Positions 1 through 64,000 are shown, counted from the first letter of the stretch. The stretch: DNA of 64,000 bases from Flavobacteriaceae bacterium UJ101 (GCA_001880285.1 CP016269.1:186001-250000), one strand, 5' to 3'. The notes: generated by a model from the letters alone, not told the origin. Made by a program: numbers and translations.

Positions 1-1173
1 GGGGGAGAACGTCGACGTGTAGCTTTATGTCGTTTATTATTACAAAAACCTGATGTGCTATTATTGGATGAGCCAACAAACCATTTAGATGCCGAATCGG
101 TACATTGGCTGGAACAACATCTACAACAATACCAAGGAACCGTTATTGCCGTAACGCACGACCGTTATTTCTTAGACAATATTGCAGGTTGGATTCTAGA
201 ATTAGACCGAGGTGAAGGAATTCCTTGGAAAGGAAATTATTCTTCTTGGTTAGATCAAAAAGCAAAACGTTTAGCTACAGAACAAAAACAAGCATCAAAA
301 CGTCAAAAAACATTAGAACGAGAATTAGAATGGGTACGAATGTCTCCTAAAGGACGTCAATCCAAATCAAAAGCACGTTTGGCTAATTATGATAAATTGA
401 TGAGCCAAGACCAAAAACAATTAGATGAAAAACTTGAAATTTATATTCCAAATGGACCTCGTTTAGGAACCAATGTTATCGAAGCTAAAAATGTTTCAAA
501 GGCGTATGATGACAAATTGTTATATGAAGATCTAAACTTTAATTTACCTCAAGCAGGAATTGTAGGTATCATCGGTCCTAATGGAGCAGGTAAATCTACT
601 ATTTTTAGAATGATTATGGATGAAGTAGAACCTGATCAAGGAGAATTTATCGTTGGTGAAACAGCTAAAGTGGCTTATGTTGATCAAAATCACGTAAATA
701 TAGATTCTGAAAAATCCATTTGGGAAAATTTTTCAGAAGGACAAGACTTAGTAATGATGGGTGGACGCCAAGTCAATTCAAGAGCTTATTTGAGTCGTTT
801 TAATTTTAGTGGTTCTGAACAAAATAAAAAAGTAAAAGAACTTTCTGGTGGAGAACGAAATCGTTTACATTTAGCTATGACTTTAAAAGAAGAAGGTAAT
901 GTTTTATTACTTGATGAGCCTACTAATGATTTAGATGTGAACACATTACGAGCATTAGAAGAAGGACTGGAAAACTTTGCAGGATGTGCCGTTGTTATTT
1001 CACATGATCGCTGGTTCTTAGACCGTGTTTGTACACACATCTTAGCTTTTGAAGGAGATTCTCAAGTTTATTTCTTTGAAGGAAGCTTCTCTGAATATGA
1101 AGAAAACAAAAAGAAACGATTAGGTGGTGATTTAACTCCAAAACGAATTAAATATAAAAAATTAACACGTTAA
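1..1173 (+). CDS. ettA: Energy-dependent translational throttle protein EttA (ABC-F ATPase), 5' end missing
   Basis: The reading frame is open from base 1, so the start lies outside the window; 390 residues are visible out of a usual length near 555. The frame opens inside the first ABC signature (GGERRR), followed by Walker [12 protein letters not shown], the H-loop THDRYF, and the EttA-typical stretch [14 protein letters not shown]. The second ATPase has Walker [10 protein letters not shown] near codon 193, signature LSGGERNR, Walker [12 protein letters not shown] and SHDRWF. EttA is a soluble ribosome-binding ABC-F factor that acts at the E site and couples translation to the ATP/ADP ratio; it has no membrane domain. 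The linker with its Lys/Arg-rich [10 protein letters not shown] segment is intact. A bidirectional hairpin follows. The family assignment is firm; the finer EttA call rests on the [14 protein letters not shown] stretch. Confidence 0.93.
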
Positions 1174-1204
1174 ATAGTTTTCAATTAATAACAACATAAA
1201 AAAT

Positions 1205-1247
1205 AAAATCTCCTTTAAAAATACTTATTATTTAAAGGAGATTTTTT
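1205..1247. terminator. Bidirectional terminator between ettA and pyc
   Basis: A 15-base perfect stem (AAAATCTCCTTTAAA and its complement) with an 11-base loop lies between two convergent genes. It has A-tracts on the left arm and T-tracts on the right, so it can end transcription from both sides. Confidence 0.85.
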
Positions 1248-1265
1248 ATCATATAATTTTTAAAA

Positions 1266-4200
1266 TTACTTCTTCAATACCATAACTAAATCTTCTGAAT
1301 TAATCATGGTTCCTTCTTTTAGAATAACTTTTTCTATTTCAGCATCTTCACTTGCTGCAATAGTGGTTTCCATCTTCATAGCTTCAATAATAAACAAAGG
1401 ATCGTTTTTCTTTACTTTTTGTCCTTCACTCACCAATACAGTTGATAATAACCCTTGTAAAGGAGCTCCAATTTGTTTTGAATCTGACTTATCAGCTTTA
1501 ACATGAACTACTTTATTAATTTCAATAGAACGATCTTGCACCACGACATTCCTCGTTTGACCATTCACTTTAAAGAATACTATAACTTTTCCTTCATAAT
1601 CAGGTTCTCCTATTGAAACTAACTCAATCAATAATGTTTTTCCTTTGTCTAATTCCACAATGATTTCTTCTCCAGGAACCATTCCATAGAAAAAATTTTT
1701 TGTGGGAATATTTGTTACATTTCCATATTTAAGATGATGATTATACGCTTCTAAAAAAACTTTAGGATATAATTTGTAAGAAAGAAAATCAGTTATTTCA
1801 AGTTCTCTTCCCATACCCTTTTTAAATAGTTCCACAAAATTTTTAAATTCTTCCTCAAATTCAATAGGTTCAAGCTTGGCATTAGGGCGATCTGTGTAAG
1901 GCTTTTGATCTTTTAAAACCATTTTTTGAATATCTTTTGGAAAACCTTCAACAGGTTGACCTAAATCTCCTTTGAAGAAACTCTCTACCGATTGTGGAAA
2001 AGAAATGGTTGCTCCTTTTTCTTTTACATCTTGAATGGTTAAATTATTACTCACAAGATATTGAGCCATATCACCTACTACTTTTGAACTCGGTGTTACT
2101 TTTACTACATCTCCAAAAAGATCATTTACTTCTTCATACATTTTCGTAATTTCATGAAAACGATCTTCTAAACCTAATCCTCTGGCTTGGGGTTTTAGAT
2201 TTGAATATTGTCCTCCTGGTATTTCATGATTATAGACTTCAGCTGTTCCAGCCTTTAATCCAGATTCAAAAACATAATAATATGCTCTAACAGCATCCCA
2301 ATAATTAGAATATTCATTTAATTTTTGAGTATTCATTTTATTCTCTCTATCATGAAATTTCAACATTTCTAAGACCGCATTAAAATTAGGTTGTGAAGTT
2401 AACCCAGATAATCCTCCCAACGCTACATCGACTACATCAACTCCTGCTTCTACGGCCTTTAAATACGTTGCAGATTGTATAGAAGAAGTATCATGAGTAT
2501 GTAAGTGTATTGGAATATTGATTTCTGTTTTTAATGCAGAAATCAATTCATATGCAGCATAAGGTTTTAATAATCCTGCCATATCTTTAATCCCTAAAAT
2601 ATGGGCTCCTGCATTTTCAATTTCTTTTGCTAGCTGAATATAATATTTAAGTGTATACTTGGTTCGGCTTGCATCTAAAATATCACCTGTATAACAAATA
2701 GAACCTTCTGCCAATCCATTGGTTTGATTACGAACATGCTCAATACAAGGTGCTATTGACTTCATCCAGTTCAATGAATCAAATATTCGAAAAACATCCA
2801 CTCCATTTTCCCATGATTGTTCAACAAATTTTTCAATAAGATTATCTGGATAAGCAGTATATCCTACTCCATTTGATCCTCTAATCAACATTTGTAATAA
2901 TATATTAGGCATTGCTTTACGCAACGATCTTAGTCTTTCCCAAGGGTTTTCTTTTAAAAATCGTAAACAAACATCAAAAGTAGCTCCTCCCCACACTTCC
3001 ATACTAAATATTTCTGGATGGTTTTTAGCATATCCTTCTGCTACTTTTAGCATATCAAATGTACGCATACGTGTTGCTAATAAACTTTGATGAGCATCAC
3101 GCATCGTAGTATCGGTAAAATGAATTTTCTTTTCATTTTTTAACCACTTAGAAAAATCTTCTGGTCCTAATTTAGTTAACAAATCCTTTGTTCCTTCTTG
3201 AAAGGATCTTTCTTCATCAAATATGGGTATTTTAGGGGTTATAAACTTTTTAACCGGATTTATGTTTTTTACATCTTCATTTCCATTCACTATAACATCT
3301 CCTAAAAAATTCACCAATTTAGTAGCTCTATTCCGAGGTTCTTTTATAACAAATAATTCTTTATGATTTTGAATAAAGTTAACCGTTACAGCCCCTTTTT
3401 TAAACGTTTCATGATTTAAGATGTTTTGAAGAAATGCTATATTGGTTTTAACACCTCTTATTCTAAATTCAGATAAAGCACGTAACATTTTTCTACAAGC
3501 ACCATCAAGCGTTCTACTATTTGCTGAAATTTTCACAAGCATTGAGTCAAAAAATGGTGAGATTGTAACACCTTGGTATACACTTCCTGCATCCAATCGT
3601 ATTCCAAACCCTGATGCACTACGGTAGGTACTAATAGTACCATAATCTGGTTTAAAATTATTTGATGGATCTTCAGTAGTAATTCTACATTGAAGTGCAA
3701 AACCATTCAATTGTAAACTTTCTTGATTTTTTATTTTTATTTGAGTATCCGACAGTTGATATCCTCCTGCAATAAAAATTTGAGATTTAATTAAGTCAAT
3801 TCCCGTAACAATCTCCGTAACAGTATGTTCAACTTGAATTCTAGGATTTACTTCTATAAAATAAATAGCATTTCCTTCTACTAAAAATTCTACGGTTCCT
3901 ACATTATTATAATCAACTGCTTTACATATTTTCAATGCATATTCGTATAGTTTCTCTTTTATTTCTTGATCTAAACCATATGAAGGAGCATATTCAATTA
4001 CTTTTTGGTAACGTCTCTGTACAGAACAATCTCTTTCGAAAAGATGTACCATGTTTCCATGATTATCTGCCACGATTTGAATTTCAATATGTTTTGGATT
4101 TTCAACAAATTTTTCAATAAATACAGTATCATCACCAAAAGCATTAAGAGCTTCTCTTTTGGATTCTTTAAAAGCCTTTTTTAATCCTTCTTCATTTCGA

Positions 4201-4718
4201 ATTACTCTCATACCTCTTCCACCACCACCAGAAGCTGCTTTTAACATAACAGGAAATCCTATTTTATTTGCTTCACTTAAAGCTGTATCTATATCAACTA
4301 GATCTTGATGATTACTTTCAATAATAGGAATATTATTAGCTACAGCTACTTCTTTTGCTGTAATTTTATCTCCTAAAGCTTTCAATACAGAAACTTTTGG
4401 ACCTATAAAAATGATATCATTTTCTTCACATTTCTTAGCAAATTCAGCATTTTCTGACAAAAAACCATATCCTGGATGAATCGCATCAACTTGATTCTCT
4501 TTCGCAACTTTTATAATCGCACTAATATCCAAATAAGGTTTTAATGGCTGTTGATCTGTACCGATTTGGTATGCTTCATCAGCCTTATATCGATGTAAAG
4601 AATATCGATCTTCAAAAGTATAAATCCCAACTGTTTCAAGACCTATTTCTGTACAAGCTCTAAAGATTCTAATGGCTATTTCCCCTCTATTAGCTACTAA
4701 TACTTTTTTTATTTTCAT
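1266..4718 (-). CDS. pyc: Pyruvate carboxylase (single-chain, biotin-dependent)
   Basis: This 1150-residue protein matches the full length of single-chain pyruvate carboxylases. Order of domains: biotin carboxylase with ATP-grasp (glycine-rich KAASGGGGRGMR near residue 165), a carboxyltransferase TIM barrel starting near residue 534 with DTTMRDAHQS and a metal-binding HLHTHDT near 738, and a C-terminal biotinyl domain whose EAMKMET motif places the biotinylated lysine at K1115. It makes oxaloacetate from pyruvate, bicarbonate and ATP in the cytoplasm and refills the TCA cycle, which fits the glyoxylate-shunt genes elsewhere in the window. It appears monocistronic. I see no clear TAnnTTTG promoter; TAACTTTT about 45 bases upstream is a weak candidate. 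Confidence 0.96.
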   Translation of the reverse strand: MKIKKVLVANRGEIAIRIFRACTEIGLETVGIYTFEDRYSLHRYKADEAYQIGTDQQPLKPYLDISAIIKVAKENQVDAIHPGYGFLSENAEFAKKCEENDIIFIGPKVSVLKALGDKITAKEVAVANNIPIIESNHQDLVDIDTALSEANKIGFPVMLKAASGGGGRGMRVIRNEEGLKKAFKESKREALNAFGDDTVFIEKFVENPKHIEIQIVADNHGNMVHLFERDCSVQRRYQKVIEYAPSYGLDQEIKEKLYEYALKICKAVDYNNVGTVEFLVEGNAIYFIEVNPRIQVEHTVTEIVTGIDLIKSQIFIAGGYQLSDTQIKIKNQESLQLNGFALQCRITTEDPSNNFKPDYGTISTYRSASGFGIRLDAGSVYQGVTISPFFDSMLVKISANSRTLDGACRKMLRALSEFRIRGVKTNIAFLQNILNHETFKKGAVTVNFIQNHKELFVIKEPRNRATKLVNFLGDVIVNGNEDVKNINPVKKFITPKIPIFDEERSFQEGTKDLLTKLGPEDFSKWLKNEKKIHFTDTTMRDAHQSLLATRMRTFDMLKVAEGYAKNHPEIFSMEVWGGATFDVCLRFLKENPWERLRSLRKAMPNILLQMLIRGSNGVGYTAYPDNLIEKFVEQSWENGVDVFRIFDSLNWMKSIAPCIEHVRNQTNGLAEGSICYTGDILDASRTKYTLKYYIQLAKEIENAGAHILGIKDMAGLLKPYAAYELISALKTEINIPIHLHTHDTSSIQSATYLKAVEAGVDVVDVALGGLSGLTSQPNFNAVLEMLKFHDRENKMNTQKLNEYSNYWDAVRAYYYVFESGLKAGTAEVYNHEIPGGQYSNLKPQARGLGLEDRFHEITKMYEEVNDLFGDVVKVTPSSKVVGDMAQYLVSNNLTIQDVKEKGATISFPQSVESFFKGDLGQPVEGFPKDIQKMVLKDQKPYTDRPNAKLEPIEFEEEFKNFVELFKKGMGRELEITDFLSYKLYPKVFLEAYNHHLKYGNVTNIPTKNFFYGMVPGEEIIVELDKGKTLLIELVSIGEPDYEGKVIVFFKVNGQTRNVVVQDRSIEINKVVHVKADKSDSKQIGAPLQGLLSTVLVSEGQKVKKNDPLFIIEAMKMETTIAASEDAEIEKVILKEGTMINSEDLVMVLKK

Positions 4719-4931
4719 TTTTAATGAAGCTTTTTTTGTTACACCTTTAAAAGTTAGGGCTTTTTCTATAATTATTAAAAAATAAATTCATTATTCACAG
4801 TATCTCTTAATTTATATTTTAGCAGCTTTTTGTTTACTACAATAAAATAAAATCTATTTATCTTAAAATAATTGTAACATTTTTAAACATCTTGTGTCTT
4901 ATTATATGTAACATTAAACATAAACGAGAGC

Positions 4932-6932
4932 ATGAAAAACTTAATTTTCGCAATAGGTATTGCAAGCTTTAGTATTTTTGCATATTCACAAAACAAATCT
5001 ATGGATAAAAATACATTGCCAGGAAACACTTCCTTACCTTCAACAACAGAAGAATTAAAACAAGTTGCTGATTTAGAAACAGGGAATTACGCTTATTCTG
5101 TTAAAGATTATTTTCAAAAACCCAAACAATCATCTTTTAAATTTTCTCCAAATGGAAACTATTTTTCCTATCGTGAAAAAGATGATAAGGGTAAAAAACA
5201 CGTCTATGTAAAAGACACTAAAACAGACAAAGTAACCAAAATTATTCATGAAGGAGAAGAATTAATTCGAGGTTATGGTTGGGCAAATGATAATCGTATC
5301 ATTTATGTAAAAGATGAAGGAGGTGATGAAAACTACCAATTATTTGCTATTGATTTAGATGGAAAAAATGCAAAAGCTTTAACTCCTTTTGAAGATGTAA
5401 AAGTTAATATTGTTAATTCATTAAAAGATCAACCTGATTTCATGATTATTTCAATGAATAAGGATAATAAACAAATTTTTGAACCTTATAAAATTAACAT
5501 CAATACAGGAGAACTTGTTAAATTATTTGAGAATACAGATCCAGCAAACCCTATTTCAGGTTATGATTTTGACAAAGATGGAAATTTAAAAGCCTATACA
5601 CAACAACAAAATGGAACTGAGTATGTTTTATATTATAGAACATCTGAAAATGATCCATTCAAAAAAATCATTCAAACTACTTGGAAAGATTCTTTCTATA
5701 TTATTGGTTTTGATTATACAACTGATAATCCACATGACGCTTATGTCATATCAAACTTAGAAAGTGACACTGATGAAATCCTTTTGTATGATTTTGAAAA
5801 AAATAAAACAATAAAAAAAGTATACCATAACAATACTTTTGATGTTGGAGGAATGAGTCGTTCTCGAAAAAGAGGCTATGAGGTAGATTATTTCTATTAT
5901 ACAGGAGAAAAAGAACATGTTACTCCTGTTAGTAAAACCTATAAAGCATTACATCAAAAATTTAAAAATCAATTTGGTAATAAAGAATTCTCTATTACAA
6001 ACAAAACAGATGATGAGGATAAATACTTAATTTATGTTGGAAGTGATCAATTATATGGTGTATATTATTTATATGATGTAAAAACAGATTCTTTCAAAGA
6101 GATTATGAACTTAATGCCTCAATTGAAAGAACAGGATATGGCAGAAATGCGCCCTATCAAATTTAAATCAAGAGATGGTTTAACACTTTATGGATATTTA
6201 ACCATTCCAAATGAAGCAAAAAAAGGTAAGAAAGTTCCTTTAATTGTAAATCCACATGGCGGCCCTTATGGACCTCGTGATCAATGGGGTTTTAACCCTG
6301 AAACTCAATTATTTGCAAGTAGAGGCTATGCTACTCTACAGGTAAACTATAGAGGTTCAGGAGGTTATGGAAAGAAATTTTCTATGGCAGGTAATAAACA
6401 AATTGGTCGTAAAATGTTAAATGATTTAGAAGATGGTGTTGCTTATATCAAAACATTAAATCTAATTGACCCAAATAAAATAGCCATCTATGGAGCAAGT
6501 TATGGTGGATTGGCAACTTTAGGAAGTTTAGTAAAAACACCTGATTTATATACTTGTGGTGTAGATTATGTAGGAGTTTCAAATTTATTTACTTTCTTCA
6601 AAGCTTTTCCTCCTTATTGGAAACCTTATTTAGGACAAGTTTATGAACAATGGTATGATGAAAATGATCCTGAAGACCAAAAAATAATGAAAGAAGTTTC
6701 TCCTGCTCTTAATGTTAATAAAATTACCAAACCCTTATTTGTTATACAAGGTGCAAACGATCCAAGAGTAAATATTGAAGAATCTGACCAAATTGTTGTA
6801 AATCTTAGAAATAGAGGTTTTGACGTTCCTTATATGGTAAAGTATAACGAAGGACATGGTTTTGGTCATGAAGAAAATAGAATTGAATTGTACGAAGCTA
6901 TGATGGGATTCTTTGCCAAGCATTTAAAATAA
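4932..6932 (+). CDS. Exported S9 family prolyl oligopeptidase-like serine peptidase
   Basis: A 666-residue protein with a Sec signal peptide (MKNLIFAIGIASFSIFAYSQ), so it probably works in the periplasm. Residues about 60-390 have the WD-like repeats expected of the seven-bladed propeller of S9 peptidases; the C-terminal alpha/beta hydrolase has the nucleophile elbow GASYGG (S523), D610 in GANDPR and H642 in NEGHGFGH, a complete triad. HGGPYG supplies the oxyanion-hole region. The family cleaves short peptides, often after proline or as dipeptidyl or acylaminoacyl peptidases; the exact specificity cannot be read here. Its own terminator follows immediately, so it is a single-gene unit. Confidence 0.9.
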   Translation: MKNLIFAIGIASFSIFAYSQNKSMDKNTLPGNTSLPSTTEELKQVADLETGNYAYSVKDYFQKPKQSSFKFSPNGNYFSYREKDDKGKKHVYVKDTKTDKVTKIIHEGEELIRGYGWANDNRIIYVKDEGGDENYQLFAIDLDGKNAKALTPFEDVKVNIVNSLKDQPDFMIISMNKDNKQIFEPYKININTGELVKLFENTDPANPISGYDFDKDGNLKAYTQQQNGTEYVLYYRTSENDPFKKIIQTTWKDSFYIIGFDYTTDNPHDAYVISNLESDTDEILLYDFEKNKTIKKVYHNNTFDVGGMSRSRKRGYEVDYFYYTGEKEHVTPVSKTYKALHQKFKNQFGNKEFSITNKTDDEDKYLIYVGSDQLYGVYYLYDVKTDSFKEIMNLMPQLKEQDMAEMRPIKFKSRDGLTLYGYLTIPNEAKKGKKVPLIVNPHGGPYGPRDQWGFNPETQLFASRGYATLQVNYRGSGGYGKKFSMAGNKQIGRKMLNDLEDGVAYIKTLNLIDPNKIAIYGASYGGLATLGSLVKTPDLYTCGVDYVGVSNLFTFFKAFPPYWKPYLGQVYEQWYDENDPEDQKIMKEVSPALNVNKITKPLFVIQGANDPRVNIEESDQIVVNLRNRGFDVPYMVKYNEGHGFGHEENRIELYEAMMGFFAKHLK

Positions 6933-6953
6933 CTATTTAAAACACAATATATC

Positions 6954-6984
6954 AAAAGCACTACTTTTCGTAGTGCTTTTTTTA
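6954..6984 (+). terminator. Terminator of the S9 peptidase gene
   Basis: Perfect 11-bp stem AAAAGCACTAC with loop TTTTC and its complement, followed by a T-rich tail. The next promoter begins directly behind it. Confidence 0.88.
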
Positions 6985-6985
6985 T

Positions 6986-6993
6986 TACTTTTG
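6986..6993 (+). promoter_or_regulatory. -7 element of the ClC channel gene
   Basis: TACTTTTG matches the Bacteroidota -7 consensus TAnnTTTG. Transcription would start near 7000, only about 10 bases before the TTG start codon. The -33 region falls in the preceding terminator and is degenerate. Confidence 0.6.
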
Positions 6994-7010
6994 TAAATAA
7001 ATTCAACCAA

Positions 7011-8804
7011 TTGAATCAATTCTCAAAAAAAGCATCATTATGGGGACGATTTATTATCTGGAGGTATAAAAATATTACTGGAAAACAGTTTTTATATATA
7101 CTTTCCGCTTTCATAGGCTTTATTTCTGGAGTTGGTTCTGTTATTTTAAAATGGTTTGTTCACTTATCTACCTCTTTTCTAGATAGTGATGCTATAGATT
7201 CTTATCATAAATTCTATTTTTTTATTTTTCCTTTAATTGGTTTACTCATTGTTTATTTTGTTAAAGAAAAACTCATTCAAAAAGAGATTGGAGCTGGTAT
7301 TCCTGTTGCTCTATTTTCATTAGCAAGACGTAAAGGGATTATGAAAAGGTATCAAACGTATGCCTCTCTTATTTTAGCTCCCATAACCATTAGTTTTGGA
7401 GGCTCCGTTGGATTAGAAGCGCCTGCTGCTGTAACTTCATCAGCTTTGAGTTCTAGAATTTCTCAATGGTTTCGAATTGATGTTAAAAACCGTAAATTAT
7501 TATTAGTTTGTGCTGCCGCAGCTTCATTATCTGCTATTTTTAAAGCTCCCATTGCAGCGATTGTATTTGCTATAGAAGTTTTTAGTTTAGATTTAACTTT
7601 AGCCTCATTAATGCCTTTACTAATTGCCTCTATATCAGCTATTTTAACTCGATTAATTTTCACTGAAGAAGAATCTTTTTTAATTCATTTTAATTTAGTT
7701 GAAGACTTTCAATTAGATCAAATTTTACTCTATTCCGCATTGGGTATTTTTACAGCATTTATTTCATTGTACTTTACCCAAGTCTATTTTAAATCAAAAC
7801 AATTATTTGCTACAATTAATACTCCTTTAAAAAAAGTATTTATAGGTGGAATTGTTGTCGGAATCTTAATTTACATTATTCCCCCTTTATATGGAGAAGG
7901 TTTTGGTTTGATTAATAACTTAATTAATAATAAAAAACCCGAATTAACTAGTTTTCAATCCTTTCAGAGTATAAGTTTAACTGATTGGGGTTTTATTATA
8001 TTACTTTTTGTATTAATATTAGTTAAACCAATCGCAACTTCTTCTACTTTACATGCAGGAGGAATTGGAGGAATTTTTGGCCCAACACTCTTTATTGGAG
8101 CATCTGCAGGCAACTTTGTTGCACACTTTTTTAACAAAATAGGATTTGATGTTTCTATCAGTAATTTTACTTTATTAGGAATGTGTGGATTGATGGCTGG
8201 AGTTTTACATGCTCCCTTGACTGCGATATTTCTCATAGCAGAAATTACAGGGGGTTATGATTTGTTTATTCCTTTAATGCTTGTTTCTGCTATTTCTTTT
8301 GGAATTACGCGATATTATGTCTCTTATTCTGTTTATACTAAAGAATTAGCTGAAAAAGGGGACTTAATTACTCATAATAAAGATCAGGCAGTATTAACCA
8401 CACTAGATGTACGAAGTGTTATTGAAAATAATTTCATTCCTATACACCCTGAAATGACCTTAGGCGAAATGCTTAAAAATGGAGTTGCTCACTCAAATCG
8501 AAATATTTTCCCTGTAATTAATGATAAAAGACAGTTCTTAGGTATTATTTTATTAGATGATATTCGCCATATTATGTTTGATCAAACTATGTATGATACG
8601 GTTAATGTTCAAACTTTTATGCACGAAGCTCCAGAAGTTATCTTTTTGGGAGAGGATTCTATGGAAAAAATTATGAAAAAATTTGAACAAAGTAAAGCCT
8701 GGAATCTACCTGTTGTCAAGAAAGATCTCTATATTGGTTTTATATCACGATCTAAACTTCTTACCGCTTATCGAGAACATTTGGTAACCAATTTTGACAA
8801 TTAA
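7011..8804 (+). CDS. ClC-family chloride channel/transporter with C-terminal CBS pair
   Basis: A 597-residue inner-membrane protein. The ClC fold is shown by the anion-selectivity signatures GAGIP (residues about 95-99), GGSVGLEAP (about 131-139) and GGIFGPTLFIGA (about 351-362), with many hydrophobic segments up to residue about 440. The last 150 residues form two CBS domains (FIPIHPEMTLGEM, then APEVIFLGEDSMEK), which usually bind adenosine nucleotides and gate the pore. The start is a TTG at 7011; the nearby ATG is out of frame and the TTG sits about 10 bases from the predicted start of transcription. Whether it is a channel or a H+/Cl- exchanger is not decided here. Confidence 0.9.
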   Translation: MNQFSKKASLWGRFIIWRYKNITGKQFLYILSAFIGFISGVGSVILKWFVHLSTSFLDSDAIDSYHKFYFFIFPLIGLLIVYFVKEKLIQKEIGAGIPVALFSLARRKGIMKRYQTYASLILAPITISFGGSVGLEAPAAVTSSALSSRISQWFRIDVKNRKLLLVCAAAASLSAIFKAPIAAIVFAIEVFSLDLTLASLMPLLIASISAILTRLIFTEEESFLIHFNLVEDFQLDQILLYSALGIFTAFISLYFTQVYFKSKQLFATINTPLKKVFIGGIVVGILIYIIPPLYGEGFGLINNLINNKKPELTSFQSFQSISLTDWGFIILLFVLILVKPIATSSTLHAGGIGGIFGPTLFIGASAGNFVAHFFNKIGFDVSISNFTLLGMCGLMAGVLHAPLTAIFLIAEITGGYDLFIPLMLVSAISFGITRYYVSYSVYTKELAEKGDLITHNKDQAVLTTLDVRSVIENNFIPIHPEMTLGEMLKNGVAHSNRNIFPVINDKRQFLGIILLDDIRHIMFDQTMYDTVNVQTFMHEAPEVIFLGEDSMEKIMKKFEQSKAWNLPVVKKDLYIGFISRSKLLTAYREHLVTNFDN

Positions 8805-8911
8805 TACCCAAAATCAATCATTTCATAGAGTATAATTATATTTTTATCTATTTTTTTGAATAAAAAATAAATAAAAGTATGATATTTAGCATAACTTTAA
8901 AACAAAACATT

Positions 8912-9376
8912 ATGCGACGCCATATTACTTCTTACTTTTTCTTCTTCATATTCTTTATAGCCAATGCTCAAGTATCTATAGATGAAATTCGAACAGACTT
9001 CTACCAAATAAAAACAGAAAAGCAATTAGATCTTTTTATTGAAAAAACTAAAAAATGTTCAAATCCAGAGGCCTTAGCATATTTAGCTTCTTCATTAATG
9101 TGGAAAGCTGAGTATGCTTTTTTCCCTACTAAAAAGTTATCTTTTTTCAAAAAGGGAAAACAATTACTAGAAAATTTAATAAATCAACACCCTAATATGA
9201 TTGAAGCTCGTTACATACGGGCCTTATTAAAATCACAATCCCCTAAATTTTTAGGCTATCGCAATGGTTTTCAAGTAGATTTAAACTATGTTAAAAATAA
9301 CTTAGCTGACTCAAATTTACCTAAACAATATAAAAATAAAATTACTTCTGTTTTAAAAGAATATAATCTTTTATAA
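8912..9376 (+). CDS. Small exported protein of unknown function
   Basis: I prefer the ATG at 8912 over the upstream in-frame ATG at 8879, because it begins a clean signal peptide (MRRHITSYFFFFIFFIANAQ) and because a TTTG box at 8855-8858 with 19-base spacing to TATGAT at 8878 puts transcription near 8890. The mature part, about 134 residues, is Lys/Leu-rich and mostly helical, with the pattern ALAYLASSLMWKAEYAFFP and NQHPNMIEARYIRALL that resembles tetratricopeptide helices. I recognise no named family. It is convergent with the large surface protein and separated from it by a bidirectional terminator. Confidence 0.72.
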   Translation: MRRHITSYFFFFIFFIANAQVSIDEIRTDFYQIKTEKQLDLFIEKTKKCSNPEALAYLASSLMWKAEYAFFPTKKLSFFKKGKQLLENLINQHPNMIEARYIRALLKSQSPKFLGYRNGFQVDLNYVKNNLADSNLPKQYKNKITSVLKEYNLL

Positions 9377-9415
9377 ACATAAATATAACCTCAACTTGTC
9401 TTTATTACATTAAGT

Positions 9416-9450
9416 AAAAAGCCTAACCAAAAATTTTGGTTAGGCTTTTT
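9416..9450. terminator. Bidirectional terminator between convergent genes
   Basis: A near-perfect 17-bp stem built on AAAAAGCCTAACC and GGTTAGGCTTTTT. It ends the small exported gene on the plus strand and the giant surface-protein gene on the minus strand. Confidence 0.92.
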
Positions 9451-9471
9451 CTAATAGTTAATACAATGATA

Positions 9472-12400
9472 TTAACGTTTTGTCACTTTAATAACCTTTT
9501 TCGCTGTATTCGATTGAATATTCACAAAATATATTCCCGATCTTAAATAGCCTGTATTTAGTACGATTGGCTGTAAAGAATATACTTTTTTAAGATTCTT
9601 CTTCAAGACAACGTTACCTGAGAAATTATACATTGTAATTTGAATATTTTCATCTTCATTATCAAATCGGATGTTCAATTGCTCATTAAAAGGTATTGGG
9701 TAAGCTTGAACTGCTATCTCTTCAACCACAGGTTTAGAATCACGAGTAACAGGTTTAGAATCTGTTCTTTCTAATTCTTGAGAAGGATTATTTACAATTG
9801 GTTTTATTGCTTCCCAATTTTCTCCTAAACTATTATCCGAATCTGTACTAATCAGCTTTAAATAATATCCTTGACCATCTGCTAATGGATTCCATGGATC
9901 TACATCATCATACTCAACTTCATCAATCGTTTCACCAGTAGCATTTTCCAATTTTATTAACTCCCCTCCATTTGATAATTTACCACCTGTCCATTCAAAC
10001 TGTTCGTTATCTTGGAAACCTGGTAACATAGTCAAATCCTTAGCTAATACAATCGTCTCATCGCTAGCTACTCTAGTTCCTTGCGGGAATTCAAAATCAA
10101 TTCCTTCCGTTATTTTATAACCTGAAACATCTAAATCTTCCTCTCCTGCATTCGTTAACAGTATAAATTCAGATTCTGTATCCAATGATGGATTATAATG
10201 AATACCTGTAAGCATCATTCCTGGTTTTGTTTTAAATTCAAAAGCATCTCCAGTTAGAGGTCCCCAATTATTTGTAGTAAAAGCTCTCACTACAATAGTA
10301 GCATCTTGTGTAAGTACTACTTCACTTCCTTTAAATTCAAAGGCATTTGGGGATATTTTCCCATCATCACCCATAGGATCTGATCCATCTAATGTGTAAT
10401 AGGTCTTTGTATTTGGATTTAGATTTATAAAGTTCACTTTATTTCCAGTTCCATACTGAATAATAACAGCACTTAAAGAGTGTGTTAAGTCTTTTTGATC
10501 CCATTTATTAACCACATATTCAACTCTTTCTTCCATTTCTTCTTTAATTCGGGACAAATTCTTATTCCACTCTTCATAAGCATCTCTACTAAAGGCTTTA
10601 TATGCAGCATCCATTTTATACGATACATCCAATTCTTTCTGAATACGATCTATCTTTTCATTCAAAATAGCAGCTGTTAATGCACCTCCTTCTTTTTCCA
10701 TGTATTCTAAAACACGGTCTTTTATCATGGTCTTGAATTCAAGATTTCCAACCTTTGTATATTGTGTATTATTACTAAATCCTGCTTCACTAGTACCTAT
10801 AAATGCTCCTGATAAACCTCCAGGTCCATTAATACTACATCCTGCACTATTCCATTTTCTTTCATAGTTCCCACAATTTACTCCAGTTTGATTCCATAAA
10901 GCACCATCTGTATCATTCAATAAGAAACGGAATTTGGTATAATTAGGAGCATCATTATGTCCTATAGCGTTTGCTTCATTTTCCATATCCATTAAAACAT
11001 ACATCATTAATTGTTTAATGTAACCATCAACATCTACCAATTCTTTTATTTTTTGGAAATCTTTATTTCGAATATAATCACGTACTTCATTCCATTTTTC
11101 TCTTGATCCATCTCCTGATTCTACTGTACCACTACTCCAATAACCATCTTTTAGATTTACTTCTGTGTAGTCATCATCATCTCCTCCAAAGTATTCTTCC
11201 ATATTATTTGGATGGAAATCTTCTCTCATCGTTCGTACTCCATAATATCTTCCATTTAGATATAAATGAACCAAGCGAGTTGATAAAGCATAGGTATCCA
11301 TTTCTTTAAAGGTATTCATAATCAATTTCTCACTTAATCTTGCATAACCAAGACCAAAAACATTGACTTGTGGACCATCTTCTCCTTCTTTTAGTTCCAT
11401 TCTAGAAACATCTTCAGGTGGAAATGCATCATTTTTAACCTCATCAAAGAAATTATAGCTTGCTTTTTCTGCACCGTAATCCTTATTGAATTTTGATTTA
11501 TAATTTCCACTAGATAAACCATATGACCAAGCTCCAAACTTTTTCGTTCCAGAATTACTAAAGAAAGTCTCATTATCTTCATCTAATTGATTATCAATAA
11601 ATTCAAAACTAGTTTCTCTATAATTTCGATTAAAGCTCACTGAGTTTCCTGAAATGGATACAATAGGTAATTCATTTAAAGCTTCAGCATATTCTGCATC
11701 TGTAAGATTACTTTTATATTGCCATCCAGCTTCTTCTGATAAATTATTCTCTAAGAAATAACTATGAGAAATCATTTCAGAATATCCATTACTTGTATAG
11801 GCATATGCTTTTAGAACTGTATTTTCCTCAATTCTAATAGGGTTACCATTATAAGTAGTACCTCTTGTTTCTGAAGGATAAGAACCATCTGTTGTATATT
11901 TAATTGTTGCTCCATCAGTTGATGATAAAGTAACCGTAAATTCTGATGGATATACGCCTCTTTTTTTACTAAATTCTAAATTAACTTTTCTAGAAGAGTT
12001 AACATTCGTTTTATTAAATGTTGGTTCAATAAAAGTAATCCATTTACCTAATCCATCTGTATCTCTTCCATAAGATTGATCATAATCAAACTCAGGATAA
12101 ACTACAGAGTCTTGAACTGAAATTTCATCATTAATTTTTCTTGATAAATAAATATTTTCACCTTTACTACTTAATTTAAAATCAAGATGCTTATTTCCTT
12201 CTTCAGGTGATCCATCTGCATACAATACTGTAAATCCTTTCGCTGGAATATAGATTTTCTTCAATTTATGCAGTTTTTTATCACTTTCTTTATCTGATAA
12301 ATAGACATTCTTTTCTATATAAACAGGAAACTCATGGTCATTGTATAATTCAATCCAATCAGATCCTTCTTTTACAGTTCCAGAAGAAGCTACTTCATTA

Positions 12401-15400
12401 ATATATATCTTATCCATCTTAGAAGCATCCATTTCTACTCCTTCAATTTCAGGACCTTTACCATTGTTTAAATACTCTATAACCAATCGAGGTTGATAAT
12501 CTTCGCTACCATTTCGAGACCAAGCACGAACACGCTGTCCATTTCCTTCTAACTTAAAGGCTAAAGACTGACCTGATTCCCAACCTGACAAACGATTTTC
12601 ATCTATAATATTTTTAAGGTTTGGTGTTCGATGTTTGGTATTACTACTATTCCATCTTTCTACATTCCATGAACTGGTAATATTGGTATATATTCTCCCT
12701 GTAAGATTTTGGTTTTTTGATGAGTAAGCTTCACTATTTTCTAATTCAGAAGAAATCGTTATTTCTGCTTCTCGTCCATCACTACCGTAAGAATAAAATT
12801 CAATATAGGCATCAGTTATTTCAGCATCTTTAGGAACTCTAACATCTTCAAATCGGATTCCAGTTGCCTGAGCTTCACCTCCTATGTCTTCACCTCCAAT
12901 CTCTAAAGTACCATCACTTAATCTCATAGCACCTGTAGTCAAATGCTCTTCTACATCGTTATTAAAATCACCTGTATAAACGCGAATTGTTTCATCTAAT
13001 GGAATTTCTCCTACACTTGGACCATTTCCATTTCTTAAATATTCTATAATCAATCGAGGTTGGTATCTTTCACTAGCATCACGAGCCCATGCTCTAGCAT
13101 CTCCATTATCTCCTTCAAATTTAAAAGAAAGAGGATCATCAGATTTCCATCCATCCAATCGATTCTCATCTATAATTTCTTTAAGATTAGGTGTTCGATG
13201 TTTGGTATTACTTCTTGTCCATGCTTCTGTAGTCCATTTTACTCTTCGCTTTGTATAGTTTCTACCCGTTATATTTTGATTTTCATTTTTATAGATAACT
13301 GAATTACCTAATTCACTTTTAATCAACATTTCAGCATTTCTACTACTACTTCCATAAGAATAGAATTCTATATAAGCATCTTTAATTTCTACATCATCTG
13401 GTATTTTTACTCCTTCAAATCGTACCGCAGAAACTTGAGGTCTATTTCCATTTTTCCCTCCTAATTCTAACGCTCCATCACGTAAAGCTATTGAATTGGT
13501 CGTTAAATATTCTTCAGCATCGTTATCGTAATTCATCACATAAGTACGAACAATTTCTTCTAAAGGTTTTTCACTTACTGATGGACCTTCTCCACTTTTG
13601 ATTCCTTCAATAATCAATTTAGGCTGATATTGTTCACTACCATTTCGAGCCCAAGCTCTTATTTCTCCTTCTCCTTCAAACATAAATGATAATGGATTTC
13701 CTGTTTCCCATCCAGATAATCGATTCTCATCTATAATTTCTTTAAGGTTTGCTGTTCTATACTTAATATTATTTTCTGACCAAGGTCCTGCATCCCATTC
13801 TATTCTTCGCTCCGTATACGTTCTCCCTGATATATTTCGATTTTCATTTTCATAAATAAATGAACTATCTACTTTTTCGCTTCTAATAGTTACTTTAACA
13901 TTATTATTACTTGTATAATAAGAGTAAAATTCTATATAAGCATCGGTTATTTCTAAGTCAGCTGGTATTTCAACATTTTCAAATCGAAGAGCACTCATCT
14001 GCAATCGATCTCCTTCTCTTCCTCCTATATTTAGTACACCATCACCTAATGCTACAGCTCCTGTTGTCAAATATTCCTCTGCATCATTATTATATTGGAT
14101 CGTTCTCGTTACACTATCATATGGTATAAAACCTATATTAGGTCCTTTATCATTATTCTTATACTTAATTATTAAACGAGGTTGATAACGCTCACTACCA
14201 TTTCGAGACCAAGCACGTAAAGTTCCAGCATCTCCAAAACCTTCTAGTCTAAATGCAAAAGCTTGCCCAGACTCCCAACCTAAAATTCGATTCTCATCTA
14301 TAATTTCTTTAAGATTGGGTGTTCGGTGCTTAACATTACCATCTGTCCAAGGTTCTACATCCCATTTAATTCTTCTTAATGAATAACTTCGACTAGAAAG
14401 ATTTCTTAATTCATTTTTATAAATAGAAGCGTTTCCTAATTCTGATCGAAGTAAAATAGTCATATCATTATCACCATTTCGATCATAACTATAAGAATAG
14501 AATTCTATATAAGCATCTTCTATTTCTGCATTCTCTGGAATTCTAACATTTGCAAATCGAAGTCCTGTTATTTGAGGAGTACTACCATTTACACCTCCTA
14601 TTTCTAAGGCTGCTTCTCCTAAAACTATAGCTCCCGTACTAAGATATTCTTCAGCATCATTATTATACTGACTTATATAAACTTTTGAATCTCCTTCTTC
14701 AGGAATATCACCTACATTAGGACCTCTTCCATTTTTAACATATTCAATAACCAATCTTGGTTGATAGCCTTCACTACCGTTTCGAGACCAAACTCTAGCC
14801 TCTGTATTTTCATCTCCTTCTAAAATAAATGCTAATGCATTTCCTGATTTCCAACCTGATAAACGGTTTTCATCTATAATTTCTTTTAAATCAGGCGTAA
14901 CATATCTTGTATTTCCTCTCCATGATTTTGTAGTCCACTTAGTTTGACGTTTCGTTACATTTCTAAGTGTTATATTATTGATATTATTTTCAAAAATAGA
15001 TGCATTTCCTAACTCACTTTTAATAACAATCTCAGCTGGGTTATCATTACTTCCATAAGAGTAAAATTCTATATAAGCTTTTGTTATTTCTACATCTGAA
15101 GGAATTATAATATTTTCAAATCGAAGTGCCGATACCTGTGGACGACTTCCATTTTTTCCTCCTATTTCTAAAACACCATCTCCTAATGAAACAGAACCTG
15201 TGGCTAGATATTCCTCTGCATCATTATTAAAATGACTTACATAAGTACGAATGGTTTCATCTAATGGTACTGGTCCTACACTTGGTCCTTGTTTATTATT
15301 TAAATATTTAACAACCAATCTTGGCTGATAGCCTTCACTACCATTTCTTGACCAAGCACGAACATTTCCTTCATTTCCTTCTAATTTGAATGATAATGAT

Positions 15401-16953
15401 TCACCTGTTTTCCATCCTTCAAGTCTATTTTCATCTATGATTTCCTTTAAGTTAGGACTTCGATAACGCGTATTACTATTAGGCCAAGAATCAATATTCC
15501 ATTTTACTTTACGTAAGGAATAGTTTCTATTCGTTATATTATTACGGCTATTTGTATAAATTGAAGCATTACCTAACTCTGTTCTAAAAATAATTTCCGT
15601 ATTATCACTACTTGTTCCATAAGAGTAAAACTCTATATAAGCATCTTCAATTTGTGCATCTGAAGGGATGTCTATATTTTCAAATCGTAGCGCAGATATT
15701 TGTGGTGTACTTCCATTCTTTCCTCCTATCTCCAAAACACCATCTCCTAATGTCACCAATCCTGTTGTTAAATATTCTTCTGCATCATTATTAAAGTTAC
15801 CTACATAAGTACGGATAGTTTCATCTATTGGTGCTGGATTTACACTTGGTCCTTTTCCATTATCCAAATACTCTATGACTAATTTGGGTTGGTATCTTTC
15901 ACTACCATTTCTAGACCAAGCTCTTACCTCTCCATCTCCTTCTAGCATAAAAGCCAATGTTTGTCCAGGAGTCCAGCCTGACAATCGGTTTTCATCTATA
16001 ATTTCTTTAAGATTTGAAGTTCTATATTTTGTATTACTCGATGTCCACGCGGTTGATGTCCATTGAACTCTACGTGTTGTATAATTTCTATTCGATATAT
16101 TTTTTGTAGCATTATTATATACGGATGCATTCCCTAATTCATTCTTAATAATAATTTCAGCATTATTATTACTAGAACCATACGAATAAAATTCTATATA
16201 AGCATCTTGAATCTGTGCATCAGAAGGAATTGTAATATTCTCAAATCGCAAAGCTGTTTTTCGAGACATATTCCTTCCTATTTCTAAGGTAGAATTACCT
16301 AAACTAACTGCTCCTGTAGCTAAATTTTCTTCTGCATCATTTGAACCAGAAGTAATCAATTTGGTAACTTTTCTTTGATCTGTATTGTAATTGATAATCA
16401 ATTTTGGGGCCTCACTACTTGATCCGTCATAAGATTCTACTGTAATTCCTCCTTCACCATTACCATCAAATTTAAAGCCTAAATCAGCATTGGTTAATTT
16501 CCCTGAAAACATACCCGTTATCAAAGAACTAATATTAGGTGTTCTATAAATTTCATCTGAACGGCTTCCATTTGTAATCCATGTTACAAAAGAAGTTGTA
16601 TAATTTCGACTATTTACATCAGAAGCACTTGTATATTCCTTACAGTTTCCTACTTCTCCATAAATGTTAATAGAAGATTCACCATTTTCAGTTTCATCTC
16701 CTACAAATTCTATATAAGCGCTTGTGATTTCTGCATCAGAAGGTAATGTAATTCCACGAAAACGAATGTAAACTGCTTGTGGCTCACCGTCATATCCATG
16801 TAATTCTAAATCTCCACTTCCTCTACTGAAACCTCCATCATCTTCCACTTCAACATCATCATTATCATCTGATACTGAAATTTCCAATGTTTCTTGAGCA
16901 TATGTCATCGTAATACCACAACATATGAAAAAGTAAAATAGAAAATTTTTCAT
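9472..16953 (-). CDS. Giant T9SS-secreted surface protein with CotH-kinase domain and eight DNRLRE-like modules
   Basis: A 2493-residue protein. Order: signal peptide (1-19, ending TYAQ); a divergent DNRLRE-like beta-sandwich module (about 22-195); seven similar modules with a period of about 188 residues (about 198-1500), each with a NDAEEY-type start, LRFENV, DAYIEFYSYG, LKEIIDENRL and RNGSEGYQPRL; a lamin-tail domain (about 1514-1610, IYINEVASSG...DWIELYN); a chitobiase C-terminal-like domain (about 1656-1735, IKYTTDGSYPS); a CotH protein-kinase domain (about 1780-2110) with YLNGRYYGVRTMRE and a candidate metal-binding D2014-T-D2016; a second chitobiase-like domain (TYYTLDGSDP, about 2178); a second lamin-tail domain (about 2248); and a type A T9SS sorting domain (about 2411-2493). 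It is expected on the cell surface or released. A hairpin separates it from the upstream exported gene, with which it may be co-transcribed. Confidence 0.92.
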   Translation of the reverse strand: MKNFLFYFFICCGITMTYAQETLEISVSDDNDDVEVEDDGGFSRGSGDLELHGYDGEPQAVYIRFRGITLPSDAEITSAYIEFVGDETENGESSINIYGEVGNCKEYTSASDVNSRNYTTSFVTWITNGSRSDEIYRTPNISSLITGMFSGKLTNADLGFKFDGNGEGGITVESYDGSSSEAPKLIINYNTDQRKVTKLITSGSNDAEENLATGAVSLGNSTLEIGRNMSRKTALRFENITIPSDAQIQDAYIEFYSYGSSNNNAEIIIKNELGNASVYNNATKNISNRNYTTRRVQWTSTAWTSSNTKYRTSNLKEIIDENRLSGWTPGQTLAFMLEGDGEVRAWSRNGSERYQPKLVIEYLDNGKGPSVNPAPIDETIRTYVGNFNNDAEEYLTTGLVTLGDGVLEIGGKNGSTPQISALRFENIDIPSDAQIEDAYIEFYSYGTSSDNTEIIFRTELGNASIYTNSRNNITNRNYSLRKVKWNIDSWPNSNTRYRSPNLKEIIDENRLEGWKTGESLSFKLEGNEGNVRAWSRNGSEGYQPRLVVKYLNNKQGPSVGPVPLDETIRTYVSHFNNDAEEYLATGSVSLGDGVLEIGGKNGSRPQVSALRFENIIIPSDVEITKAYIEFYSYGSNDNPAEIVIKSELGNASIFENNINNITLRNVTKRQTKWTTKSWRGNTRYVTPDLKEIIDENRLSGWKSGNALAFILEGDENTEARVWSRNGSEGYQPRLVIEYVKNGRGPNVGDIPEEGDSKVYISQYNNDAEEYLSTGAIVLGEAALEIGGVNGSTPQITGLRFANVRIPENAEIEDAYIEFYSYSYDRNGDNDMTILLRSELGNASIYKNELRNLSSRSYSLRRIKWDVEPWTDGNVKHRTPNLKEIIDENRILGWESGQAFAFRLEGFGDAGTLRAWSRNGSERYQPRLIIKYKNNDKGPNIGFIPYDSVTRTIQYNNDAEEYLTTGAVALGDGVLNIGGREGDRLQMSALRFENVEIPADLEITDAYIEFYSYYTSNNNVKVTIRSEKVDSSFIYENENRNISGRTYTERRIEWDAGPWSENNIKYRTANLKEIIDENRLSGWETGNPLSFMFEGEGEIRAWARNGSEQYQPKLIIEGIKSGEGPSVSEKPLEEIVRTYVMNYDNDAEEYLTTNSIALRDGALELGGKNGNRPQVSAVRFEGVKIPDDVEIKDAYIEFYSYGSSSRNAEMLIKSELGNSVIYKNENQNITGRNYTKRRVKWTTEAWTRSNTKHRTPNLKEIIDENRLDGWKSDDPLSFKFEGDNGDARAWARDASERYQPRLIIEYLRNGNGPSVGEIPLDETIRVYTGDFNNDVEEHLTTGAMRLSDGTLEIGGEDIGGEAQATGIRFEDVRVPKDAEITDAYIEFYSYGSDGREAEITISSELENSEAYSSKNQNLTGRIYTNITSSWNVERWNSSNTKHRTPNLKNIIDENRLSGWESGQSLAFKLEGNGQRVRAWSRNGSEDYQPRLVIEYLNNGKGPEIEGVEMDASKMDKIYINEVASSGTVKEGSDWIELYNDHEFPVYIEKNVYLSDKESDKKLHKLKKIYIPAKGFTVLYADGSPEEGNKHLDFKLSSKGENIYLSRKINDEISVQDSVVYPEFDYDQSYGRDTDGLGKWITFIEPTFNKTNVNSSRKVNLEFSKKRGVYPSEFTVTLSSTDGATIKYTTDGSYPSETRGTTYNGNPIRIEENTVLKAYAYTSNGYSEMISHSYFLENNLSEEAGWQYKSNLTDAEYAEALNELPIVSISGNSVSFNRNYRETSFEFIDNQLDEDNETFFSNSGTKKFGAWSYGLSSGNYKSKFNKDYGAEKASYNFFDEVKNDAFPPEDVSRMELKEGEDGPQVNVFGLGYARLSEKLIMNTFKEMDTYALSTRLVHLYLNGRYYGVRTMREDFHPNNMEEYFGGDDDDYTEVNLKDGYWSSGTVESGDGSREKWNEVRDYIRNKDFQKIKELVDVDGYIKQLMMYVLMDMENEANAIGHNDAPNYTKFRFLLNDTDGALWNQTGVNCGNYERKWNSAGCSINGPGGLSGAFIGTSEAGFSNNTQYTKVGNLEFKTMIKDRVLEYMEKEGGALTAAILNEKIDRIQKELDVSYKMDAAYKAFSRDAYEEWNKNLSRIKEEMEERVEYVVNKWDQKDLTHSLSAVIIQYGTGNKVNFINLNPNTKTYYTLDGSDPMGDDGKISPNAFEFKGSEVVLTQDATIVVRAFTTNNWGPLTGDAFEFKTKPGMMLTGIHYNPSLDTESEFILLTNAGEEDLDVSGYKITEGIDFEFPQGTRVASDETIVLAKDLTMLPGFQDNEQFEWTGGKLSNGGELIKLENATGETIDEVEYDDVDPWNPLADGQGYYLKLISTDSDNSLGENWEAIKPIVNNPSQELERTDSKPVTRDSKPVVEEIAVQAYPIPFNEQLNIRFDNEDENIQITMYNFSGNVVLKKNLKKVYSLQPIVLNTGYLRSGIYFVNIQSNTAKKVIKVTKR
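12450..16370 (-). repeat. Seven tandem coding repeats, about 565 bp each
   Basis: The region encoding the seven full DNRLRE-like modules repeats at the DNA level. The segment encoding EIIDENRL recurs near 12599, 13165, 13727, 14292, 14871, 15431 and 15991, so the period is 560-579 bases. Conservation is strongest around this segment and around the codons for DAYIEFYSYG; between these blocks the copies have diverged. Confidence 0.9.
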
Positions 16954-16989
16954 AAATTCTTGATTTTGGGTTATTCTATAATTTAGAAA

Positions 16990-17041
16990 AACTAGAAAAT
17001 AATCTATGCAAATGGTTCCTGCGATAGACTATTTTCTAGTT
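16990..17041 (-). terminator. Long inverted repeat between two exported-protein genes
   Basis: Arms AACTAGAAAATA (16990-17001) and its exact complement (17030-17041) enclose a second small pair TCTAT/ATAGA. It lies between the stop of the 365-residue gene and the start of the giant gene. The tail on the minus strand is only moderately T-rich, so it may be a partial terminator or an mRNA processing and stability hairpin. Confidence 0.5.
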
Positions 17042-17069
17042 ATTTATTAGTTTTGATCTATAATTTTAA

Positions 17070-18167
17070 TTATTCAAATGAAATAGTACCTAATTCGATA
17101 CCTCTTTGTAATAACCATATTAAAGTATTACAAGCATAACTTCCTCCTACATTATCATCACAAGTTCCTACATCATTAATTTCTCCAAAAACATTTTCAT
17201 CTGCACTAAATACAAATGGAATTGTATCGGAAACAAAAGCTCCTGATTCAGTTAATTCTCTATCGTAAATTAACAAGTTCGTATACCCTGATGGTATAGC
17301 AGCAATATCAACCGTATAAGTATCTCCAAACATTTCAACTTTTCCTGTTACTGCATTTCCAGTATCAGCTCCTGTCATAATTGGATGTGTACTTCCTGAT
17401 GTTGCTACAGAGTAATCTCCTGAACTAGCACTGTGTGTTTCTGTACTCGACATTCCAAAACCATAAGTAGAATCGGTTAAGAAATCATCACTACTATCTG
17501 ATAAAAATAAAGTAGGTAATCTTTGATCCATTCGATCTCTAATTGCTTGTCTTTCTTCTGTACTACGACCTGGTGACCCTACAATTACTAATTTAGCATT
17601 CATTGTCAAATCATATTCAGTAGAAGGTATACTACTAATTTGAGCCGTAACAGCAGAAGTACTATCTGAATTAATATTCACTACAGTTCCATCTGTTAAT
17701 GTAAAAGAACCTCCTAAAGAACCTAATAGTTTCCCTAATCCGGTTGCAATAGATGTACCTCCATCGTTTAATAAAACTACATCCCCATTCGTTAAGTCAA
17801 TATCAATTGAAGGATTTCCTTCTTCTGCTTTGATATCATCTGAAACACATGTCCATTCTAAATCAGAAGTAGCCCATGTTGTCTTCTTTCCATTTAAACT
17901 ATATACTTTCAAACAATGGTCTGTATAATCGTAAGCTAAAGTTCCTTCAACTGGATCTGTAATAGATGCCACATTTGAAACAATAGGCACTACCATACCT
18001 TTTGTGTTTCCTGTCGTTGTTTGAGAAGTTAGTAAGTTGTTTGTTAGGCTTGTCCCGTCTGTATTGATATCAAACGCTTGACGAGGACTGCTAGTACCCA
18101 CACCAACTTGAGCTGACATAGTTGCGCCTAGCGCTAATGCCATCACTGAGTAAAATATTTTTTTCAT
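17070..18167 (-). CDS. Exported adhesin-like protein with QVGVGT-type N-terminal domain
   Basis: A 365-residue protein with a signal peptide (MKKIFYSVMALALGATMSAQ). The mature N-terminus starts QVGVGTSSP and runs through GTLAYDYTDHCLKVY to about residue 110, a pattern common in exported Bacteroidota proteins and shared by the three paralogs at 59.5-62.7 kb. The rest (about 115-365) is Ser/Thr/Gly-rich, probably beta-structured, with four cysteines clustered near residues 338-350. I recognise no enzyme motif and no T9SS sorting domain. It is upstream of the giant CotH protein on the same strand and downstream of a membrane-anchored regulator gene. Confidence 0.75.
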   Translation of the reverse strand: MKKIFYSVMALALGATMSAQVGVGTSSPRQAFDINTDGTSLTNNLLTSQTTTGNTKGMVVPIVSNVASITDPVEGTLAYDYTDHCLKVYSLNGKKTTWATSDLEWTCVSDDIKAEEGNPSIDIDLTNGDVVLLNDGGTSIATGLGKLLGSLGGSFTLTDGTVVNINSDSTSAVTAQISSIPSTEYDLTMNAKLVIVGSPGRSTEERQAIRDRMDQRLPTLFLSDSSDDFLTDSTYGFGMSSTETHSASSGDYSVATSGSTHPIMTGADTGNAVTGKVEMFGDTYTVDIAAIPSGYTNLLIYDRELTESGAFVSDTIPFVFSADENVFGEINDVGTCDDNVGGSYACNTLIWLLQRGIELGTISFE

Positions 18168-18217
18168 ATTCTAAAAATTTAAACTTTTTTGTTTTTCGGT
18201 TTATTTTAAAATCTTGG

Positions 18218-18250
18218 CAAACATAATCGCATTTACGAAAAAATTACAAT
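18218..18250 (-). promoter_or_regulatory. Promoter of the 365-residue exported protein gene
   Basis: On the minus strand ATTG (18247-18250) is followed after 21 bases by TATGTTTG (18218-18225), matching the TTTG/TAnnTTTG consensus. The leader would be about 45 bases. Confidence 0.65.
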
Positions 18251-18367
18251 AACATTATTTAGTTTTATATTAACAATGTTATATTTTTTTAAAACACTGA
18301 TAATAAACAATTTAAACAATTTAAATCATTCATTCAAGCTCATATGTTATACTCCTGATAATATTAT

Positions 18368-18928
18368 TTAAGCTGTATTCAACCATTCGTTTAATCTGAT
18401 TTTGGAAGTTATTTGTAACTTCTCTCTAATCCTATGACGTTTAACCCCTACAGAATTTGCTGATACATTTAAAATATCTCCTATTTCTTTTGAAGAAAAA
18501 TTGTATTTGATTAGAATACAATATTTTAAATCATTTTGAGTCAACGTTGGATTAACACTATAAAGCATCTCCACAAATTCAGGATACATTTCCTTAAACT
18601 TATCTAAAAACAAAGGATTGTTTGCTTTTATAAGACTCAGCAATAAATTTTGATCTTTTTTCTTCTTATCTTGCGTTACATCTGAAAAATTATCCAGTTG
18701 TTTCCGTAACTCATTTAATTCTTTTTCTTTTTTTTCCAGATCCATTCGATAATGATCTACCTGCTCTATTTTTAATTTAAATCTCTTTTCTTTTTGCATT
18801 AAAAAGTATACACAATATAAAATACATAAGATTAAAACTAAAAGAGTGCCTTGAGATATTAAAATAAGAGAAAGTTCTCTATCAAATGCTATACTAAAAA
18901 AAGAAAAATGTAAACTTTTAATAACCAT
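18368..18928 (-). CDS. Membrane-anchored LuxR-type HTH regulator
   Basis: A 186-residue protein with one transmembrane segment (about 24-44), a coiled coil (about 45-85, KIEQVDHYRMDLEKKEKELNE is its core), and a C-terminal LuxR/NarL-like helix-turn-helix (about 130-180, with SSKEIGDILNVSANSVGVKRHRIREKL). This is the shape of the Bacteroidota TPR-TM-coiled-coil-HTH regulators but without the periplasmic TPR sensor, so the N-terminus is only about 23 residues. It is next to the exported-protein genes and may control them. Its ATG is preceded by an exceptional Shine-Dalgarno. I cannot name a signal; a partner protein may sense it. Confidence 0.82.
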   Translation of the reverse strand: MVIKSLHFSFFSIAFDRELSLILISQGTLLVLILCILYCVYFLMQKEKRFKLKIEQVDHYRMDLEKKEKELNELRKQLDNFSDVTQDKKKKDQNLLLSLIKANNPLFLDKFKEMYPEFVEMLYSVNPTLTQNDLKYCILIKYNFSSKEIGDILNVSANSVGVKRHRIREKLQITSKIRLNEWLNTA

Positions 18929-18932
18929 ATTT

Positions 18933-18943
18933 CACCTCCACCT
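18933..18943 (-). promoter_or_regulatory. Strong Shine-Dalgarno of the membrane-anchored regulator
   Basis: The minus strand reads AGGTGGAGGTG, with the GGAGG core ending six bases before the ATG at 18928. No other gene in the window has a comparable site at good spacing, which makes it stand out in a lineage that initiates mostly without Shine-Dalgarno. Confidence 0.8.
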
Positions 18944-19040
18944 TAATTCTTAATTAAATTTTTGTTTAAAAATAATTCAACTTTCATCCTATTGAATCCC
19001 TTTATATTCATAGGTTTATAGCTTTAAATTATTTACAAGG

Positions 19041-19048
19041 CAAAGGTA
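19041..19048 (-). promoter_or_regulatory. -7 element of the regulator gene, in a 420-bp intergenic gap
   Basis: TACCTTTG on the minus strand fits TAnnTTTG. Transcription would start near 19035, giving a leader of about 107 bases, long for this window. In the gap 18929-19348 I otherwise see only this element, the Shine-Dalgarno and the fabG terminator; 19050-19275 holds nothing I can name. Confidence 0.6.
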
Positions 19049-19280
19049 GAACCGAAAAAAAAAAGATAGAATAATCAAATATCAATTTTTCAAATCAAAA
19101 ATGCAGTATTATTTATCGTTTGATTATATTTATACTTAATTTCATCTTTAAGATCAATCATTTTATAGATAAGCAATCTAATTTATTCGTTGAATTGTAA
19201 TTTTTTGATAAAAATGTTCATCTTTTGTTTTATTTATATATTCAACTACAACCATTTTGTTATATAATATTTAATCATAA

Positions 19281-19320
19281 AAAAAGTGACTTTAAATATT
19301 TTAATTTAAAGTCACTTTTT
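19281..19320. terminator. Terminator downstream of fabG
   Basis: A 16-bp perfect stem built on GTGACTTTAAA with A- and T-tracts on the outside. It follows fabG on the minus strand and would work in both directions. Confidence 0.88.
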
Positions 19321-19348
19321 AAAAGCTAATTTTATTTTCTAATATATA

Positions 19349-20095
19349 TTACATATACATTCCTCCATTTACATGCATCACATCTCCCGTAACATACGCT
19401 GACATATCAGAAGCATAAAATATGCACGCATTAGCAATATCTTCTGGTGTACCTCCACGTTTCAAAGGTATATTTTCAATCCATTCTTCTTTTACATTTG
19501 CATCTAAAACCTCCGTCATTTCTGTTTCAATAAAACCTGGAGCAATAACATTACATCGTATATCACGTGATCCTAATTCTTGAGCAATTGATTTTGAAAA
19601 ACCGATAATCCCTGCTTTAGAAGCAGAATAATTAGCTTGTCCTGCATTTCCTTTTACTCCTACCACAGATGCCATATTAATTATAGATCCTTTTCGCTGT
19701 TTTAACATAGGACGTAAAACTGCTTTTGTCATATTAAAGACAGAATCTAAATTTACTTTAATTACTTGATCCCAGTCTTCTTTTTTCATTCTCATTAGGA
19801 GATTATCTTTTGTAATACCGGCATTATTTATTAATACATCAATACTTCCAAATTCGTCAAGAATAGTCTTAATCAATTCTTGAGCAGCATCAAAATCTGC
19901 TGCATTGGACTGATAACCTTTAACCTTAGTTCCGTATTTTAATAATTCTTCTTCAACAATTTTGGCTTTTTCAACTGAGGAAGCAAATGTAAAAGCCACA
20001 TTTGCGCCTTGTTTAACAAAAATTTCAGCTATCCCTTTTCCAATTCCTCGGGTAGCACCTGTAATAATTACATTTTTTCCTTGCAATAAGCTCAT
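19349..20095 (-). CDS. fabG: 3-oxoacyl-[acyl-carrier-protein] reductase
   Basis: A 248-residue short-chain dehydrogenase of normal FabG length. It has the NADP-binding TGATRGIGKGIA (residues 12-23), NNAG (90-93), and the catalytic N115, S143, Y156 and K160 (YSASK). FabG reduces 3-oxoacyl-ACP in cytoplasmic fatty acid elongation. Many SDR enzymes look alike, but the VNGGMYM C-terminus and the IRCNVIAPGFIETEMT segment fit FabG closely. It is monocistronic; a weak -7-like TATCTTCG lies at 20115-20122. Confidence 0.92.
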   Translation of the reverse strand: MSLLQGKNVIITGATRGIGKGIAEIFVKQGANVAFTFASSVEKAKIVEEELLKYGTKVKGYQSNAADFDAAQELIKTILDEFGSIDVLINNAGITKDNLLMRMKKEDWDQVIKVNLDSVFNMTKAVLRPMLKQRKGSIINMASVVGVKGNAGQANYSASKAGIIGFSKSIAQELGSRDIRCNVIAPGFIETEMTEVLDANVKEEWIENIPLKRGGTPEDIANACIFYASDMSAYVTGDVMHVNGGMYM

Positions 20096-20270
20096 GTCTA
20101 TACTTTCTTTCCGGCGAAGATAAATCTTTTCTATGAAATCCTAAACATTGTTATAGAAAGTTTTCTTTTTTAATTATGCACGAATATAAAATTTATATTA
20201 CCCTCTATATGAAATAAAAATTATTACAAAATAAAATACCGTATTTTTTATTTTTATAATTATTTTTTAT

Positions 20271-20278
20271 TATCTTTG
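20271..20278 (+). promoter_or_regulatory. -7 element of a short transcript upstream of gap
   Basis: TATCTTTG is a perfect TAnnTTTG match. No gene of normal size starts behind it; a strong terminator lies only about 65 bases further on. The -33 region is T-rich but lacks the G. Confidence 0.6.
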
Positions 20279-20283
20279 CTATG

Positions 20284-20374
20284 AAGTTCAAATTAAAAAC
20301 TACTTTAAGGTAGCTTTTTCATAGTTTAAATTAGTTAGGTTTTCTCCGTAAGCTTGCTTACGGAGATTTTTTTT
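20284..20374 (+). ncRNA. Putative small RNA or leader transcript between fabG and gap
   Basis: This is the main content of the 483-base gap 20096-20578. Predicted from a -7 element (20271-20278) and a factor-independent terminator (20343-20374), giving about 90 bases. CTATGAA (20279-20285) pairs perfectly with TTCATAG (20318-20324) around an inner hairpin CTAC/GTAG (20300-20313); the outer pairing needs a start of transcription at or before 20279. It also contains a possible 10-codon reading frame, ATG at 20281 (MKFKLKTTLR). gap has its own promoter downstream, so this looks like a separate RNA rather than only a gap leader. No known RNA family was recognised. Confidence 0.45.
20343..20374 (+). 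terminator. Strong terminator of the short transcript
   Basis: Perfect 10-bp stem TCTCCGTAAG, loop CTTG, complement, then eight T. Confidence 0.9.
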
Positions 20375-20539
20375 ATAATTCTTTCAATTAATATAGAAAC
20401 TTGTTTAAACTCTAACTTAAATAATATCAGTAATTTGGATAGTAAATGTGTTTCAAACACTTTCGAAAAGTGTTTATAAAACACTTAATATCAATTGATT
20501 AAAAATTATTTTTTTCTTTTTCATACAAAAGAATTGACT

Positions 20540-20547
20540 TACTTTTG
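20540..20547 (+). promoter_or_regulatory. -7 element of gap
   Basis: TACTTTTG lies about 30 bases upstream of the ATG at 20579 and downstream of the longer in-frame ATG at 20495. It therefore supports the shorter protein start. Confidence 0.65.
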
Positions 20548-20578
20548 TTACACCAAAATTACTTTAAAAAATAATAGA

Positions 20579-22021
20579 ATGACATTACACGATTCTTACG
20601 AGCAAGAATTAAAATCACAAACGGAAAGTAAAAAAACAACGGTTGAATTAATTAAAATCACTCACGATTTATGGTACGATAAATCAATTGAACTCGTATT
20701 ATTTAGAAATCAAATCCTTGATAAAAGTGTAAATGAAATTATTGATCTACACAATTATGCAACTGATTTTGTTGAGAAAAAAATCACGGTTGATGATACT
20801 TTAAAAATTGCAAAAGCCATTCAAAAAGCAAATTTAAATCCATCTAGACTTGACTTAGGAAAATTAGCTTATGAATTTAACTTAGAAAACTCAAAAAATG
20901 CTATCACTTTTATTTCCAATAAATTAGATGGAGCTAAAACAACAAATGCTATAAAGCCTAGAGATACCGTATTATATGGTTTCGGTCGTATTGGTCGTCT
21001 TTTGGCACGTGAATTAACTAGTAAAGCAGGAAAGGGAAGTCAATTACGTTTGAGAGCAATTGTAACAAGAGGTGAAATTACACAAGAAGTTTTAGAAAAA
21101 AGAGCTTCTTTATTAAAAACTGATTCTGTTCATGGTTATTTTAAAGGAACTGTCTCTATTGATGTTAAAAATAAAGCCTTAATCATTAATGGAAGCACTG
21201 TTTACATCATTTCAGCTAATCAACCAGAAGATATTGATTATACTCAATATGGGATTCAAAATGCTTTAATTATTGATAATACAGGTGCTTTTAGAGATCA
21301 CGAAGCTTTAAGTCGTCATTTAAAAGCCAAAGGGGCAGCAAAAGTATTATTAACTGCTCCAGGAAAAGGTGTTCCTAATATTGTTTATGGTGCAAATCAT
21401 GAAGAAAATAGACCTGATGAAATCGATATTTTCTCAGCTGCTTCATGTACAACTAATGCTATTACACCTATTTTAAAAGTTATAGAAGATGAATTTGGTG
21501 TGGTTCATGGTCATTTAGAAACAATTCATGCATATACTAATGATCAAAATTTAGTAGATAATATGCATAAAAAATACCGTAGAGGACGTGCTGCAGGATT
21601 AAACATGGTCATTACTGAAACTGGAGCTGGACAAGCCGTTTCAAAAGCCTTACCTTCATTAGAAGGAAAATTATCTTCCAATGCTATTCGTGTACCTGTT
21701 CCTAATGGATCTTTGGCTATTTTAAATCTTCAAATTGAAAAAGAAACTACACTTGAACATCTAAATAATACAATTAAAAGATATGCATTAGAAGGTAAGC
21801 TAGTAGAACAAATTAAATACTCTATTGAAAACGAATTAGTTTCTTCAGATATCGTAGGTTCTTCTGCTCCTTCCATTTTTGATAGCAATGCCACCATTGT
21901 AAATAGTGATGGGAAAAATATTATTTTATATGTGTGGTATGATAATGAATACGGATATAGTCACCAAGTAATACGGTTAGCAAAACATATTGCTAAGGTT
22001 CGACGTTATACATACTATTAA
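20579..22021 (+). CDS. gap: Glyceraldehyde-3-phosphate dehydrogenase, long form with N-terminal extension
   Basis: A 480-residue protein. The start at 20579 is chosen because the -7 element lies inside the longer open frame. Residues about 1-130 are an extension absent from standard 335-residue GAPDH. The NAD domain starts with YGFGRIGRLLARE (about 134-146); the catalytic cysteine is C290 in SAASCTTNAITP, and HAYTNDQ follows. It oxidises glyceraldehyde-3-phosphate to 1,3-bisphosphoglycerate, or runs in reverse in gluconeogenesis. Long GAPDHs of this kind are widespread in Flavobacteriia; the role of the extension is not known to me. It is monocistronic with a terminator behind it. Confidence 0.9.
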   Translation: MTLHDSYEQELKSQTESKKTTVELIKITHDLWYDKSIELVLFRNQILDKSVNEIIDLHNYATDFVEKKITVDDTLKIAKAIQKANLNPSRLDLGKLAYEFNLENSKNAITFISNKLDGAKTTNAIKPRDTVLYGFGRIGRLLARELTSKAGKGSQLRLRAIVTRGEITQEVLEKRASLLKTDSVHGYFKGTVSIDVKNKALIINGSTVYIISANQPEDIDYTQYGIQNALIIDNTGAFRDHEALSRHLKAKGAAKVLLTAPGKGVPNIVYGANHEENRPDEIDIFSAASCTTNAITPILKVIEDEFGVVHGHLETIHAYTNDQNLVDNMHKKYRRGRAAGLNMVITETGAGQAVSKALPSLEGKLSSNAIRVPVPNGSLAILNLQIEKETTLEHLNNTIKRYALEGKLVEQIKYSIENELVSSDIVGSSAPSIFDSNATIVNSDGKNIILYVWYDNEYGYSHQVIRLAKHIAKVRRYTYY

Positions 22022-22050
22022 TTTTTACTTAACTCAAAAATTATTATGAA

Positions 22051-22086
22051 AGCTCCTCTTTTTAATTATAAAATGAGGAGTTTTTA
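22051..22086 (+). terminator. Terminator of gap
   Basis: CTCCTC and GAGGAG arms, extended by T4/A4 pairs, followed by five T. Confidence 0.75.
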
Positions 22087-22102
22087 AATTTAAAAAGTTA
22101 AT

Positions 22103-22136
22103 TCTCAAAATATGTTATATCTCAAAATATGTTATA
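22103..22136. repeat. Perfect 17-bp tandem duplication
   Basis: TCTCAAAATATGTTATA occurs twice back to back in the gap between gap and pcm. It looks like a small slippage duplication; no function is apparent. Confidence 0.85.
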
Positions 22137-22153
22137 GTAATCTTCCTTACTTC

Positions 22154-22798
22154 CTACTTTTTCTTTTCTTTTAACATTGGAACAAATTTAAAATCTCCAA
22201 ATTCCATTTTTTCAAATGACTTCTCTCCTGTTTTTAAAAAAGAAGTCATAATTTGATCTCCCTCTCCAATTGGAATTAATAACATTCCTCCAATTTTTAA
22301 TTGAAGTAATAAATCTTTTGGTACAAAAGGTGCTCCTGCTGTCACAATAATTTTATCAAAAGGTGCAAAAGTTGGTAACCCTTTATAACCATCACCAAAA
22401 GTGATATATCGAGGTTGATACCCTAATCTTTTTAACAAATTTTTAGCTGTATCATGTAATTTTTTATGACGCTCAATAGAATATACTTTAGCTCCCATTT
22501 CAAGTAAAACAGCTGTTTGAAAACCTGACCCTGTTCCTATTTCTAATACTTTTTCATCTTGATGCACATCTAGTAATTGTGATTGAAATGCTACGGTATA
22601 AGGATGTGAAATAGTTTGCCCTTCACCAATTGGAAAAGCCTTATTTTGATAAGCAAAATCTTCAAAAGCAGAATTTAAAAACAAATGTCGAGGAATTGAA
22701 TTAATAGCTTTCAAAACATTTTCATCTTCAATTCCTAATTGGCGTAACTCATCAACTAACTTTTGACGTAATCCTTTATGTTTATATGTATCGATCAT
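22154..22798 (-). CDS. pcm: Protein-L-isoaspartate O-methyltransferase
   Basis: A 214-residue protein. The start at 22798 (MIDTYKHKGLRQK) is preferred over an upstream in-frame ATG at 22864, because a -7 element lies at 22809-22816, inside the longer frame. It has the SAM-binding motif VLEIGTGSGFQTAVL (about 81-95) and the PCMT-typical RHLFLNSAFEDFAYQNKAFPIGEGQTIS pattern around residues 35-62 with the S-H pair. It methylates isoaspartyl residues in damaged proteins and starts their repair in the cytoplasm. Confidence 0.92.
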   Translation of the reverse strand: MIDTYKHKGLRQKLVDELRQLGIEDENVLKAINSIPRHLFLNSAFEDFAYQNKAFPIGEGQTISHPYTVAFQSQLLDVHQDEKVLEIGTGSGFQTAVLLEMGAKVYSIERHKKLHDTAKNLLKRLGYQPRYITFGDGYKGLPTFAPFDKIIVTAGAPFVPKDLLLQLKIGGMLLIPIGEGDQIMTSFLKTGEKSFEKMEFGDFKFVPMLKEKKK

Positions 22799-22808
22799 AT
22801 TTATTTTG

Positions 22809-22816
22809 CAAAAATA
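22809..22816 (-). promoter_or_regulatory. -7 element of pcm
   Basis: TATTTTTG on the minus strand; the predicted start of transcription is only about 5 bases upstream of the ATG at 22798. Confidence 0.55.
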
Positions 22817-22932
22817 ATTGTATTCTTCTTTAAAAGAAACTTTACCAACAAAGAAGTTATTCACATTTTAATTCTAATGACAATCTATTTTTTCTTATAT
22901 TTAGAAATAGCTTAAAAAAACTAATTGACATC

Positions 22933-23598
22933 ATGGAACAAAAAAATACAATTAACAGACGAAAATTTATTAAAAACTCTTCTATTTTTACTCTAAGTAC
23001 TGGAATTCTCACTTTATCACATACTAAATTCACCAACTCTCCTACTTCATCTATAGAAGAACTCAATATTGTTGGACCTAAAAAAGGATTTACACCCCAA
23101 ATAGGAACCTTAGTCTCCATGCTTAACTGGATGCGTTACGTTATTATATCACCTGTTAAAGGAATGTCTGTTGATGATTTAGATTACTTATTGGATCAAA
23201 AATCTAATTCAATTGGTGCCATGTTATGGCATTTAGCGGCTACAGAGCGTTATTATCAGATTCATACTTTTGAAAATAAAAAATGGGGAGATTGGTCTCA
23301 AGAAGATAAAGATATGTGGAGTATTGCTTCCAGTCTAGGAGACAAGGGACGGGAGGTTATTAAAGGACATGATTTAGATTTCTATTTAACAAAGTTAAAA
23401 AAAGTTCGAGAACACACTTTAAATGAGTTAGCAAAACGTGATGACGAATGGTTGATGAAAGTCGATCATGATTGGTATTGGGGGCCTACAAATAATTATT
23501 GCAAATGGTTTCATGTATGTGAACACGAATCTAATCATAACGGCCAAATTAAATTTATTAAAAGTCGTTTACCTTCTTCTAAAAAAACCAATAGCTGA
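22933..23598 (+). CDS. DinB-like protein with Tat-type signal
   Basis: A 221-residue protein beginning with INRRKFIKNSS followed by a hydrophobic stretch (residues about 8-30), a twin-arginine-like export signal. The body fits the DinB four-helix metal-binding fold: AMLWHLAATERYY (about 97-109) and HVCEHESNHNGQIKFI (about 195-210) supply the usual histidine ligands. DinB-superfamily members include thiol-S-transferases and metal hydrolases; the substrate here is unknown. Divergent from pcm. Export of a DinB protein is uncommon, and the Tat call should be treated as probable, not proven. Confidence 0.78.
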   Translation: MEQKNTINRRKFIKNSSIFTLSTGILTLSHTKFTNSPTSSIEELNIVGPKKGFTPQIGTLVSMLNWMRYVIISPVKGMSVDDLDYLLDQKSNSIGAMLWHLAATERYYQIHTFENKKWGDWSQEDKDMWSIASSLGDKGREVIKGHDLDFYLTKLKKVREHTLNELAKRDDEWLMKVDHDWYWGPTNNYCKWFHVCEHESNHNGQIKFIKSRLPSSKKTNS

Positions 23599-23613
23599 TA
23601 CAATTAAAAACCG

Positions 23614-23621
23614 TATTTTTG
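23614..23621 (+). promoter_or_regulatory. -7 element of priA
   Basis: TATTTTTG, about 18 bases before the GTG start at 23640. Confidence 0.55.
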
Positions 23622-23639
23622 TATTATTAATTTTTTTTT

Positions 23640-26087
23640 GTGTTTGAAGAATATTTTGTTGACGTTATATTACCTTTACCATTAAAAGGTACTTTTACTT
23701 ATAAATTAGAAGAAGAGGAATTTAATGCCCTAACTATTGGGTGTAGAATCGCTGTTCCTTTCGGCTCAAAAAAAATTTATACAGGATTGGTTTATCATTT
23801 ACATCAAAATAAACCTGAACTTTATAAAGCTAAACCCATTCAACAAATTCTTGATTCTGCTCCTATTGTTACAGAAAAACAAATTCGTTTATGGGAATGG
23901 ATTTCTGATTATTACATGTGTTCCATTGGAGATGTTTTTCGTCAAGCCTTACCCTCAGCTTTAAAAGTAAATAGTGAAACTTTTATCAAACGAAATGATC
24001 ATCCAGTTGATGAAAAACTAACCAAAGAAGAAGGCTATATCTTAGAAATTCTAGCAAAAAAATCAAGTGTTTCGGTTGAAGAATTAGCTTCAACATTAGA
24101 TAATCGATATATCCTCAAAATAATAAAACAATTATTAGATAAAAATTTAATTGTTATTGATGAAAAACTAAAACAAAAATACGTTCCTAAAATTGAAAAT
24201 TATGTCCGATTTAATGAGGATTTAAAAAATAACAAAGAAGCTTTTTCAGAAGCTTTTCTAAAACTAGATCGAGCACCAAAACAAAAGGAGATCGTTATGC
24301 GATTGTTAACTTTAGAAGCTGAAAACAAACCCATTAAAGCTTCTAAAATCATTAAACTCACTAATACCTCACACGGTATTCTCAACAGTTTAGTTAAAAA
24401 GAATATTCTCAACATTTATCAATTACAAACCGATAGAACATACACAGAAGAACAAGAATTACAACCTATTTTTTCTCTATCTGATGCTCAAGAAAAAGCA
24501 TATCAAGAAATCCATCAATCTTTTAAAGAAAATGACATTTCCCTTCTATATGGCGTTACAGGAAGTGGAAAAACAGAAATTTATATTCAATTAATTCAAG
24601 ACACTTTAGCAGAAGGTAAACAAGTTTTATTTTTATTACCCGAAATTGCCATATCAACCCAATTAATTTACCGTTTAAAACAATTTTTTGGTAATGATGT
24701 AGGTTATTATCATTCAAAATTCAATAATCAAGAACAAGTTGAGTTATGGCTTAAAACATTTCATAATCAATATAAAATTTTAATCGGAGCTCGTTCTGCT
24801 TTATTTTTACCTATAGAAAATTTAGGTTTAATTATTGTGGATGAGGAACATGAAGGAAGTTTTAAGCAAAATCAACCCAACCCTCGCTACAATGCTCGTG
24901 ATACAGCTTTGGTGTGGGCTAAGATTCACCAAGCCAAAACTTTACTTGGATCTGCAACACCTTCTTTAGAAAGTTACTACAATAGTAAAAACGGAAAATA
25001 TGGTTTTGTTGAATTAAAACAACGTTATGGAAACGTTTTAATGCCGGAAATTCAAATTATTGATTTACAAAAAGCATATAAAAAGAAAGAAATTCAAGGG
25101 CATTTTTCTGATATTTTATTGAATGAAATTCGAGACAATTTAGAGCAAAAAAAACAGATAATTATTTTCCAAAACCGTAGAGGTTATGCTCCCGTTGTTG
25201 AATGTCAAACATGTGGGCACACTCCACATTGCCCTAATTGTGATGTTTCTTTAACCTATCACAAAGTATCTCACCTATTAAAATGTCATTACTGTGGTCA
25301 TACGCAAGCACAACCTAAATTTTGTCCTTCATGTCATGGTTTTAACCTAGATACCAAAGGTTTGGGAACTGAACAAATTGAGCAAGAATTAAGTCTTTTA
25401 TTTCCCAACCATAAAATTGGACGAATGGATGCTGATACAACAAAAGGGAAACATGGTTTTGAAAAAATCATACATGCTTTTGAAGCTAGAGAAATTGACA
25501 TTCTAGTTGGGACTCAAATGGTTGCGAAAGGATTGGATTTTGATAATATTGGATTAGTAGGTATTTTAAAAGCCGATACTCTTTTAAATTATCCAGATTT
25601 TAGAGCTCATGAGCGTGCCTTTCAACTTATGACACAAGTTGCAGGAAGAGCTGGTAGAAAAAAAGATCGAGGAAAAGTTTTAATTCAATCTTTTAATCCT
25701 GAACACAATATTTTACAACAAATTTCGATATATAATTATAAGGAAATGGCAAAAGAAGTGCTCTATGAACGACGCCAATTTGTTTATCCTCCTTTTAATC
25801 GAATGATTATCTTGACTTTAAAGCATAAAGATCAAGTAAAATTAGATGTTGCTTCTAATTTATTAGCTCAACATTTACAAAAATCATTTGGAGAACAATT
25901 ATTAGGGCCTGAAACGCCTCCTATTGCTCGAATAAAAAACCTGTATCATAAAAGGATATTAATTAAATTAATCAATCCTAAAAAAATTGTATCTGCTAAA
26001 AAGTATATTGAACAAATTTTAGAAAATTTTAAAACAATAAAAGCTTACAGGAGCATCCAGATTATAGTGGATGTTGATCCGTATTAA
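23640..26087 (+). CDS. priA: Primosomal protein N' (replication restart helicase PriA)
   Basis: An 815-residue protein with a GTG start; the N-terminal VDVILPLPLKGTFTY is the PriA 3'-DNA-end binding domain. Walker A GVTGSGKT is at 305-312 (K311), the DEEH box at 401-404, and eight zinc-binding cysteines lie between 522 and 565 (CQTCGHTPHCPNC ... CPSC). The RecG/PriA-like motif VAGRAGR is present. PriA recognises stalled forks, unwinds DNA 3' to 5' and reloads the replicative helicase. Only 5 bases separate it from the following Crp-type regulator gene, so the two may be co-transcribed. Confidence 0.96.
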   Translation: MFEEYFVDVILPLPLKGTFTYKLEEEEFNALTIGCRIAVPFGSKKIYTGLVYHLHQNKPELYKAKPIQQILDSAPIVTEKQIRLWEWISDYYMCSIGDVFRQALPSALKVNSETFIKRNDHPVDEKLTKEEGYILEILAKKSSVSVEELASTLDNRYILKIIKQLLDKNLIVIDEKLKQKYVPKIENYVRFNEDLKNNKEAFSEAFLKLDRAPKQKEIVMRLLTLEAENKPIKASKIIKLTNTSHGILNSLVKKNILNIYQLQTDRTYTEEQELQPIFSLSDAQEKAYQEIHQSFKENDISLLYGVTGSGKTEIYIQLIQDTLAEGKQVLFLLPEIAISTQLIYRLKQFFGNDVGYYHSKFNNQEQVELWLKTFHNQYKILIGARSALFLPIENLGLIIVDEEHEGSFKQNQPNPRYNARDTALVWAKIHQAKTLLGSATPSLESYYNSKNGKYGFVELKQRYGNVLMPEIQIIDLQKAYKKKEIQGHFSDILLNEIRDNLEQKKQIIIFQNRRGYAPVVECQTCGHTPHCPNCDVSLTYHKVSHLLKCHYCGHTQAQPKFCPSCHGFNLDTKGLGTEQIEQELSLLFPNHKIGRMDADTTKGKHGFEKIIHAFEAREIDILVGTQMVAKGLDFDNIGLVGILKADTLLNYPDFRAHERAFQLMTQVAGRAGRKKDRGKVLIQSFNPEHNILQQISIYNYKEMAKEVLYERRQFVYPPFNRMIILTLKHKDQVKLDVASNLLAQHLQKSFGEQLLGPETPPIARIKNLYHKRILIKLINPKKIVSAKKYIEQILENFKTIKAYRSIQIIVDVDPY

Positions 26088-26092
26088 ATAAA

Positions 26093-26677
26093 ATGAATAC
26101 TAAAGCTCAATTAATAGAACATTTTAGAAAAGATCATAATTTAACCACTTCAGACATTGATAAGATCCTTCCTTTTTTCAAGTATCGTACTTTTGAAAAA
26201 AAAGAATTAATTATTAAAGAAAATGATCAGGTAATCAGCCAATTTTATATAGTAAAAGGAGCTATTGCAGCTTATCAAACTGATTTAAAAGGAAAACAAC
26301 ATACCATACAATTTGCTATTGATGATTGGTGGATTAGTGATTATAACGCTTATTATAATGATCATATTAGAGCTACGTTAACTTTAAAAGCTTTAGAGAA
26401 AACTCATGTTTTAGAAATAAAACGAACCGATTTGGAAAATCTTTTCATTCAAATACCTGCTTTAGACAGTAATTTTAGAAAACGATATGAAAAAGCATTT
26501 ACAAAACTTCAACAACGTGTCTTATCTAATTTAATTAAGACTCCTTTTGAACGATATCAATCTTTCGTAAAAGAATATCCTAAAATAGAACAAAAAGCAC
26601 CTAACTATCAACTAGCCTCTTTTCTAGGAATGACTCCTGAAACTCTAAGTAGAGTGCGTAAAAAGATCATTTCTTGA
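26093..26677 (+). CDS. Crp/Fnr-family transcriptional regulator
   Basis: A 194-residue protein with a cyclic-nucleotide-binding-like beta barrel (about 20-125, with KELIIKENDQVISQFYIVKG as its core) and a C-terminal winged helix (about 165-192, YQLASFLGMTPETLSRVRKK). It has no cysteine, so it cannot bind an Fnr-type iron-sulfur cluster, and the cAMP-contact residues of Crp are not apparent. It follows priA by 5 bases and is followed by an HbpS/GlcG-type protein with its own promoter. The ligand is unknown. Confidence 0.86.
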   Translation: MNTKAQLIEHFRKDHNLTTSDIDKILPFFKYRTFEKKELIIKENDQVISQFYIVKGAIAAYQTDLKGKQHTIQFAIDDWWISDYNAYYNDHIRATLTLKALEKTHVLEIKRTDLENLFIQIPALDSNFRKRYEKAFTKLQQRVLSNLIKTPFERYQSFVKEYPKIEQKAPNYQLASFLGMTPETLSRVRKKIIS

Positions 26678-26709
26678 TTTCAATCAATTTTTTTATTATG
26701 AATGCATCA

Positions 26710-26717
26710 TAAATTTG
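26710..26717 (+). promoter_or_regulatory. -7 element of the HbpS-like gene
   Basis: TAAATTTG, about 19 bases before the ATG at 26736. Confidence 0.55.
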
Positions 26718-26735
26718 TACTAAAATTAATTTAGT

Positions 26736-27128
26736 ATGGATATTTCGTTAGAAAGGGCGAAGGAAATTATTGAAAAAGCCAAAATAGAGGCCAATAAACT
26801 TGGTGTAAAAATGGATATTGCCATTGTTGATTCAGGTGCTAACTTAAAAGCTTTTGAACGTATGGATGGTGCTTGGCTTGGTTCTATTGACATTGCTATA
26901 AAAAAAGCCAAAACTGCTCGTTATTTTAATATGAATACTGGTGCTATTGGTGAATTATCTCAACCAGGAGGAGCATTATATAATATAGAACACTCTAATC
27001 ATGGTTTAATTTCTTTTCCTGGAGGAATTCCTATTAAAGATACAGAAGGAAATATTATAGGCGCTATTGGCGTATCAGGTTCAACTGTTGAAGATGATCA
27101 TCAAGTGGCTAATGCAGGACTATCATAA
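26736..27128 (+). CDS. GlcG/HbpS family protein (putative heme-binding)
   Basis: A 130-residue single-domain protein of the GlcG/HbpS fold: [31 protein letters not shown] and the closing GGIPI...[22 protein letters not shown] are typical. Some members (HbpS of Streptomyces) bind heme and act in redox sensing, others are associated with glycolate or diol metabolism. No signal peptide, so cytoplasmic. It follows a Crp/Fnr regulator, but nothing in the sequence decides the role. Confidence 0.85.
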
Positions 27129-27187
27129 AAAACTACTTTTTTAAATAAAGTAAAATTACTAATCTAACAAATTACACACCCCACTTT

Positions 27188-27221
27188 AAAAAGGTCTTAG
27201 TAAATTCTAAGATCTTTTTTT
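27188..27221 (+). terminator. Terminator downstream of the HbpS-like gene
   Basis: AAAAAGGTCTTAG and CTAAGATCTTTTT form a 12-pair stem with one G-T wobble, followed by T. Confidence 0.8.
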
Positions 27222-27330
27222 ATACTCAAACTCAAACCCTTTATTAAATTTTAATTTACTGATTTTCAAACATATAAAAGTAAAAACTTATATTCATGCA
27301 TTTAAATTAAGTATAACAATATTTTCTAAC

Positions 27331-27338
27331 TATATTTG
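27331..27338 (+). promoter_or_regulatory. -7 element of the LEA-like lipoprotein gene
   Basis: TATATTTG, about 20 bases before the ATG at 27358. Confidence 0.6.
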
Positions 27339-27357
27339 CCCAAACAAATAAATTAAT

Positions 27358-27828
27358 ATGAAAAAATTATTTTTTATAGTATGCTCTTCCATACTATTAA
27401 TGCTCACAAGTTGTAAGGTTAATGAACAACCTGAATATGAAAGAATGGAGAATATAAAAGTAACAAAGCTGGGATTGAAAAACATTCAATTACAAGCCGA
27501 TGCTGTATTTAATAATCCAAATGTATTAGGAGTTACTATTAAACGATCAGACATTGATGTTTTTAAAGACAGTATTTATTTAGGTAAAGCTAAATCTCCA
27601 AGTTTTGAAGTAAATAAAGAAAGTGAATTCAGTATACCTTTAACCATAGATTTTTCTCCTAAAAAAATTATTAAAGAAAAAGGATTCCTAGGGAATGTAT
27701 TAAGTACTGTTTCTCAAAAAGAAATGAACATAACATATAAAGGAACCATTACATTAGATGTTTTAGGTATTGAATATGATTATGATTTTGAACATACAGA
27801 ACCTATTGTATTAAAAAAAGAGAAATAA
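27358..27828 (+). CDS. LEA14/WHy-like lipoprotein
   Basis: A 156-residue protein with a lipoprotein signal (MKKLFFIVCSSILLMLTSC, lipid-modified cysteine at 19). Residues 30-150 have the LEA14-like WHy pattern: LGLKNIQLQADAVFNNPN, then SIPLTIDFSPKK and ITLDVLGIEYDYDF. Proteins of this family are beta-sandwich periplasmic or outer-membrane lipoproteins, often linked to stress or desiccation, but their action in Bacteroidota is not defined. It is a single-gene unit. Confidence 0.82.
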   Translation: MKKLFFIVCSSILLMLTSCKVNEQPEYERMENIKVTKLGLKNIQLQADAVFNNPNVLGVTIKRSDIDVFKDSIYLGKAKSPSFEVNKESEFSIPLTIDFSPKKIIKEKGFLGNVLSTVSQKEMNITYKGTITLDVLGIEYDYDFEHTEPIVLKKEK

Positions 27829-27855
27829 AATAATATCTGATTAACAAGATTTTGT

Positions 27856-27896
27856 AAACTGTAAATGCTTTTTTTTAAGAAGTATTTACAGTTTTT
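27856..27896. terminator. Bidirectional terminator between convergent genes
   Basis: AAACTGTAAAT (27856-27866) pairs exactly with ATTTACAGTTT (27884-27894), with T-runs outside. Confidence 0.85.
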
Positions 27897-27914
27897 ATTT
27901 TACAATAAAGTAAT

Positions 27915-29129
27915 TTAATTCTTTTTAAATGGATGTCTTTGTATCCAATTATCTTTAGGTTTAATAAATTTAAAAATAGAAAAGATGGCTTTATTTAAAA
28001 CTGGATTTTCATATTTCATAAAACCTTCCATTTGATATGGAACAGCTCCCAAACTACTTTTAATTTCTAAAGCTGTTCGTGCATAAATAATATCGTTCAT
28101 TTTTTCTTCAATCCCTATTTCAACCATATCAAGTAACATATTAAAATACAATTGATATTCTTTATTACATTTGGGACAATAACCTAAAAAATGTGTCACA
28201 ACCCTATTCTGATCTAAAATAACGGTAAAAAATCCTACAATTTCACCTTCCAAAAAATAAGCTACCAAACGAAATTCTTCATTTAAATTTCGTTTCATTT
28301 CTTCAAAATAGTTTTCATTTAAAATAAACGTATTAAAGGAAGCATTATCTGAAACACTTTTATATAATTTAAAAAGGGTTGTTTTATACTTTACTATTTC
28401 TGAATACGATAAGGATTTTTTCTCAAGAGCAATAATTTTCTTCCTAGCTGTTGTAACTCTCGCACGGTATTTCTTTTTCATAACAGCTGCATAATCTGTC
28501 AACGAGTTCCATTCTGAGTTCAAATGTAAAATCATATTCGGTTCTACATAATAGGAGTGGTTTTCATCATTTTTTAAGGCTTCAAAATCATACTTTTTAT
28601 ACTCAAAAAAATCTTTCAATAATGTTAAGTTAGGTTTAAACTCTGTTCTTTTAAAATCGCAAATAGCCTTATACCATAGATTTAATACTTCTTTCTCTGA
28701 AATTAAACTAGAATCAAAATAATAACTATGTTCACCTGTTAACATTAAATTTCCTCCCACTAGTACATCTAAATTAAATAATTTAGGGATAGTCGTTTTA
28801 AAAAATTTATCTATAGAAAATAAAAAACCTTTTCCTTTTGAAAACTTAGGACGATAGGCTTCTGAAGCTTTAATTCGAGTTGTTTGAAATAATGCCGTAC
28901 CAATTAGTCTTTTTTCTTTATAAAACCCTACAAAATATAGTTTCATTCCTTTAGGAGTAGTTTTCTCTAAAGTATAAAGGTATCTCAATGATAAAAACAA
29001 ATCTTTCGTAGCTACTAACCGATCCCAATCAATAGGGATATCGGATACTTTCTTCCAAAGTTTGTATGAAAACACTTCCTCATTTGTAGTATCGATAACT
29101 TTTTCCTCTAAAACTATATCTGTACTCAT
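27915..29129 (-). CDS. GNAT/FemAB-like acyltransferase of unknown substrate
   Basis: A 404-residue cytoplasmic protein. The C-terminal half has an acetyltransferase-like pattern: LVAYFLEGEIVGFFTVILDQNRVVTHFLGY (about 283-312), followed by YFNMLLDMVEIGIEEKMNDIIYARTALEIKSSLGA, as in the BioF2/FemAB branch of the GNAT superfamily annotated as peptidoglycan or acyltransferase proteins. The N-terminal half contains a DWDRLV-like opening typical of that branch. No catalytic residue can be assigned. Promoter at 29147-29177; terminator shared with the LEA-like gene. Confidence 0.7.
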   Translation of the reverse strand: MSTDIVLEEKVIDTTNEEVFSYKLWKKVSDIPIDWDRLVATKDLFLSLRYLYTLEKTTPKGMKLYFVGFYKEKRLIGTALFQTTRIKASEAYRPKFSKGKGFLFSIDKFFKTTIPKLFNLDVLVGGNLMLTGEHSYYFDSSLISEKEVLNLWYKAICDFKRTEFKPNLTLLKDFFEYKKYDFEALKNDENHSYYVEPNMILHLNSEWNSLTDYAAVMKKKYRARVTTARKKIIALEKKSLSYSEIVKYKTTLFKLYKSVSDNASFNTFILNENYFEEMKRNLNEEFRLVAYFLEGEIVGFFTVILDQNRVVTHFLGYCPKCNKEYQLYFNMLLDMVEIGIEEKMNDIIYARTALEIKSSLGAVPYQMEGFMKYENPVLNKAIFSIFKFIKPKDNWIQRHPFKKN

Positions 29130-29146
29130 TAATCCTTAATCTGATG

Positions 29147-29177
29147 CAAAAATAGGTCTTATTATTTTGTAAACAAA
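29147..29177 (-). promoter_or_regulatory. Promoter of the GNAT/FemAB-like gene
   Basis: TTTG (29174-29177), 19-base spacer, TATTTTTG (29147-29154) on the minus strand, a full match to the Bacteroidota consensus. Confidence 0.8.
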
Positions 29178-29202
29178 ATTATTATAGTTATATTCCTTTT
29201 AC

Positions 29203-29275
29203 AAAAAAAAGGCTACCAAAGCAGCCTTTTTAAATGAAAAAATCAATTTTGAAAATTACACAAGTGGGTTATAAT
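29203..29275 (-). ncRNA. Putative small RNA with own promoter and terminator
   Basis: It occupies the 362-base gap 29130-29491 together with the GNAT promoter and the terminator of the next gene. A consensus promoter at 29281-29312 points into about 73 bases that contain no reading frame and end in a strong terminator (29206-29231). AAATTA and TAATTT near the 5' end could form a first hairpin. The GNAT gene has its own promoter further on, so this looks like an independent transcript. No known RNA family recognised. Confidence 0.5.
29206..29231 (-). terminator. Terminator of the putative small RNA
   Basis: AAAAAGGCT and AGCCTTTTT arms with an 8-base loop; the minus-strand tail is T-rich. Confidence 0.82.
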
Positions 29276-29280
29276 TTGTC

Positions 29281-29312
29281 CAAATTTAGTAAAGTATTAA
29301 CATAAAAACAAA
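29281..29312 (-). promoter_or_regulatory. Promoter of the putative small RNA
   Basis: TTTG (29309-29312), 20-base spacer, TAAATTTG (29281-29288): a perfect match to both boxes, with no protein gene behind it. Confidence 0.7.
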
Positions 29313-29438
29313 TAATTTATCAAAAAGTATCCCAAAAAAATCAATTTTTAGATGAAGTACTTTTTTACAAGCATAAATTACATAAACTATTGATATATAA
29401 TTATATAATACCTATATGTAATTATTGTTTTTTAACTA

Positions 29439-29473
29439 AAAAAGGTTGTTTAAATATATAAACAACCTTTTTC
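29439..29473 (-). terminator. Terminator of the DUF5686 gene
   Basis: AAGGTTGTTT and AAACAACCTT arms flanked by A- and T-tracts. Confidence 0.88.
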
Positions 29474-29491
29474 TATATGTTCGAGGTAAAC

Positions 29492-32047
29492 TTAGAAACT
29501 TACATCCATTCCTAACTTTATTCCAAATTTACTTATATCAGGATTATCTAAATAATTCCCTCTCCAGTTAAAATCAATTCTAAAGAAACGAATATTTCCA
29601 AATCCAATATTTTCAATACCAAAACCATATTCATAATAAGGTTTATTATTCGAAAATCCATAATCACGAATATCATTTCGTAATTTCTCATCTGCAATCA
29701 TATTCAAATTATCATTTGATAATTTCCCCCAAGCACCTCTTAAGAAAAAGACTTCACGTAATTTCCATTTTTTAAACAATGGAACACGACCTAATAAACG
29801 TCCCCCTAAATGATGCTCAAATTGCAATGTAGCGTAACGATCTGTAACGAATTCATAAAAATTCATTAAACCAAAAGTATTTTCTACATAACCATATGAC
29901 TGGTTTGCAGGTATAATATTCATTAATGATAAAGGAACATCTCCTACCGTCTTTCCTAAGGTAATTGTAGTTTCTAATTTTCCAAACGTATTTAACAAAA
30001 TAGGTTGTTTATAGAAAAACTCCATTTTATCATATTCAAAATCAGAATCAATGACTCCTTTTAATCCTTTCGAGTATTTAAAAATAATGGTAGGATACAC
30101 TCCAACTTGATCATGACTGTAACGCTCTACTCCAACTCCAGTATATTTTTTTCCAGGTTCTGCTGAAAACGAAATACCAATACGAGAATCGGTTAGATTA
30201 TCAAATGATGGTGCAGTATGAGTTGGATCTGGTTCTAAATAATAACTTGAATTAAAATTAGGATGAGCTGATTTAATCGTTTGATAAGTTCCATCAAGAC
30301 GTAAAACAGCATTTGTTGCTAATTCAAAAGAGGTAAAAACATTGGTTTTATTTACTGAACTCAATTTATCATTTGTTCCACTTGTCAAAATGGAAGATGA
30401 TCCAAAGGAACGCGTCACAATTCCTTCATCAGAAATTAATTGAGCTCCTAATTGTTCAATATCTCTTTTAGTTCCCAAACCTACAATCCAACGATTAGGT
30501 TTACTTAGCATATACTTACCTTCTAAACCGTATTTAAATTGCTGATCTTTAAAACCATATGCTAAATAAGAATTTAACCTCCAACGATCATTTTGTCCAA
30601 AATAAGTTCTTAAACCTCCTCTTAAACGTAAGCCTTCTACTTCATTTATACCTATACTTGAATAAATACTTCCATATTCAATTTTTCCCATATTAATATA
30701 ACCTGATGTAACTGTTTCTACAAGGTCTACTAATCGGTTAAAACGTGGGATTTTATTTAAACTATCTAGAGTTTCATATATTCCTCCTTCATCATTATCT
30801 AATGCTTCATGACGGCTTTCAGCCCAATATTCATCTGACTTATTAAAGGTTTCTTCTTCATTTTTATAAGGATCCACTTTTACATCATAAAAAGTTGACG
30901 GTCTACCTGAATCAAATTTATAATCTTTATACATACGCGTTTTATGTGCGTACATACCTTTTGCATTTTTTTTCTTACTAATTAAAGATAAATCTAATAA
31001 TGCATAATCTGATTTTGGAATAAATATAGAGTCATTCAATACCTCATATTCCTGTTCTATATAAACATTCTTAACAAAGTTTACATTAATTTCTTTAGTA
31101 GCCTGTAAATCAATTTCGCTCACTGCCCATAATTCATCTACTATCCAAACGGTTCCTTTAAAGGTTAAATCAGTCTCATTTTTAGGAAAATACTTAATTC
31201 GATACGTTTTTCTTCCATCGACAAAAGCAGAATCTACCAATTGGTATTCATAAAAACTAAACCCATTGGTTGCTAAAGGGCTAGCAAAAGGCTTATTGAA
31301 TAGTACAATTTGATTATCATAAACATTAAAATCAGTATACAATGTTTTTACGGTACCTATTAAAGCATATTTATTTTCAAACCCAGAAGCCTTATTTGCG
31401 ATCAAATCTTCTCGAACTTTTTCAGGATTATTTTGTCCATAAACCTTTGAAATAGATTCATTTAAAAATACAGGTAGATAAGCTCCTCCTGTAATTCTAG
31501 AGGTATCAATTTTATCAAAAACAAATTCAAAATTTTTAAACAGTTTACTTTTCATAAACTGACTGTCAATATTATTAATATCAAATTCTATTTTTTCATA
31601 TTTTTCATATTCATAATCATCTCGCATTTTTAATCCGTTATGTTTACGATGTTTCCAAACATTTTTTAAAATTCGATAGGCAGGATTTTCTCTTTTTGAT
31701 TTGTATTTTATTCTTTTTCCTACAACAGCAACTTCTCCAATTGATTCGCTATCATCCTCAAAAGCTTTTACTTTCACTTCTATTTCTTGGTATCCTTTTT
31801 TAAGCTCGACAACTTGGTCTTCAAAACCTACAAAAGTTACTTCTAATTCAGGAAAAAAATCGTCTGACTCAATATAAAATGCTCCTTCTATATCAGAAAC
31901 AACACCTATATTGGTATTTTTAAAATATACATCTGCATAAGGTAAAGGTTCTCCTTCTTCGTCTAAAACGACTCCTTTTACCTTTACTTGCCCCTCTAAA
32001 TAAGTTCCTAACAGTAAAATTAGTGTTAATACTATTGTTTTTTTCAT
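29492..32047 (-). CDS. CarboxypepD_reg-like/DUF5686 outer-membrane protein
   Basis: An 851-residue exported protein: signal peptide (1-19), a carboxypeptidase-regulatory-like domain (about 20-105, VKGVVLDEEGEPLPYADVYF), then the DUF5686 region to the end, rich in alternating beta-strand patterns and closing with a terminal phenylalanine (GIKLGMDVSF) as in outer-membrane beta barrels. Such proteins are found throughout Bacteroidota, and their function is not settled; the regulatory-like domain at the N-terminus resembles that of TonB-dependent SusC proteins, but no plug is present. Possible roles are assembly or transport at the outer membrane; I do not choose. Confidence 0.85.
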   Translation of the reverse strand: MKKTIVLTLILLLGTYLEGQVKVKGVVLDEEGEPLPYADVYFKNTNIGVVSDIEGAFYIESDDFFPELEVTFVGFEDQVVELKKGYQEIEVKVKAFEDDSESIGEVAVVGKRIKYKSKRENPAYRILKNVWKHRKHNGLKMRDDYEYEKYEKIEFDINNIDSQFMKSKLFKNFEFVFDKIDTSRITGGAYLPVFLNESISKVYGQNNPEKVREDLIANKASGFENKYALIGTVKTLYTDFNVYDNQIVLFNKPFASPLATNGFSFYEYQLVDSAFVDGRKTYRIKYFPKNETDLTFKGTVWIVDELWAVSEIDLQATKEINVNFVKNVYIEQEYEVLNDSIFIPKSDYALLDLSLISKKKNAKGMYAHKTRMYKDYKFDSGRPSTFYDVKVDPYKNEEETFNKSDEYWAESRHEALDNDEGGIYETLDSLNKIPRFNRLVDLVETVTSGYINMGKIEYGSIYSSIGINEVEGLRLRGGLRTYFGQNDRWRLNSYLAYGFKDQQFKYGLEGKYMLSKPNRWIVGLGTKRDIEQLGAQLISDEGIVTRSFGSSSILTSGTNDKLSSVNKTNVFTSFELATNAVLRLDGTYQTIKSAHPNFNSSYYLEPDPTHTAPSFDNLTDSRIGISFSAEPGKKYTGVGVERYSHDQVGVYPTIIFKYSKGLKGVIDSDFEYDKMEFFYKQPILLNTFGKLETTITLGKTVGDVPLSLMNIIPANQSYGYVENTFGLMNFYEFVTDRYATLQFEHHLGGRLLGRVPLFKKWKLREVFFLRGAWGKLSNDNLNMIADEKLRNDIRDYGFSNNKPYYEYGFGIENIGFGNIRFFRIDFNWRGNYLDNPDISKFGIKLGMDVSF

Positions 32048-32063
32048 TGTAATTTTTTCATAT

Positions 32064-32094
32064 TTAGCTTAAATAAAGCTAAGATGCAAAGATA
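32064..32094 (-). promoter_or_regulatory. Promoter -7 element and 5'-UTR hairpin of the DUF5686 gene
   Basis: TATCTTTG on the minus strand (32087-32094) is followed in the leader by a perfect 7-bp hairpin TTAGCTT/AAGCTAA with a 5-base loop (32064-32082). Confidence 0.65.
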
Positions 32095-32114
32095 GTTAAA
32101 TTATATTAAAAGCT

Positions 32115-32140
32115 AAAAAGCCATTCATAATAGAACGGCT
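32115..32140 (-). terminator. Terminator of the exported DinB gene
   Basis: On the minus strand AGCCGTTC and GAATGGCT (one wobble) followed by TTTTT. Confidence 0.75.
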
Positions 32141-32168
32141 ATATCTATCATTTATTATATCTGATTTT

Positions 32169-32762
32169 TTATTCTCGATTTTTTCCCATAAACACACTCA
32201 CTTTTGGACTCATAGGATTACCTGATGCTCGTCTAAAAACAACCAATTGTCCTGTATGATAAAGGGCATCTGATATAGGACCATTTAGTGTATGCCAAAA
32301 AGGGAATTTCTTTTCACCACTTTGTGTTTCGAAAACAATATCATAAGAAGCCATATCTTTTTCTGTCTTTTCTAAGAACAATTGACTCGCTTCATACAGA
32401 TTCTGTAAGGTCTTCTCTCTAAGTTCTACTAATGAAAGGTTTTTATAATCAAAATACCCCTTATTTACTTCTTTTTTTGAAATATTTTGAATCATTTCAG
32501 ATAATTCTGCTATATGATATAAAGTTTCTTGTGCACTTTTCCCATCTTCAGAAGGTTTATAATCTAAATCTTCTTGTCTTAAACTATCAGTTGCCCAATA
32601 ATACCGATAACCCAATCCGTCAATTAAACGAGAAACAATACTTCCAGAAGTATATGCTTCTGGATATTCTGGAATTTGCTTATAAGTCTCTACTTTTGTT
32701 GTATTTTGTCCATTCATACTTATAAAAATAAAAAGTAAAACAAATAAAACTATATTTTTCAT
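32169..32762 (-). CDS. Exported DinB-superfamily protein
   Basis: A 197-residue protein with a Sec signal peptide (MKNIVLFVLLFIFISMNGQ). The body has a DinB-like four-helix pattern with histidines in ETLYHIAELSEM (about 80-91) and DALYHTGQLVVFRR (about 165-178), and WHTLNGP in between, consistent with a metal site. It follows the fadE end and its terminator on the same strand and is a separate unit. Function unknown; it is the second exported DinB-like protein in the window and only distantly similar to the first. Confidence 0.75.
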   Translation of the reverse strand: MKNIVLFVLLFIFISMNGQNTTKVETYKQIPEYPEAYTSGSIVSRLIDGLGYRYYWATDSLRQEDLDYKPSEDGKSAQETLYHIAELSEMIQNISKKEVNKGYFDYKNLSLVELREKTLQNLYEASQLFLEKTEKDMASYDIVFETQSGEKKFPFWHTLNGPISDALYHTGQLVVFRRASGNPMSPKVSVFMGKNRE

Positions 32763-32782
32763 TTGATATTATTTTTTAAAAA

Positions 32783-32813
32783 AACCTAACAAATTATTAA
32801 AATCTGTTAGGTT
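32783..32813 (-). terminator. Terminator of the fad operon
   Basis: AACCTAACA and its complement TGTTAGGTT with a 13-base loop; T-rich tail on the minus strand. Confidence 0.85.
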
Positions 32814-32838
32814 AAGTTATATTCTTATTTTACGTTAC

Positions 32839-34617
32839 TTAAAATGCGTAATCATTTTTATCAATTAATTCTTTAGCAATGATTTTACGTAATTCATAAG
32901 GATTAGGTGTATTAGCATATTTTGTAAAACGCTTTAATCCCATTAACATCATACGTTGCTCATCTCCTTCTACAAATGAATGTAAGGCATTTTTACCTGC
33001 TTTATTGATAATATCAATTGCGTTATAAAGATTTAATTGGGCTAATGCAATTTGATGCTTTGCAGCTTCTTCTCCTTTAGCTTCTGCTGTTTGTGCTGCA
33101 CGTAAAATTGCTGATTCAGCCATATACGTTTCAATTAACATATTGGATATATCCGTTAATAAAAACTGTTGCTTTTCTAAATCCATCATAAAAGTTTGAA
33201 CCGCTTTCCCTGCAATCATCAAAATAGCTTTACGTAATTTAACGATCATATCCTTTTCTTCTGCTAATGTTTCAGAATAATCAGGCGTTTCAAAAGAAGG
33301 TATTCCCATTAATTCTTTTCCAACAGCTGTAGCAGGTGTCATTAAATCTAATTGACCTTTCAATCCTTTTTTAACTAGCATTCCTACGGATAATAAACGA
33401 TTAATTTCATTAGTTCCTTCGTAAATACGAGCAATACGAGCATCACGCCAAGCCGCTTCCATTGGTGTATCTTCTGAGAATCCCATTCCTCCGTAAATCT
33501 GGATTCCTTCATCTGAAACAAATTGAATTGCTTCAGAACCATGCACTTTTATCAATGCACATTCTACAGCAAACTCTTCAAATGCTTTTTTCTCAGCTAC
33601 TTCATGAGAATCTCCAGCTGCAATATGCTCATCTGTTGCTTTTTCTATATCATAAGCTGCACGGTATGATCCTGATTCACTTGCAAACGTTTTAGAAGCC
33701 ATTTCCGATAGCTTATATTGAATTGCTTCAAAATTAGCAATAGGTGTTTTAAATTGGATACGCTCATTTGCATATTGAACTGCATTTGAAATCACACGAC
33801 GTTGTGCATCTAAACAAGCTGCTCCTAATTTAATACGACCAACATTCAATACATTCAAAGCAATTTTAAATCCTTCTCCACGCTCACCTAGCATATTTTC
33901 AACTGGTACTTTAGTATTATTAAAAAATACTTGACGTGTTGAAGAAGCACGAATTCCTAACTTATGTTCTTCCTCTCCCATTGTAATTCCATTACTCGCT
34001 TCATTTTCCACAATAAAACCTGTAATGTTTTTATCATCTTCAATACGAGCAAAAACGATTAATACATCGGCAAAACCGGCATTTGAAATCCACATTTTTT
34101 GACCTGTGATTTCATAATATTTACCATCATCTGATAAAACAGCTTTTGTTTTTCCTGAATTCGCATCAGATCCAGCATCAGGTTCTGTTAAACAATAAGA
34201 ACAAAAATGTTCTCCCATTACAATCTTAGGTAAATATTTTTGTTTTTGTTCTTCATTTCCATAATAAGCAATTGGTAAAGTACCTATTCCTGTATGTGCA
34301 CCAAATGCAGTAGCTATTGAACCTGTTGCTCCAGAAATATAATCACATACCAACAAAGTAGATGTAAAACCCATTTCTAAACCACCAAATTTTTCAGGAA
34401 TAGAAACTCCTAAGAAACCTAGTTCACCTATTTTACGCATTACTTCTTCTGTAAAATCGTAATCTTTTTTCTCAAATCGTTCTTTATGTGGCCAAATTTC
34501 TCTATCAACGAATTCAATTGCTGAATCACGCATCATTTTTTGTTCTTCTGAAAAATCTTCTGGTGTAAAGATTTTCTCTACTTGTTTTATTAAAAACTCT
34601 CCTCCTTTGGTTCTCAT
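32839..34617 (-). CDS. fadE: Acyl-CoA dehydrogenase
   Basis: A 592-residue protein with the acyl-CoA dehydrogenase fold: N-terminal helices, FAD-binding YCLTEPDAGSDA and WISNAGFADV (about 141-180), and the C-terminal ARIYEGTNEINRLL with the usual glutamate. The extra C-terminal helical domain (about 420-592) is that of the longer, VLCAD-like branch. It introduces the trans-2 double bond in acyl-CoA, the first step of beta-oxidation, passing electrons to ETF. Last gene of a marR-fadN-fadA-fadE operon, the same order as fadN-fadA-fadE in Bacillus subtilis. A 90-base spacer with a weak hairpin separates it from fadA. Confidence 0.93.
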   Translation of the reverse strand: MRTKGGEFLIKQVEKIFTPEDFSEEQKMMRDSAIEFVDREIWPHKERFEKKDYDFTEEVMRKIGELGFLGVSIPEKFGGLEMGFTSTLLVCDYISGATGSIATAFGAHTGIGTLPIAYYGNEEQKQKYLPKIVMGEHFCSYCLTEPDAGSDANSGKTKAVLSDDGKYYEITGQKMWISNAGFADVLIVFARIEDDKNITGFIVENEASNGITMGEEEHKLGIRASSTRQVFFNNTKVPVENMLGERGEGFKIALNVLNVGRIKLGAACLDAQRRVISNAVQYANERIQFKTPIANFEAIQYKLSEMASKTFASESGSYRAAYDIEKATDEHIAAGDSHEVAEKKAFEEFAVECALIKVHGSEAIQFVSDEGIQIYGGMGFSEDTPMEAAWRDARIARIYEGTNEINRLLSVGMLVKKGLKGQLDLMTPATAVGKELMGIPSFETPDYSETLAEEKDMIVKLRKAILMIAGKAVQTFMMDLEKQQFLLTDISNMLIETYMAESAILRAAQTAEAKGEEAAKHQIALAQLNLYNAIDIINKAGKNALHSFVEGDEQRMMLMGLKRFTKYANTPNPYELRKIIAKELIDKNDYAF

Positions 34618-34707
34618 ATTTATTTTTTTTAGATGGTTGAAAAAAGAGTAAAGAAAAAAGATTTAACCTTTACCTTTTTTCTTTTCATCTTTTTTATTGT
34701 TTGTTGT

Positions 34708-35889
34708 TTAATCAATTAATTCAAAAATAGAAGCAGCTCCTTGCCCTGTTCCTACACACATGGTTACCATACCATATTTATCTCCACGTTGTCTCATCTC
34801 ATCCAATAATTGTACAGTCAATTTTGTTCCTGTACAACCTAATGGGTGTCCTAGCGCAATGGCTCCTCCATTCACATTCACTTTTGATTCATCTAAGCCT
34901 AATTCACGTATTACAGCTAACGATTGTGATGCAAAAGCTTCATTCAATTCTATTAAATCGATATCCTTTAGTTCTAAACCTGCTTGTTTTAATGCTTTAG
35001 GAACTGCATAAATTGGTCCCATCCCCATTATTTTAGGCTCTAAACCTGCTGCAGCATAAGCTAATAATTTAGCTTCTGGTTTTAAATTATGTTCTTTAAC
35101 AAATTCTTCAGAACAAACTAAAACAAAAGCTGCTCCATCTGACATTTGTGATGAATTGGCTGCTGTAACAGAACCTCCTGCGGCAAAAACAGGTCTCAAT
35201 TTTGCTAAGGTTTCCATAGATGATCCTGCACGAGGTCCTTCGTCAGTATCAAATACTTTCGTTTCCGTTACTTTCTTACCTCCTTTCAGATACGTTCTTT
35301 CTACTTCAATCGGAGCTATTTGATTTTTAAAACGTCCTGTTTCTAATGCTTTTAATGCTTTTTCATGTGATTTTAAAGCAAATGCATCTTGATCTTCTCT
35401 CGAAACATTAAAACGTTTTGCTACTTCTTCGGCTGTTAACCCCATTCCAAAATAATAATCAGAATGTGATTTGGCAACCGTATAATCTAATGCGGGTTTA
35501 TTTCCTGTCATGGGAACAGAAGACATACTTTCTACACCTCCTGCTAAAACACAGTCAGCCATTCCAGATACTACTTTTGAAGCTGCAATTGCAATAGCTT
35601 CTGAACCTGAGGCACAAAAACGATTTACAGTTACACCGGGTACTGTATCTATTTCTAATCCCATTAAAGAAATTAAACGGGCAATATTTAAACCTTGTTC
35701 TGCTTCTGGCATCGCATTTCCTACGACAACATCTTCTATTTTAGATTTGTCAAAACCTTCTGGCAGCTCACTGATTAATTTTTTAATTACATCAGCAGCT
35801 AAATCGTTCGGGTGTACAAATCGTAAAGATCCTTTTGGAGCTTTAGCTACTGCTGAACGATATCCTTTTACTATATATGCTGTTTTCAC
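34708..35889 (-). CDS. fadA: Acetyl-CoA C-acyltransferase (3-ketoacyl-CoA thiolase)
   Basis: A 393-residue thiolase of standard length. The nucleophile C92 lies in NRFCASGSEA, with H348 in GHPLGCTGT and C378 in CVGTGQGA, a complete catalytic set. It cleaves 3-ketoacyl-CoA to acetyl-CoA and a shortened acyl-CoA in the cytoplasm. The position between fadN and fadE argues for degradation rather than for a biosynthetic acetoacetyl-CoA thiolase. Confidence 0.95.
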   Translation of the reverse strand: MKTAYIVKGYRSAVAKAPKGSLRFVHPNDLAADVIKKLISELPEGFDKSKIEDVVVGNAMPEAEQGLNIARLISLMGLEIDTVPGVTVNRFCASGSEAIAIAASKVVSGMADCVLAGGVESMSSVPMTGNKPALDYTVAKSHSDYYFGMGLTAEEVAKRFNVSREDQDAFALKSHEKALKALETGRFKNQIAPIEVERTYLKGGKKVTETKVFDTDEGPRAGSSMETLAKLRPVFAAGGSVTAANSSQMSDGAAFVLVCSEEFVKEHNLKPEAKLLAYAAAGLEPKIMGMGPIYAVPKALKQAGLELKDIDLIELNEAFASQSLAVIRELGLDESKVNVNGGAIALGHPLGCTGTKLTVQLLDEMRQRGDKYGMVTMCVGTGQGAASIFELID

Positions 35890-35946
35890 TTTATTTAATT
35901 TTTAATTTTTAAAAAATTAGATTTTCACCTTCTAATTTTCATCCTT

Positions 35947-38349
35947 TTAGTTACGTAATGGTTTTCCTTTCGTTAACATATGCTGAATTCGTTCTAATGT
36001 TTTCTTTTCAGCACATAACTCTACAAAAGCCTGTCTTTCTAAATCTAATAAATACTGCTCTGAAACAACAGTTGCTTCTGATAAATCACCTCCTGACATT
36101 ACATTTCCTAACTTCTGAGCAATTTTATTATCATGTTCTGAAATGAAGCGTCCATCTTCCATACTATCCACTCCTACTCTAAACATAGCTAAAGCTTGTT
36201 TACCTAAAACTTTTCCTGACATCTTAGGAGGTTGTGTATAGCCCTGTTCATACATTAATAAAGCATGTTTTTTAGCAATCAAAATCTGCTCTGCTCTATT
36301 CACTACGATCACATCACGTCCTTTTTTCAAATATTTCATATTCATAGCTTCATAAGCAGACGTTGCTACTTTTGCCATTCCTATATTTAAAAAGGCTTCT
36401 TGTAAGCGATTTAACTCTACATCTCCTTTTTCAGCATCTTCTAAAGCACGTAATGCCATTTCCTTAGATCCACCACCACCAGGGATCACTCCAACTCCAA
36501 ATTCAACTAATCCCATATACAATTCTGCATGAGCTACTACTTTATCTACATGAAGACACGTTTCGCAACCTCCTCCTAATGCCATATTATGAGGTGCAGC
36601 AATTACTGGAATTGAAGAATAGCGTAAACGCATCATCGTATCTTGGAATGATTTTACTGCAAAGTTTAATTCATCATATTCTTGCTCAACCGCCATCATA
36701 AAGATCATTCCTAAATTGGCTCCAACTGAAAAATTATCTCCTTCGTTAGCGATAACTAATCCTTTATAACTTTCTTCTGCTAAATCAATTGCTTTATTCA
36801 TCGCCTGAAGTACTTCTCCTCCTAATGAATTCATTTTAGAACGGAATTCTAAATTTAAAATTCCATCTCCTAAATCGATAATATTCGCTCCTGAATTACT
36901 CCAAATCGTTTTTGCTTCACGGATATTCTCTAAAATGATAAAGTTTTCTTGTCCTGGAATTTCTACAAAGGCTTTTTTCTCTAAATTATAATAGCATTTA
37001 TTTCCTGCTTCGTTTACTTGATAAAAAGAATCTACACCAGCAGCTGCCATTTCTTCAATCCATTGAGCGGGTTTAAAACCTTCAGCTTTTGACAATTCCA
37101 ATCCTTTTTTCAACCCAATAGCATCCCAAATTTCAAATGGTCCATGTTTCCAACCAAATCCACCTTGCATGGCATCATCAATTTTATAATAATCATCAGA
37201 AATCTCTGGAATACGATTCGAAGCATAAGCAAATAATCCTGAAAAGGATTTTCTATAAAACTCACCTGCTTTATCTTTTCCTCCAACTAAAACTTTATAA
37301 CGATCTTTAACTTCATCAATTGTTTTAGTTAATTCCAGTGTTGGGAACGAAGCTTTTTTAGAAGGTTGATATTCTAAAGTATCTAAATTTAATTCTAAGA
37401 TTACTTTTTTACCTTTTTCGTCTTTCGACTTTTTATAAAATCCCTGTCCTGATTTTGATCCTAACCAACCATTATCTAATAATTTCTGAAGATAGTCTGG
37501 TAAAGCAAATGTTTCATGCATTTCATCATTTGGAGCTGCCTCATATAAACCATTTGCAACATGTACTAATGTATCCAACCCTACTACGTCTGCAGTACGG
37601 AAAGTTGCTGATTTTGGACGCCCAATCACAGGCCCTGTTAATTTATCAACTTCAGAAACTGTTAACCCTAATTCCTTTACTGAATTAAATAGGTGCATGA
37701 TTCCAAAAATTCCAATACGATTTCCTATAAAAGCGGGAGTATCTTTACATAAAACAGTCGTTTTACCTAAAAACTTCGAACCGTAACTCATATGAAAATC
37801 AATCACTTCTTGAGATGTTTCTTTAGTAGGAATAATTTCCAATAACTTCAAATAACGAGCTGGGTTAAAGAAATGAGTCCCACAAAAATGCTTTTTAAAA
37901 TCCTCTGAACGATCTTCAAGCATTAAATTAATAGGTATTCCTGATGTATTAGAAGAAATCAAAGTTCCTGGTTTACGGTGTTTTTCAATATTACCAAACA
38001 CAAGTTTCTTGATATCTAATCGTTCTACAACTACTTCAATAATCCAATCAACTTCTTTTATTTTAGATAAATCATCTTCTAAATTCCCAACCGTAATCCG
38101 ACTAGCAAATTTTTTATCATAAATAGGTGATGGATTAGATTTTAATGCTTTTTGTAAATTATCAGATGCAATTAAATTACGCACCTGTGGATGATCTAAG
38201 GTTAATCCTTGTGCTTTTTGTTTAGCTGAAGGCTCTTTTGGTAAAATATCTAGTAATAAGACTTCTACTCCAATATTAGCAAAATGGCAGGCTATACCTG
38301 TACCCATAATACCAGAACCGACTACTGCAACTTTACGAATTCTTCTCAT
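35947..38349 (-). CDS. fadN: 3-hydroxyacyl-CoA dehydrogenase / enoyl-CoA hydratase fusion
   Basis: An 800-residue bifunctional protein in the FadN order: NAD-binding dehydrogenase first (VVGSGIMGTGIA at 9-20, HFFNPARYLKLLEIIP near 160-175), then an enoyl-CoA hydratase/crotonase domain (about 480-690, with GDNFSVGANLG and GLVEFGVGVIPGGGG). This is the reverse order of E. coli FadB and matches the B. subtilis FadN arrangement. It performs the hydration and the second oxidation of beta-oxidation. It overlaps the end of the marR gene by 17 bases, so the two are translationally coupled. Confidence 0.94.
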   Translation of the reverse strand: MRRIRKVAVVGSGIMGTGIACHFANIGVEVLLLDILPKEPSAKQKAQGLTLDHPQVRNLIASDNLQKALKSNPSPIYDKKFASRITVGNLEDDLSKIKEVDWIIEVVVERLDIKKLVFGNIEKHRKPGTLISSNTSGIPINLMLEDRSEDFKKHFCGTHFFNPARYLKLLEIIPTKETSQEVIDFHMSYGSKFLGKTTVLCKDTPAFIGNRIGIFGIMHLFNSVKELGLTVSEVDKLTGPVIGRPKSATFRTADVVGLDTLVHVANGLYEAAPNDEMHETFALPDYLQKLLDNGWLGSKSGQGFYKKSKDEKGKKVILELNLDTLEYQPSKKASFPTLELTKTIDEVKDRYKVLVGGKDKAGEFYRKSFSGLFAYASNRIPEISDDYYKIDDAMQGGFGWKHGPFEIWDAIGLKKGLELSKAEGFKPAQWIEEMAAAGVDSFYQVNEAGNKCYYNLEKKAFVEIPGQENFIILENIREAKTIWSNSGANIIDLGDGILNLEFRSKMNSLGGEVLQAMNKAIDLAEESYKGLVIANEGDNFSVGANLGMIFMMAVEQEYDELNFAVKSFQDTMMRLRYSSIPVIAAPHNMALGGGCETCLHVDKVVAHAELYMGLVEFGVGVIPGGGGSKEMALRALEDAEKGDVELNRLQEAFLNIGMAKVATSAYEAMNMKYLKKGRDVIVVNRAEQILIAKKHALLMYEQGYTQPPKMSGKVLGKQALAMFRVGVDSMEDGRFISEHDNKIAQKLGNVMSGGDLSEATVVSEQYLLDLERQAFVELCAEKKTLERIQHMLTKGKPLRN

Positions 38350-38809
38350 TTTTTTGGTCGAATATTTGGTTGTTATCTATTAAATTATGAATAGTGGTTA
38401 CGACTTCGAAAAAATGTTTCATTTTTTCTTCATCCACTATATCTCTTATTTTATTATTAAATGTTAGTACTGTTCCTTTTGATACTTCTCGCATTTCTTG
38501 TCCATAATCTGTCAAACAAATTAATACACTACGTCCATCTTCTGGATTTGGTTTACGAACAATTAAACCTCTTTCTTCCAGATTTTTAATCGTTCTTGAC
38601 AAACTTGTTGGTTCTATTCCCATTCTAGGCCCTAAACTTGTACTAGGTGTACCTGTTTCCGGATCAATAGATAATAAAGTAAAACCTGTAACCATCGTTG
38701 AATCATATTGAGCAGCTTGTTCATTATACATTTTAAAAACAGCTAACCATGTTGAACGAAGTACATGATCTATAGTAGGAAATTGTATTTCATTATCTTC
38801 TTTTTTCAT
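38333..38809 (-). CDS. MarR-family regulator of the fad operon
   Basis: A 158-residue winged-helix protein: ALSIDPETG-like wing support, recognition region MGIEPTSLSRTIKNLEERGLI (its core PTSLSRTIKNLEERGL) and wing RKPNPEDGRSVLICLT are MarR hallmarks. First gene of the operon, overlapping fadN; by position it is likely to sense an acyl-CoA or fatty acid and repress the operon. An imperfect 22-bp palindrome lies just upstream. Confidence 0.88.
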   Translation of the reverse strand: MKKEDNEIQFPTIDHVLRSTWLAVFKMYNEQAAQYDSTMVTGFTLLSIDPETGTPSTSLGPRMGIEPTSLSRTIKNLEERGLIVRKPNPEDGRSVLICLTDYGQEMREVSKGTVLTFNNKIRDIVDEEKMKHFFEVVTTIHNLIDNNQIFDQKNEKNS

Positions 38810-38834
38810 TCCTTTAATTTTATGTATCTTTAAG

Positions 38835-38886
38835 CAAAGATTTTCTAAAGATAAGAATAAAAAAAATATTATGCAAGCATAGTATT
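38835..38886 (-). promoter_or_regulatory. Promoter and candidate MarR operator
   Basis: On the minus strand AATCTTTG (38835-38842) is a near-match to the -7 element. Immediately upstream, at 38865-38886, lies a 22-bp palindrome with arms AATATTATGC and GCATAGTATT around a central AA, with one mismatch per arm. MarR dimers bind sites of this size, and the overlap with the -33 region suits autorepression. Confidence 0.5.
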
Positions 38887-38911
38887 TTTTGTTTTATATT
38901 TTAATAAATAA

Positions 38912-39400
38912 TTAACGTACTGAAGTAAAAAAAATATAGGCAAATAAAATACTAATTAAAAAACTAATAAGCGTAGAGGATATAAAACCTAGAAAAGCTC
39001 CAAAACCTGCTTTAATTGAAGGCCTCAAACTTTTAGAGTCCAACAAGATTTCAAAAATTACAGCTCCTAAAAAACACCCTATCAACATTCCAAATGGAGG
39101 AAAAAAAAGTAGCCCTATTATCATTCCTAATAAACAACCAGCTGCTCCATAACGTGATCCACCAAATTTATTGTTTCCCCACATTGGCACTAAATAATCA
39201 AGCAACATTGATACCAACATTATCAAACCTAATGCTACTACTGTTCCCCAGCCATATTCGCATTTCTCTGAAAATTTAAACAACACAATTCCTAAAAAAG
39301 ACAAAGGAACTCCTGGCAATACAGGTAATAAAGACCCTATTATACCAAAAATAACGAATGCGCCCGAAAAAATAACTAATAACAAATCAGGATCTTCCAT
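38912..39400 (-). CDS. DUF456 family membrane protein
   Basis: A 162-residue integral membrane protein of DUF456: GSLLPVLPGVPLSFLGIVLF (about 23-42) and NKFGGSRYGAAGCLLGMIIGLLFFPPFGMLIG (about 76-107) are the family signature, with five or six hydrophobic glycine-rich helices. Function unknown. It is on the same strand as the downstream fad operon and the upstream RamB-type regulator, 6 bases from the end of the latter, so it may be co-transcribed with that regulator. Confidence 0.85.
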   Translation of the reverse strand: MEDPDLLLVIFSGAFVIFGIIGSLLPVLPGVPLSFLGIVLFKFSEKCEYGWGTVVALGLIMLVSMLLDYLVPMWGNNKFGGSRYGAAGCLLGMIIGLLFFPPFGMLIGCFLGAVIFEILLDSKSLRPSIKAGFGAFLGFISSTLISFLISILFAYIFFTSVR

Positions 39401-39406
39401 TACACT

Positions 39407-40882
39407 TTATTTAATGATTTTGTTAATCATTTTTCTCAACTCTTGTTCTTTTCTTTTTCTTTCTAATCTTTTAGGTTCTATCACTCTCGATTCACAATCT
39501 AAAATCATACAATTTTCACACGTTACTCCTACTCTATTTTCTTCAATCGATATATCTTTTGAAAATTCAATCTTTCTCTTAGAATGATTATTTAGTAAAA
39601 TACCTAAATTAATACTACGCCATGAATCTTTTTTGATAGAGTCTTTTACTGCTGTTGAAAACACTAAATACGATTGTTTTTCTTCTTCATAAGAGGATAT
39701 TTGTAAATCTGAAATATGGGTAATTTCTTCCGACTTTTCTTTTAATTTTTTAATATTTTTTAATGATAACCATTTTCGACAATAATGTTCATTCATCACA
39801 TTGGTTACAGGCATAAATTGCTGAGAAAGATGTAATTGTTTATTTACAAAATAACTATCAGAATCGGTTTTATTTGTTATTCGTAAAAAAAACAAATCTT
39901 TAAGATTAAAATATTTGGGCAATAAGTTGGTCAATCTTTGGTAAAAAGTTTCAGGAGAATTACTGTATTTAAACATTAACTTCTCAAAACCATCTCTATT
40001 CCATTTTTCTTCATTTAGAAAAACTTTTAAGTCTTCCAATAAATCATTTCTAGATATTAATAAGGCTCCTGCAAAATACGATGCTTTAAAATTATTTAAC
40101 AAAGCATCAAAACCGGTAATTTCAACCCATGGAAAAGAATACAAACGTTCCGTTATTCCCCAAAAATTAAACGCTATCTCTTTTGCAAAAATAAAGGCTT
40201 TTTGAGAATCATCTATTCTATTTGACAACCATAATGTTTTGCTTTTAGGTTTAAATATAGAGCGTATATTTTCAAGTTCTTCGTATTTATGTATTTTTTT
40301 ATAATCAATAGAATAGCCATATTCTTCTACTAAAATCTCTTCCAAATACTTACTATCCAATTGTTTTTGATCAATTTGATATGCTTCTACAAAACGATCC
40401 ACTTCTATCTCTATTTCATGAAAATAATTATGATGAGATTCTTGGTATGATCGTAATGCACGTAAAAAAAAGTTTTCCTTTCCTAAATTATAATCTCGAG
40501 CTATTTCAATAAGTGTTGAAATAAAAGCATTTACTTTATCAGGAGCTTCTGAAATGATATCAATTAAATCTCCTTCTCGAATACCAAATAATTCTAATGG
40601 AATTTCTTTTAAAATCTTTGATTGTAAAATATCTCCTAGAGGAGCTAAATTTTTATCTAATTTTAAAGAAACTAAATGATCATACGGAACATCTAATTTA
40701 TTGGAGAGTATAATAATCTTATCTCTTTTGGGATATTTTTTCCCTTTTTCAATTTCATTTAAATATGATTTTGATAAGCCTGTCAACTTAGCTAATCCAA
40801 ATAAAGATAAATTTTTTTCTAAACGTATTTGCTTCAATTTCAGTCCAAAAATCCGTTTAATATACTCTTCTTCTATCACCAT
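39407..40882 (-). CDS. RamB/ScfR-type XRE regulator with IrrE-like and DUF2083 domains
   Basis: A 491-residue protein. The start at 40882 (MVIEEEYIKR) is chosen because the promoter -7 element lies at 40887-40894; the longer frame to 41065 would run through the aceB promoter. N-terminal XRE helix-turn-helix (about 14-70, FGLAKLTGLSKSYLNEIEKGKKYP), an IrrE/ImmA-like middle part without an evident HExxH, and a C-terminal cysteine cluster (CENCMILDCESR) typical of the DUF2083/ScfR group. RamB of Corynebacterium, of this architecture, controls aceA and aceB; this gene is divergent from aceB-aceA, so the same role is likely. Confidence 0.87.
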   Translation of the reverse strand: MVIEEEYIKRIFGLKLKQIRLEKNLSLFGLAKLTGLSKSYLNEIEKGKKYPKRDKIIILSNKLDVPYDHLVSLKLDKNLAPLGDILQSKILKEIPLELFGIREGDLIDIISEAPDKVNAFISTLIEIARDYNLGKENFFLRALRSYQESHHNYFHEIEIEVDRFVEAYQIDQKQLDSKYLEEILVEEYGYSIDYKKIHKYEELENIRSIFKPKSKTLWLSNRIDDSQKAFIFAKEIAFNFWGITERLYSFPWVEITGFDALLNNFKASYFAGALLISRNDLLEDLKVFLNEEKWNRDGFEKLMFKYSNSPETFYQRLTNLLPKYFNLKDLFFLRITNKTDSDSYFVNKQLHLSQQFMPVTNVMNEHYCRKWLSLKNIKKLKEKSEEITHISDLQISSYEEEKQSYLVFSTAVKDSIKKDSWRSINLGILLNNHSKRKIEFSKDISIEENRVGVTCENCMILDCESRVIEPKRLERKRKEQELRKMINKIIK

Positions 40883-40886
40883 TTCA

Positions 40887-40918
40887 CAAAGATAATCATT
40901 ATAGCGAAAACATACAAT
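40887..40918 (-). promoter_or_regulatory. Promoter of the RamB/ScfR-type regulator
   Basis: Minus-strand ATTG (40915-40918), 20-base spacer, TATCTTTG (40887-40894). The expected start of transcription falls on or within a base or two of the ATG, so the mRNA may be leaderless. Confidence 0.75.
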
Positions 40919-40940
40919 TAAAATTATTTTTACATTTTTA

Positions 40941-40954
40941 GCGAACGTTCGCTT
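40941..40954. promoter_or_regulatory. Perfect palindrome between divergent regulator and aceB
   Basis: AGCGAACGTTCGCT is identical to its complement. It is the most GC-rich patch of the intergenic region and touches the -33 box of the aceB promoter, where a bound repressor would block polymerase. Confidence 0.75.
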
Positions 40955-40984
40955 GTTTTTTAAAAAATTTATTTTTAATATTGT
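40953..40984 (+). promoter_or_regulatory. Promoter of aceB-aceA
   Basis: CTTG (40953-40956), 20-base spacer, TAATATTG (40977-40984). Transcription would start near 40990, about 19 bases upstream of the ATG. Confidence 0.7.
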
Positions 40985-41008
40985 ACCAACATCAAACAGA
41001 AATACATC

Positions 41009-42607
41009 ATGAACAACGCAAAAACGACTACAGAAAATCAGATCACATTCCATAATGTACATCATGATTATCCCGAAGTTTTAACTCCAAGTGCTCTAGA
41101 ATTTCTAAATGAATTACATACACGTTTTAATCCTAGAAGACTTGAATTATTAGAAAAAAGAAAAGAAACACAACATTTCTTTGATCAAGGGAACTATCCT
41201 AATTTCCCTACCGAAACGGCTGATATTAGAAATTCTGATTGGGTCTGTAAACCTTTACCTAAAGATTTATTAGATCGTCGTGTTGAAATTACAGGACCCG
41301 TAGATCGAAAAATGGTAATCAATGCTTTAAATTCAGGTGCAAATACTTTTATGGCCGATTTTGAAGATAGTAACGCTCCTACATGGGAAAATAACTTAGA
41401 AGGACAAATCAATCTTCGAGATGCTATTAACAAGACCATCACTTTTGAAAATAAAGCAAAAAATAAAACTTACCAATTAAACCCTACAACAGCCACTTTA
41501 TTGGTTCGACCAAGAGGTTTACATTTAGAAGAAAAACATTTATTGATTAACAATGAAAAATGTTCAGGTTCTTTACTCGATTTTGGACTATACTTCTTTC
41601 ATAATGCTAAAAAATTAATAGAAAATGGTCATGGACCTTACTTCTACCTACCCAAACTAGAACATTATTTAGAGGCTCGCTGGTGGAATGATGTATTTGT
41701 ATTTGCTCAAAATTATGTAAACATTCCACAAGATACTATCAAAGCAACCGTTTTAATCGAAACAATCACTGCTAGTTTTCAAATTGATGAAATTATTTAT
41801 GAATTAAAAGATCATATGGCTGGATTAAACTGTGGTCGTTGGGATTATATTTTTTCATACATTAAAAAGTTTAGAAATCATAAAGGATTTATGGTTCCAA
41901 ACCGTGATCAAGTTACTATGCAATCTCCTTTTATGGAAGCTTACTCTTTACGTGTAATTCAAGGATGTCATAAACGAAATGTACACGCTATGGGAGGAAT
42001 GGCCGCACAAATTCCTATTAAAGACGATCATGATGCGAATGTAAAAGCACTTGAAAAAGTGAAAATTGATAAAATTCGAGAAGCAAAAAACGGTCATGAT
42101 GGAACTTGGGTTGCACACCCTGGCTTAGCACATATTGCACAAACTGCTTTTGATGAATATATGCCTAACGCAAATCAAATTGATAAAAAACTAGAAAATT
42201 TAACTATTACAGAAGCTCAACTAGTTGAAATTCCTAAAGGAACCATTACAGAAGAAGGTATTCGAAAAAATATTAATGTAGGAATTTTGTATATCGAATC
42301 ATGGCTTTCTGGAGTTGGAGCTGCTGCACTATATCATTTAATGGAAGATGCTGCTACCGCTGAAATTTCGCGAACACAAGTTTGGCAATGGCTTCATCAT
42401 AAAGCCACATTAGAAGATGGCAGAACTTTAACACCTGAATTGTACAATCATCTATTAGAAAGTGAAATTCAAAATCTACAAAAAACAGTAGGTGAAGAGC
42501 GTTTTAAAAATGGAAAATTTGAATTAGCTATCCAATTATTTGATGAACTCGTTTTAGACAAAAATTTTGAAGAATTTTTAACAACAAAAGCTTATCAATA
42601 CATATAA
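41009..42607 (+). CDS. aceB: Malate synthase A
   Basis: A 532-residue protein of the AceB length and pattern: ITGPVDRKMVINALNSGANTFMADFEDS (about 95-121), TLLVRPRGLHLEEKH (about 163-177), the catalytic-region LIETITASFQIDEIIYE and GMAAQIPIK, and C-terminal ESWLSGVGAAALYHLMEDAATAEISR. It condenses glyoxylate with acetyl-CoA to malate. Together with aceA it forms the glyoxylate bypass needed for growth on acetate or fatty acids, which fits the neighbouring fad operon. Confidence 0.97.
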   Translation: MNNAKTTTENQITFHNVHHDYPEVLTPSALEFLNELHTRFNPRRLELLEKRKETQHFFDQGNYPNFPTETADIRNSDWVCKPLPKDLLDRRVEITGPVDRKMVINALNSGANTFMADFEDSNAPTWENNLEGQINLRDAINKTITFENKAKNKTYQLNPTTATLLVRPRGLHLEEKHLLINNEKCSGSLLDFGLYFFHNAKKLIENGHGPYFYLPKLEHYLEARWWNDVFVFAQNYVNIPQDTIKATVLIETITASFQIDEIIYELKDHMAGLNCGRWDYIFSYIKKFRNHKGFMVPNRDQVTMQSPFMEAYSLRVIQGCHKRNVHAMGGMAAQIPIKDDHDANVKALEKVKIDKIREAKNGHDGTWVAHPGLAHIAQTAFDEYMPNANQIDKKLENLTITEAQLVEIPKGTITEEGIRKNINVGILYIESWLSGVGAAALYHLMEDAATAEISRTQVWQWLHHKATLEDGRTLTPELYNHLLESEIQNLQKTVGEERFKNGKFELAIQLFDELVLDKNFEEFLTTKAYQYI

Positions 42608-42679
42608 TGATTTCAAAACTCAAAAAATAGTTTTTAACTCTACTCATACAATAACATTAAAATAATATCCATAAATATC

Positions 42680-44272
42680 ATGAAGAATTTAGCACAAAAT
42701 AATTATAGATCTGCTCTAGAAACCGTAAGAAACCTTAAAAATAAATATGGCAACACATGGGATGCTATAAACCCTGAAAATGCTGCTAGAATGGCGTCGC
42801 AAAATCGTTTTAAAACAGGCTTAGATATCGCAAAATATACTGCAGCCATCATGAGGGAAGATATGGCTACTTATGATCGTGACCCATCACAATACACTCA
42901 ATCATTAGGTTGTTGGCATGGGTTTGTTGCTCAGCAAAAAATGATTGCGGTTAAAAAACATCACAAAACAACGAATAAAAAGTATTTGTATCTTTCTGGT
43001 TGGATGGTAGCCGCTTTACGTTCTGAATTTGGACCACTACCTGATCAATCTATGCATGAGAAAACAGCTGTTCCTGCACTTATTAAAGAGATTTATGATT
43101 TCTTACGCCAAGCTGATTCCATCGAATTAAATGATTTGTTTAGAAGATTAGAAAATGGAGAAGATGTACAAGACCAAATTGATAATTTCGAAACACATGT
43201 CGTTCCTATTATTGCTGATATTGATGCCGGTTTTGGTAACGAAGAGGCAACCTATTTATTATCAAAAAAAATGATAGAAGCAGGTGCTTGCGCCATCCAA
43301 ATAGAAAACCAAGTTTCAGATGCTAAGCAATGTGGCCATCAAGATGGTAAAGTAACCGTACCACATGAAGATTTTATAGCTAAAATAAACGCCATTCGTT
43401 ATGCCTTTTTAGAATTAGGTGTCGAAGATGGAATTATCGTAGCTAGAACCGATTCTGAAGGGGCTGGACTTACTCAAAAATTACCTGTAAGTCAAGAGCC
43501 TGGAGATCTAGCTTCTCAATATCTAGCTTTTATAGATGCTGAAGAAATAGCAATCGAAGATACGAATGAAGATGATGTTCTTTTAAAGAGAAACGGCAAG
43601 TTAGTTCGCCCTATAAGATTAGCCAATGGATTATATAAGTTTAAAGAAGGATCAAATATTGATAGAGTTGTTTTAGACTGTATTACAAGTCTTCAAAATG
43701 GTGCAGACTTATTATGGATAGAGACTCCTACACCCAATGTTAAACAAATTGCTCATATGATAAACAGAGTTAAAGAAGTAGTACCCAATGCTAAATTGGT
43801 TTATAATAATTCTCCTTCTTTTAACTGGACATTAAATTTCCGTAATCAAGTTTATGATGAAATGATGACAGAAGGAAAAGATGTTTCAATGTATGATAAA
43901 GAGAATATAATGGCTACAGAATATGATCATTCTGAACTAGGTAAAATTGCAGATGAAAAAATCAGGACTTTTCAAATTGACGGAGCAAGAGAAGCTGGAA
44001 TTTTCCATCACTTAATTACATTACCTACTTACCATACTACTGCGCTTCATATGAATGACCTTTCTGAAGGATATTTTGGAGAAGAAGGTATGTTAGCATA
44101 CGTTAAAAACGTTCAAAGAAAGGAAATACACAAAGGCGTATCTTGTGTTAAACATCAAAGAATGGCAGGATCTGATTTAGGAGATGATCATAAAACTTTT
44201 TTCACTGGAGAGAAAGCTTTGAAAGCTGGTGGTGAAAAAAATACTTCAAAACAATTTGAATATCATCACTAA
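42680..44272 (+). CDS. aceA: Isocitrate lyase
   Basis: A 530-residue isocitrate lyase of the longer bacterial group (E. coli AceA is 434 residues). The active-site segment reads AKQCGHQDGKV with C218, where E. coli has KKCGH; metal-binding DIDAGFGNEEATYLL precedes it. It splits isocitrate into glyoxylate and succinate. It lies 72 bases after aceB without an intervening terminator, so the pair is an operon, and a terminator follows. Confidence 0.96.
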   Translation: MKNLAQNNYRSALETVRNLKNKYGNTWDAINPENAARMASQNRFKTGLDIAKYTAAIMREDMATYDRDPSQYTQSLGCWHGFVAQQKMIAVKKHHKTTNKKYLYLSGWMVAALRSEFGPLPDQSMHEKTAVPALIKEIYDFLRQADSIELNDLFRRLENGEDVQDQIDNFETHVVPIIADIDAGFGNEEATYLLSKKMIEAGACAIQIENQVSDAKQCGHQDGKVTVPHEDFIAKINAIRYAFLELGVEDGIIVARTDSEGAGLTQKLPVSQEPGDLASQYLAFIDAEEIAIEDTNEDDVLLKRNGKLVRPIRLANGLYKFKEGSNIDRVVLDCITSLQNGADLLWIETPTPNVKQIAHMINRVKEVVPNAKLVYNNSPSFNWTLNFRNQVYDEMMTEGKDVSMYDKENIMATEYDHSELGKIADEKIRTFQIDGAREAGIFHHLITLPTYHTTALHMNDLSEGYFGEEGMLAYVKNVQRKEIHKGVSCVKHQRMAGSDLGDDHKTFFTGEKALKAGGEKNTSKQFEYHH

Positions 44273-44323
44273 AAAAGGAATTCTCTACATTATTGGAAGT
44301 TCAACTTTTATTTATAAATCGAA

Positions 44324-44354
44324 AAAAGGCTGTTTGTTTTTCAAGCAGTCTTTT
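44324..44354. terminator. Terminator of aceBA
   Basis: AAAAGGCTGTTTG pairs with CAAGCAGTCTTTT using two G-T pairs; T-rich tail. The stop codon of the convergent gene lies in its loop, so both transcripts can end here. Confidence 0.75.
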
Positions 44355-44751
44355 CTTTTTCCATTAACAATCCTATTAGAGGAAATTGCACCCAAAAAGA
44401 AAAATAAAAAAAAGTTAAATACCAATACCTTGAAACAAAAGAAAGATCTTCTTCTCCTATCCAACTTATATAAATAACATCATAGGTAAATAATGGTACG
44501 GTTAAATAAAATGCTAACCATATTGAATTTCTAAAATATTCTTCTCTTTCATCAAAGAGTCTTTTAAGCAGAAGAGGTGCTAAAGGAACATATAGAAGTG
44601 TTACTCCAATACAAATAAGAATTTTTGCATCATAGCTCCAACTTTGATAATAATCCGGCAACCCAAGCAAAACAAAGAATCCCCATGTTACAAAACTCAT
44701 AACCAATAATGTTACATGAGTCTTTATTTTTAGCGTATTCATCATATCCAA
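44341..44751 (-). CDS. Hypothetical four-helix membrane protein
   Basis: A 136-residue protein with four hydrophobic helices (about 12-32, 42-63, 75-95, 105-129) and a short acidic loop (LFDEREEYFRN). I recognise no family. Three in-frame ATG codons occur in the first four codons, and the promoter is so close (44760-44790) that any could be used. It is convergent with aceA and has its own regulated-looking promoter. Confidence 0.65.
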   Translation of the reverse strand: MDMMNTLKIKTHVTLLVMSFVTWGFFVLLGLPDYYQSWSYDAKILICIGVTLLYVPLAPLLLKRLFDEREEYFRNSIWLAFYLTVPLFTYDVIYISWIGEEDLSFVSRYWYLTFFYFSFWVQFPLIGLLMEKEKTA

Positions 44752-44757
44752 TTTTGA

Positions 44758-44790
44758 GACAAAAGTACCTAGCTTTTGTCACACTACAAA
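44758..44790 (-). promoter_or_regulatory. Promoter with overlapping inverted repeat
   Basis: Minus-strand TTTG (44787-44790), 19-base spacer, TACTTTTG (44760-44767) is a full consensus promoter. An inverted repeat GACAAAAG-N7-CTTTTGTC (44758-44780) covers the -7 element, the position of a repressor site. Confidence 0.7.
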
Positions 44791-44834
44791 ATTATGGACA
44801 ACTTAACTGTAATAAAAATTACTTTATTAATGTA

Positions 44835-45830
44835 TCAATGTAAAATTTTAAACAATAATTCTTTTAAAATTTCAGAAGATAAAAGATTCGTTGCTCCTAA
44901 TCCTTTTGATTTTAAATCTGCATCACGTAAATATGAAACAATTTGTACGCTTTTCTTCAAAGGATAATGAGATGCCGCTACTTGATAATCTTGCACAAAA
45001 TAAGGATTGATGCGCAACTCTTTAGCAACACTGGGCTTACTTTTATCACTCAAAGAATGGTATACAATTATATTACTAAAATAATTATACAACACCCCCA
45101 ATGTAACAACAATAGGGTTATCTTTTGGATTTTGTCCAAAATAATGAATAATTTGATTGGCTTTTACTATATTTTTAGTTCCTAATGCTTTTTGTAATTC
45201 AAAATTATTGTACTCCTTACTAATACCTATATTTCGTTCAATATCATCTACTGTTATTTTCCCTGAAACAAGAATCGATAACTTATCCAATTCATTTACA
45301 ATTCGTGCCAAATCAGTTCCTAAAAATTCAACCAACAAAAACTTAGCTTTAGGTTCAATTTGAAGATTTTTTGATTTCAAGTAATTTTCTATCCAATCGG
45401 GAACTTGATTTTCATACAAACGTTTACTTTCAAATAAAACAGCTTTTTGACTTAGTAGTTTAGTAACCTTTTTTCGTTTATCTAATGTTTTATATTTATA
45501 ATTAAAAACTAGAACTGTACTTGTTAAAGGGTTTTCTACATAATGCGCTAATTTATCAATCGTTCTTGACAAATGTTGAGCTTCTTTTACAATAACCAAT
45601 GTATGTTCTGACATCATAGGAAATTGTTTTGCAGCTCCCACCACCTCTTCTATTGTAGTTTCTTTACCATATACAATCGTTTGATTAAACCCTTTTTCCT
45701 CTTCTGTTAAAACTGTTTTTTCTAATGCTTTAGTAATTCGATCTATAAAATACGACTCATCACCCATTAAGAAATAAACAGGAGCAAATTTACGTTGCTT
45801 AATATCATTTAAAATTGATTCTATTTGCAT
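44835..45830 (-). CDS. holA: DNA polymerase III subunit delta
   Basis: A 331-residue protein of the HolA length and pattern: N-terminal APVYFLMGDESYFIDRIT (about 17-34), FPMMSEHTLVIVKEAQHL (about 70-87), and C-terminal DYQVAASHYPLKKSVQIVSYLRDADLKSKGLG. It is the clamp-loader subunit that opens the sliding clamp at primed sites. Divergent from a small HsdR-N-like gene, 31 bases apart. Confidence 0.93.
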   Translation of the reverse strand: MQIESILNDIKQRKFAPVYFLMGDESYFIDRITKALEKTVLTEEEKGFNQTIVYGKETTIEEVVGAAKQFPMMSEHTLVIVKEAQHLSRTIDKLAHYVENPLTSTVLVFNYKYKTLDKRKKVTKLLSQKAVLFESKRLYENQVPDWIENYLKSKNLQIEPKAKFLLVEFLGTDLARIVNELDKLSILVSGKITVDDIERNIGISKEYNNFELQKALGTKNIVKANQIIHYFGQNPKDNPIVVTLGVLYNYFSNIIVYHSLSDKSKPSVAKELRINPYFVQDYQVAASHYPLKKSVQIVSYLRDADLKSKGLGATNLLSSEILKELLFKILH

Positions 45831-45861
45831 AATCTAGGTACTTTATGGATCTTTGTTTTTT

Positions 45862-46308
45862 ATGGAACTGAACTTACCAAAATACGAATTCCGAACCAAA
45901 AATACGGATAACCAATTATATATTTTCGATTCTATTCGAAAAAAATATTATGTGTTAACTCCAGAAGAATGGGTTCGTCAACATTTTGTGCAGTTTCTTA
46001 TTCATGAAAAACAGTATCCAAAAGGTAGAATGGGTATCGAAATTCCTGTTCAAATTAATGGAATGACAAAACGAGCCGACATTCTATTTTACAATCAACA
46101 AGGAAAACCAGAATTAATTGTAGAATGCAAAAGACCTTCTGTAGCTATTACTCAAGATACTTTTGATCAAATTGCACGCTACAATATGATTTTAAAAGCC
46201 AAAACATTAATTGTAACCAATGGTTTACAACATTATTGTTGTGAAATGGATCATGAAAAGATGCGATATTATTTTTTAGAAAATATCCCTTCTTATTCTA
46301 AAGAATAA
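45862..46308 (+). CDS. Stand-alone HsdR N-terminal-like protein (PD-(D/E)xK nuclease fold)
   Basis: A 148-residue protein from the ATG at 45862 (MELNLPKYEF); an in-frame ATG nine bases upstream is less likely. It resembles the N-terminal domain of type I restriction subunit HsdR: VRQHFVQFLIHEKQYPKGRMGIEI, then KRADILFYN...PELIVECKRPS with the D-(11)-ECK active-site spacing of the PD-(D/E)xK fold. There is no helicase, methylase or specificity subunit nearby, so it is not a restriction system here. Its divergent neighbour is holA, which hints at a DNA-maintenance role. Weak -7 GATCTTTG at 45846-45853. Confidence 0.8.
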   Translation: MELNLPKYEFRTKNTDNQLYIFDSIRKKYYVLTPEEWVRQHFVQFLIHEKQYPKGRMGIEIPVQINGMTKRADILFYNQQGKPELIVECKRPSVAITQDTFDQIARYNMILKAKTLIVTNGLQHYCCEMDHEKMRYYFLENIPSYSKE

Positions 46309-46376
46309 TAGAATCAATTCAATTATTCTTTATTCTATTGTCTTTGCTTGTATTGCTGTATTAAGAAAATCAATAA

Positions 46377-46952
46377 TTATTGTATAGTCTTATAAAATAT
46401 TGCAAATTTTTGAATTGCTAAAGCTCGATGACTTATCGTATTCTTAATATCCGAACCAAGTTCTGCGAATGTTTTATCATAACCTTCTGGCACAAAAACC
46501 GGATCATATCCAAAACCTCCTTTTCCTCTTTTCTCATGAAGAATCGTTCCTTTTACAACCCCTTCAAAATAATGTTCTTCTTCTCCATCAAAAAAACACA
46601 AAACAGTTCGAAACTGGGCACTACGATCTTTTACATATTTCAATTCTTCTAAAAGCTTTCTGATATTATCTTCAGAGTTGCCTGTTCCTGCATAACGTTT
46701 TGAAAAAACACCTGGAGCCCCCTTTAAAGCCATAACTTCTAACCCTGAATCATCAGATAATGTAGCCAATTCTACTTCGTTGAAAACTGTTACTGCTTTT
46801 AACAATGCATTTCCTTCAAAATTATTAGCTGTTTCTTCTACCTCATCTGTAAACCCAATTTCTTTAAGTGTTAAGATTTCAATACCCTTTAAAATCGATT
46901 CTATCTCTTGAACTTTATGTGCATTATTACTTGCCAAGACAATTTTTTTCAT
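46377..46952 (-). CDS. rdgB: Non-canonical purine NTP diphosphatase (RdgB/HAM1)
   Basis: A 191-residue protein with LASNNAHKVQEIESIL at the start, EIGFTDEVEETANNFEGNALLKA (about 36-58), TLSDDSGLEVMAL (about 64-76), GKGGFGYDPVFVPEG (about 144-158) and SHRALAIQKF at the end, all typical of RdgB. It hydrolyses dITP and XTP to monophosphates and keeps these bases out of DNA. Confidence 0.95.
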   Translation of the reverse strand: MKKIVLASNNAHKVQEIESILKGIEILTLKEIGFTDEVEETANNFEGNALLKAVTVFNEVELATLSDDSGLEVMALKGAPGVFSKRYAGTGNSEDNIRKLLEELKYVKDRSAQFRTVLCFFDGEEEHYFEGVVKGTILHEKRGKGGFGYDPVFVPEGYDKTFAELGSDIKNTISHRALAIQKFAIFYKTIQ

Positions 46953-47034
46953 TTGTTACTATTCTATTTTTTTAAGATCAAATGGAGATCATTTATTGAT
47001 AGTTGAATTGCATCAACTTACTATTATAGTTTTT

Positions 47035-47886
47035 TTATTTAATTAAACGTGTAGTATTATTTCTTGTAAAATAGTACACTGCATACATTAATAGAATATA
47101 ACCTATTAAAAATACCATATTATACCATTCTGGATAATCACTTAAACTAGTGGGTTCCATTTCTCCATATTGCAATAAAATATATACAGAAATTCCATTA
47201 TTTAAAGTATGCATAAAAATAGTATTTCCTAAAGATTTTGTTCTATAATATACATAACCTAATGCAATCCCTGATATCATAGCCGCAATAAATTGCCAAG
47301 GATTCATATGAATTACCCCAAACATAAATGCAGTAAACACAATGGCTAACCAAACTTCTTTTTCATTCGTACTGGTATTAATTAATCCTTTTAATAGAAT
47401 ACCTCGAAATAGAATTTCCTCAAAAATAGGTGCAAAAACACACGTAGAAATAATTAAAGCCCATTTAGGATTCATTAATTCTTTGAACATCGCTTCAAAT
47501 GTATCGTATAAATCTTTTAACCAACCTGAATCGTGAGGAACAAATGTAGTAGTATAACTACTTAACATCATTACACTTAACATTAATAATGTAATGATAG
47601 GAATCATACTCCATGATAGATTGAAATTAAATTGTAAATGTTCACTGTCATTTTTACTCCACCAATATGCTATCAAAATCACTACAATAAAAGGAATGAT
47701 ATTGGTTGTAATCATAATAGCTTTTCCTACATCTCCTTCTAACCCAAAAAAGTATTGCGCTATTCCTTGTACCAAAAAAGCAGGCAATATCCCTAAAATG
47801 AAAATAATGATATAAAATATCGCTTTTGCATAACTCAGTTTAAAGAAATGGTTCTTTGTTTTTAGTTCTTCTAATTGATTATTCAT
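47035..47886 (-). CDS. CPBP-family intramembrane metalloprotease
   Basis: A 283-residue membrane protein with about seven hydrophobic helices. The CPBP motifs are EEILFRGILL (about 157-166) and FMFGVIHMNPWQF (about 186-198), with the conserved glutamates, arginine and histidine. Members are prenyl proteases or bacteriocin-immunity proteins; the substrate is unknown here. Its start overlaps the stop of rlmH by 8 bases on the same strand, so the two are translated from one mRNA. Confidence 0.9.
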   Translation of the reverse strand: MNNQLEELKTKNHFFKLSYAKAIFYIIIFILGILPAFLVQGIAQYFFGLEGDVGKAIMITTNIIPFIVVILIAYWWSKNDSEHLQFNFNLSWSMIPIITLLMLSVMMLSSYTTTFVPHDSGWLKDLYDTFEAMFKELMNPKWALIISTCVFAPIFEEILFRGILLKGLINTSTNEKEVWLAIVFTAFMFGVIHMNPWQFIAAMISGIALGYVYYRTKSLGNTIFMHTLNNGISVYILLQYGEMEPTSLSDYPEWYNMVFLIGYILLMYAVYYFTRNNTTRLIK

Positions 47887-48352
47887 GGTGATAGTTTTCG
47901 TTTCTGATAATGGTCATGGCTCGGTAAATTTGTTCTACAAAGAAAACACGAACCATTTGATGTGAAAAAGTCATAGTTGAAAGTGCTATTTTTCGAGATG
48001 CAAAATCATAGACTTCTTTTGAAAAGCCATAAGGTCCTCCAATAATAAAATTGATTTGTTTTGTACCTGAATTAAACAATTTTTGAAATTCATTTGCAAA
48101 ACCAACTGAGGTAAATTGTTTTCCTTTTTCATCTAACAAAATAGTCGTATCTGATTTAGAAATCTTTTCTAAAATCAGTTTTCCTTCAGCGATTTTTTGT
48201 TGCTCAATGGATAAATTTTTACGATTTTTTAAGTCTGGAATAATCTCCAATTCAAAAGAAACATAATGTTTCAAACGTTTCTCGTACTTCTCTATCAATT
48301 TTTGTATTTCTATTTCATCTGTTTTACCAATTGAAATTAAGCGAATCTTCAT
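47879..48352 (-). CDS. rlmH: 23S rRNA (pseudouridine1915-N3)-methyltransferase
   Basis: A 157-residue protein from the ATG at 48352 (MKIRLISIGK), the usual RlmH start; the longer frame to 48403 adds a non-family tail. SPOUT-fold motifs are INFIIGGPYGFS (about 98-109) and LSTMTFSHQMVRVFFVEQIYRA, with the C-terminal NYHHE close to the family's PYHH. It methylates the pseudouridine in helix 69 of 23S rRNA. Confidence 0.94.
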   Translation of the reverse strand: MKIRLISIGKTDEIEIQKLIEKYEKRLKHYVSFELEIIPDLKNRKNLSIEQQKIAEGKLILEKISKSDTTILLDEKGKQFTSVGFANEFQKLFNSGTKQINFIIGGPYGFSKEVYDFASRKIALSTMTFSHQMVRVFFVEQIYRAMTIIRNENYHHE

Positions 48353-48409
48353 AGACCATTTTATAATATCGGTAAAAATATGCAACTTTGCATGGAAATG
48401 CAACCCTAA

Positions 48410-49357
48410 ATGGAAAGTAACTGGACTGAAAATAATTTTTTTCGCTTTATAAAGAAAACATTAAATCATATTAAAATCCCTGGTTTACACGGTTTAGGAC
48501 TTTATGATTTACTTAAAATATTCATTGAAGGTTTAATAAACGGATTTATTGGTCCTCGTGCTGCAGCTGTTTCATACAGTTTGTTTATGAGTTTATTTCC
48601 TTTTGTTATTTTCCTTTTTTCATTATTACCACAATTTGAACTAGCTGACGATTTACAACGCGTTTTTGAACAAACTGTTTTAGCACGAATTTTCCCTGAT
48701 AATTCAGCTAACCTCACAACTTCACTTGATAGTATTCTTGGAGAAAAAAACCTTACCATTTTAAGTACTGGATTTCTATTATCCATCATTTTCACTACTA
48801 ACGGAATTAACGCTTTGATTAGCGGTTTTAATTTAACCTATCATAAATTAGAAAAAAGACATTTTATACGACAGTATTTCATCGCCTTAATTCTCACTAT
48901 AATTTTTACATTACTTTTTATTTTGATGCTCTTCATCATCTATTATGCTTCTCCATTGAGTCGCTATATTGAAGAGAGGCAAATGCGTTACATATCGAAT
49001 TATTCTGACCTAATTTCAGGTGGACTAGCCTCTACTTTAACCATTGCCACTTTCTTTTTAGGAGTTTCTTTATTATATAAATATGGTCCTAAAACAAAAT
49101 TCTCTTTCAAAGAAATTTTACCTGGAGCCATCTTTGCAACTTTATTATTTATTTTATCATTTTGGGGATTCGGTGTTTATATCAAATATTTTGCTCAATA
49201 TAAAACACTTTATAATTCATTAGGAACCATTTTAATTTTAATGTTATGGATTTACATTAACGTGATCATTATCTTAACAGGATTTGAATTAAACGCAACC
49301 TTTTACGTTACAAAACGTTTACGAAGTGATCAAATACGAGATGAATTAAAATCATAG
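48410..49357 (+). CDS. YihY/BrkB-family membrane protein
   Basis: A 315-residue inner-membrane protein with six hydrophobic segments. YihY signatures are RAAAVSYSLFMSLFPFVIFLFSLLP (about 49-73), NGINALISGFNLTYHKLEKR and the C-terminal YNSLGTILILMLWIYINVIIILTGFELNATF. The family was once called ribonuclease BN, wrongly; its function is not settled. It is divergent from rlmH and tail-to-tail with the ion channel, overlapping it by 6 bases. Confidence 0.9.
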   Translation: MESNWTENNFFRFIKKTLNHIKIPGLHGLGLYDLLKIFIEGLINGFIGPRAAAVSYSLFMSLFPFVIFLFSLLPQFELADDLQRVFEQTVLARIFPDNSANLTTSLDSILGEKNLTILSTGFLLSIIFTTNGINALISGFNLTYHKLEKRHFIRQYFIALILTIIFTLLFILMLFIIYYASPLSRYIEERQMRYISNYSDLISGGLASTLTIATFFLGVSLLYKYGPKTKFSFKEILPGAIFATLLFILSFWGFGVYIKYFAQYKTLYNSLGTILILMLWIYINVIIILTGFELNATFYVTKRLRSDQIRDELKS

Positions 49358-50173
49358 TTTATGTGCGCAAAACTTACAATATTTAGCATTTAAAGCATGT
49401 CCTTCTCCTCCACAGCTCGGACACACCTGTGTTGACACTTCAAATTCATGCTCTTTTTCTTCTTTTCTCACTTGATTAACCATCTCAGCAGACACTATAC
49501 CAGTAGGGATCGCTAACACTCCATAACCCAGAAGCATAACTAAAGAAGCTAAAAACTGTCCTAATGGAGTTACAGGTGATATATCTCCATATCCAACTGT
49601 AGTAATGGTTACAATAGCCCAGTAAATACTTGTTGGAATACTCGTAAAACCTGCTTCTTCTCCTTCTACCACATACATTATGGAACCTATTACAACTACA
49701 GCAAAAAAGATAAAAGAAATAAAAACAATAATTCTTCGAATACTGGCTTTTAAGGATGCAACTAATAAATTACTCTCTTTAATATAACGACTAAGTTTAA
49801 AGACTCTAAAAACTCTAAACAAACGCATTATTTTTATTGCTGCTAAAAAATGTGTTCCAACAAAGAAAAGACTTAAATAAGTTGGTATTATAGATAAAAA
49901 ATCAATGATACCATAAAAAGAAAAAATGTATTTCCATGGTTTTTTTAAAATCCATATTCTTAATCCATATTCTATGGTAAATAAAATCGTTACAGCCCAC
50001 TCTGAAATGAGTAATAAATTCTCATGTGCATTATGAAAAGACACAATAGAATCTAAAAAGACAATTCCTATACTTATTATAATTAAAATAAATAGGGTTA
50101 CATCAAAGAATTTTCCCCAAAAAGTATCTGCTTCAAATATAATTTCATGTAATGTACTCTTTAATTTATTCAT
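49352..50173 (-). CDS. Voltage-gated potassium channel-like protein with C-terminal zinc ribbon
   Basis: A 273-residue six-helix cation channel. The S4-like segment IKIMRLFRVFRVFKLSRYIKES has regularly spaced arginines and lysines (about 112-133), the selectivity filter is TTVGYGD (near residue 195), and the S6 helix follows. The C-terminal 30 residues after a charged linker carry two CxxC pairs (CPSCGGEG and CKFC), a zinc-ribbon-like cap not present in the classic KvAP or Kch arrangement. It is expected to conduct K+ across the inner membrane; gating by the ribbon is only an inference. Confidence 0.88.
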   Translation of the reverse strand: MNKLKSTLHEIIFEADTFWGKFFDVTLFILIIISIGIVFLDSIVSFHNAHENLLLISEWAVTILFTIEYGLRIWILKKPWKYIFSFYGIIDFLSIIPTYLSLFFVGTHFLAAIKIMRLFRVFRVFKLSRYIKESNLLVASLKASIRRIIVFISFIFFAVVVIGSIMYVVEGEEAGFTSIPTSIYWAIVTITTVGYGDISPVTPLGQFLASLVMLLGYGVLAIPTGIVSAEMVNQVRKEEKEHEFEVSTQVCPSCGGEGHALNAKYCKFCAHKL

Positions 50174-50349
50174 ATCTTACTTTCCAACTGTATATCCCAA
50201 AGCTTATAATTCTAACGATTTATTTTATTTCAAAGATAACTATTTCAATTTAATTATACTTCATATTTTATGACTATAAAATAGACTTCTGGAACACATT
50301 TTATGAAAGAAAACATTTTTTTTGGGTGGTATAATTCAAACTTTAATAG

Positions 50350-50357
50350 TACTTTTG
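50350..50357 (+). promoter_or_regulatory. -7 element of the epimerase gene
   Basis: TACTTTTG, about 18 bases before the ATG at 50376. It lies inside the longer open frame from 50322 and so supports the shorter start. Confidence 0.55.
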
Positions 50358-50375
50358 ACGCTGCAAATATGCATT

Positions 50376-51272
50376 ATGAGAAATATATTAATTACAGGTG
50401 GTACTGGTTTTATCGGTAAAAATTTGATTAAAAAATTAAATCAAAAAGGTTATGCTATTAATATATTAAGTCGTAAAAAAGAATATGTTGATTCAGCTCA
50501 AACCTTTTGGTGGGATCCTTCTAAAAATTTTATTGATGAAAAAGCTTTAGAAGGAATTACTGATATCATTCATCTTGCAGGGTCTAACATATTAGAAAAA
50601 CCTTGGGACAAATATAATAAAGCACGATTAATAAAGAGTAGAACTCGTTCTATTGATCTTTTGTTTAATAGTATTCAAAATCATAATATAAAACTTGATT
50701 CTTTTACTTCTGCATCAGCTATCGGTTATTATGGTGCGGTCACTCAAGATACATTCTTTGATGAAGACACACTTCCTCAAAATCAAGATTTTGCAGCTAT
50801 TTTATGTAAAAAATGGGAAGAAAAAGCTGATATATTTTCAGAGATTACTCGTGTAAATAAAGTACGTATTGGACTTACATTAGGTGAAGAAGGTCTTTTA
50901 AATAGATTAAAATCACAACCTATCTTATCTCCTTTAGGAAATGGAAAACAATGGTTCCCATGGATCAGTGTAGACGATGTTACCAACATATTTATTCATT
51001 TATTAGAAAATGAACATTTAAATGGTGTGTATAATGCTACATCTCCAAACCCTGTAACAAATAGAGAATTTACAAACTTAGTTGCTAAAAAATTAGGAAA
51101 AATAAAATTACCTGTAACACCTGCTTTGGCTTTAAAAATATTTCTTGGTGATCGTGCTGAACTTTTATTAAACGGAACACGAATTTCTTCAAATAAAATT
51201 ATTCAATCTGGATTTCAATTCAATGACATTGATATAGAAACCACACTTGATAAATATATACATACACATTAG
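50376..51272 (+). CDS. TIGR01777-family NAD(P)-dependent epimerase (SDR39U1-like)
   Basis: A 298-residue protein from the ATG at 50376 (MRNILITGGTGFIGKNL). It has the Rossmann TGGTGFIG (7-14), IIHLAGSNI, SASAIGYYG (about 113-121) and the family-specific WFPWISVDDVTNIFIHLLE (about 192-210), with PVTNREFTNLVAKKLG. The TIGR01777 family (E. coli YfcH, human SDR39U1) has no assigned substrate. It is a single gene. Confidence 0.9.
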   Translation: MRNILITGGTGFIGKNLIKKLNQKGYAINILSRKKEYVDSAQTFWWDPSKNFIDEKALEGITDIIHLAGSNILEKPWDKYNKARLIKSRTRSIDLLFNSIQNHNIKLDSFTSASAIGYYGAVTQDTFFDEDTLPQNQDFAAILCKKWEEKADIFSEITRVNKVRIGLTLGEEGLLNRLKSQPILSPLGNGKQWFPWISVDDVTNIFIHLLENEHLNGVYNATSPNPVTNREFTNLVAKKLGKIKLPVTPALALKIFLGDRAELLLNGTRISSNKIIQSGFQFNDIDIETTLDKYIHTH

Positions 51273-51368
51273 TTCATAAAAAACACTTTAAAGTTTTATA
51301 AATCTCTTTTTACTACTTTTACAATATTAGACGCGTATACTACGATTACCATATTTTAGTATAAGCTT

Positions 51369-51399
51369 CTTGATACATTAATAAAAATTCCTATCTTGC
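51369..51399 (+). promoter_or_regulatory. Promoter of lptB
   Basis: CTTG (51369-51372), 19-base spacer, TATCTTGC (51392-51399), an imperfect -7. The start of transcription falls at or within a few bases of the ATG at 51404. Confidence 0.5.
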
Positions 51400-51403
51400 A
51401 ACT

Positions 51404-52141
51404 ATGATTTTAAGAGGCGAAAACTTAGTCAAAACATACGGAGGAAAAAACGTAGTAAAAGGTGTTTCATTAGAAGTAAAACAGGGAGAAATTATTGGAC
51501 TTCTTGGCCCAAACGGAGCGGGAAAAACTACTTCATTTTATATGATTGTTGGATTGGTTAAACCCAATGGAGGAAGAGTTTTCTTAGATGATAAAGAAAT
51601 TACGACTTACCCTATGTATAAACGTGCTCAAAACGGTATTGGTTATTTAGCACAAGAAGCTTCTATTTTTAGAAAAATGTCCGTTGAAGACAATATTAAA
51701 AGTGTCTTGGAAATGACAAAGCTTTCACGAAAAGAACAAAAATTAAAATGTGAAGAATTGTTGGAAGAATTTAGCTTACAACATGTTCGCAAAAACCGTG
51801 GAGACTTACTTTCTGGAGGAGAACGTCGTCGTACTGAAATTGCACGTTGTTTAGCTGTAAGTCCAAAGTTTATTTTACTAGATGAGCCTTTTGCTGGGGT
51901 TGATCCTATTGCTGTTGAAGATATTCAAAAAATCATTGCTTCATTAGTGAAAAAGGATATTGGAATTTTAATTACTGACCATAACGTTTCTCAAACTTTA
52001 GCTATTACAGACCGTACTTATATCATGTTTGAAGGAAGTATCTTAAAATCTGGAGAAGCTGAAGAATTAGCCAATGATGAAATGGTTCGAAAAGTCTATT
52101 TAGGTGAAAACTTTGTTTATAAAAAAATTGAACGAGAATAA
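51404..52141 (+). CDS. lptB: LPS export ABC transporter ATP-binding protein
   Basis: A 245-residue ABC ATPase of LptB length: Walker [10 protein letters not shown] (about 35-43), Q-loop [19 protein letters not shown], signature [17 protein letters not shown] (about 134-150), Walker [16 protein letters not shown] (about 157-171) and H-loop ITDHNV. LptB drives LPS transport from the inner membrane to the Lpt bridge. The [15 protein letters not shown] stretch separates it from livG-type proteins. The next gene starts 36 bases on, so a short operon is possible. Confidence 0.93.
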
Positions 52142-52177
52142 TTCTCTTTTTATTGAATCTTTAAATGGTTAATCTTT

Positions 52178-52738
52178 ATGAAAATTTACACAAAAACAGG
52201 TGATAAAGGAACGACTGCTTTATATGGGGGCACACGCGTTTCTAAAGATCATATTCGAATTGATGCTTATGGAACCGTTGACGAGTTGAACTCATGGGTT
52301 GGTTTAATCCGTGATGAAATTCAACTATCAACAGATCAAAACACATTGTTAAAAATTCAAAAAAATTTATTTTATATTGGAGCAGAATTAGCCTTAGATC
52401 CTGATAAAAAAGTATTAGCTAATGGTCAAAATCGATTAAAAAAAGTTATCGAAATTTCTCAAATTCAATTTTTAGAAGAACAAATTGACTTATACGAAAA
52501 AAACTTAACTCCTCTAACCCACTTTATTCTTCCAGGAGGACACAAAACAACTTCTCAAATCCATATTGCACGGACAATTTGTAGAAAGGCAGAACGTATT
52601 GTTGTAGCTCTATCAAATCTAGAAAAAGTTCGTCCAGAACTCATTCAATATTTAAATCGTCTTTCTGATTATTTATTTACTCTAGCTAGGAAAATTGGAA
52701 ATGATAACCAATATAAAGAAACCCTTTGGCTTCCTTAA
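52178..52738 (+). CDS. Corrinoid adenosyltransferase (PduO-type)
   Basis: A 186-residue protein with the PduO/ATR N-terminal MKIYTKTGDKGTTALYGGTRV (the TKTGDKGTT phosphate loop), DAYGTVDELNSWVGL (about 29-43), FILPGGH (about 118-124) and ARTICRKAERIVVAL (about 130-144). It transfers adenosyl from ATP to cob(I)alamin to make adenosylcobalamin. It could serve enzymes such as methylmalonyl-CoA mutase, none of which is in this window. Follows lptB and is followed by an amidohydrolase on the same strand. Confidence 0.92.
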   Translation: MKIYTKTGDKGTTALYGGTRVSKDHIRIDAYGTVDELNSWVGLIRDEIQLSTDQNTLLKIQKNLFYIGAELALDPDKKVLANGQNRLKKVIEISQIQFLEEQIDLYEKNLTPLTHFILPGGHKTTSQIHIARTICRKAERIVVALSNLEKVRPELIQYLNRLSDYLFTLARKIGNDNQYKETLWLP

Positions 52739-52776
52739 ATTAAACCATAGCATAAATACTTTACTCTATAACTAAA

Positions 52777-54450
52777 ATGAAAAAAATTATTATCAATCTG
52801 TTTTTAACCGGTTTGATGTTTTCTTGCTCTTCACAAGAAATTAAGAATCATAATAGTACCGATACTCAGATTTATATCAATGGTGCTATTTATACTGTAA
52901 ATGAATCACAGCCATGGGCAGAAGCAATGATTGTTGAAGATGGTATCATACGTTATGTAGGCTCTACTATAGAAGCACAAAAACATATCACTTCTTCTAC
53001 TTCTATTATTGATTTAAAAAAACAAATGATTCTACCAGGCCTTCATGATGTCCATATGCATCCTATGGAAGTTGGTGCTACCTATAATCATTTCGTACTT
53101 TCTGAAGAAGAAATCAATGCCGAAAATTATATTCCTAAGATTAAGAAAGCCTCACAAAACCATACTTCTGAAACATGGTTAATTGGTTTTGGTCATTCTA
53201 TCAATACATTATTAAATGCAAATCGATCTCCTTTAGAAATTATTGATGAAGCCGTTTCAGACCGTCCTGTTATTATTATGGAACAAACTTCACATTCTAT
53301 GTGGGTAAATTCTAAAGCATTAGAATTAGCTAATATCACAACTTCAACCTCTAATCCTCAAGGAGGTATTATTTTAAAAAATCAAGATGGCACATTAACG
53401 GGAATGCTTATTGACAATGCCGGAGATATTGTCATGCAACAAGCCATTTCTTCTCTTAAAAATGCTTCTCAAGGTGAATATGAAGGCATGATAGAATATG
53501 TTTTACCAGAATTAGCTAAAAATGGTTTAACTTCTATCTCTGATGCACGCTGTTATTGGAAAAGAGGACAGCATAAAGCTTGGAAAAAATTAGCAGATGA
53601 AGGAAAATTAACAGCTCGTTTTAATATAGGTCTTTGGGCCTACCCAACTGAAGATGACCTTACTCAATTAACTGATTTGAAATCATTCTTTTCCAATGAC
53701 TCAACTAGTTTATTAAAATTCAATCAAATTAAATTGTACAGTGATGGTATTACACACAATACTACAGCTGCGTTACATTCCAATTATTTAGTAGATTACT
53801 TTGGGCTAACTACTAACAATGGGTTAAATTATTTTACTCAAGATCGAATCACAAAATACATTCAAGAACTGGAACCTATAGGCTTTGATTTTCATATTCA
53901 TGCAATTGGAAATAGGGGTGTTACTGAAGCTCTAAATGCTATTGAAAAAGGGACTTCACATAAAGGGCGTCATCGTTTGACACACATTGAAATGATTGAT
54001 CACAATGATTTGGCAAGATTCAAATCACTCAATGTAACTGCTGATGCTCAAGTAGCGGGTGATTTTACTCAACCTGAGTTCTGGCATGATAACGATATAT
54101 TAATTGGCTCAACCTTAGCAAATAATGAAATTCCTTTAAAAAGTTTATATGAAGCCAATGCTCGTATTACATTAAGTAGTGATTGGAATGTAAGTGATCT
54201 AAATCCTTTTATAGGAATTCAAAATGCTGTCACTCGTACACCGCAAAATATCTCTTTAAAAGAAGCTATTAAAGCTTATACAATTAATTCTGCCTATGTT
54301 ATGAGACAAGAAGACAAAGTAGGTTCTCTAGAAATAGGAAAAGAAGCTGATTTCATTATCATTAATCAAAATCTATTTAAAATTCCTCCTCACCATATCT
54401 CAAAAACTAAAGTAAAAGCTACGTATTTGAAAGGGCAAAAAATATATTAA
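52777..54450 (+). CDS. YtcJ-like amidohydrolase, predicted lipoprotein
   Basis: A 557-residue protein with a lipoprotein signal (MKKIIINLFLTGLMFSCSSQ, lipid cysteine at 17), then the amidohydrolase-3/YtcJ fold: AIYTVNESQPWAEAMIVEDGII, ILPGLHDVHMHPMEVG with the metal-binding HxH (about 91), HAIGNRG (about 372), THIEMIDH (about 397) and SDWNVSDLNPFIGIQNAV (about 468). YtcJ-type enzymes act on imides, amides or formamides; the substrate is unknown. Periplasmic location is unusual for this fold, though lipoprotein forms occur in Bacteroidota. Confidence 0.88.
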   Translation: MKKIIINLFLTGLMFSCSSQEIKNHNSTDTQIYINGAIYTVNESQPWAEAMIVEDGIIRYVGSTIEAQKHITSSTSIIDLKKQMILPGLHDVHMHPMEVGATYNHFVLSEEEINAENYIPKIKKASQNHTSETWLIGFGHSINTLLNANRSPLEIIDEAVSDRPVIIMEQTSHSMWVNSKALELANITTSTSNPQGGIILKNQDGTLTGMLIDNAGDIVMQQAISSLKNASQGEYEGMIEYVLPELAKNGLTSISDARCYWKRGQHKAWKKLADEGKLTARFNIGLWAYPTEDDLTQLTDLKSFFSNDSTSLLKFNQIKLYSDGITHNTTAALHSNYLVDYFGLTTNNGLNYFTQDRITKYIQELEPIGFDFHIHAIGNRGVTEALNAIEKGTSHKGRHRLTHIEMIDHNDLARFKSLNVTADAQVAGDFTQPEFWHDNDILIGSTLANNEIPLKSLYEANARITLSSDWNVSDLNPFIGIQNAVTRTPQNISLKEAIKAYTINSAYVMRQEDKVGSLEIGKEADFIIINQNLFKIPPHHISKTKVKATYLKGQKIY

Positions 54451-54456
54451 TTCTGA

Positions 54457-54855
54457 TTAATAATTAGAATCAGGTCTATTTTTCCAAATAGCCATAAATT
54501 GAACTGTCGACATTTTACGTGCTGCATTTTTGGCTTTTTGTGCCTTCTCTCCTTCAAATAAAGAATCGATTGTTGTAAACCACAAATGTAACCATTGTCC
54601 AAAATGAGTTTGCTCAACTGTATATTTTAAGTTCTCATCCACTTTCTTATGAACTGCTGTTGGATTTCCTTTATATGCAGCTACGGCAAATAAATTTGTA
54701 ACCCAAAAATCAGTTAATTTAGACAAATGTGCAGGCCATTGATCTTCTGAAATATGACTATTAAAAATAGGCCCTAACATTTCATCTTCTCTTATCGCTT
54801 TATAAAAAGTATTTACTAGCAACGATACATCTTCCCTATTTTCTATTTTTTTCAT
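54457..54855 (-). CDS. Group III truncated hemoglobin
   Basis: A 132-residue globin-like protein: FYKAIREDEMLGPIFNSHI (about 17-35), HLSKLTDFWVTNLF (about 43-56), YKGNPTAVHKKV (about 60-71) and the proximal-histidine segment THFGQWLHLWFTTID (about 80-94). Group III trHbs bind O2 and NO and are often placed with NO or hypoxia genes. Last in the NO cluster, but a strong terminator separates it from norB, so it may also have its own promoter: TATATTTA lies a few bases before the ATG on the minus strand. Confidence 0.92.
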   Translation of the reverse strand: MKKIENREDVSLLVNTFYKAIREDEMLGPIFNSHISEDQWPAHLSKLTDFWVTNLFAVAAYKGNPTAVHKKVDENLKYTVEQTHFGQWLHLWFTTIDSLFEGEKAQKAKNAARKMSTVQFMAIWKNRPDSNY

Positions 54856-54871
54856 ACCTCTAAATATATGA

Positions 54872-54899
54872 AAAAGGGTATTGTAAACAATACCCTTTT
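54872..54899 (-). terminator. Terminator between norB and the truncated hemoglobin
   Basis: Perfect 12-bp stem AAAAGGGTATTG, loop of four bases, complement, then T-rich tail on the minus strand. Any expression of the hemoglobin from the cluster promoter must read through it. Confidence 0.88.
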
Positions 54900-54914
54900 A
54901 GATTAATGTTTATA

Positions 54915-57140
54915 TTATGCTCTATTTTTCATCTTCAAACAATACATTGTTTCTTCAACTGTAAACCAACAGAAGTAAACAATTCCACCTGAGAAAATAA
55001 CATCTCCAATGATACGCATCCATTTAATCACTTGTACTGAAGGTGAGTATAACAATTCAGCATCACGAGCAAATGAATATCCTTTTGTTATTGAAGTATA
55101 TGATTGAATTAAACCTATTGGTAATAAACTAAATACTACCATTGCAATCAATCCAATGTTCAATAACCAAAATGCTCTTTTTAACTTTTTACTATCCCAA
55201 CTTCTATCAGAATAGAATCGTAAACAAATTAAAATGAATCCCATACCTAACATTCCATACACCCCAAATAAAGCAGTATGTGCATGAACTGCTGTAGTAT
55301 TTAATCCTTGAATATAATATAAAGCAATTGGAGGATTAATTAAAAATCCAAATACTCCTGCTCCTAAGAAATTCCAGAAAGCAACTGAAATAAAGAAAAA
55401 GATAGGCCATTTATATCGTTGCATCCATTTTCTACTTTTTAATAAATCCCAACTTTCTTTTATTTCAAATCCCATTAACGTAAGAGGCACTACTTCTAAA
55501 GCACTAAAAGTGGCTCCTAAAGCAATTGCTTGAACTGGTGTACCAGAAAAATATAAGTGGTGTAATGTACCTATAATTCCTCCTGCTAAAAATATACTTG
55601 CAGATGCAATAGATGCTTTTCCAGCAGTTTTCATTGAAAGAACTCCCATTCTTGAGAATAAATAAGCAATTACAACGGTTGCAAAAACTTCAAAGAATCC
55701 TTCTACCCATAAGTGAACCAACCACCATCTCCAATAGTTGATTACCGGTAATGTACTATTCTCTCCATACATTAAACCTGAAAAGAAAAACATTCCAATA
55801 GCCATAACAGATACTAATAAAATAATCAATATATGCTTTGAAGAATCATTTTTACGAATACCATAAACTACATGTCTTCCCACCATAAACATCCAAAGAA
55901 TCAAGCCTATAGCTAAAAATATCTGCCAAAAACGACCTAAATCCATATATTCATATCCTTGATGTCCAAAGAAAAAGTTAGCTGTTAAATCTAAAAATTG
56001 ATGAACTCCTAACCATTCTCCTAACATAGATCCTAATACAATAACCAATAAAGCAACAAATAAGAAGTTAATCCCAAAGATTTGAAACTTCATTTCTTTA
56101 CCTGAAATTGCTGGAGCTAAAAATAACCCTGTTGCTAACCACGTAGCAGCAATCCAAAATACAGCTAATTGCTGATGCCATGTTCTTGTAATAGAATAAG
56201 GTAAATATTTCGCTAAATCAAAACCAAAAAATCCTTGTCCTTCTACGGTATAATGTACTGTTAACATTCCCAAAACAACTTGTAATGCGATTAGTAAGGA
56301 AATTACAAGATAATATTTCAATACTGCCTTTTGTGATCCTGTAAATTTCAAATCTAATAAAGGATCACTATCTGCTTTTGTAATCAATTCACCATGTTCA
56401 TGATTTAACAAATAATAATATGAAAGAAGTCCTACAAAGAACAGTAATAAAATAATTGAAAATCCTGACCAAATTAAAGAATCACTCGTTATTGTATTAT
56501 CAATTAAAGGTTCATGTGGCCAGTTTGAAGTATACGTATAATTTTTATTAGGTCTATTGGTACTTGCCGCCCACGAAGTCCAAAATAAAAAAGCATTTAG
56601 TTGCTCTAATTTTGTTTGATCTACTAAAGCTCCTTTTTGAATAGCGTATTCTGCTTTACCTTCAGAAAATATTTTACTATAGTGTTCAATATTACTTTTA
56701 ATTGCTGACAATCGTGCCTGTGAAATTGTAATGGATTTATCTTGAGGGTTATATGAATTTACCTTTACATCATTTATTAACCGAGCTTTCAATGCCGCTT
56801 TTTTCTCTACATCTAAATCATCATAACTCATATTAAAATCCGCTTTTGCCCAAGCATTAAGCATAAATACGGCTTCTTTATGAATCCAATCGGCCGTCCA
56901 ATCGGGCGCTACATAACTTCCATGCCCCCAAATAGATCCTACTTCCATTCCTCCAATTGATTCCCAAACATTTTGCCCTGTTTGTATATCTTTTTTAGTA
57001 TAAAAAACTTCTCCTGTCTCTTTTACTACTACTTTTTCTGGTATGGGAGGTTGTGTTTGATAAATATCCGTTCCAACCCAAATTAATGCAATAAATGACA
57101 GAACAACTACACTAATAAATCCTATCCAAATTTTTTTCAT
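54915..57140 (-). CDS. norB: Quinol-dependent nitric oxide reductase (qNOR)
   Basis: A 741-residue protein, the length of single-subunit qNOR. An N-terminal membrane anchor (about 7-27) precedes a soluble part fused in from NorC (GQNVWESIGGMEVGSIWGHGSYVAPDW, about 55-80, without heme-binding CxxCH), then twelve or so transmembrane helices with the heme-copper-oxidase-like histidines: TWHQQLAVFWIAATW (about 318-332), WRWWLVHLWVEGFFEVFATVV with the conserved glutamates (about 467-487), HHLYFSGTP and VHAHTALFG. It reduces 2 NO to N2O using quinol and detoxifies NO rather than conserving energy. It sits in a cluster with HTHP, cupin and truncated hemoglobin. Confidence 0.95.
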   Translation of the reverse strand: MKKIWIGFISVVVLSFIALIWVGTDIYQTQPPIPEKVVVKETGEVFYTKKDIQTGQNVWESIGGMEVGSIWGHGSYVAPDWTADWIHKEAVFMLNAWAKADFNMSYDDLDVEKKAALKARLINDVKVNSYNPQDKSITISQARLSAIKSNIEHYSKIFSEGKAEYAIQKGALVDQTKLEQLNAFLFWTSWAASTNRPNKNYTYTSNWPHEPLIDNTITSDSLIWSGFSIILLLFFVGLLSYYYLLNHEHGELITKADSDPLLDLKFTGSQKAVLKYYLVISLLIALQVVLGMLTVHYTVEGQGFFGFDLAKYLPYSITRTWHQQLAVFWIAATWLATGLFLAPAISGKEMKFQIFGINFLFVALLVIVLGSMLGEWLGVHQFLDLTANFFFGHQGYEYMDLGRFWQIFLAIGLILWMFMVGRHVVYGIRKNDSSKHILIILLVSVMAIGMFFFSGLMYGENSTLPVINYWRWWLVHLWVEGFFEVFATVVIAYLFSRMGVLSMKTAGKASIASASIFLAGGIIGTLHHLYFSGTPVQAIALGATFSALEVVPLTLMGFEIKESWDLLKSRKWMQRYKWPIFFFISVAFWNFLGAGVFGFLINPPIALYYIQGLNTTAVHAHTALFGVYGMLGMGFILICLRFYSDRSWDSKKLKRAFWLLNIGLIAMVVFSLLPIGLIQSYTSITKGYSFARDAELLYSPSVQVIKWMRIIGDVIFSGGIVYFCWFTVEETMYCLKMKNRA

Positions 57141-57168
57141 TATATATCATTTAATATTTTTCAATATC

Positions 57169-57186
57169 ACAAGAGTATGCTCTTGT
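57169..57186 (-). promoter_or_regulatory. Hairpin or operator just upstream of norB
   Basis: ACAAGAGTATGCTCTTGT has 7-bp perfect arms and a 4-base centre, 29 bases before the norB start. No T-run follows, so it is not a terminator; it may be an mRNA-stability hairpin or a second regulator site. Confidence 0.45.
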
Positions 57187-57217
57187 AATGTCTTTTGATC
57201 CCCTTATCTTGTTAAAA

Positions 57218-57448
57218 TTATTTCCAATAATTATTTGCTGCTGATATCGTTTGAAAATTCACAGCAATAACGTGTGAAGCAGCTGTTAATCCTTCTGCAT
57301 TATTAGCATAATCAGGACGTAATTTTTTTAATACTTCAACATCGGGCTGAGTTGATTTAACTCCCATTCTAGATAATTTAATCGCTAATTCAAATCCTTC
57401 TTGAGGTGTAGCCGTTTGTAGTGATTCTAACCAAACTTCTTTATCCAT
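57218..57448 (-). CDS. Hexameric tyrosine-coordinated heme protein (HTHP)
   Basis: A 76-residue protein from the ATG at 57448 (MDKEVWLESLQTATPQEGFE); the longer frame to 57514 overlaps the cupin gene and is not family sequence. It follows the HTHP pattern closely: TATPQEGFELAIKLSRMGVKSTQPD, KLRPDYANNAEGLTAASHV with the heme-ligand tyrosine at Y47 (Tyr45 in the Silicibacter pomeroyi protein), and the C-terminal NYWK. HTHP forms a hexamer with one heme per subunit and shows peroxidase and weak catalase activity in vitro; its physiological role is unknown. Here it is sandwiched between cupin and norB, which suggests a role in NO or peroxynitrite handling. Confidence 0.9.
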   Translation of the reverse strand: MDKEVWLESLQTATPQEGFELAIKLSRMGVKSTQPDVEVLKKLRPDYANNAEGLTAASHVIAVNFQTISAANNYWK

Positions 57449-57458
57449 TTTTTTATTT

Positions 57459-57791
57459 TTATATGTTTTTAACTCTTTGTAAAGAATCGGACTTCGATAA
57501 TGTAAGACGAACAATACTTTCTTTTACTGCTGTTAAATCATGTGGGACTCCACCTTCTAACGTTATAAGATCCCCTTCTTTTAATAATACTATTTGATTA
57601 TTAACTCCAAATTTTATTTCTCCTTTAAAAACTTGAACCACTATAGGATAAGGTGTTTGGTGCTCTTGCATAATCTGACCTTCTTTAAAAGAAATACGGA
57701 TTTCTTTACTAAAATCACTTTCCAAAAGAAGCTTAATTGCAGGCTTAGAATCATTAAATTCTAAATTTTCTAAAATTGAACTCGTTTTCAT
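57459..57791 (-). CDS. Cupin-domain protein of the NO cluster
   Basis: A 110-residue single-domain cupin: SFKEGQIMQEHQTPYPIVVQVFKGEIKF (about 34-61) and LKEGDLITLEGGVPHDLTAVKES (about 69-91) supply the two cupin motifs, with EHQTP and PHDL as likely metal-ligand regions. First gene of the NO cluster; stop at 57459 and HTHP start at 57448 are 10 bases apart. Its role is unknown; small cupins can be metal-dependent dioxygenases or sensors. Confidence 0.85.
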   Translation of the reverse strand: MKTSSILENLEFNDSKPAIKLLLESDFSKEIRISFKEGQIMQEHQTPYPIVVQVFKGEIKFGVNNQIVLLKEGDLITLEGGVPHDLTAVKESIVRLTLSKSDSLQRVKNI

Positions 57792-57814
57792 ATCGTATTT
57801 GTTTTATTTTGCTA

Positions 57815-57860
57815 CAAACTTATAGTGAACATTGAGCTCATTTTTATGACATATGTCATA
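57815..57860 (-). promoter_or_regulatory. Promoter and operator of the NO cluster
   Basis: TAAGTTTG on the minus strand (57815-57822) is the -7 element; the expected -33 position is poor (TAAA). A perfect 16-bp palindrome TATGACATATGTCATA (57845-57860) is centred about 42-44 bases before the expected start of transcription, the class II activator position of Crp/Fnr proteins. Confidence 0.65.
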
Positions 57861-57911
57861 TTTACATTTTTATTTTGTAAAACTTTATAATCATTATTTA
57901 AAAGAAATCAA

Positions 57912-57954
57912 TAAAAAACGCCTCAAAACATGATGTTTGGAAGCGTCTTTTTAA
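57912..57954 (-). terminator. Terminator of the FAD oxidoreductase gene
   Basis: Imperfect hairpin with arms ACGCTTCCAAACAT and ATGTTTTGAGGCGT on the minus strand and T-rich tail. Confidence 0.7.
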
Positions 57955-57972
57955 TAAAAATTAAAGTTTTAA

Positions 57973-59238
57973 CTATAATTGCCCATCGTTTTCAGATGCT
58001 ATAATTTCTTTCATGATTGAAGCATTATCATATCGATTAGGATGGAAATATGCTGCATAAGATGGTAATACTTGCTTTCCTACAATATAGTCTGCGCAGA
58101 GCTCTCCAGCAGCACAAGCTGTCATCGTTCCAAAACCTGAAAAGGCCCCTACTATAAAAATATTTCTATCTTTACTCGGACCAATGATGGGCCAATTTTC
58201 TTTAGTTCTTGTATAATAACCTGCATACTGAATTAAAGGAGTTGGAATATCATCTTCATATTTTTTTAATTCGGGAATAAATCGTGAGGCTCCTTTTAAA
58301 ACTACATTAGGAAAAAGATCCATTCGTTCTATTTCCCATTTTGGATTAATTTCTTTTTGACGATTAAATGCCCATCCCATTTTTATACCTCCCGAATCAG
58401 GTTTTACATGAAGACCTCCTGGAAACTTATTTAAAAGCCAATAATCACTCTGTTCTTCTTCTAAAAAAATCTTCTCCTCCTCTGTCCAATCCAAATACTG
58501 TTCGTCAGCATAGATTGTAAAAGGCATCTTTGAATCGATAATTTTTTCTGGATCAGGAATAATAAACTTCCTTTGAACAATATTCTCTATTGGAAATTCT
58601 AAATCTACCATTTGTGCTATTTCATTTAAAAAAGGTCCTACTGCAATAACTAATTTATCTGACTGTATCGTCGTTTCTCTTTCTTTTATTTTAATTGAAT
58701 AATTTTCATTTTTTTCAATAGCTACAATTTCTCCTTCTACAAACTGAACTCCATTCTTTTTAGCTTGTTTTAGTAATAAATTACCCAAAGCTTGAACATC
58801 TACATTTCCTGCTTTTTTAATTTCTATTACTTTTTTAACATCGTCACTTAAAGCTTTATTTTTTTCTTTAATTTCATCCTCATTCGTAATTTCATTTAAA
58901 GCTGTCGAATTTTCTTTCTCAACAGTTCTTGAAGAAAAAATAGGATTTCCTTTATTCTTACTTATAAAATCATATCCTGAATATTCCATTTTAAAAGCTT
59001 CTTCCCCAAACTCAGCCCTCAATTCTTCCATTAAATTGATACTTCGTGTTGAAAAATCAGTCATACATTGTTGGGGCCAATAATCTCTGAAGTTTTCACC
59101 TGATTTACTTGTTGTGAATGACAAAGGCTGTTGTTTATCTATTAAAACAATAGAGCCTTTCCGGTATTTTTTTGATAAATAATAAGCTGTAGCAACTCCT
59201 ATTATTCCAGCTCCGCAAATTACAATATTTGTTTTCAT
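57973..59238 (-). CDS. FAD-dependent oxidoreductase of the DAO family
   Basis: A 421-residue protein with the FAD/NAD-binding GAGIIGVATAYYLSKKY (9-25) and the closing GAFSGFGTMTACAAGELCADYI (its core GFGTMTACAAGE, near 376) of D-amino-acid or glycine-oxidase-like proteins. Middle part KLVIAVGPFLNEIAQMV and KIIDSKMPFTIYADEQYLDW fit the substrate domain of sarcosine/glycine oxidase-like enzymes. The substrate is unknown. It is immediately upstream of the NO cluster on the same strand but has its own terminator, so it is unlikely to be co-regulated. Weak promoter TATCTTTA at 59255-59262. Confidence 0.85.
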   Translation of the reverse strand: MKTNIVICGAGIIGVATAYYLSKKYRKGSIVLIDKQQPLSFTTSKSGENFRDYWPQQCMTDFSTRSINLMEELRAEFGEEAFKMEYSGYDFISKNKGNPIFSSRTVEKENSTALNEITNEDEIKEKNKALSDDVKKVIEIKKAGNVDVQALGNLLLKQAKKNGVQFVEGEIVAIEKNENYSIKIKERETTIQSDKLVIAVGPFLNEIAQMVDLEFPIENIVQRKFIIPDPEKIIDSKMPFTIYADEQYLDWTEEEKIFLEEEQSDYWLLNKFPGGLHVKPDSGGIKMGWAFNRQKEINPKWEIERMDLFPNVVLKGASRFIPELKKYEDDIPTPLIQYAGYYTRTKENWPIIGPSKDRNIFIVGAFSGFGTMTACAAGELCADYIVGKQVLPSYAAYFHPNRYDNASIMKEIIASENDGQL

Positions 59239-59410
59239 TTCTACTTTTTCATATTAAAGATAGTCGATCTTTTTTCATAGATAAATGCCTTCTATTTTTA
59301 AAAGTTTAAAAAATTATGATATTATAAGTTATTTTCTTTCTTAATCATCATATTTCAAAAAATACCTTTCAAAAAAGAGATTAAATTACCATTTCATTTA
59401 AATGTATAAA

Positions 59411-59445
59411 AAAAGCACTTAAAAAAGATCTTTTTAGGTGCTTTA
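59411..59445 (-). terminator. Terminator of the exported-paralog cluster
   Basis: AAAGCACTTAAAAA and TTTTTAGGTGCTTT arms with the loop GATC region, followed on the minus strand by seven T. Confidence 0.85.
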
Positions 59446-59465
59446 CAATATTGTGTGGTAATTAA

Positions 59466-60569
59466 CTATTCTGTTACTAATCCCCATTTACATGAAAAAT
59501 ACTCATCTTGTTTAGCTACATCATCTGCACTTAATATTCTATCATAGAAAAAAACTTCATGAAATCTTGCTGGTGCTGATTTAGTATCTGCAACATTTAA
59601 AAAAAATCGTAATCGATCAAAAGCCGAACCTCCTGTTACACTAGGTGACGCTATTAAACCGCCATCTATATAAAAGAAAAATTGCCCTCCTCGTGTTGAC
59701 GCATTTCCATCGTCATCTTTATATGACAGTCTAAATAAATGTAATTGATCATCAATTGCAGGCCCACAAAAATCTCTTCTAGAACTGGCTTCTGTTGTTT
59801 CTTGATGTCTCAAAATATATAACCCTTTCGAAACTGAATTTCCTGTATTTGCACAAGTAATAGCACCTGTTCCTCCTTGACCTATCTGCCAAGCTCCAAT
59901 ACCATTTGAACCTGCTGAGGCAAAAAACATTCCATTAAGAATATCAGTAGAAGTTGTAAAACCAGCAATCATAAATAAATCAAAATCTTTATTATCAAAT
60001 GATTCTCCTGCTTGAAAAGTATATTCTAAACCTGAATCTGAAAAACTAGCATTAGAACTTACTGAATTACTTGTTCTATACGATGTACGTAAAACATCAT
60101 CATATTCTATTAAATTTTGTCTGGTCGTTCTTAAATTTCTACCATTTCCCGAAAGATCATTAACAAAACGAAGGTTTCCAACTTCAAACCCGGAATCCAA
60201 AGGTGTATTTCCATTCCAATCAATAACACTTGTACGATCTGAAGCGTCTACATATAAAAATTTAGCTAATGTAGCTGGGAAATTAGCTGAAACCGTAGAA
60301 CCACAACAGTAATTATACCATTCTGCTGTTTCATCATTATAGGTTTCTACACAACCAATATCCGTATTAAAAATTGCCAATCCATCAACCGGAGAACTAA
60401 TAGCATCTCTCTGGACTTCTGTTAATCTTGGCATTATTAAAGCTCCTTTTGAATTACTTTTCACTTCTAAAACAGCATCAGAAGTCACAGTTGAAGTCCC
60501 AATTCCTACTTGCGCAAAAACAATTGAACAAAGGAAACTATATATTATTGTAATTTGTATTTTTTTCAT
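59466..60569 (-). CDS. Exported LamG-like protein, paralog 1 of 3
   Basis: A 367-residue protein with signal peptide (MKKIQITIIYSFLCSIVFAQ). Residues about 20-95 form the QVGIGT-type head (GALIMPRLTEVQRDAI, GLAIFNTDIGCVETYN, NYCC with paired cysteines). Residues about 100-367 look like a LamG/concanavalin-A-like sandwich: DLSGNGRNLRT, LYILRHQETTEASS, CGPAIDDQLHLFRLSY, GQFFFYIDGGLI, HEVFFYDRILSADDVAKQDEYFSCKWG. It may bind a glycan or protein. It shares 30-40% apparent similarity by eye with the next two genes; cysteines are conserved at the same places. Last gene of the cluster. Confidence 0.8.
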   Translation of the reverse strand: MKKIQITIIYSFLCSIVFAQVGIGTSTVTSDAVLEVKSNSKGALIMPRLTEVQRDAISSPVDGLAIFNTDIGCVETYNDETAEWYNYCCGSTVSANFPATLAKFLYVDASDRTSVIDWNGNTPLDSGFEVGNLRFVNDLSGNGRNLRTTRQNLIEYDDVLRTSYRTSNSVSSNASFSDSGLEYTFQAGESFDNKDFDLFMIAGFTTSTDILNGMFFASAGSNGIGAWQIGQGGTGAITCANTGNSVSKGLYILRHQETTEASSRRDFCGPAIDDQLHLFRLSYKDDDGNASTRGGQFFFYIDGGLIASPSVTGGSAFDRLRFFLNVADTKSAPARFHEVFFYDRILSADDVAKQDEYFSCKWGLVTE

Positions 60570-60591
60570 TTTTCAAAATTCTATTATAATT

Positions 60592-61647
60592 TTAAATTCC
60601 CCATTGACAAGTTAAATACTTTTCTTGTTCTGAAGCATCTTGTGTACTTAAAACTCGATCATAAATTATGACAGATTGTATTTTTGATTGAGAAGAGATA
60701 GTACCTGCTCTATTCTGAAATAAGCGAACACGATCAAAAACTGCTCCATTTAAGGTTGTTGATTCAATTAATTCATTATCTATATAAAAAGAAACAGTAG
60801 AGGCTCCAGAGTCATAAGATATACGAAAAAGATGTTCTTTATCATCAATTGCTGGTCCACAAATATTAGCAGTTGCTCCACTATTATTCAATTTTAATAT
60901 ATATCTTCCTGTACCTAACACTCCTCCTGTAAGGTTAGAACATGGAACTGAAGATCCTTGTCCTAATTCCCAAGTACCATTCCCGGTTGTATTAGACGAA
61001 GCCATTAACATAGCATCAGAAGAAGCTGTACTCGATTGAAAACCACCTAGAAGTGTCATATCAAAATCTTTTCCAGAAAGCTCCTGACCACTAGTAAATA
61101 CGTGTTCTAAAGCATTATTTGAACTTCCATCTACAGATAAATAATTATCAATCACATAGGAATTTTGTGCAAAATTTGTATACGATATATAATTTGCTGC
61201 TGTAGCTTGAAGATTTCTACCATTTGATGAACGATCAAGCCAGCTTGCTACATCATTTTCATCAAATGAAGTTTGATTTGCTGTAAAACCATTTGCATCT
61301 ACTACACTTGTTTTATCAGCTAATGTTACATATAAATATTTATCTATCTGACTTAAATAATCTGCTGTAATCTTATCTTGACAACATGGACTAAACCATG
61401 TTTGAGTTTGTGCATTATAGAATTCCAGACACTTTAAATCTGTATTATAAATCGTTAATCCGTTTGAAATTGCTCCTATAGCATTTCGTTCAACCACTGA
61501 TAATCTTGGATACAAAATCCCTTGATCAGAAGATTCTACATGTAGTATAGCTGACGCATCTACATTTATTGCATTTTTTGATATTCCAACTTGTCCAAAA
61601 GCATGTATTAAACAAGTACTTAAAATTAAAAGTATATACTGTTTCAT
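60592..61647 (-). CDS. Exported LamG-like protein, paralog 2 of 3
   Basis: A 351-residue protein from the ATG at 61647 (MKQYILLILSTCLIHAFGQ), which starts the signal peptide; the longer frame to 61671 would overlap the next gene. It has the same parts as its neighbours: QVGISKNAI head, GLTIYNTDLKCLEFYN, WFSPCCQD, then WLDRSSNGRNLQAT, CGPAIDDKEHLFRISYD, TVSFYIDNELIES and VLSTQDASEQEKYLTCQWG. Only 22 bases from paralog 1 and 5 bases from paralog 3, so it is in one operon with them. Confidence 0.8.
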   Translation of the reverse strand: MKQYILLILSTCLIHAFGQVGISKNAINVDASAILHVESSDQGILYPRLSVVERNAIGAISNGLTIYNTDLKCLEFYNAQTQTWFSPCCQDKITADYLSQIDKYLYVTLADKTSVVDANGFTANQTSFDENDVASWLDRSSNGRNLQATAANYISYTNFAQNSYVIDNYLSVDGSSNNALEHVFTSGQELSGKDFDMTLLGGFQSSTASSDAMLMASSNTTGNGTWELGQGSSVPCSNLTGGVLGTGRYILKLNNSGATANICGPAIDDKEHLFRISYDSGASTVSFYIDNELIESTTLNGAVFDRVRLFQNRAGTISSQSKIQSVIIYDRVLSTQDASEQEKYLTCQWGI

Positions 61648-61652
61648 ATTCG

Positions 61653-62732
61653 TTAATTTTGAACTCCCCATTTACATGTTAAATATTCTGTTTGTGCTCC
61701 TTGATCTGATTCGCTTAATATATTATCATAAAAAGCAACTTCTTGGATATTCGCTAAAGAGGTTACTCCTCCTGCTCTATTTCTAAAAAAACGTAATCGA
61801 TTAAAACGACTTCCATTGCTTGCTGGTGCAGTAGCAATTTGTTCTCCATCTATATAAATTGTAAAAACACCATCATTAGTACCTGTATTTCCATCAGGGT
61901 TAGCTTCTAGAGTAACTCTAAATAAATGAAGTTTATCATCAATTGCTGGCCCACAAACTTCATAAAAACTTCCACTTTCAGAATAACGGAAAACATATTT
62001 TCCTTCTCCATCACCAGAAGTATTGTCACAAGCAGCAGATGAAGAACCTTGCCCAATCTGAAAAGAACCATCTATGGTGCTATCATATGAAGAAAAGAAT
62101 ACAGCATTGGTAACAGCTGTAGCACTTGGAAAACCTGCTACAATATTTAAATCAAAATCTTGATCATCAAAATTTTCAGCTCCGGTAAGCTCATATTCTA
62201 AATCTCCATTCGAACTTGCATTAGAAGCTATATAAATTTCTGAATAATAACTTGATTGTGGAATCGATATATACTCAATTAAATTAGTGCTTGTTGTTTT
62301 TAAATGTCTATCATTACCTGATAAATCAGATAACTGTTCAACATTATTTGAATTAAACCCTGTTTGGGCCGCATTCGTACCACTAAAATCTATTACAGAT
62401 GTTGCTTCACTAGCATCTATGTATAAAAATTTAGTTAATGTACTTGGAAAATTAGCTGCTACCTTCGCTGCACAACAATAATTAAACCAAGTACCATCTG
62501 TGGCATTATACGATTCCATACATCCAAGTTCTGTATTGTATACTAACAATCCGTTAGCTGGACTTGAAATATTGGCTCTTTGGCTATTAGTTAATTGAGG
62601 AATAACAACTCCTTTGTCTGAACTTTTAATCTCAATAAAAGCTGACGGATCAATTACTTCTGTACCGATACCTACTTGCGCATGTAAAGAAGAAGCTCCT
62701 AGAATACTTATAAATAAAAATTTCCCCCTCAT
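61653..62732 (-). CDS. Exported LamG-like protein, paralog 3 of 3
   Basis: A 359-residue protein, first in the three-gene operon; signal peptide MRGKFLFISILGASSLHAQ. QVGIGTEVIDPSAFIEI head, GLLVYNTELGCMESYN, WFNYCCAAK, then DLSGNDRHLKTT, CGPAIDDKLHLFRVTLEAN, GVFTIYIDGEQIA and DQGAQTEYLTCKWGV. Promoter -7 TATTTTTG at 62814-62821 on the minus strand. The three copies likely arose by tandem duplication and now differ mainly between the conserved blocks. Confidence 0.8.
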   Translation of the reverse strand: MRGKFLFISILGASSLHAQVGIGTEVIDPSAFIEIKSSDKGVVIPQLTNSQRANISSPANGLLVYNTELGCMESYNATDGTWFNYCCAAKVAANFPSTLTKFLYIDASEATSVIDFSGTNAAQTGFNSNNVEQLSDLSGNDRHLKTTSTNLIEYISIPQSSYYSEIYIASNASSNGDLEYELTGAENFDDQDFDLNIVAGFPSATAVTNAVFFSSYDSTIDGSFQIGQGSSSAACDNTSGDGEGKYVFRYSESGSFYEVCGPAIDDKLHLFRVTLEANPDGNTGTNDGVFTIYIDGEQIATAPASNGSRFNRLRFFRNRAGGVTSLANIQEVAFYDNILSESDQGAQTEYLTCKWGVQN

Positions 62733-62813
62733 TTGTTTATTTTATATATTTAAATTTCCCTTTTTGTAATCATTTCATAATTAAATGTCTCATATAACTT
62801 TATTACAAAACTA

Positions 62814-62821
62814 CAAAAATA
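62814..62821 (-). promoter_or_regulatory. -7 element of the exported-paralog operon
   Basis: TATTTTTG on the minus strand; predicted leader about 75 bases. Confidence 0.5.
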
Positions 62822-62903
62822 ACACCAAAAAAAACACATTATTTTAAATTCATAAAATAAATACGTATTTTGAATATATAAATATATACAAAACAGGAAT
62901 AAA

Positions 62904-62936
62904 AAAACCATTCTATTCGATGAATAGAATGGTTTT
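62904..62936 (-). terminator. Terminator of tRNA-Ser
   Basis: Perfect 15-bp stem AAAACCATTCTATTC with a 3-base loop and its complement; the minus strand ends in seven T. Its first base overlaps the CCA end of the tRNA. Confidence 0.9.
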
Positions 62937-63023
62937 GGCGGAGAAAGAGGGATTCGAACCCCCGGACCTGTGACAGTCAATGGTTTTCAAGACCACCGCA
63001 TTCGACCACTCTGCCATTTCTCC
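62936..63023 (-). tRNA. tRNA-Ser(TGA)
   Basis: An 88-base tRNA with acceptor GGAGAAA/TTTCTCC, D-arm, anticodon loop CTTGAAA giving anticodon TGA, a long variable arm as required for tRNA-Ser, TTCGAATCC in the T arm and encoded CCA. Confidence 0.96.
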
Positions 63024-63033
63024 GTTGCGGTTG

Positions 63034-63064
63034 CAAATATATTGTTAAATCTTAATTTTACAAA
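63034..63064 (-). promoter_or_regulatory. Promoter of tRNA-Ser
   Basis: TTTG (63061-63064), 19-base spacer, TATATTTG (63034-63041) on the minus strand: the clearest promoter in the window, five or so bases before the tRNA. Confidence 0.85.
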
Positions 63065-63125
63065 CTTTATTCTTTTAAAAATTAAGTTAGATTCACTATT
63101 TTATCAAAAATCAGCCTTTTCTATT

Positions 63126-64000
63126 CTAATTTTGATACAAAATAGTGGCTGAATAATTCGGTATCTGAACCTTTCCTACAAACTGTTTTTGTAAATCTTT
63201 TTCAAATGAATAATTCCATAATGCTGGTATCCAATCTCCATTTGGTAAAATAATTTCTTTTTCCTTATCAGAACCATTAAAAATTAACAGGATATTTTTC
63301 CATTCATCATGATTTGCATGGTCTTTCAATTCATATACAATTAACTGTTCATCATCTACCTCAATAAATTTCAACTTATTCTGAACCATTTCATTGCTTA
63401 TCATCCTAAATGCAGGGTGATTCTTTCTTAATGCAATTAAATCTTTATAATATTGTACCAACTCTTTGTTTTTAGACTTTAAATTCCAATCAATTTGGTT
63501 AATAGAATCAGGAGATTTATATGAATTATGTTCTCCTTTCTTCGTTCGTTTCATTTCAACTCCTGCATGTAAAAAAGGAATACCTTGAGAAGTCATCACA
63601 ATGGTATTAGCTAGCTTATGCATTTTAATAATATCATCTTCTGATACATCCTCTCTAGAGACTTTTAATTTATCATATAATGTATGATTATCATGACATG
63701 AAACATAATTCACTACATCAGTTGGATTATTCGCATACGGTTGTTTTGCATAATATCCTTTTTCATACTTAATTTGTGGATGTTTCCCTGCTGCAACAAT
63801 TCCAATTTTTACAGCTTCTTTCATTTCTTTATTTCCACTTATAAATCCTGTACTTTTTTCGTCAAATACATTTCCTTTTACTGCATCACGAATATCATCA
63901 CTAAAAACAGCAACATCTTTCATTTGATTAGCATGCATTTTTAAAGCACGGTATTTTTCAGGTAATGGAGAATCTTGTGCAGTCCATCCTTCTCCATAAA
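63126..64000 (-). CDS. pulA: Type I pullulanase, C-terminal part
   Basis: The frame is open to the right edge, so the N-terminus is missing; the visible part is 290 residues. It begins YGEGWTAQ..., continues with MHANQMKDVAVFSDDIRDAVKG, then VVNYVSCHDNHTLYDKL (catalytic-region histidine-aspartate), GIPFLHAGVEMKRTKKGEHNSY, INQIDWNL and the C-terminal beta domain ending SATILYQN. These are GH13 subfamily 14 pullulanase features; the enzyme hydrolyses alpha-1,6 branches in pullulan, amylopectin or glycogen. No Met in the visible part is taken as the start. Confidence 0.88.
   Translation of the reverse strand, partial: YGEGWTAQDSPLPEKYRALKMHANQMKDVAVFSDDIRDAVKGNVFDEKSTGFISGNKEMKEAVKIGIVAAGKHPQIKYEKGYYAKQPYANNPTDVVNYVSCHDNHTLYDKLKVSREDVSEDDIIKMHKLANTIVMTSQGIPFLHAGVEMKRTKKGEHNSYKSPDSINQIDWNLKSKNKELVQYYKDLIALRKNHPAFRMISNEMVQNKLKFIEVDDEQLIVYELKDHANHDEWKNILLIFNGSDKEKEIILPNGDWIPALWNYSFEKDLQKQFVGKVQIPNYSATILYQN

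Follow-up and report, generated by a model that had tools for sequence, protein, structure and literature searches.

The quinol-dependent NO reductases (qNORs) of known structure (PDB 6fwf, 6l1x, 8bgw and 6qq5, and 3ayf from Geobacillus) resemble the norB product of the locus described here over approximately 720 residues, including a fused cytochrome c-like N-terminal domain devoid of the CXXCH motif. By contrast, our qNOR gene lies in an apparent operon with genes for a cupin and a hexameric tyrosine-coordinated haem protein (HTHP), and belongs to a Flavobacteriales lineage in which the cupin is a fixed partner. HTHP has a solved structure and peroxidase-type activity in vitro, and we know of no established physiological role for it. 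Members of this family form hexamers with one non-covalently bound haem per subunit (PMC4813847). The haem-ligand tyrosine and the pocket arginine of the HTHP from Ruegeria (Silicibacter) pomeroyi (PDB 2oyy) are retained in our 76-residue protein, whereas the Ruegeria gene resides on a megaplasmid beside redoxin and MOSC genes rather than NO genes. The cupin can be likened, in structure and sequence, to HP0902 of Helicobacter pylori (PDB 5j4g and 5j4f), an uncharacterized solo cupin that is hardly described in the literature searched; both histidine positions are conserved between the 2 proteins. At the level of regulation, the closest parallel is provided by the HcpR/FNR/DNR-type nitrogen-oxide regulons, for which Rodionov et al. 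(PMC1274295) reported HcpR boxes TTGACnnnnGTCAA in 2 cyanobacteria, upstream of hcp (Anabaena) and of norB (Synechocystis). The box at our locus is similar and likewise has norB among its putative targets, but carries W at the outer positions and is coupled, at approximately −41.5, to the Bacteroidota element TAnnTTTG. Finally, the clusters of Aquimarina, with the order Rrf2-m153-(ferredoxin)-cupin-norB-trHb-m93-HTHP (L007 to L019), contain the same 4 genes, but differ in the location of HTHP at the 3′ end and in the presence of the Rrf2 regulator and the additional m153, m93, and ferredoxin genes.

The window, i.e., the entire stretch of 64,000 nucleotides analyzed here, derives from Flavobacteriaceae bacterium UJ101 (GCA_001880285.1, CP016269.1:186001-250000). 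The 4 genes follow each other on its minus strand in the order cupin (57459..57791, 110 aa), HTHP (57218..57448), norB (54915..57140, 741 aa) and group III truncated haemoglobin (trHb; 54457..54855, 132 aa), with 10 bases separating cupin from HTHP and 77 bases separating HTHP from norB. The coordinates together with the Pfam and PDB matches thus confirm the gene content, order, strand and spacing proposed in an earlier note on this DNA. The norB product matches PF22085 (E = 2.6e-67) and COX1 (PF00115, E = 3.5e-55), and its top PDB match, along the full length, is the qNOR 6fwf (E = 1e-230); the fusion of a COX1-type catalytic subunit to a cytochrome c-like domain without CXXCH identifies it as a qNOR. 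HTHP matches PF11534 (E = 2.7e-35, 121 bits against a cut-off of 25), and 2 residues, Y47, the haem ligand by alignment, and R27, probably located in the distal pocket, are invariant in 82 aligned sequences. A Pfam search at 1e-3 yielded no match for trHb, which was assigned to group III based on its single PDB match (2ig3, E = 1.5e-11). The trHb gene converges with an amidohydrolase gene on the opposite strand. The clustering of the same 4 genes in 8 Aquimarina loci indicates that the gene order is not fortuitous; trHb and norB appear as separate pieces in a few of these clusters.

The boundaries of the presumed transcription unit are suggested by hairpins, all on the minus strand. A terminator-like hairpin, GACGCTTC...GAGGCGTTTTTT (57918..57946), read from the sequence and not flagged by the pattern scan, ends the upstream FAD oxidoreductase gene and would mark the operon boundary. 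The pattern scan did recover a strong terminator-like hairpin between norB and trHb (54872..54899), which argues against full co-transcription of trHb; the latter may hence be only partly co-transcribed. A short hairpin within the HTHP-norB gap (57169..57186), found in the sequence and by the pattern scan, lacks a T-run in the sense direction. The hairpins following norB and the upstream gene had escaped the earlier note, as had the palindrome and the promoter box upstream of the cupin gene.

The latter 2 elements, both read from the sequence on the minus strand, consist of the palindrome ATGACATATGTCAT (57846..57859) and, 23 bases further on, the −7 promoter box TAAGTTTG (57815..57822), which conforms to TAnnTTTG. 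In Bacteroidota, TAnnTTTG represents the promoter element spanning positions −11 to −4. With the transcription start set accordingly from the box, at about 57811, the palindrome would be centered at −41.5, where FNR-type proteins bind as class II activators, so that the arrangement appears to be a symmetric FNR-type box at a class II position in front of a promoter. A search of 24 genomes for the composite pattern WTGAYN4RTCAW-N22/23-TAnnTTTG gave 144 occurrences, compared to 9 for the reversed control. Seven of the sites are in the window genome, among them those of the qNOR operon, nrfHA and the m153-trHb operon, and m153-trHb is oriented divergently to a Crp/Fnr gene, a composite-type site lying between the two. 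Among 40 hand-picked regions inspected for targets, composite sites precede the ccoS-ccoN cbb3 oxidase, cytochrome c-nosZ, nrfHA and m153-trHb operons as well as genes for HemN-like radical SAM proteins, universal stress proteins and m93, the remainder being located in front of unrelated or unidentified genes. Sharing its promoter type with cbb3 oxidase, nosZ, nrfHA and m153-trHb, the cupin-HTHP-norB unit looks like a low-oxygen/NO operon, and the composite offers a simple means to list such operons in Bacteroidota.

Neither half of the box repertoire sufficed without the promoter element. The strict box WTGACN4GTCAW was dropped as a regulon marker, given that 8 of its 9 sites in the window genome, all but that of the qNOR operon, lie mostly within ORFs and beside unrelated genes, and the relaxed box was too common (186 sites) to be informative other than in the composite. 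At 5 further boxes, located close to genes for cupin, cbb3 or NOR in relatives or in the window genome, TAnnTTTG is exact and one base closer to the box in 3 and deviates at one position in the fourth (L125), at the corresponding place; none was found at the fifth, upstream of norC of the window genome. Near-identical spacing of the box is seen upstream of the trHb-cupin operons of G149 (L123) and Tunicatimonas (L137) and of ccoS-ccoN in G257 (L120). The candidate regulators comprise 12 cNMP-binding proteins encoded in the window genome; a Crp/Fnr protein encoded at 2048805-2049383 of that genome is a candidate. The likeliest control appears to be activation by an FNR/HcpR-type protein when oxygen is low or NO is present. 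No Rrf2 gene was found near the operon, the 2 Rrf2 genes of the genome being located elsewhere, and the locus hence lacks the linked Rrf2 gene expected of an NsrR regulon; an Rrf2 gene does accompany the operon in Aquimarina and G252, suggesting that its control varies between relatives. Directly upstream of HTHP in 80 loci, FNR-type boxes were not convincingly enriched (3 vs. 0.76 expected).

The most constant companion of the qNOR is the cupin. Its assignment to the cupin fold is based on Pfam (Cupin_2, E = 3.8e-7, 30.1 bits, cut-off 27.2) and on an AlphaFold model (pLDDT 88), the nearest structure to which, by Foldseek, is HP0902 (5j4g; TM-score 0.94 by target length, 40% identity), with a profile match at E = 2e-21. 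Only H44 and H84 are conserved in the family, which therefore lacks the canonical 3-His/1-Glu metal motif (HxH...E and H). In an order-level set of 298 genomes, 25 encode a qNOR above the family cut-off; 4 of these, including the window genome, carry the close lineage (approximately 80% identity to the window qNOR), and in all 4 the cupin is 5′ of norB. The pair is also present in the 8 Aquimarina loci. Overall, the cupin gene directly precedes norB in all 11 close (approximately 80%) homologues examined besides the window qNOR itself. The other qNORs of the order (50% to 55% identity) mostly follow a RIC or Rrf2 gene and a gene for a small protein, and their loci lack the cupin, with one divergent exception. 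Sixteen further loci of the order contain an orthologue of the cupin, which in 12 of them is no more than 5 kb from a qNOR, trHb, hemerythrin/RIC, hmp, Rrf2 or cbb3 gene; Rrf2 alone is found beside 4, compared to 0.09 expected. Farther afield, the cupin gene of Tunicatimonas (Cytophagales) overlaps trHb, with RIC, Rrf2 and nosZ nearby, and a homologous cupin gene in a Proteobacterium MAG (L057) is located directly after HTHP, whereas the search for NO-type neighbors around the cupin of Aureibacter was negative. The fixed position upstream of close qNORs and the NO-type neighborhoods of 12 of the 16 additional loci single out the cupin as the tightest accessory, making its tie to norB stronger than the earlier note had claimed. 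Small, soluble and lacking the complete canonical metal motif, the cupin is a conserved accessory of the qNOR lineage, and their fixed pairing makes it an unexplored accessory of one of the main NO reductases of bacteria.

HTHP is an optional and less regular member of the operon. It is encoded in 3 of the 298 genomes of the order and is placed between cupin and norB only in the window genome and at the 3′ end of the cluster in Aquimarina; G252, G277, and G132 have cupin-norB operons without it. The Aquimarina clusters account for 8 of the 80 nearest HTHP homologues across phyla, and, having been retrieved through HTHP, are not an independent sample for its linkage; outside Aquimarina, approximately four-fifths of these nearest loci have no NO marker within 8 kb. 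The earlier note had linked HTHP to norB, and since most HTHP genes in relatives are far from norB, this link is weaker than proposed; taken at its word, the condition under which the earlier note would give up the link applies to HTHP and not to the cupin. What stood is a broader association with NO genes. In 50 other genomes, Rrf2 genes were found inside the HTHP neighborhood 6 times vs. 0.43 expected (approximately 14-fold, P = 6e-6) and RIC genes 4 times vs. 0.13 (approximately 30-fold, P = 1e-5), the expectations being based on gene density in those very genomes (approximately 110 Rrf2 matches above the cut-off) and the Poisson values assuming that the genomes are independent. The company of NO genes, seen in a minority of the contexts in which the family occurs, is hence above chance and in several phyla extends to hmp, NnrS, trHb, DUF1971 and cbb3 genes. 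Examples include hmp-Rrf2 in Rhizobium (L047), NnrS-Rrf2 in Kiritimatiellia (L062), Rrf2/ytfE-HTHP on a Paracoccus versutus plasmid, Rrf2-cbb3-HTHP on plasmids of Roseinatronobacter and Roseibium, and hmpA-Rrf2-catalase-HTHP-protoglobin on a Hymenobacter plasmid. In 2 Paracoccus loci (L041, L055), the neighbor is a DUF1971 gene, the family to which YeaR belongs. YeaR of E. coli is NO-induced and NsrR-regulated (PMC5320621). Other contexts run contrary to such a link, namely, mercury genes in Chelativorans, redoxin/MOSC in Ruegeria and, on an E. coli plasmid, genes for SOD and an annotated haem-binding protein. Our literature search for a link between HTHP and NsrR retrieved no paper. The COX1 protein beside HTHP in L118 was ruled out as an NO reductase, its top PDB matches being cbb3 CcoN, with the cross-link tyrosine position apparently kept; a cbb3-like COX1 likewise adjoins HTHP in L017, and that of L071 is also cbb3-like. 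The 793-aa COX1 of L050 is nearer in sequence to cytochrome c oxidases and was ruled out as a qNOR.

Several readings of HTHP can be weighed against this distribution. Its rarity in the order, the singular position in the window genome and the variety of plasmid contexts, mercury and SOD neighbors included, are what would be expected of a mobile stress gene that came to lie between cupin and norB while being functionally unrelated to both; yet 2 distinct positions within one operon type suggest repeated recruitment, and the over-representation of Rrf2 and RIC is difficult to ascribe to a passenger, rendering this explanation rather unlikely. Alternatively, the same linkage to Rrf2, RIC, hmp, NnrS, DUF1971 and trHb without norB, as observed in Alphaproteobacteria, Hymenobacter, Kiritimatiellia and Acidobacteria, might indicate that HTHP itself reacts with NO, as an NO or nitroxyl peroxidase or denitrosylase, and acts as an independent detoxifier in those species where norB does not adjoin it. 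Considering the prevalence of loci without an NO marker and a literature search that retrieved no biochemical data for such an activity, we regard this as improbable. The protein might also supply haem rather than remove oxidants. In this view, the hexamer, acting as reservoir or chaperone, would buffer the haem required by qNOR (haem b, b3), by trHb and by cytochromes, or would shield haem from NO. The one-haem-per-subunit stoichiometry, the diversity of haem enzymes encoded nearby (cbb3, hmp, protoglobin, catalase, qNOR), the haem-binding protein gene on the E. coli plasmid and an HbpS-like haem protein of the window genome that carries the same promoter type would all fit; however, most HTHP genes stand alone, with no haem-enzyme genes nearby, and the invariant tyrosine/arginine pocket suits catalysis no less well, so that haem supply, too, seems doubtful. 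The role we would put forward most readily, still as a tentative guess, is that of an auxiliary haem peroxidase or oxidant scavenger acting in the cytosol at the transition between NO and O2; removal of peroxynitrite or peroxide, as suggested in the earlier note, is likewise a guess, and the sensing or repair function that the same note suggested for the cupin would be conjectural. The Rrf2/RIC linkage and the FNR-type promoter in the window genome make the role of HTHP a testable question.

For the unit as a whole, we consider it probable that it constitutes a qNOR operon induced by low oxygen or NO, in which the cupin is fixed within the lineage and HTHP is optional. A role in NO defence, as previously proposed, or in NO respiration is supported by the identity of the qNOR, by the FNR/HcpR-type promoter common to nrfHA and m153-trHb of the same genome, and by the same mixture of genes in relatives. 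From the sequence, we infer that a CRP/FNR-family activator of the HcpR/FNR type would bind ATGACATATGTCAT at −41.5 and turn on co-transcription of cupin-HTHP-norB from the TAnnTTTG promoter, the hairpin ahead of trHb presumably attenuating read-through. The qNOR would reduce NO to N2O with quinol as reductant, trHb might deal with the residual NO, and HTHP would be an add-on haem protein. It is conceivable, albeit short of probable, that HTHP recurs in the NO-response gene sets of several bacterial phyla, under regulation of an NsrR-like or FNR/HcpR-like kind, and that one qNOR lineage has the HP0902-like cupin as its obligate accessory; NO detoxification would then include both proteins as components not described so far.

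The window genome harbors another NO locus at 2.38 Mb, norC-norB-nirK(+cytochrome c)-FGE-norQ, in which we read the multicopper oxidase-cytochrome c protein as NirK. The organism is thus probably able to make NO from nitrite, with the qNOR providing an extra NO sink. Given this putative capacity for NO production by the nirK-cNOR operon and the presence of nrfHA under a similar promoter, the qNOR most likely functions in detoxification and micro-oxic respiration.

In two of the compared loci (L118:8826-15000 and L017:6773-12000), HTHP lies within a cluster that encodes RIC together with an oxidase subunit of the cbb3-like type and a protein in which FixO is fused to cytochrome c; both clusters also share two small proteins of about 90 and 140 aa, and that of L118 additionally includes an Rrf2 regulator and trHb. 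In Kordia, Gaetbulibacter and Flagellimonas (L010, L014 and L016), a gene for a 280-aa AraC-family regulator lies upstream of HTHP. A cupin homologue directly follows HTHP in a Proteobacterium MAG (L057:8001-8623), which constitutes an independent HTHP-cupin pair.

In Bacteroidota, NO genes are repeatedly accompanied by two small membrane-like families, m153, which is DUF4149-like, and m93 (L012:3774-4244, L012:7643-7924 and L279); both are repeatedly preceded by the composite promoter, an FNR-type palindrome followed by TAnnTTTG. A second composite FNR-type promoter in the window itself, TTGATTTCAATCAA-22-TAAATTTG (26674-27128), is situated at the end of a Crp/Fnr-family gene and upstream of an HbpS-like haem-binding gene. 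Elsewhere in the UJ101 genome, the operon norC-norB-nirK(fused cytochrome c)-FGE-sulfatase-like-norQ (G000:C1:2379560-2384450, L136) is a partial denitrification cluster; an FNR-like box lies 82 nt 5' of its norC, and TAnnTTTG is absent from the class II position relative to this box.

The window also encodes three paralogous proteins in tandem (59466-62732), each of about 360 aa and alike at their N- and C-termini. A Pfam scan of one of them returned no match; the three proteins are probably secreted.
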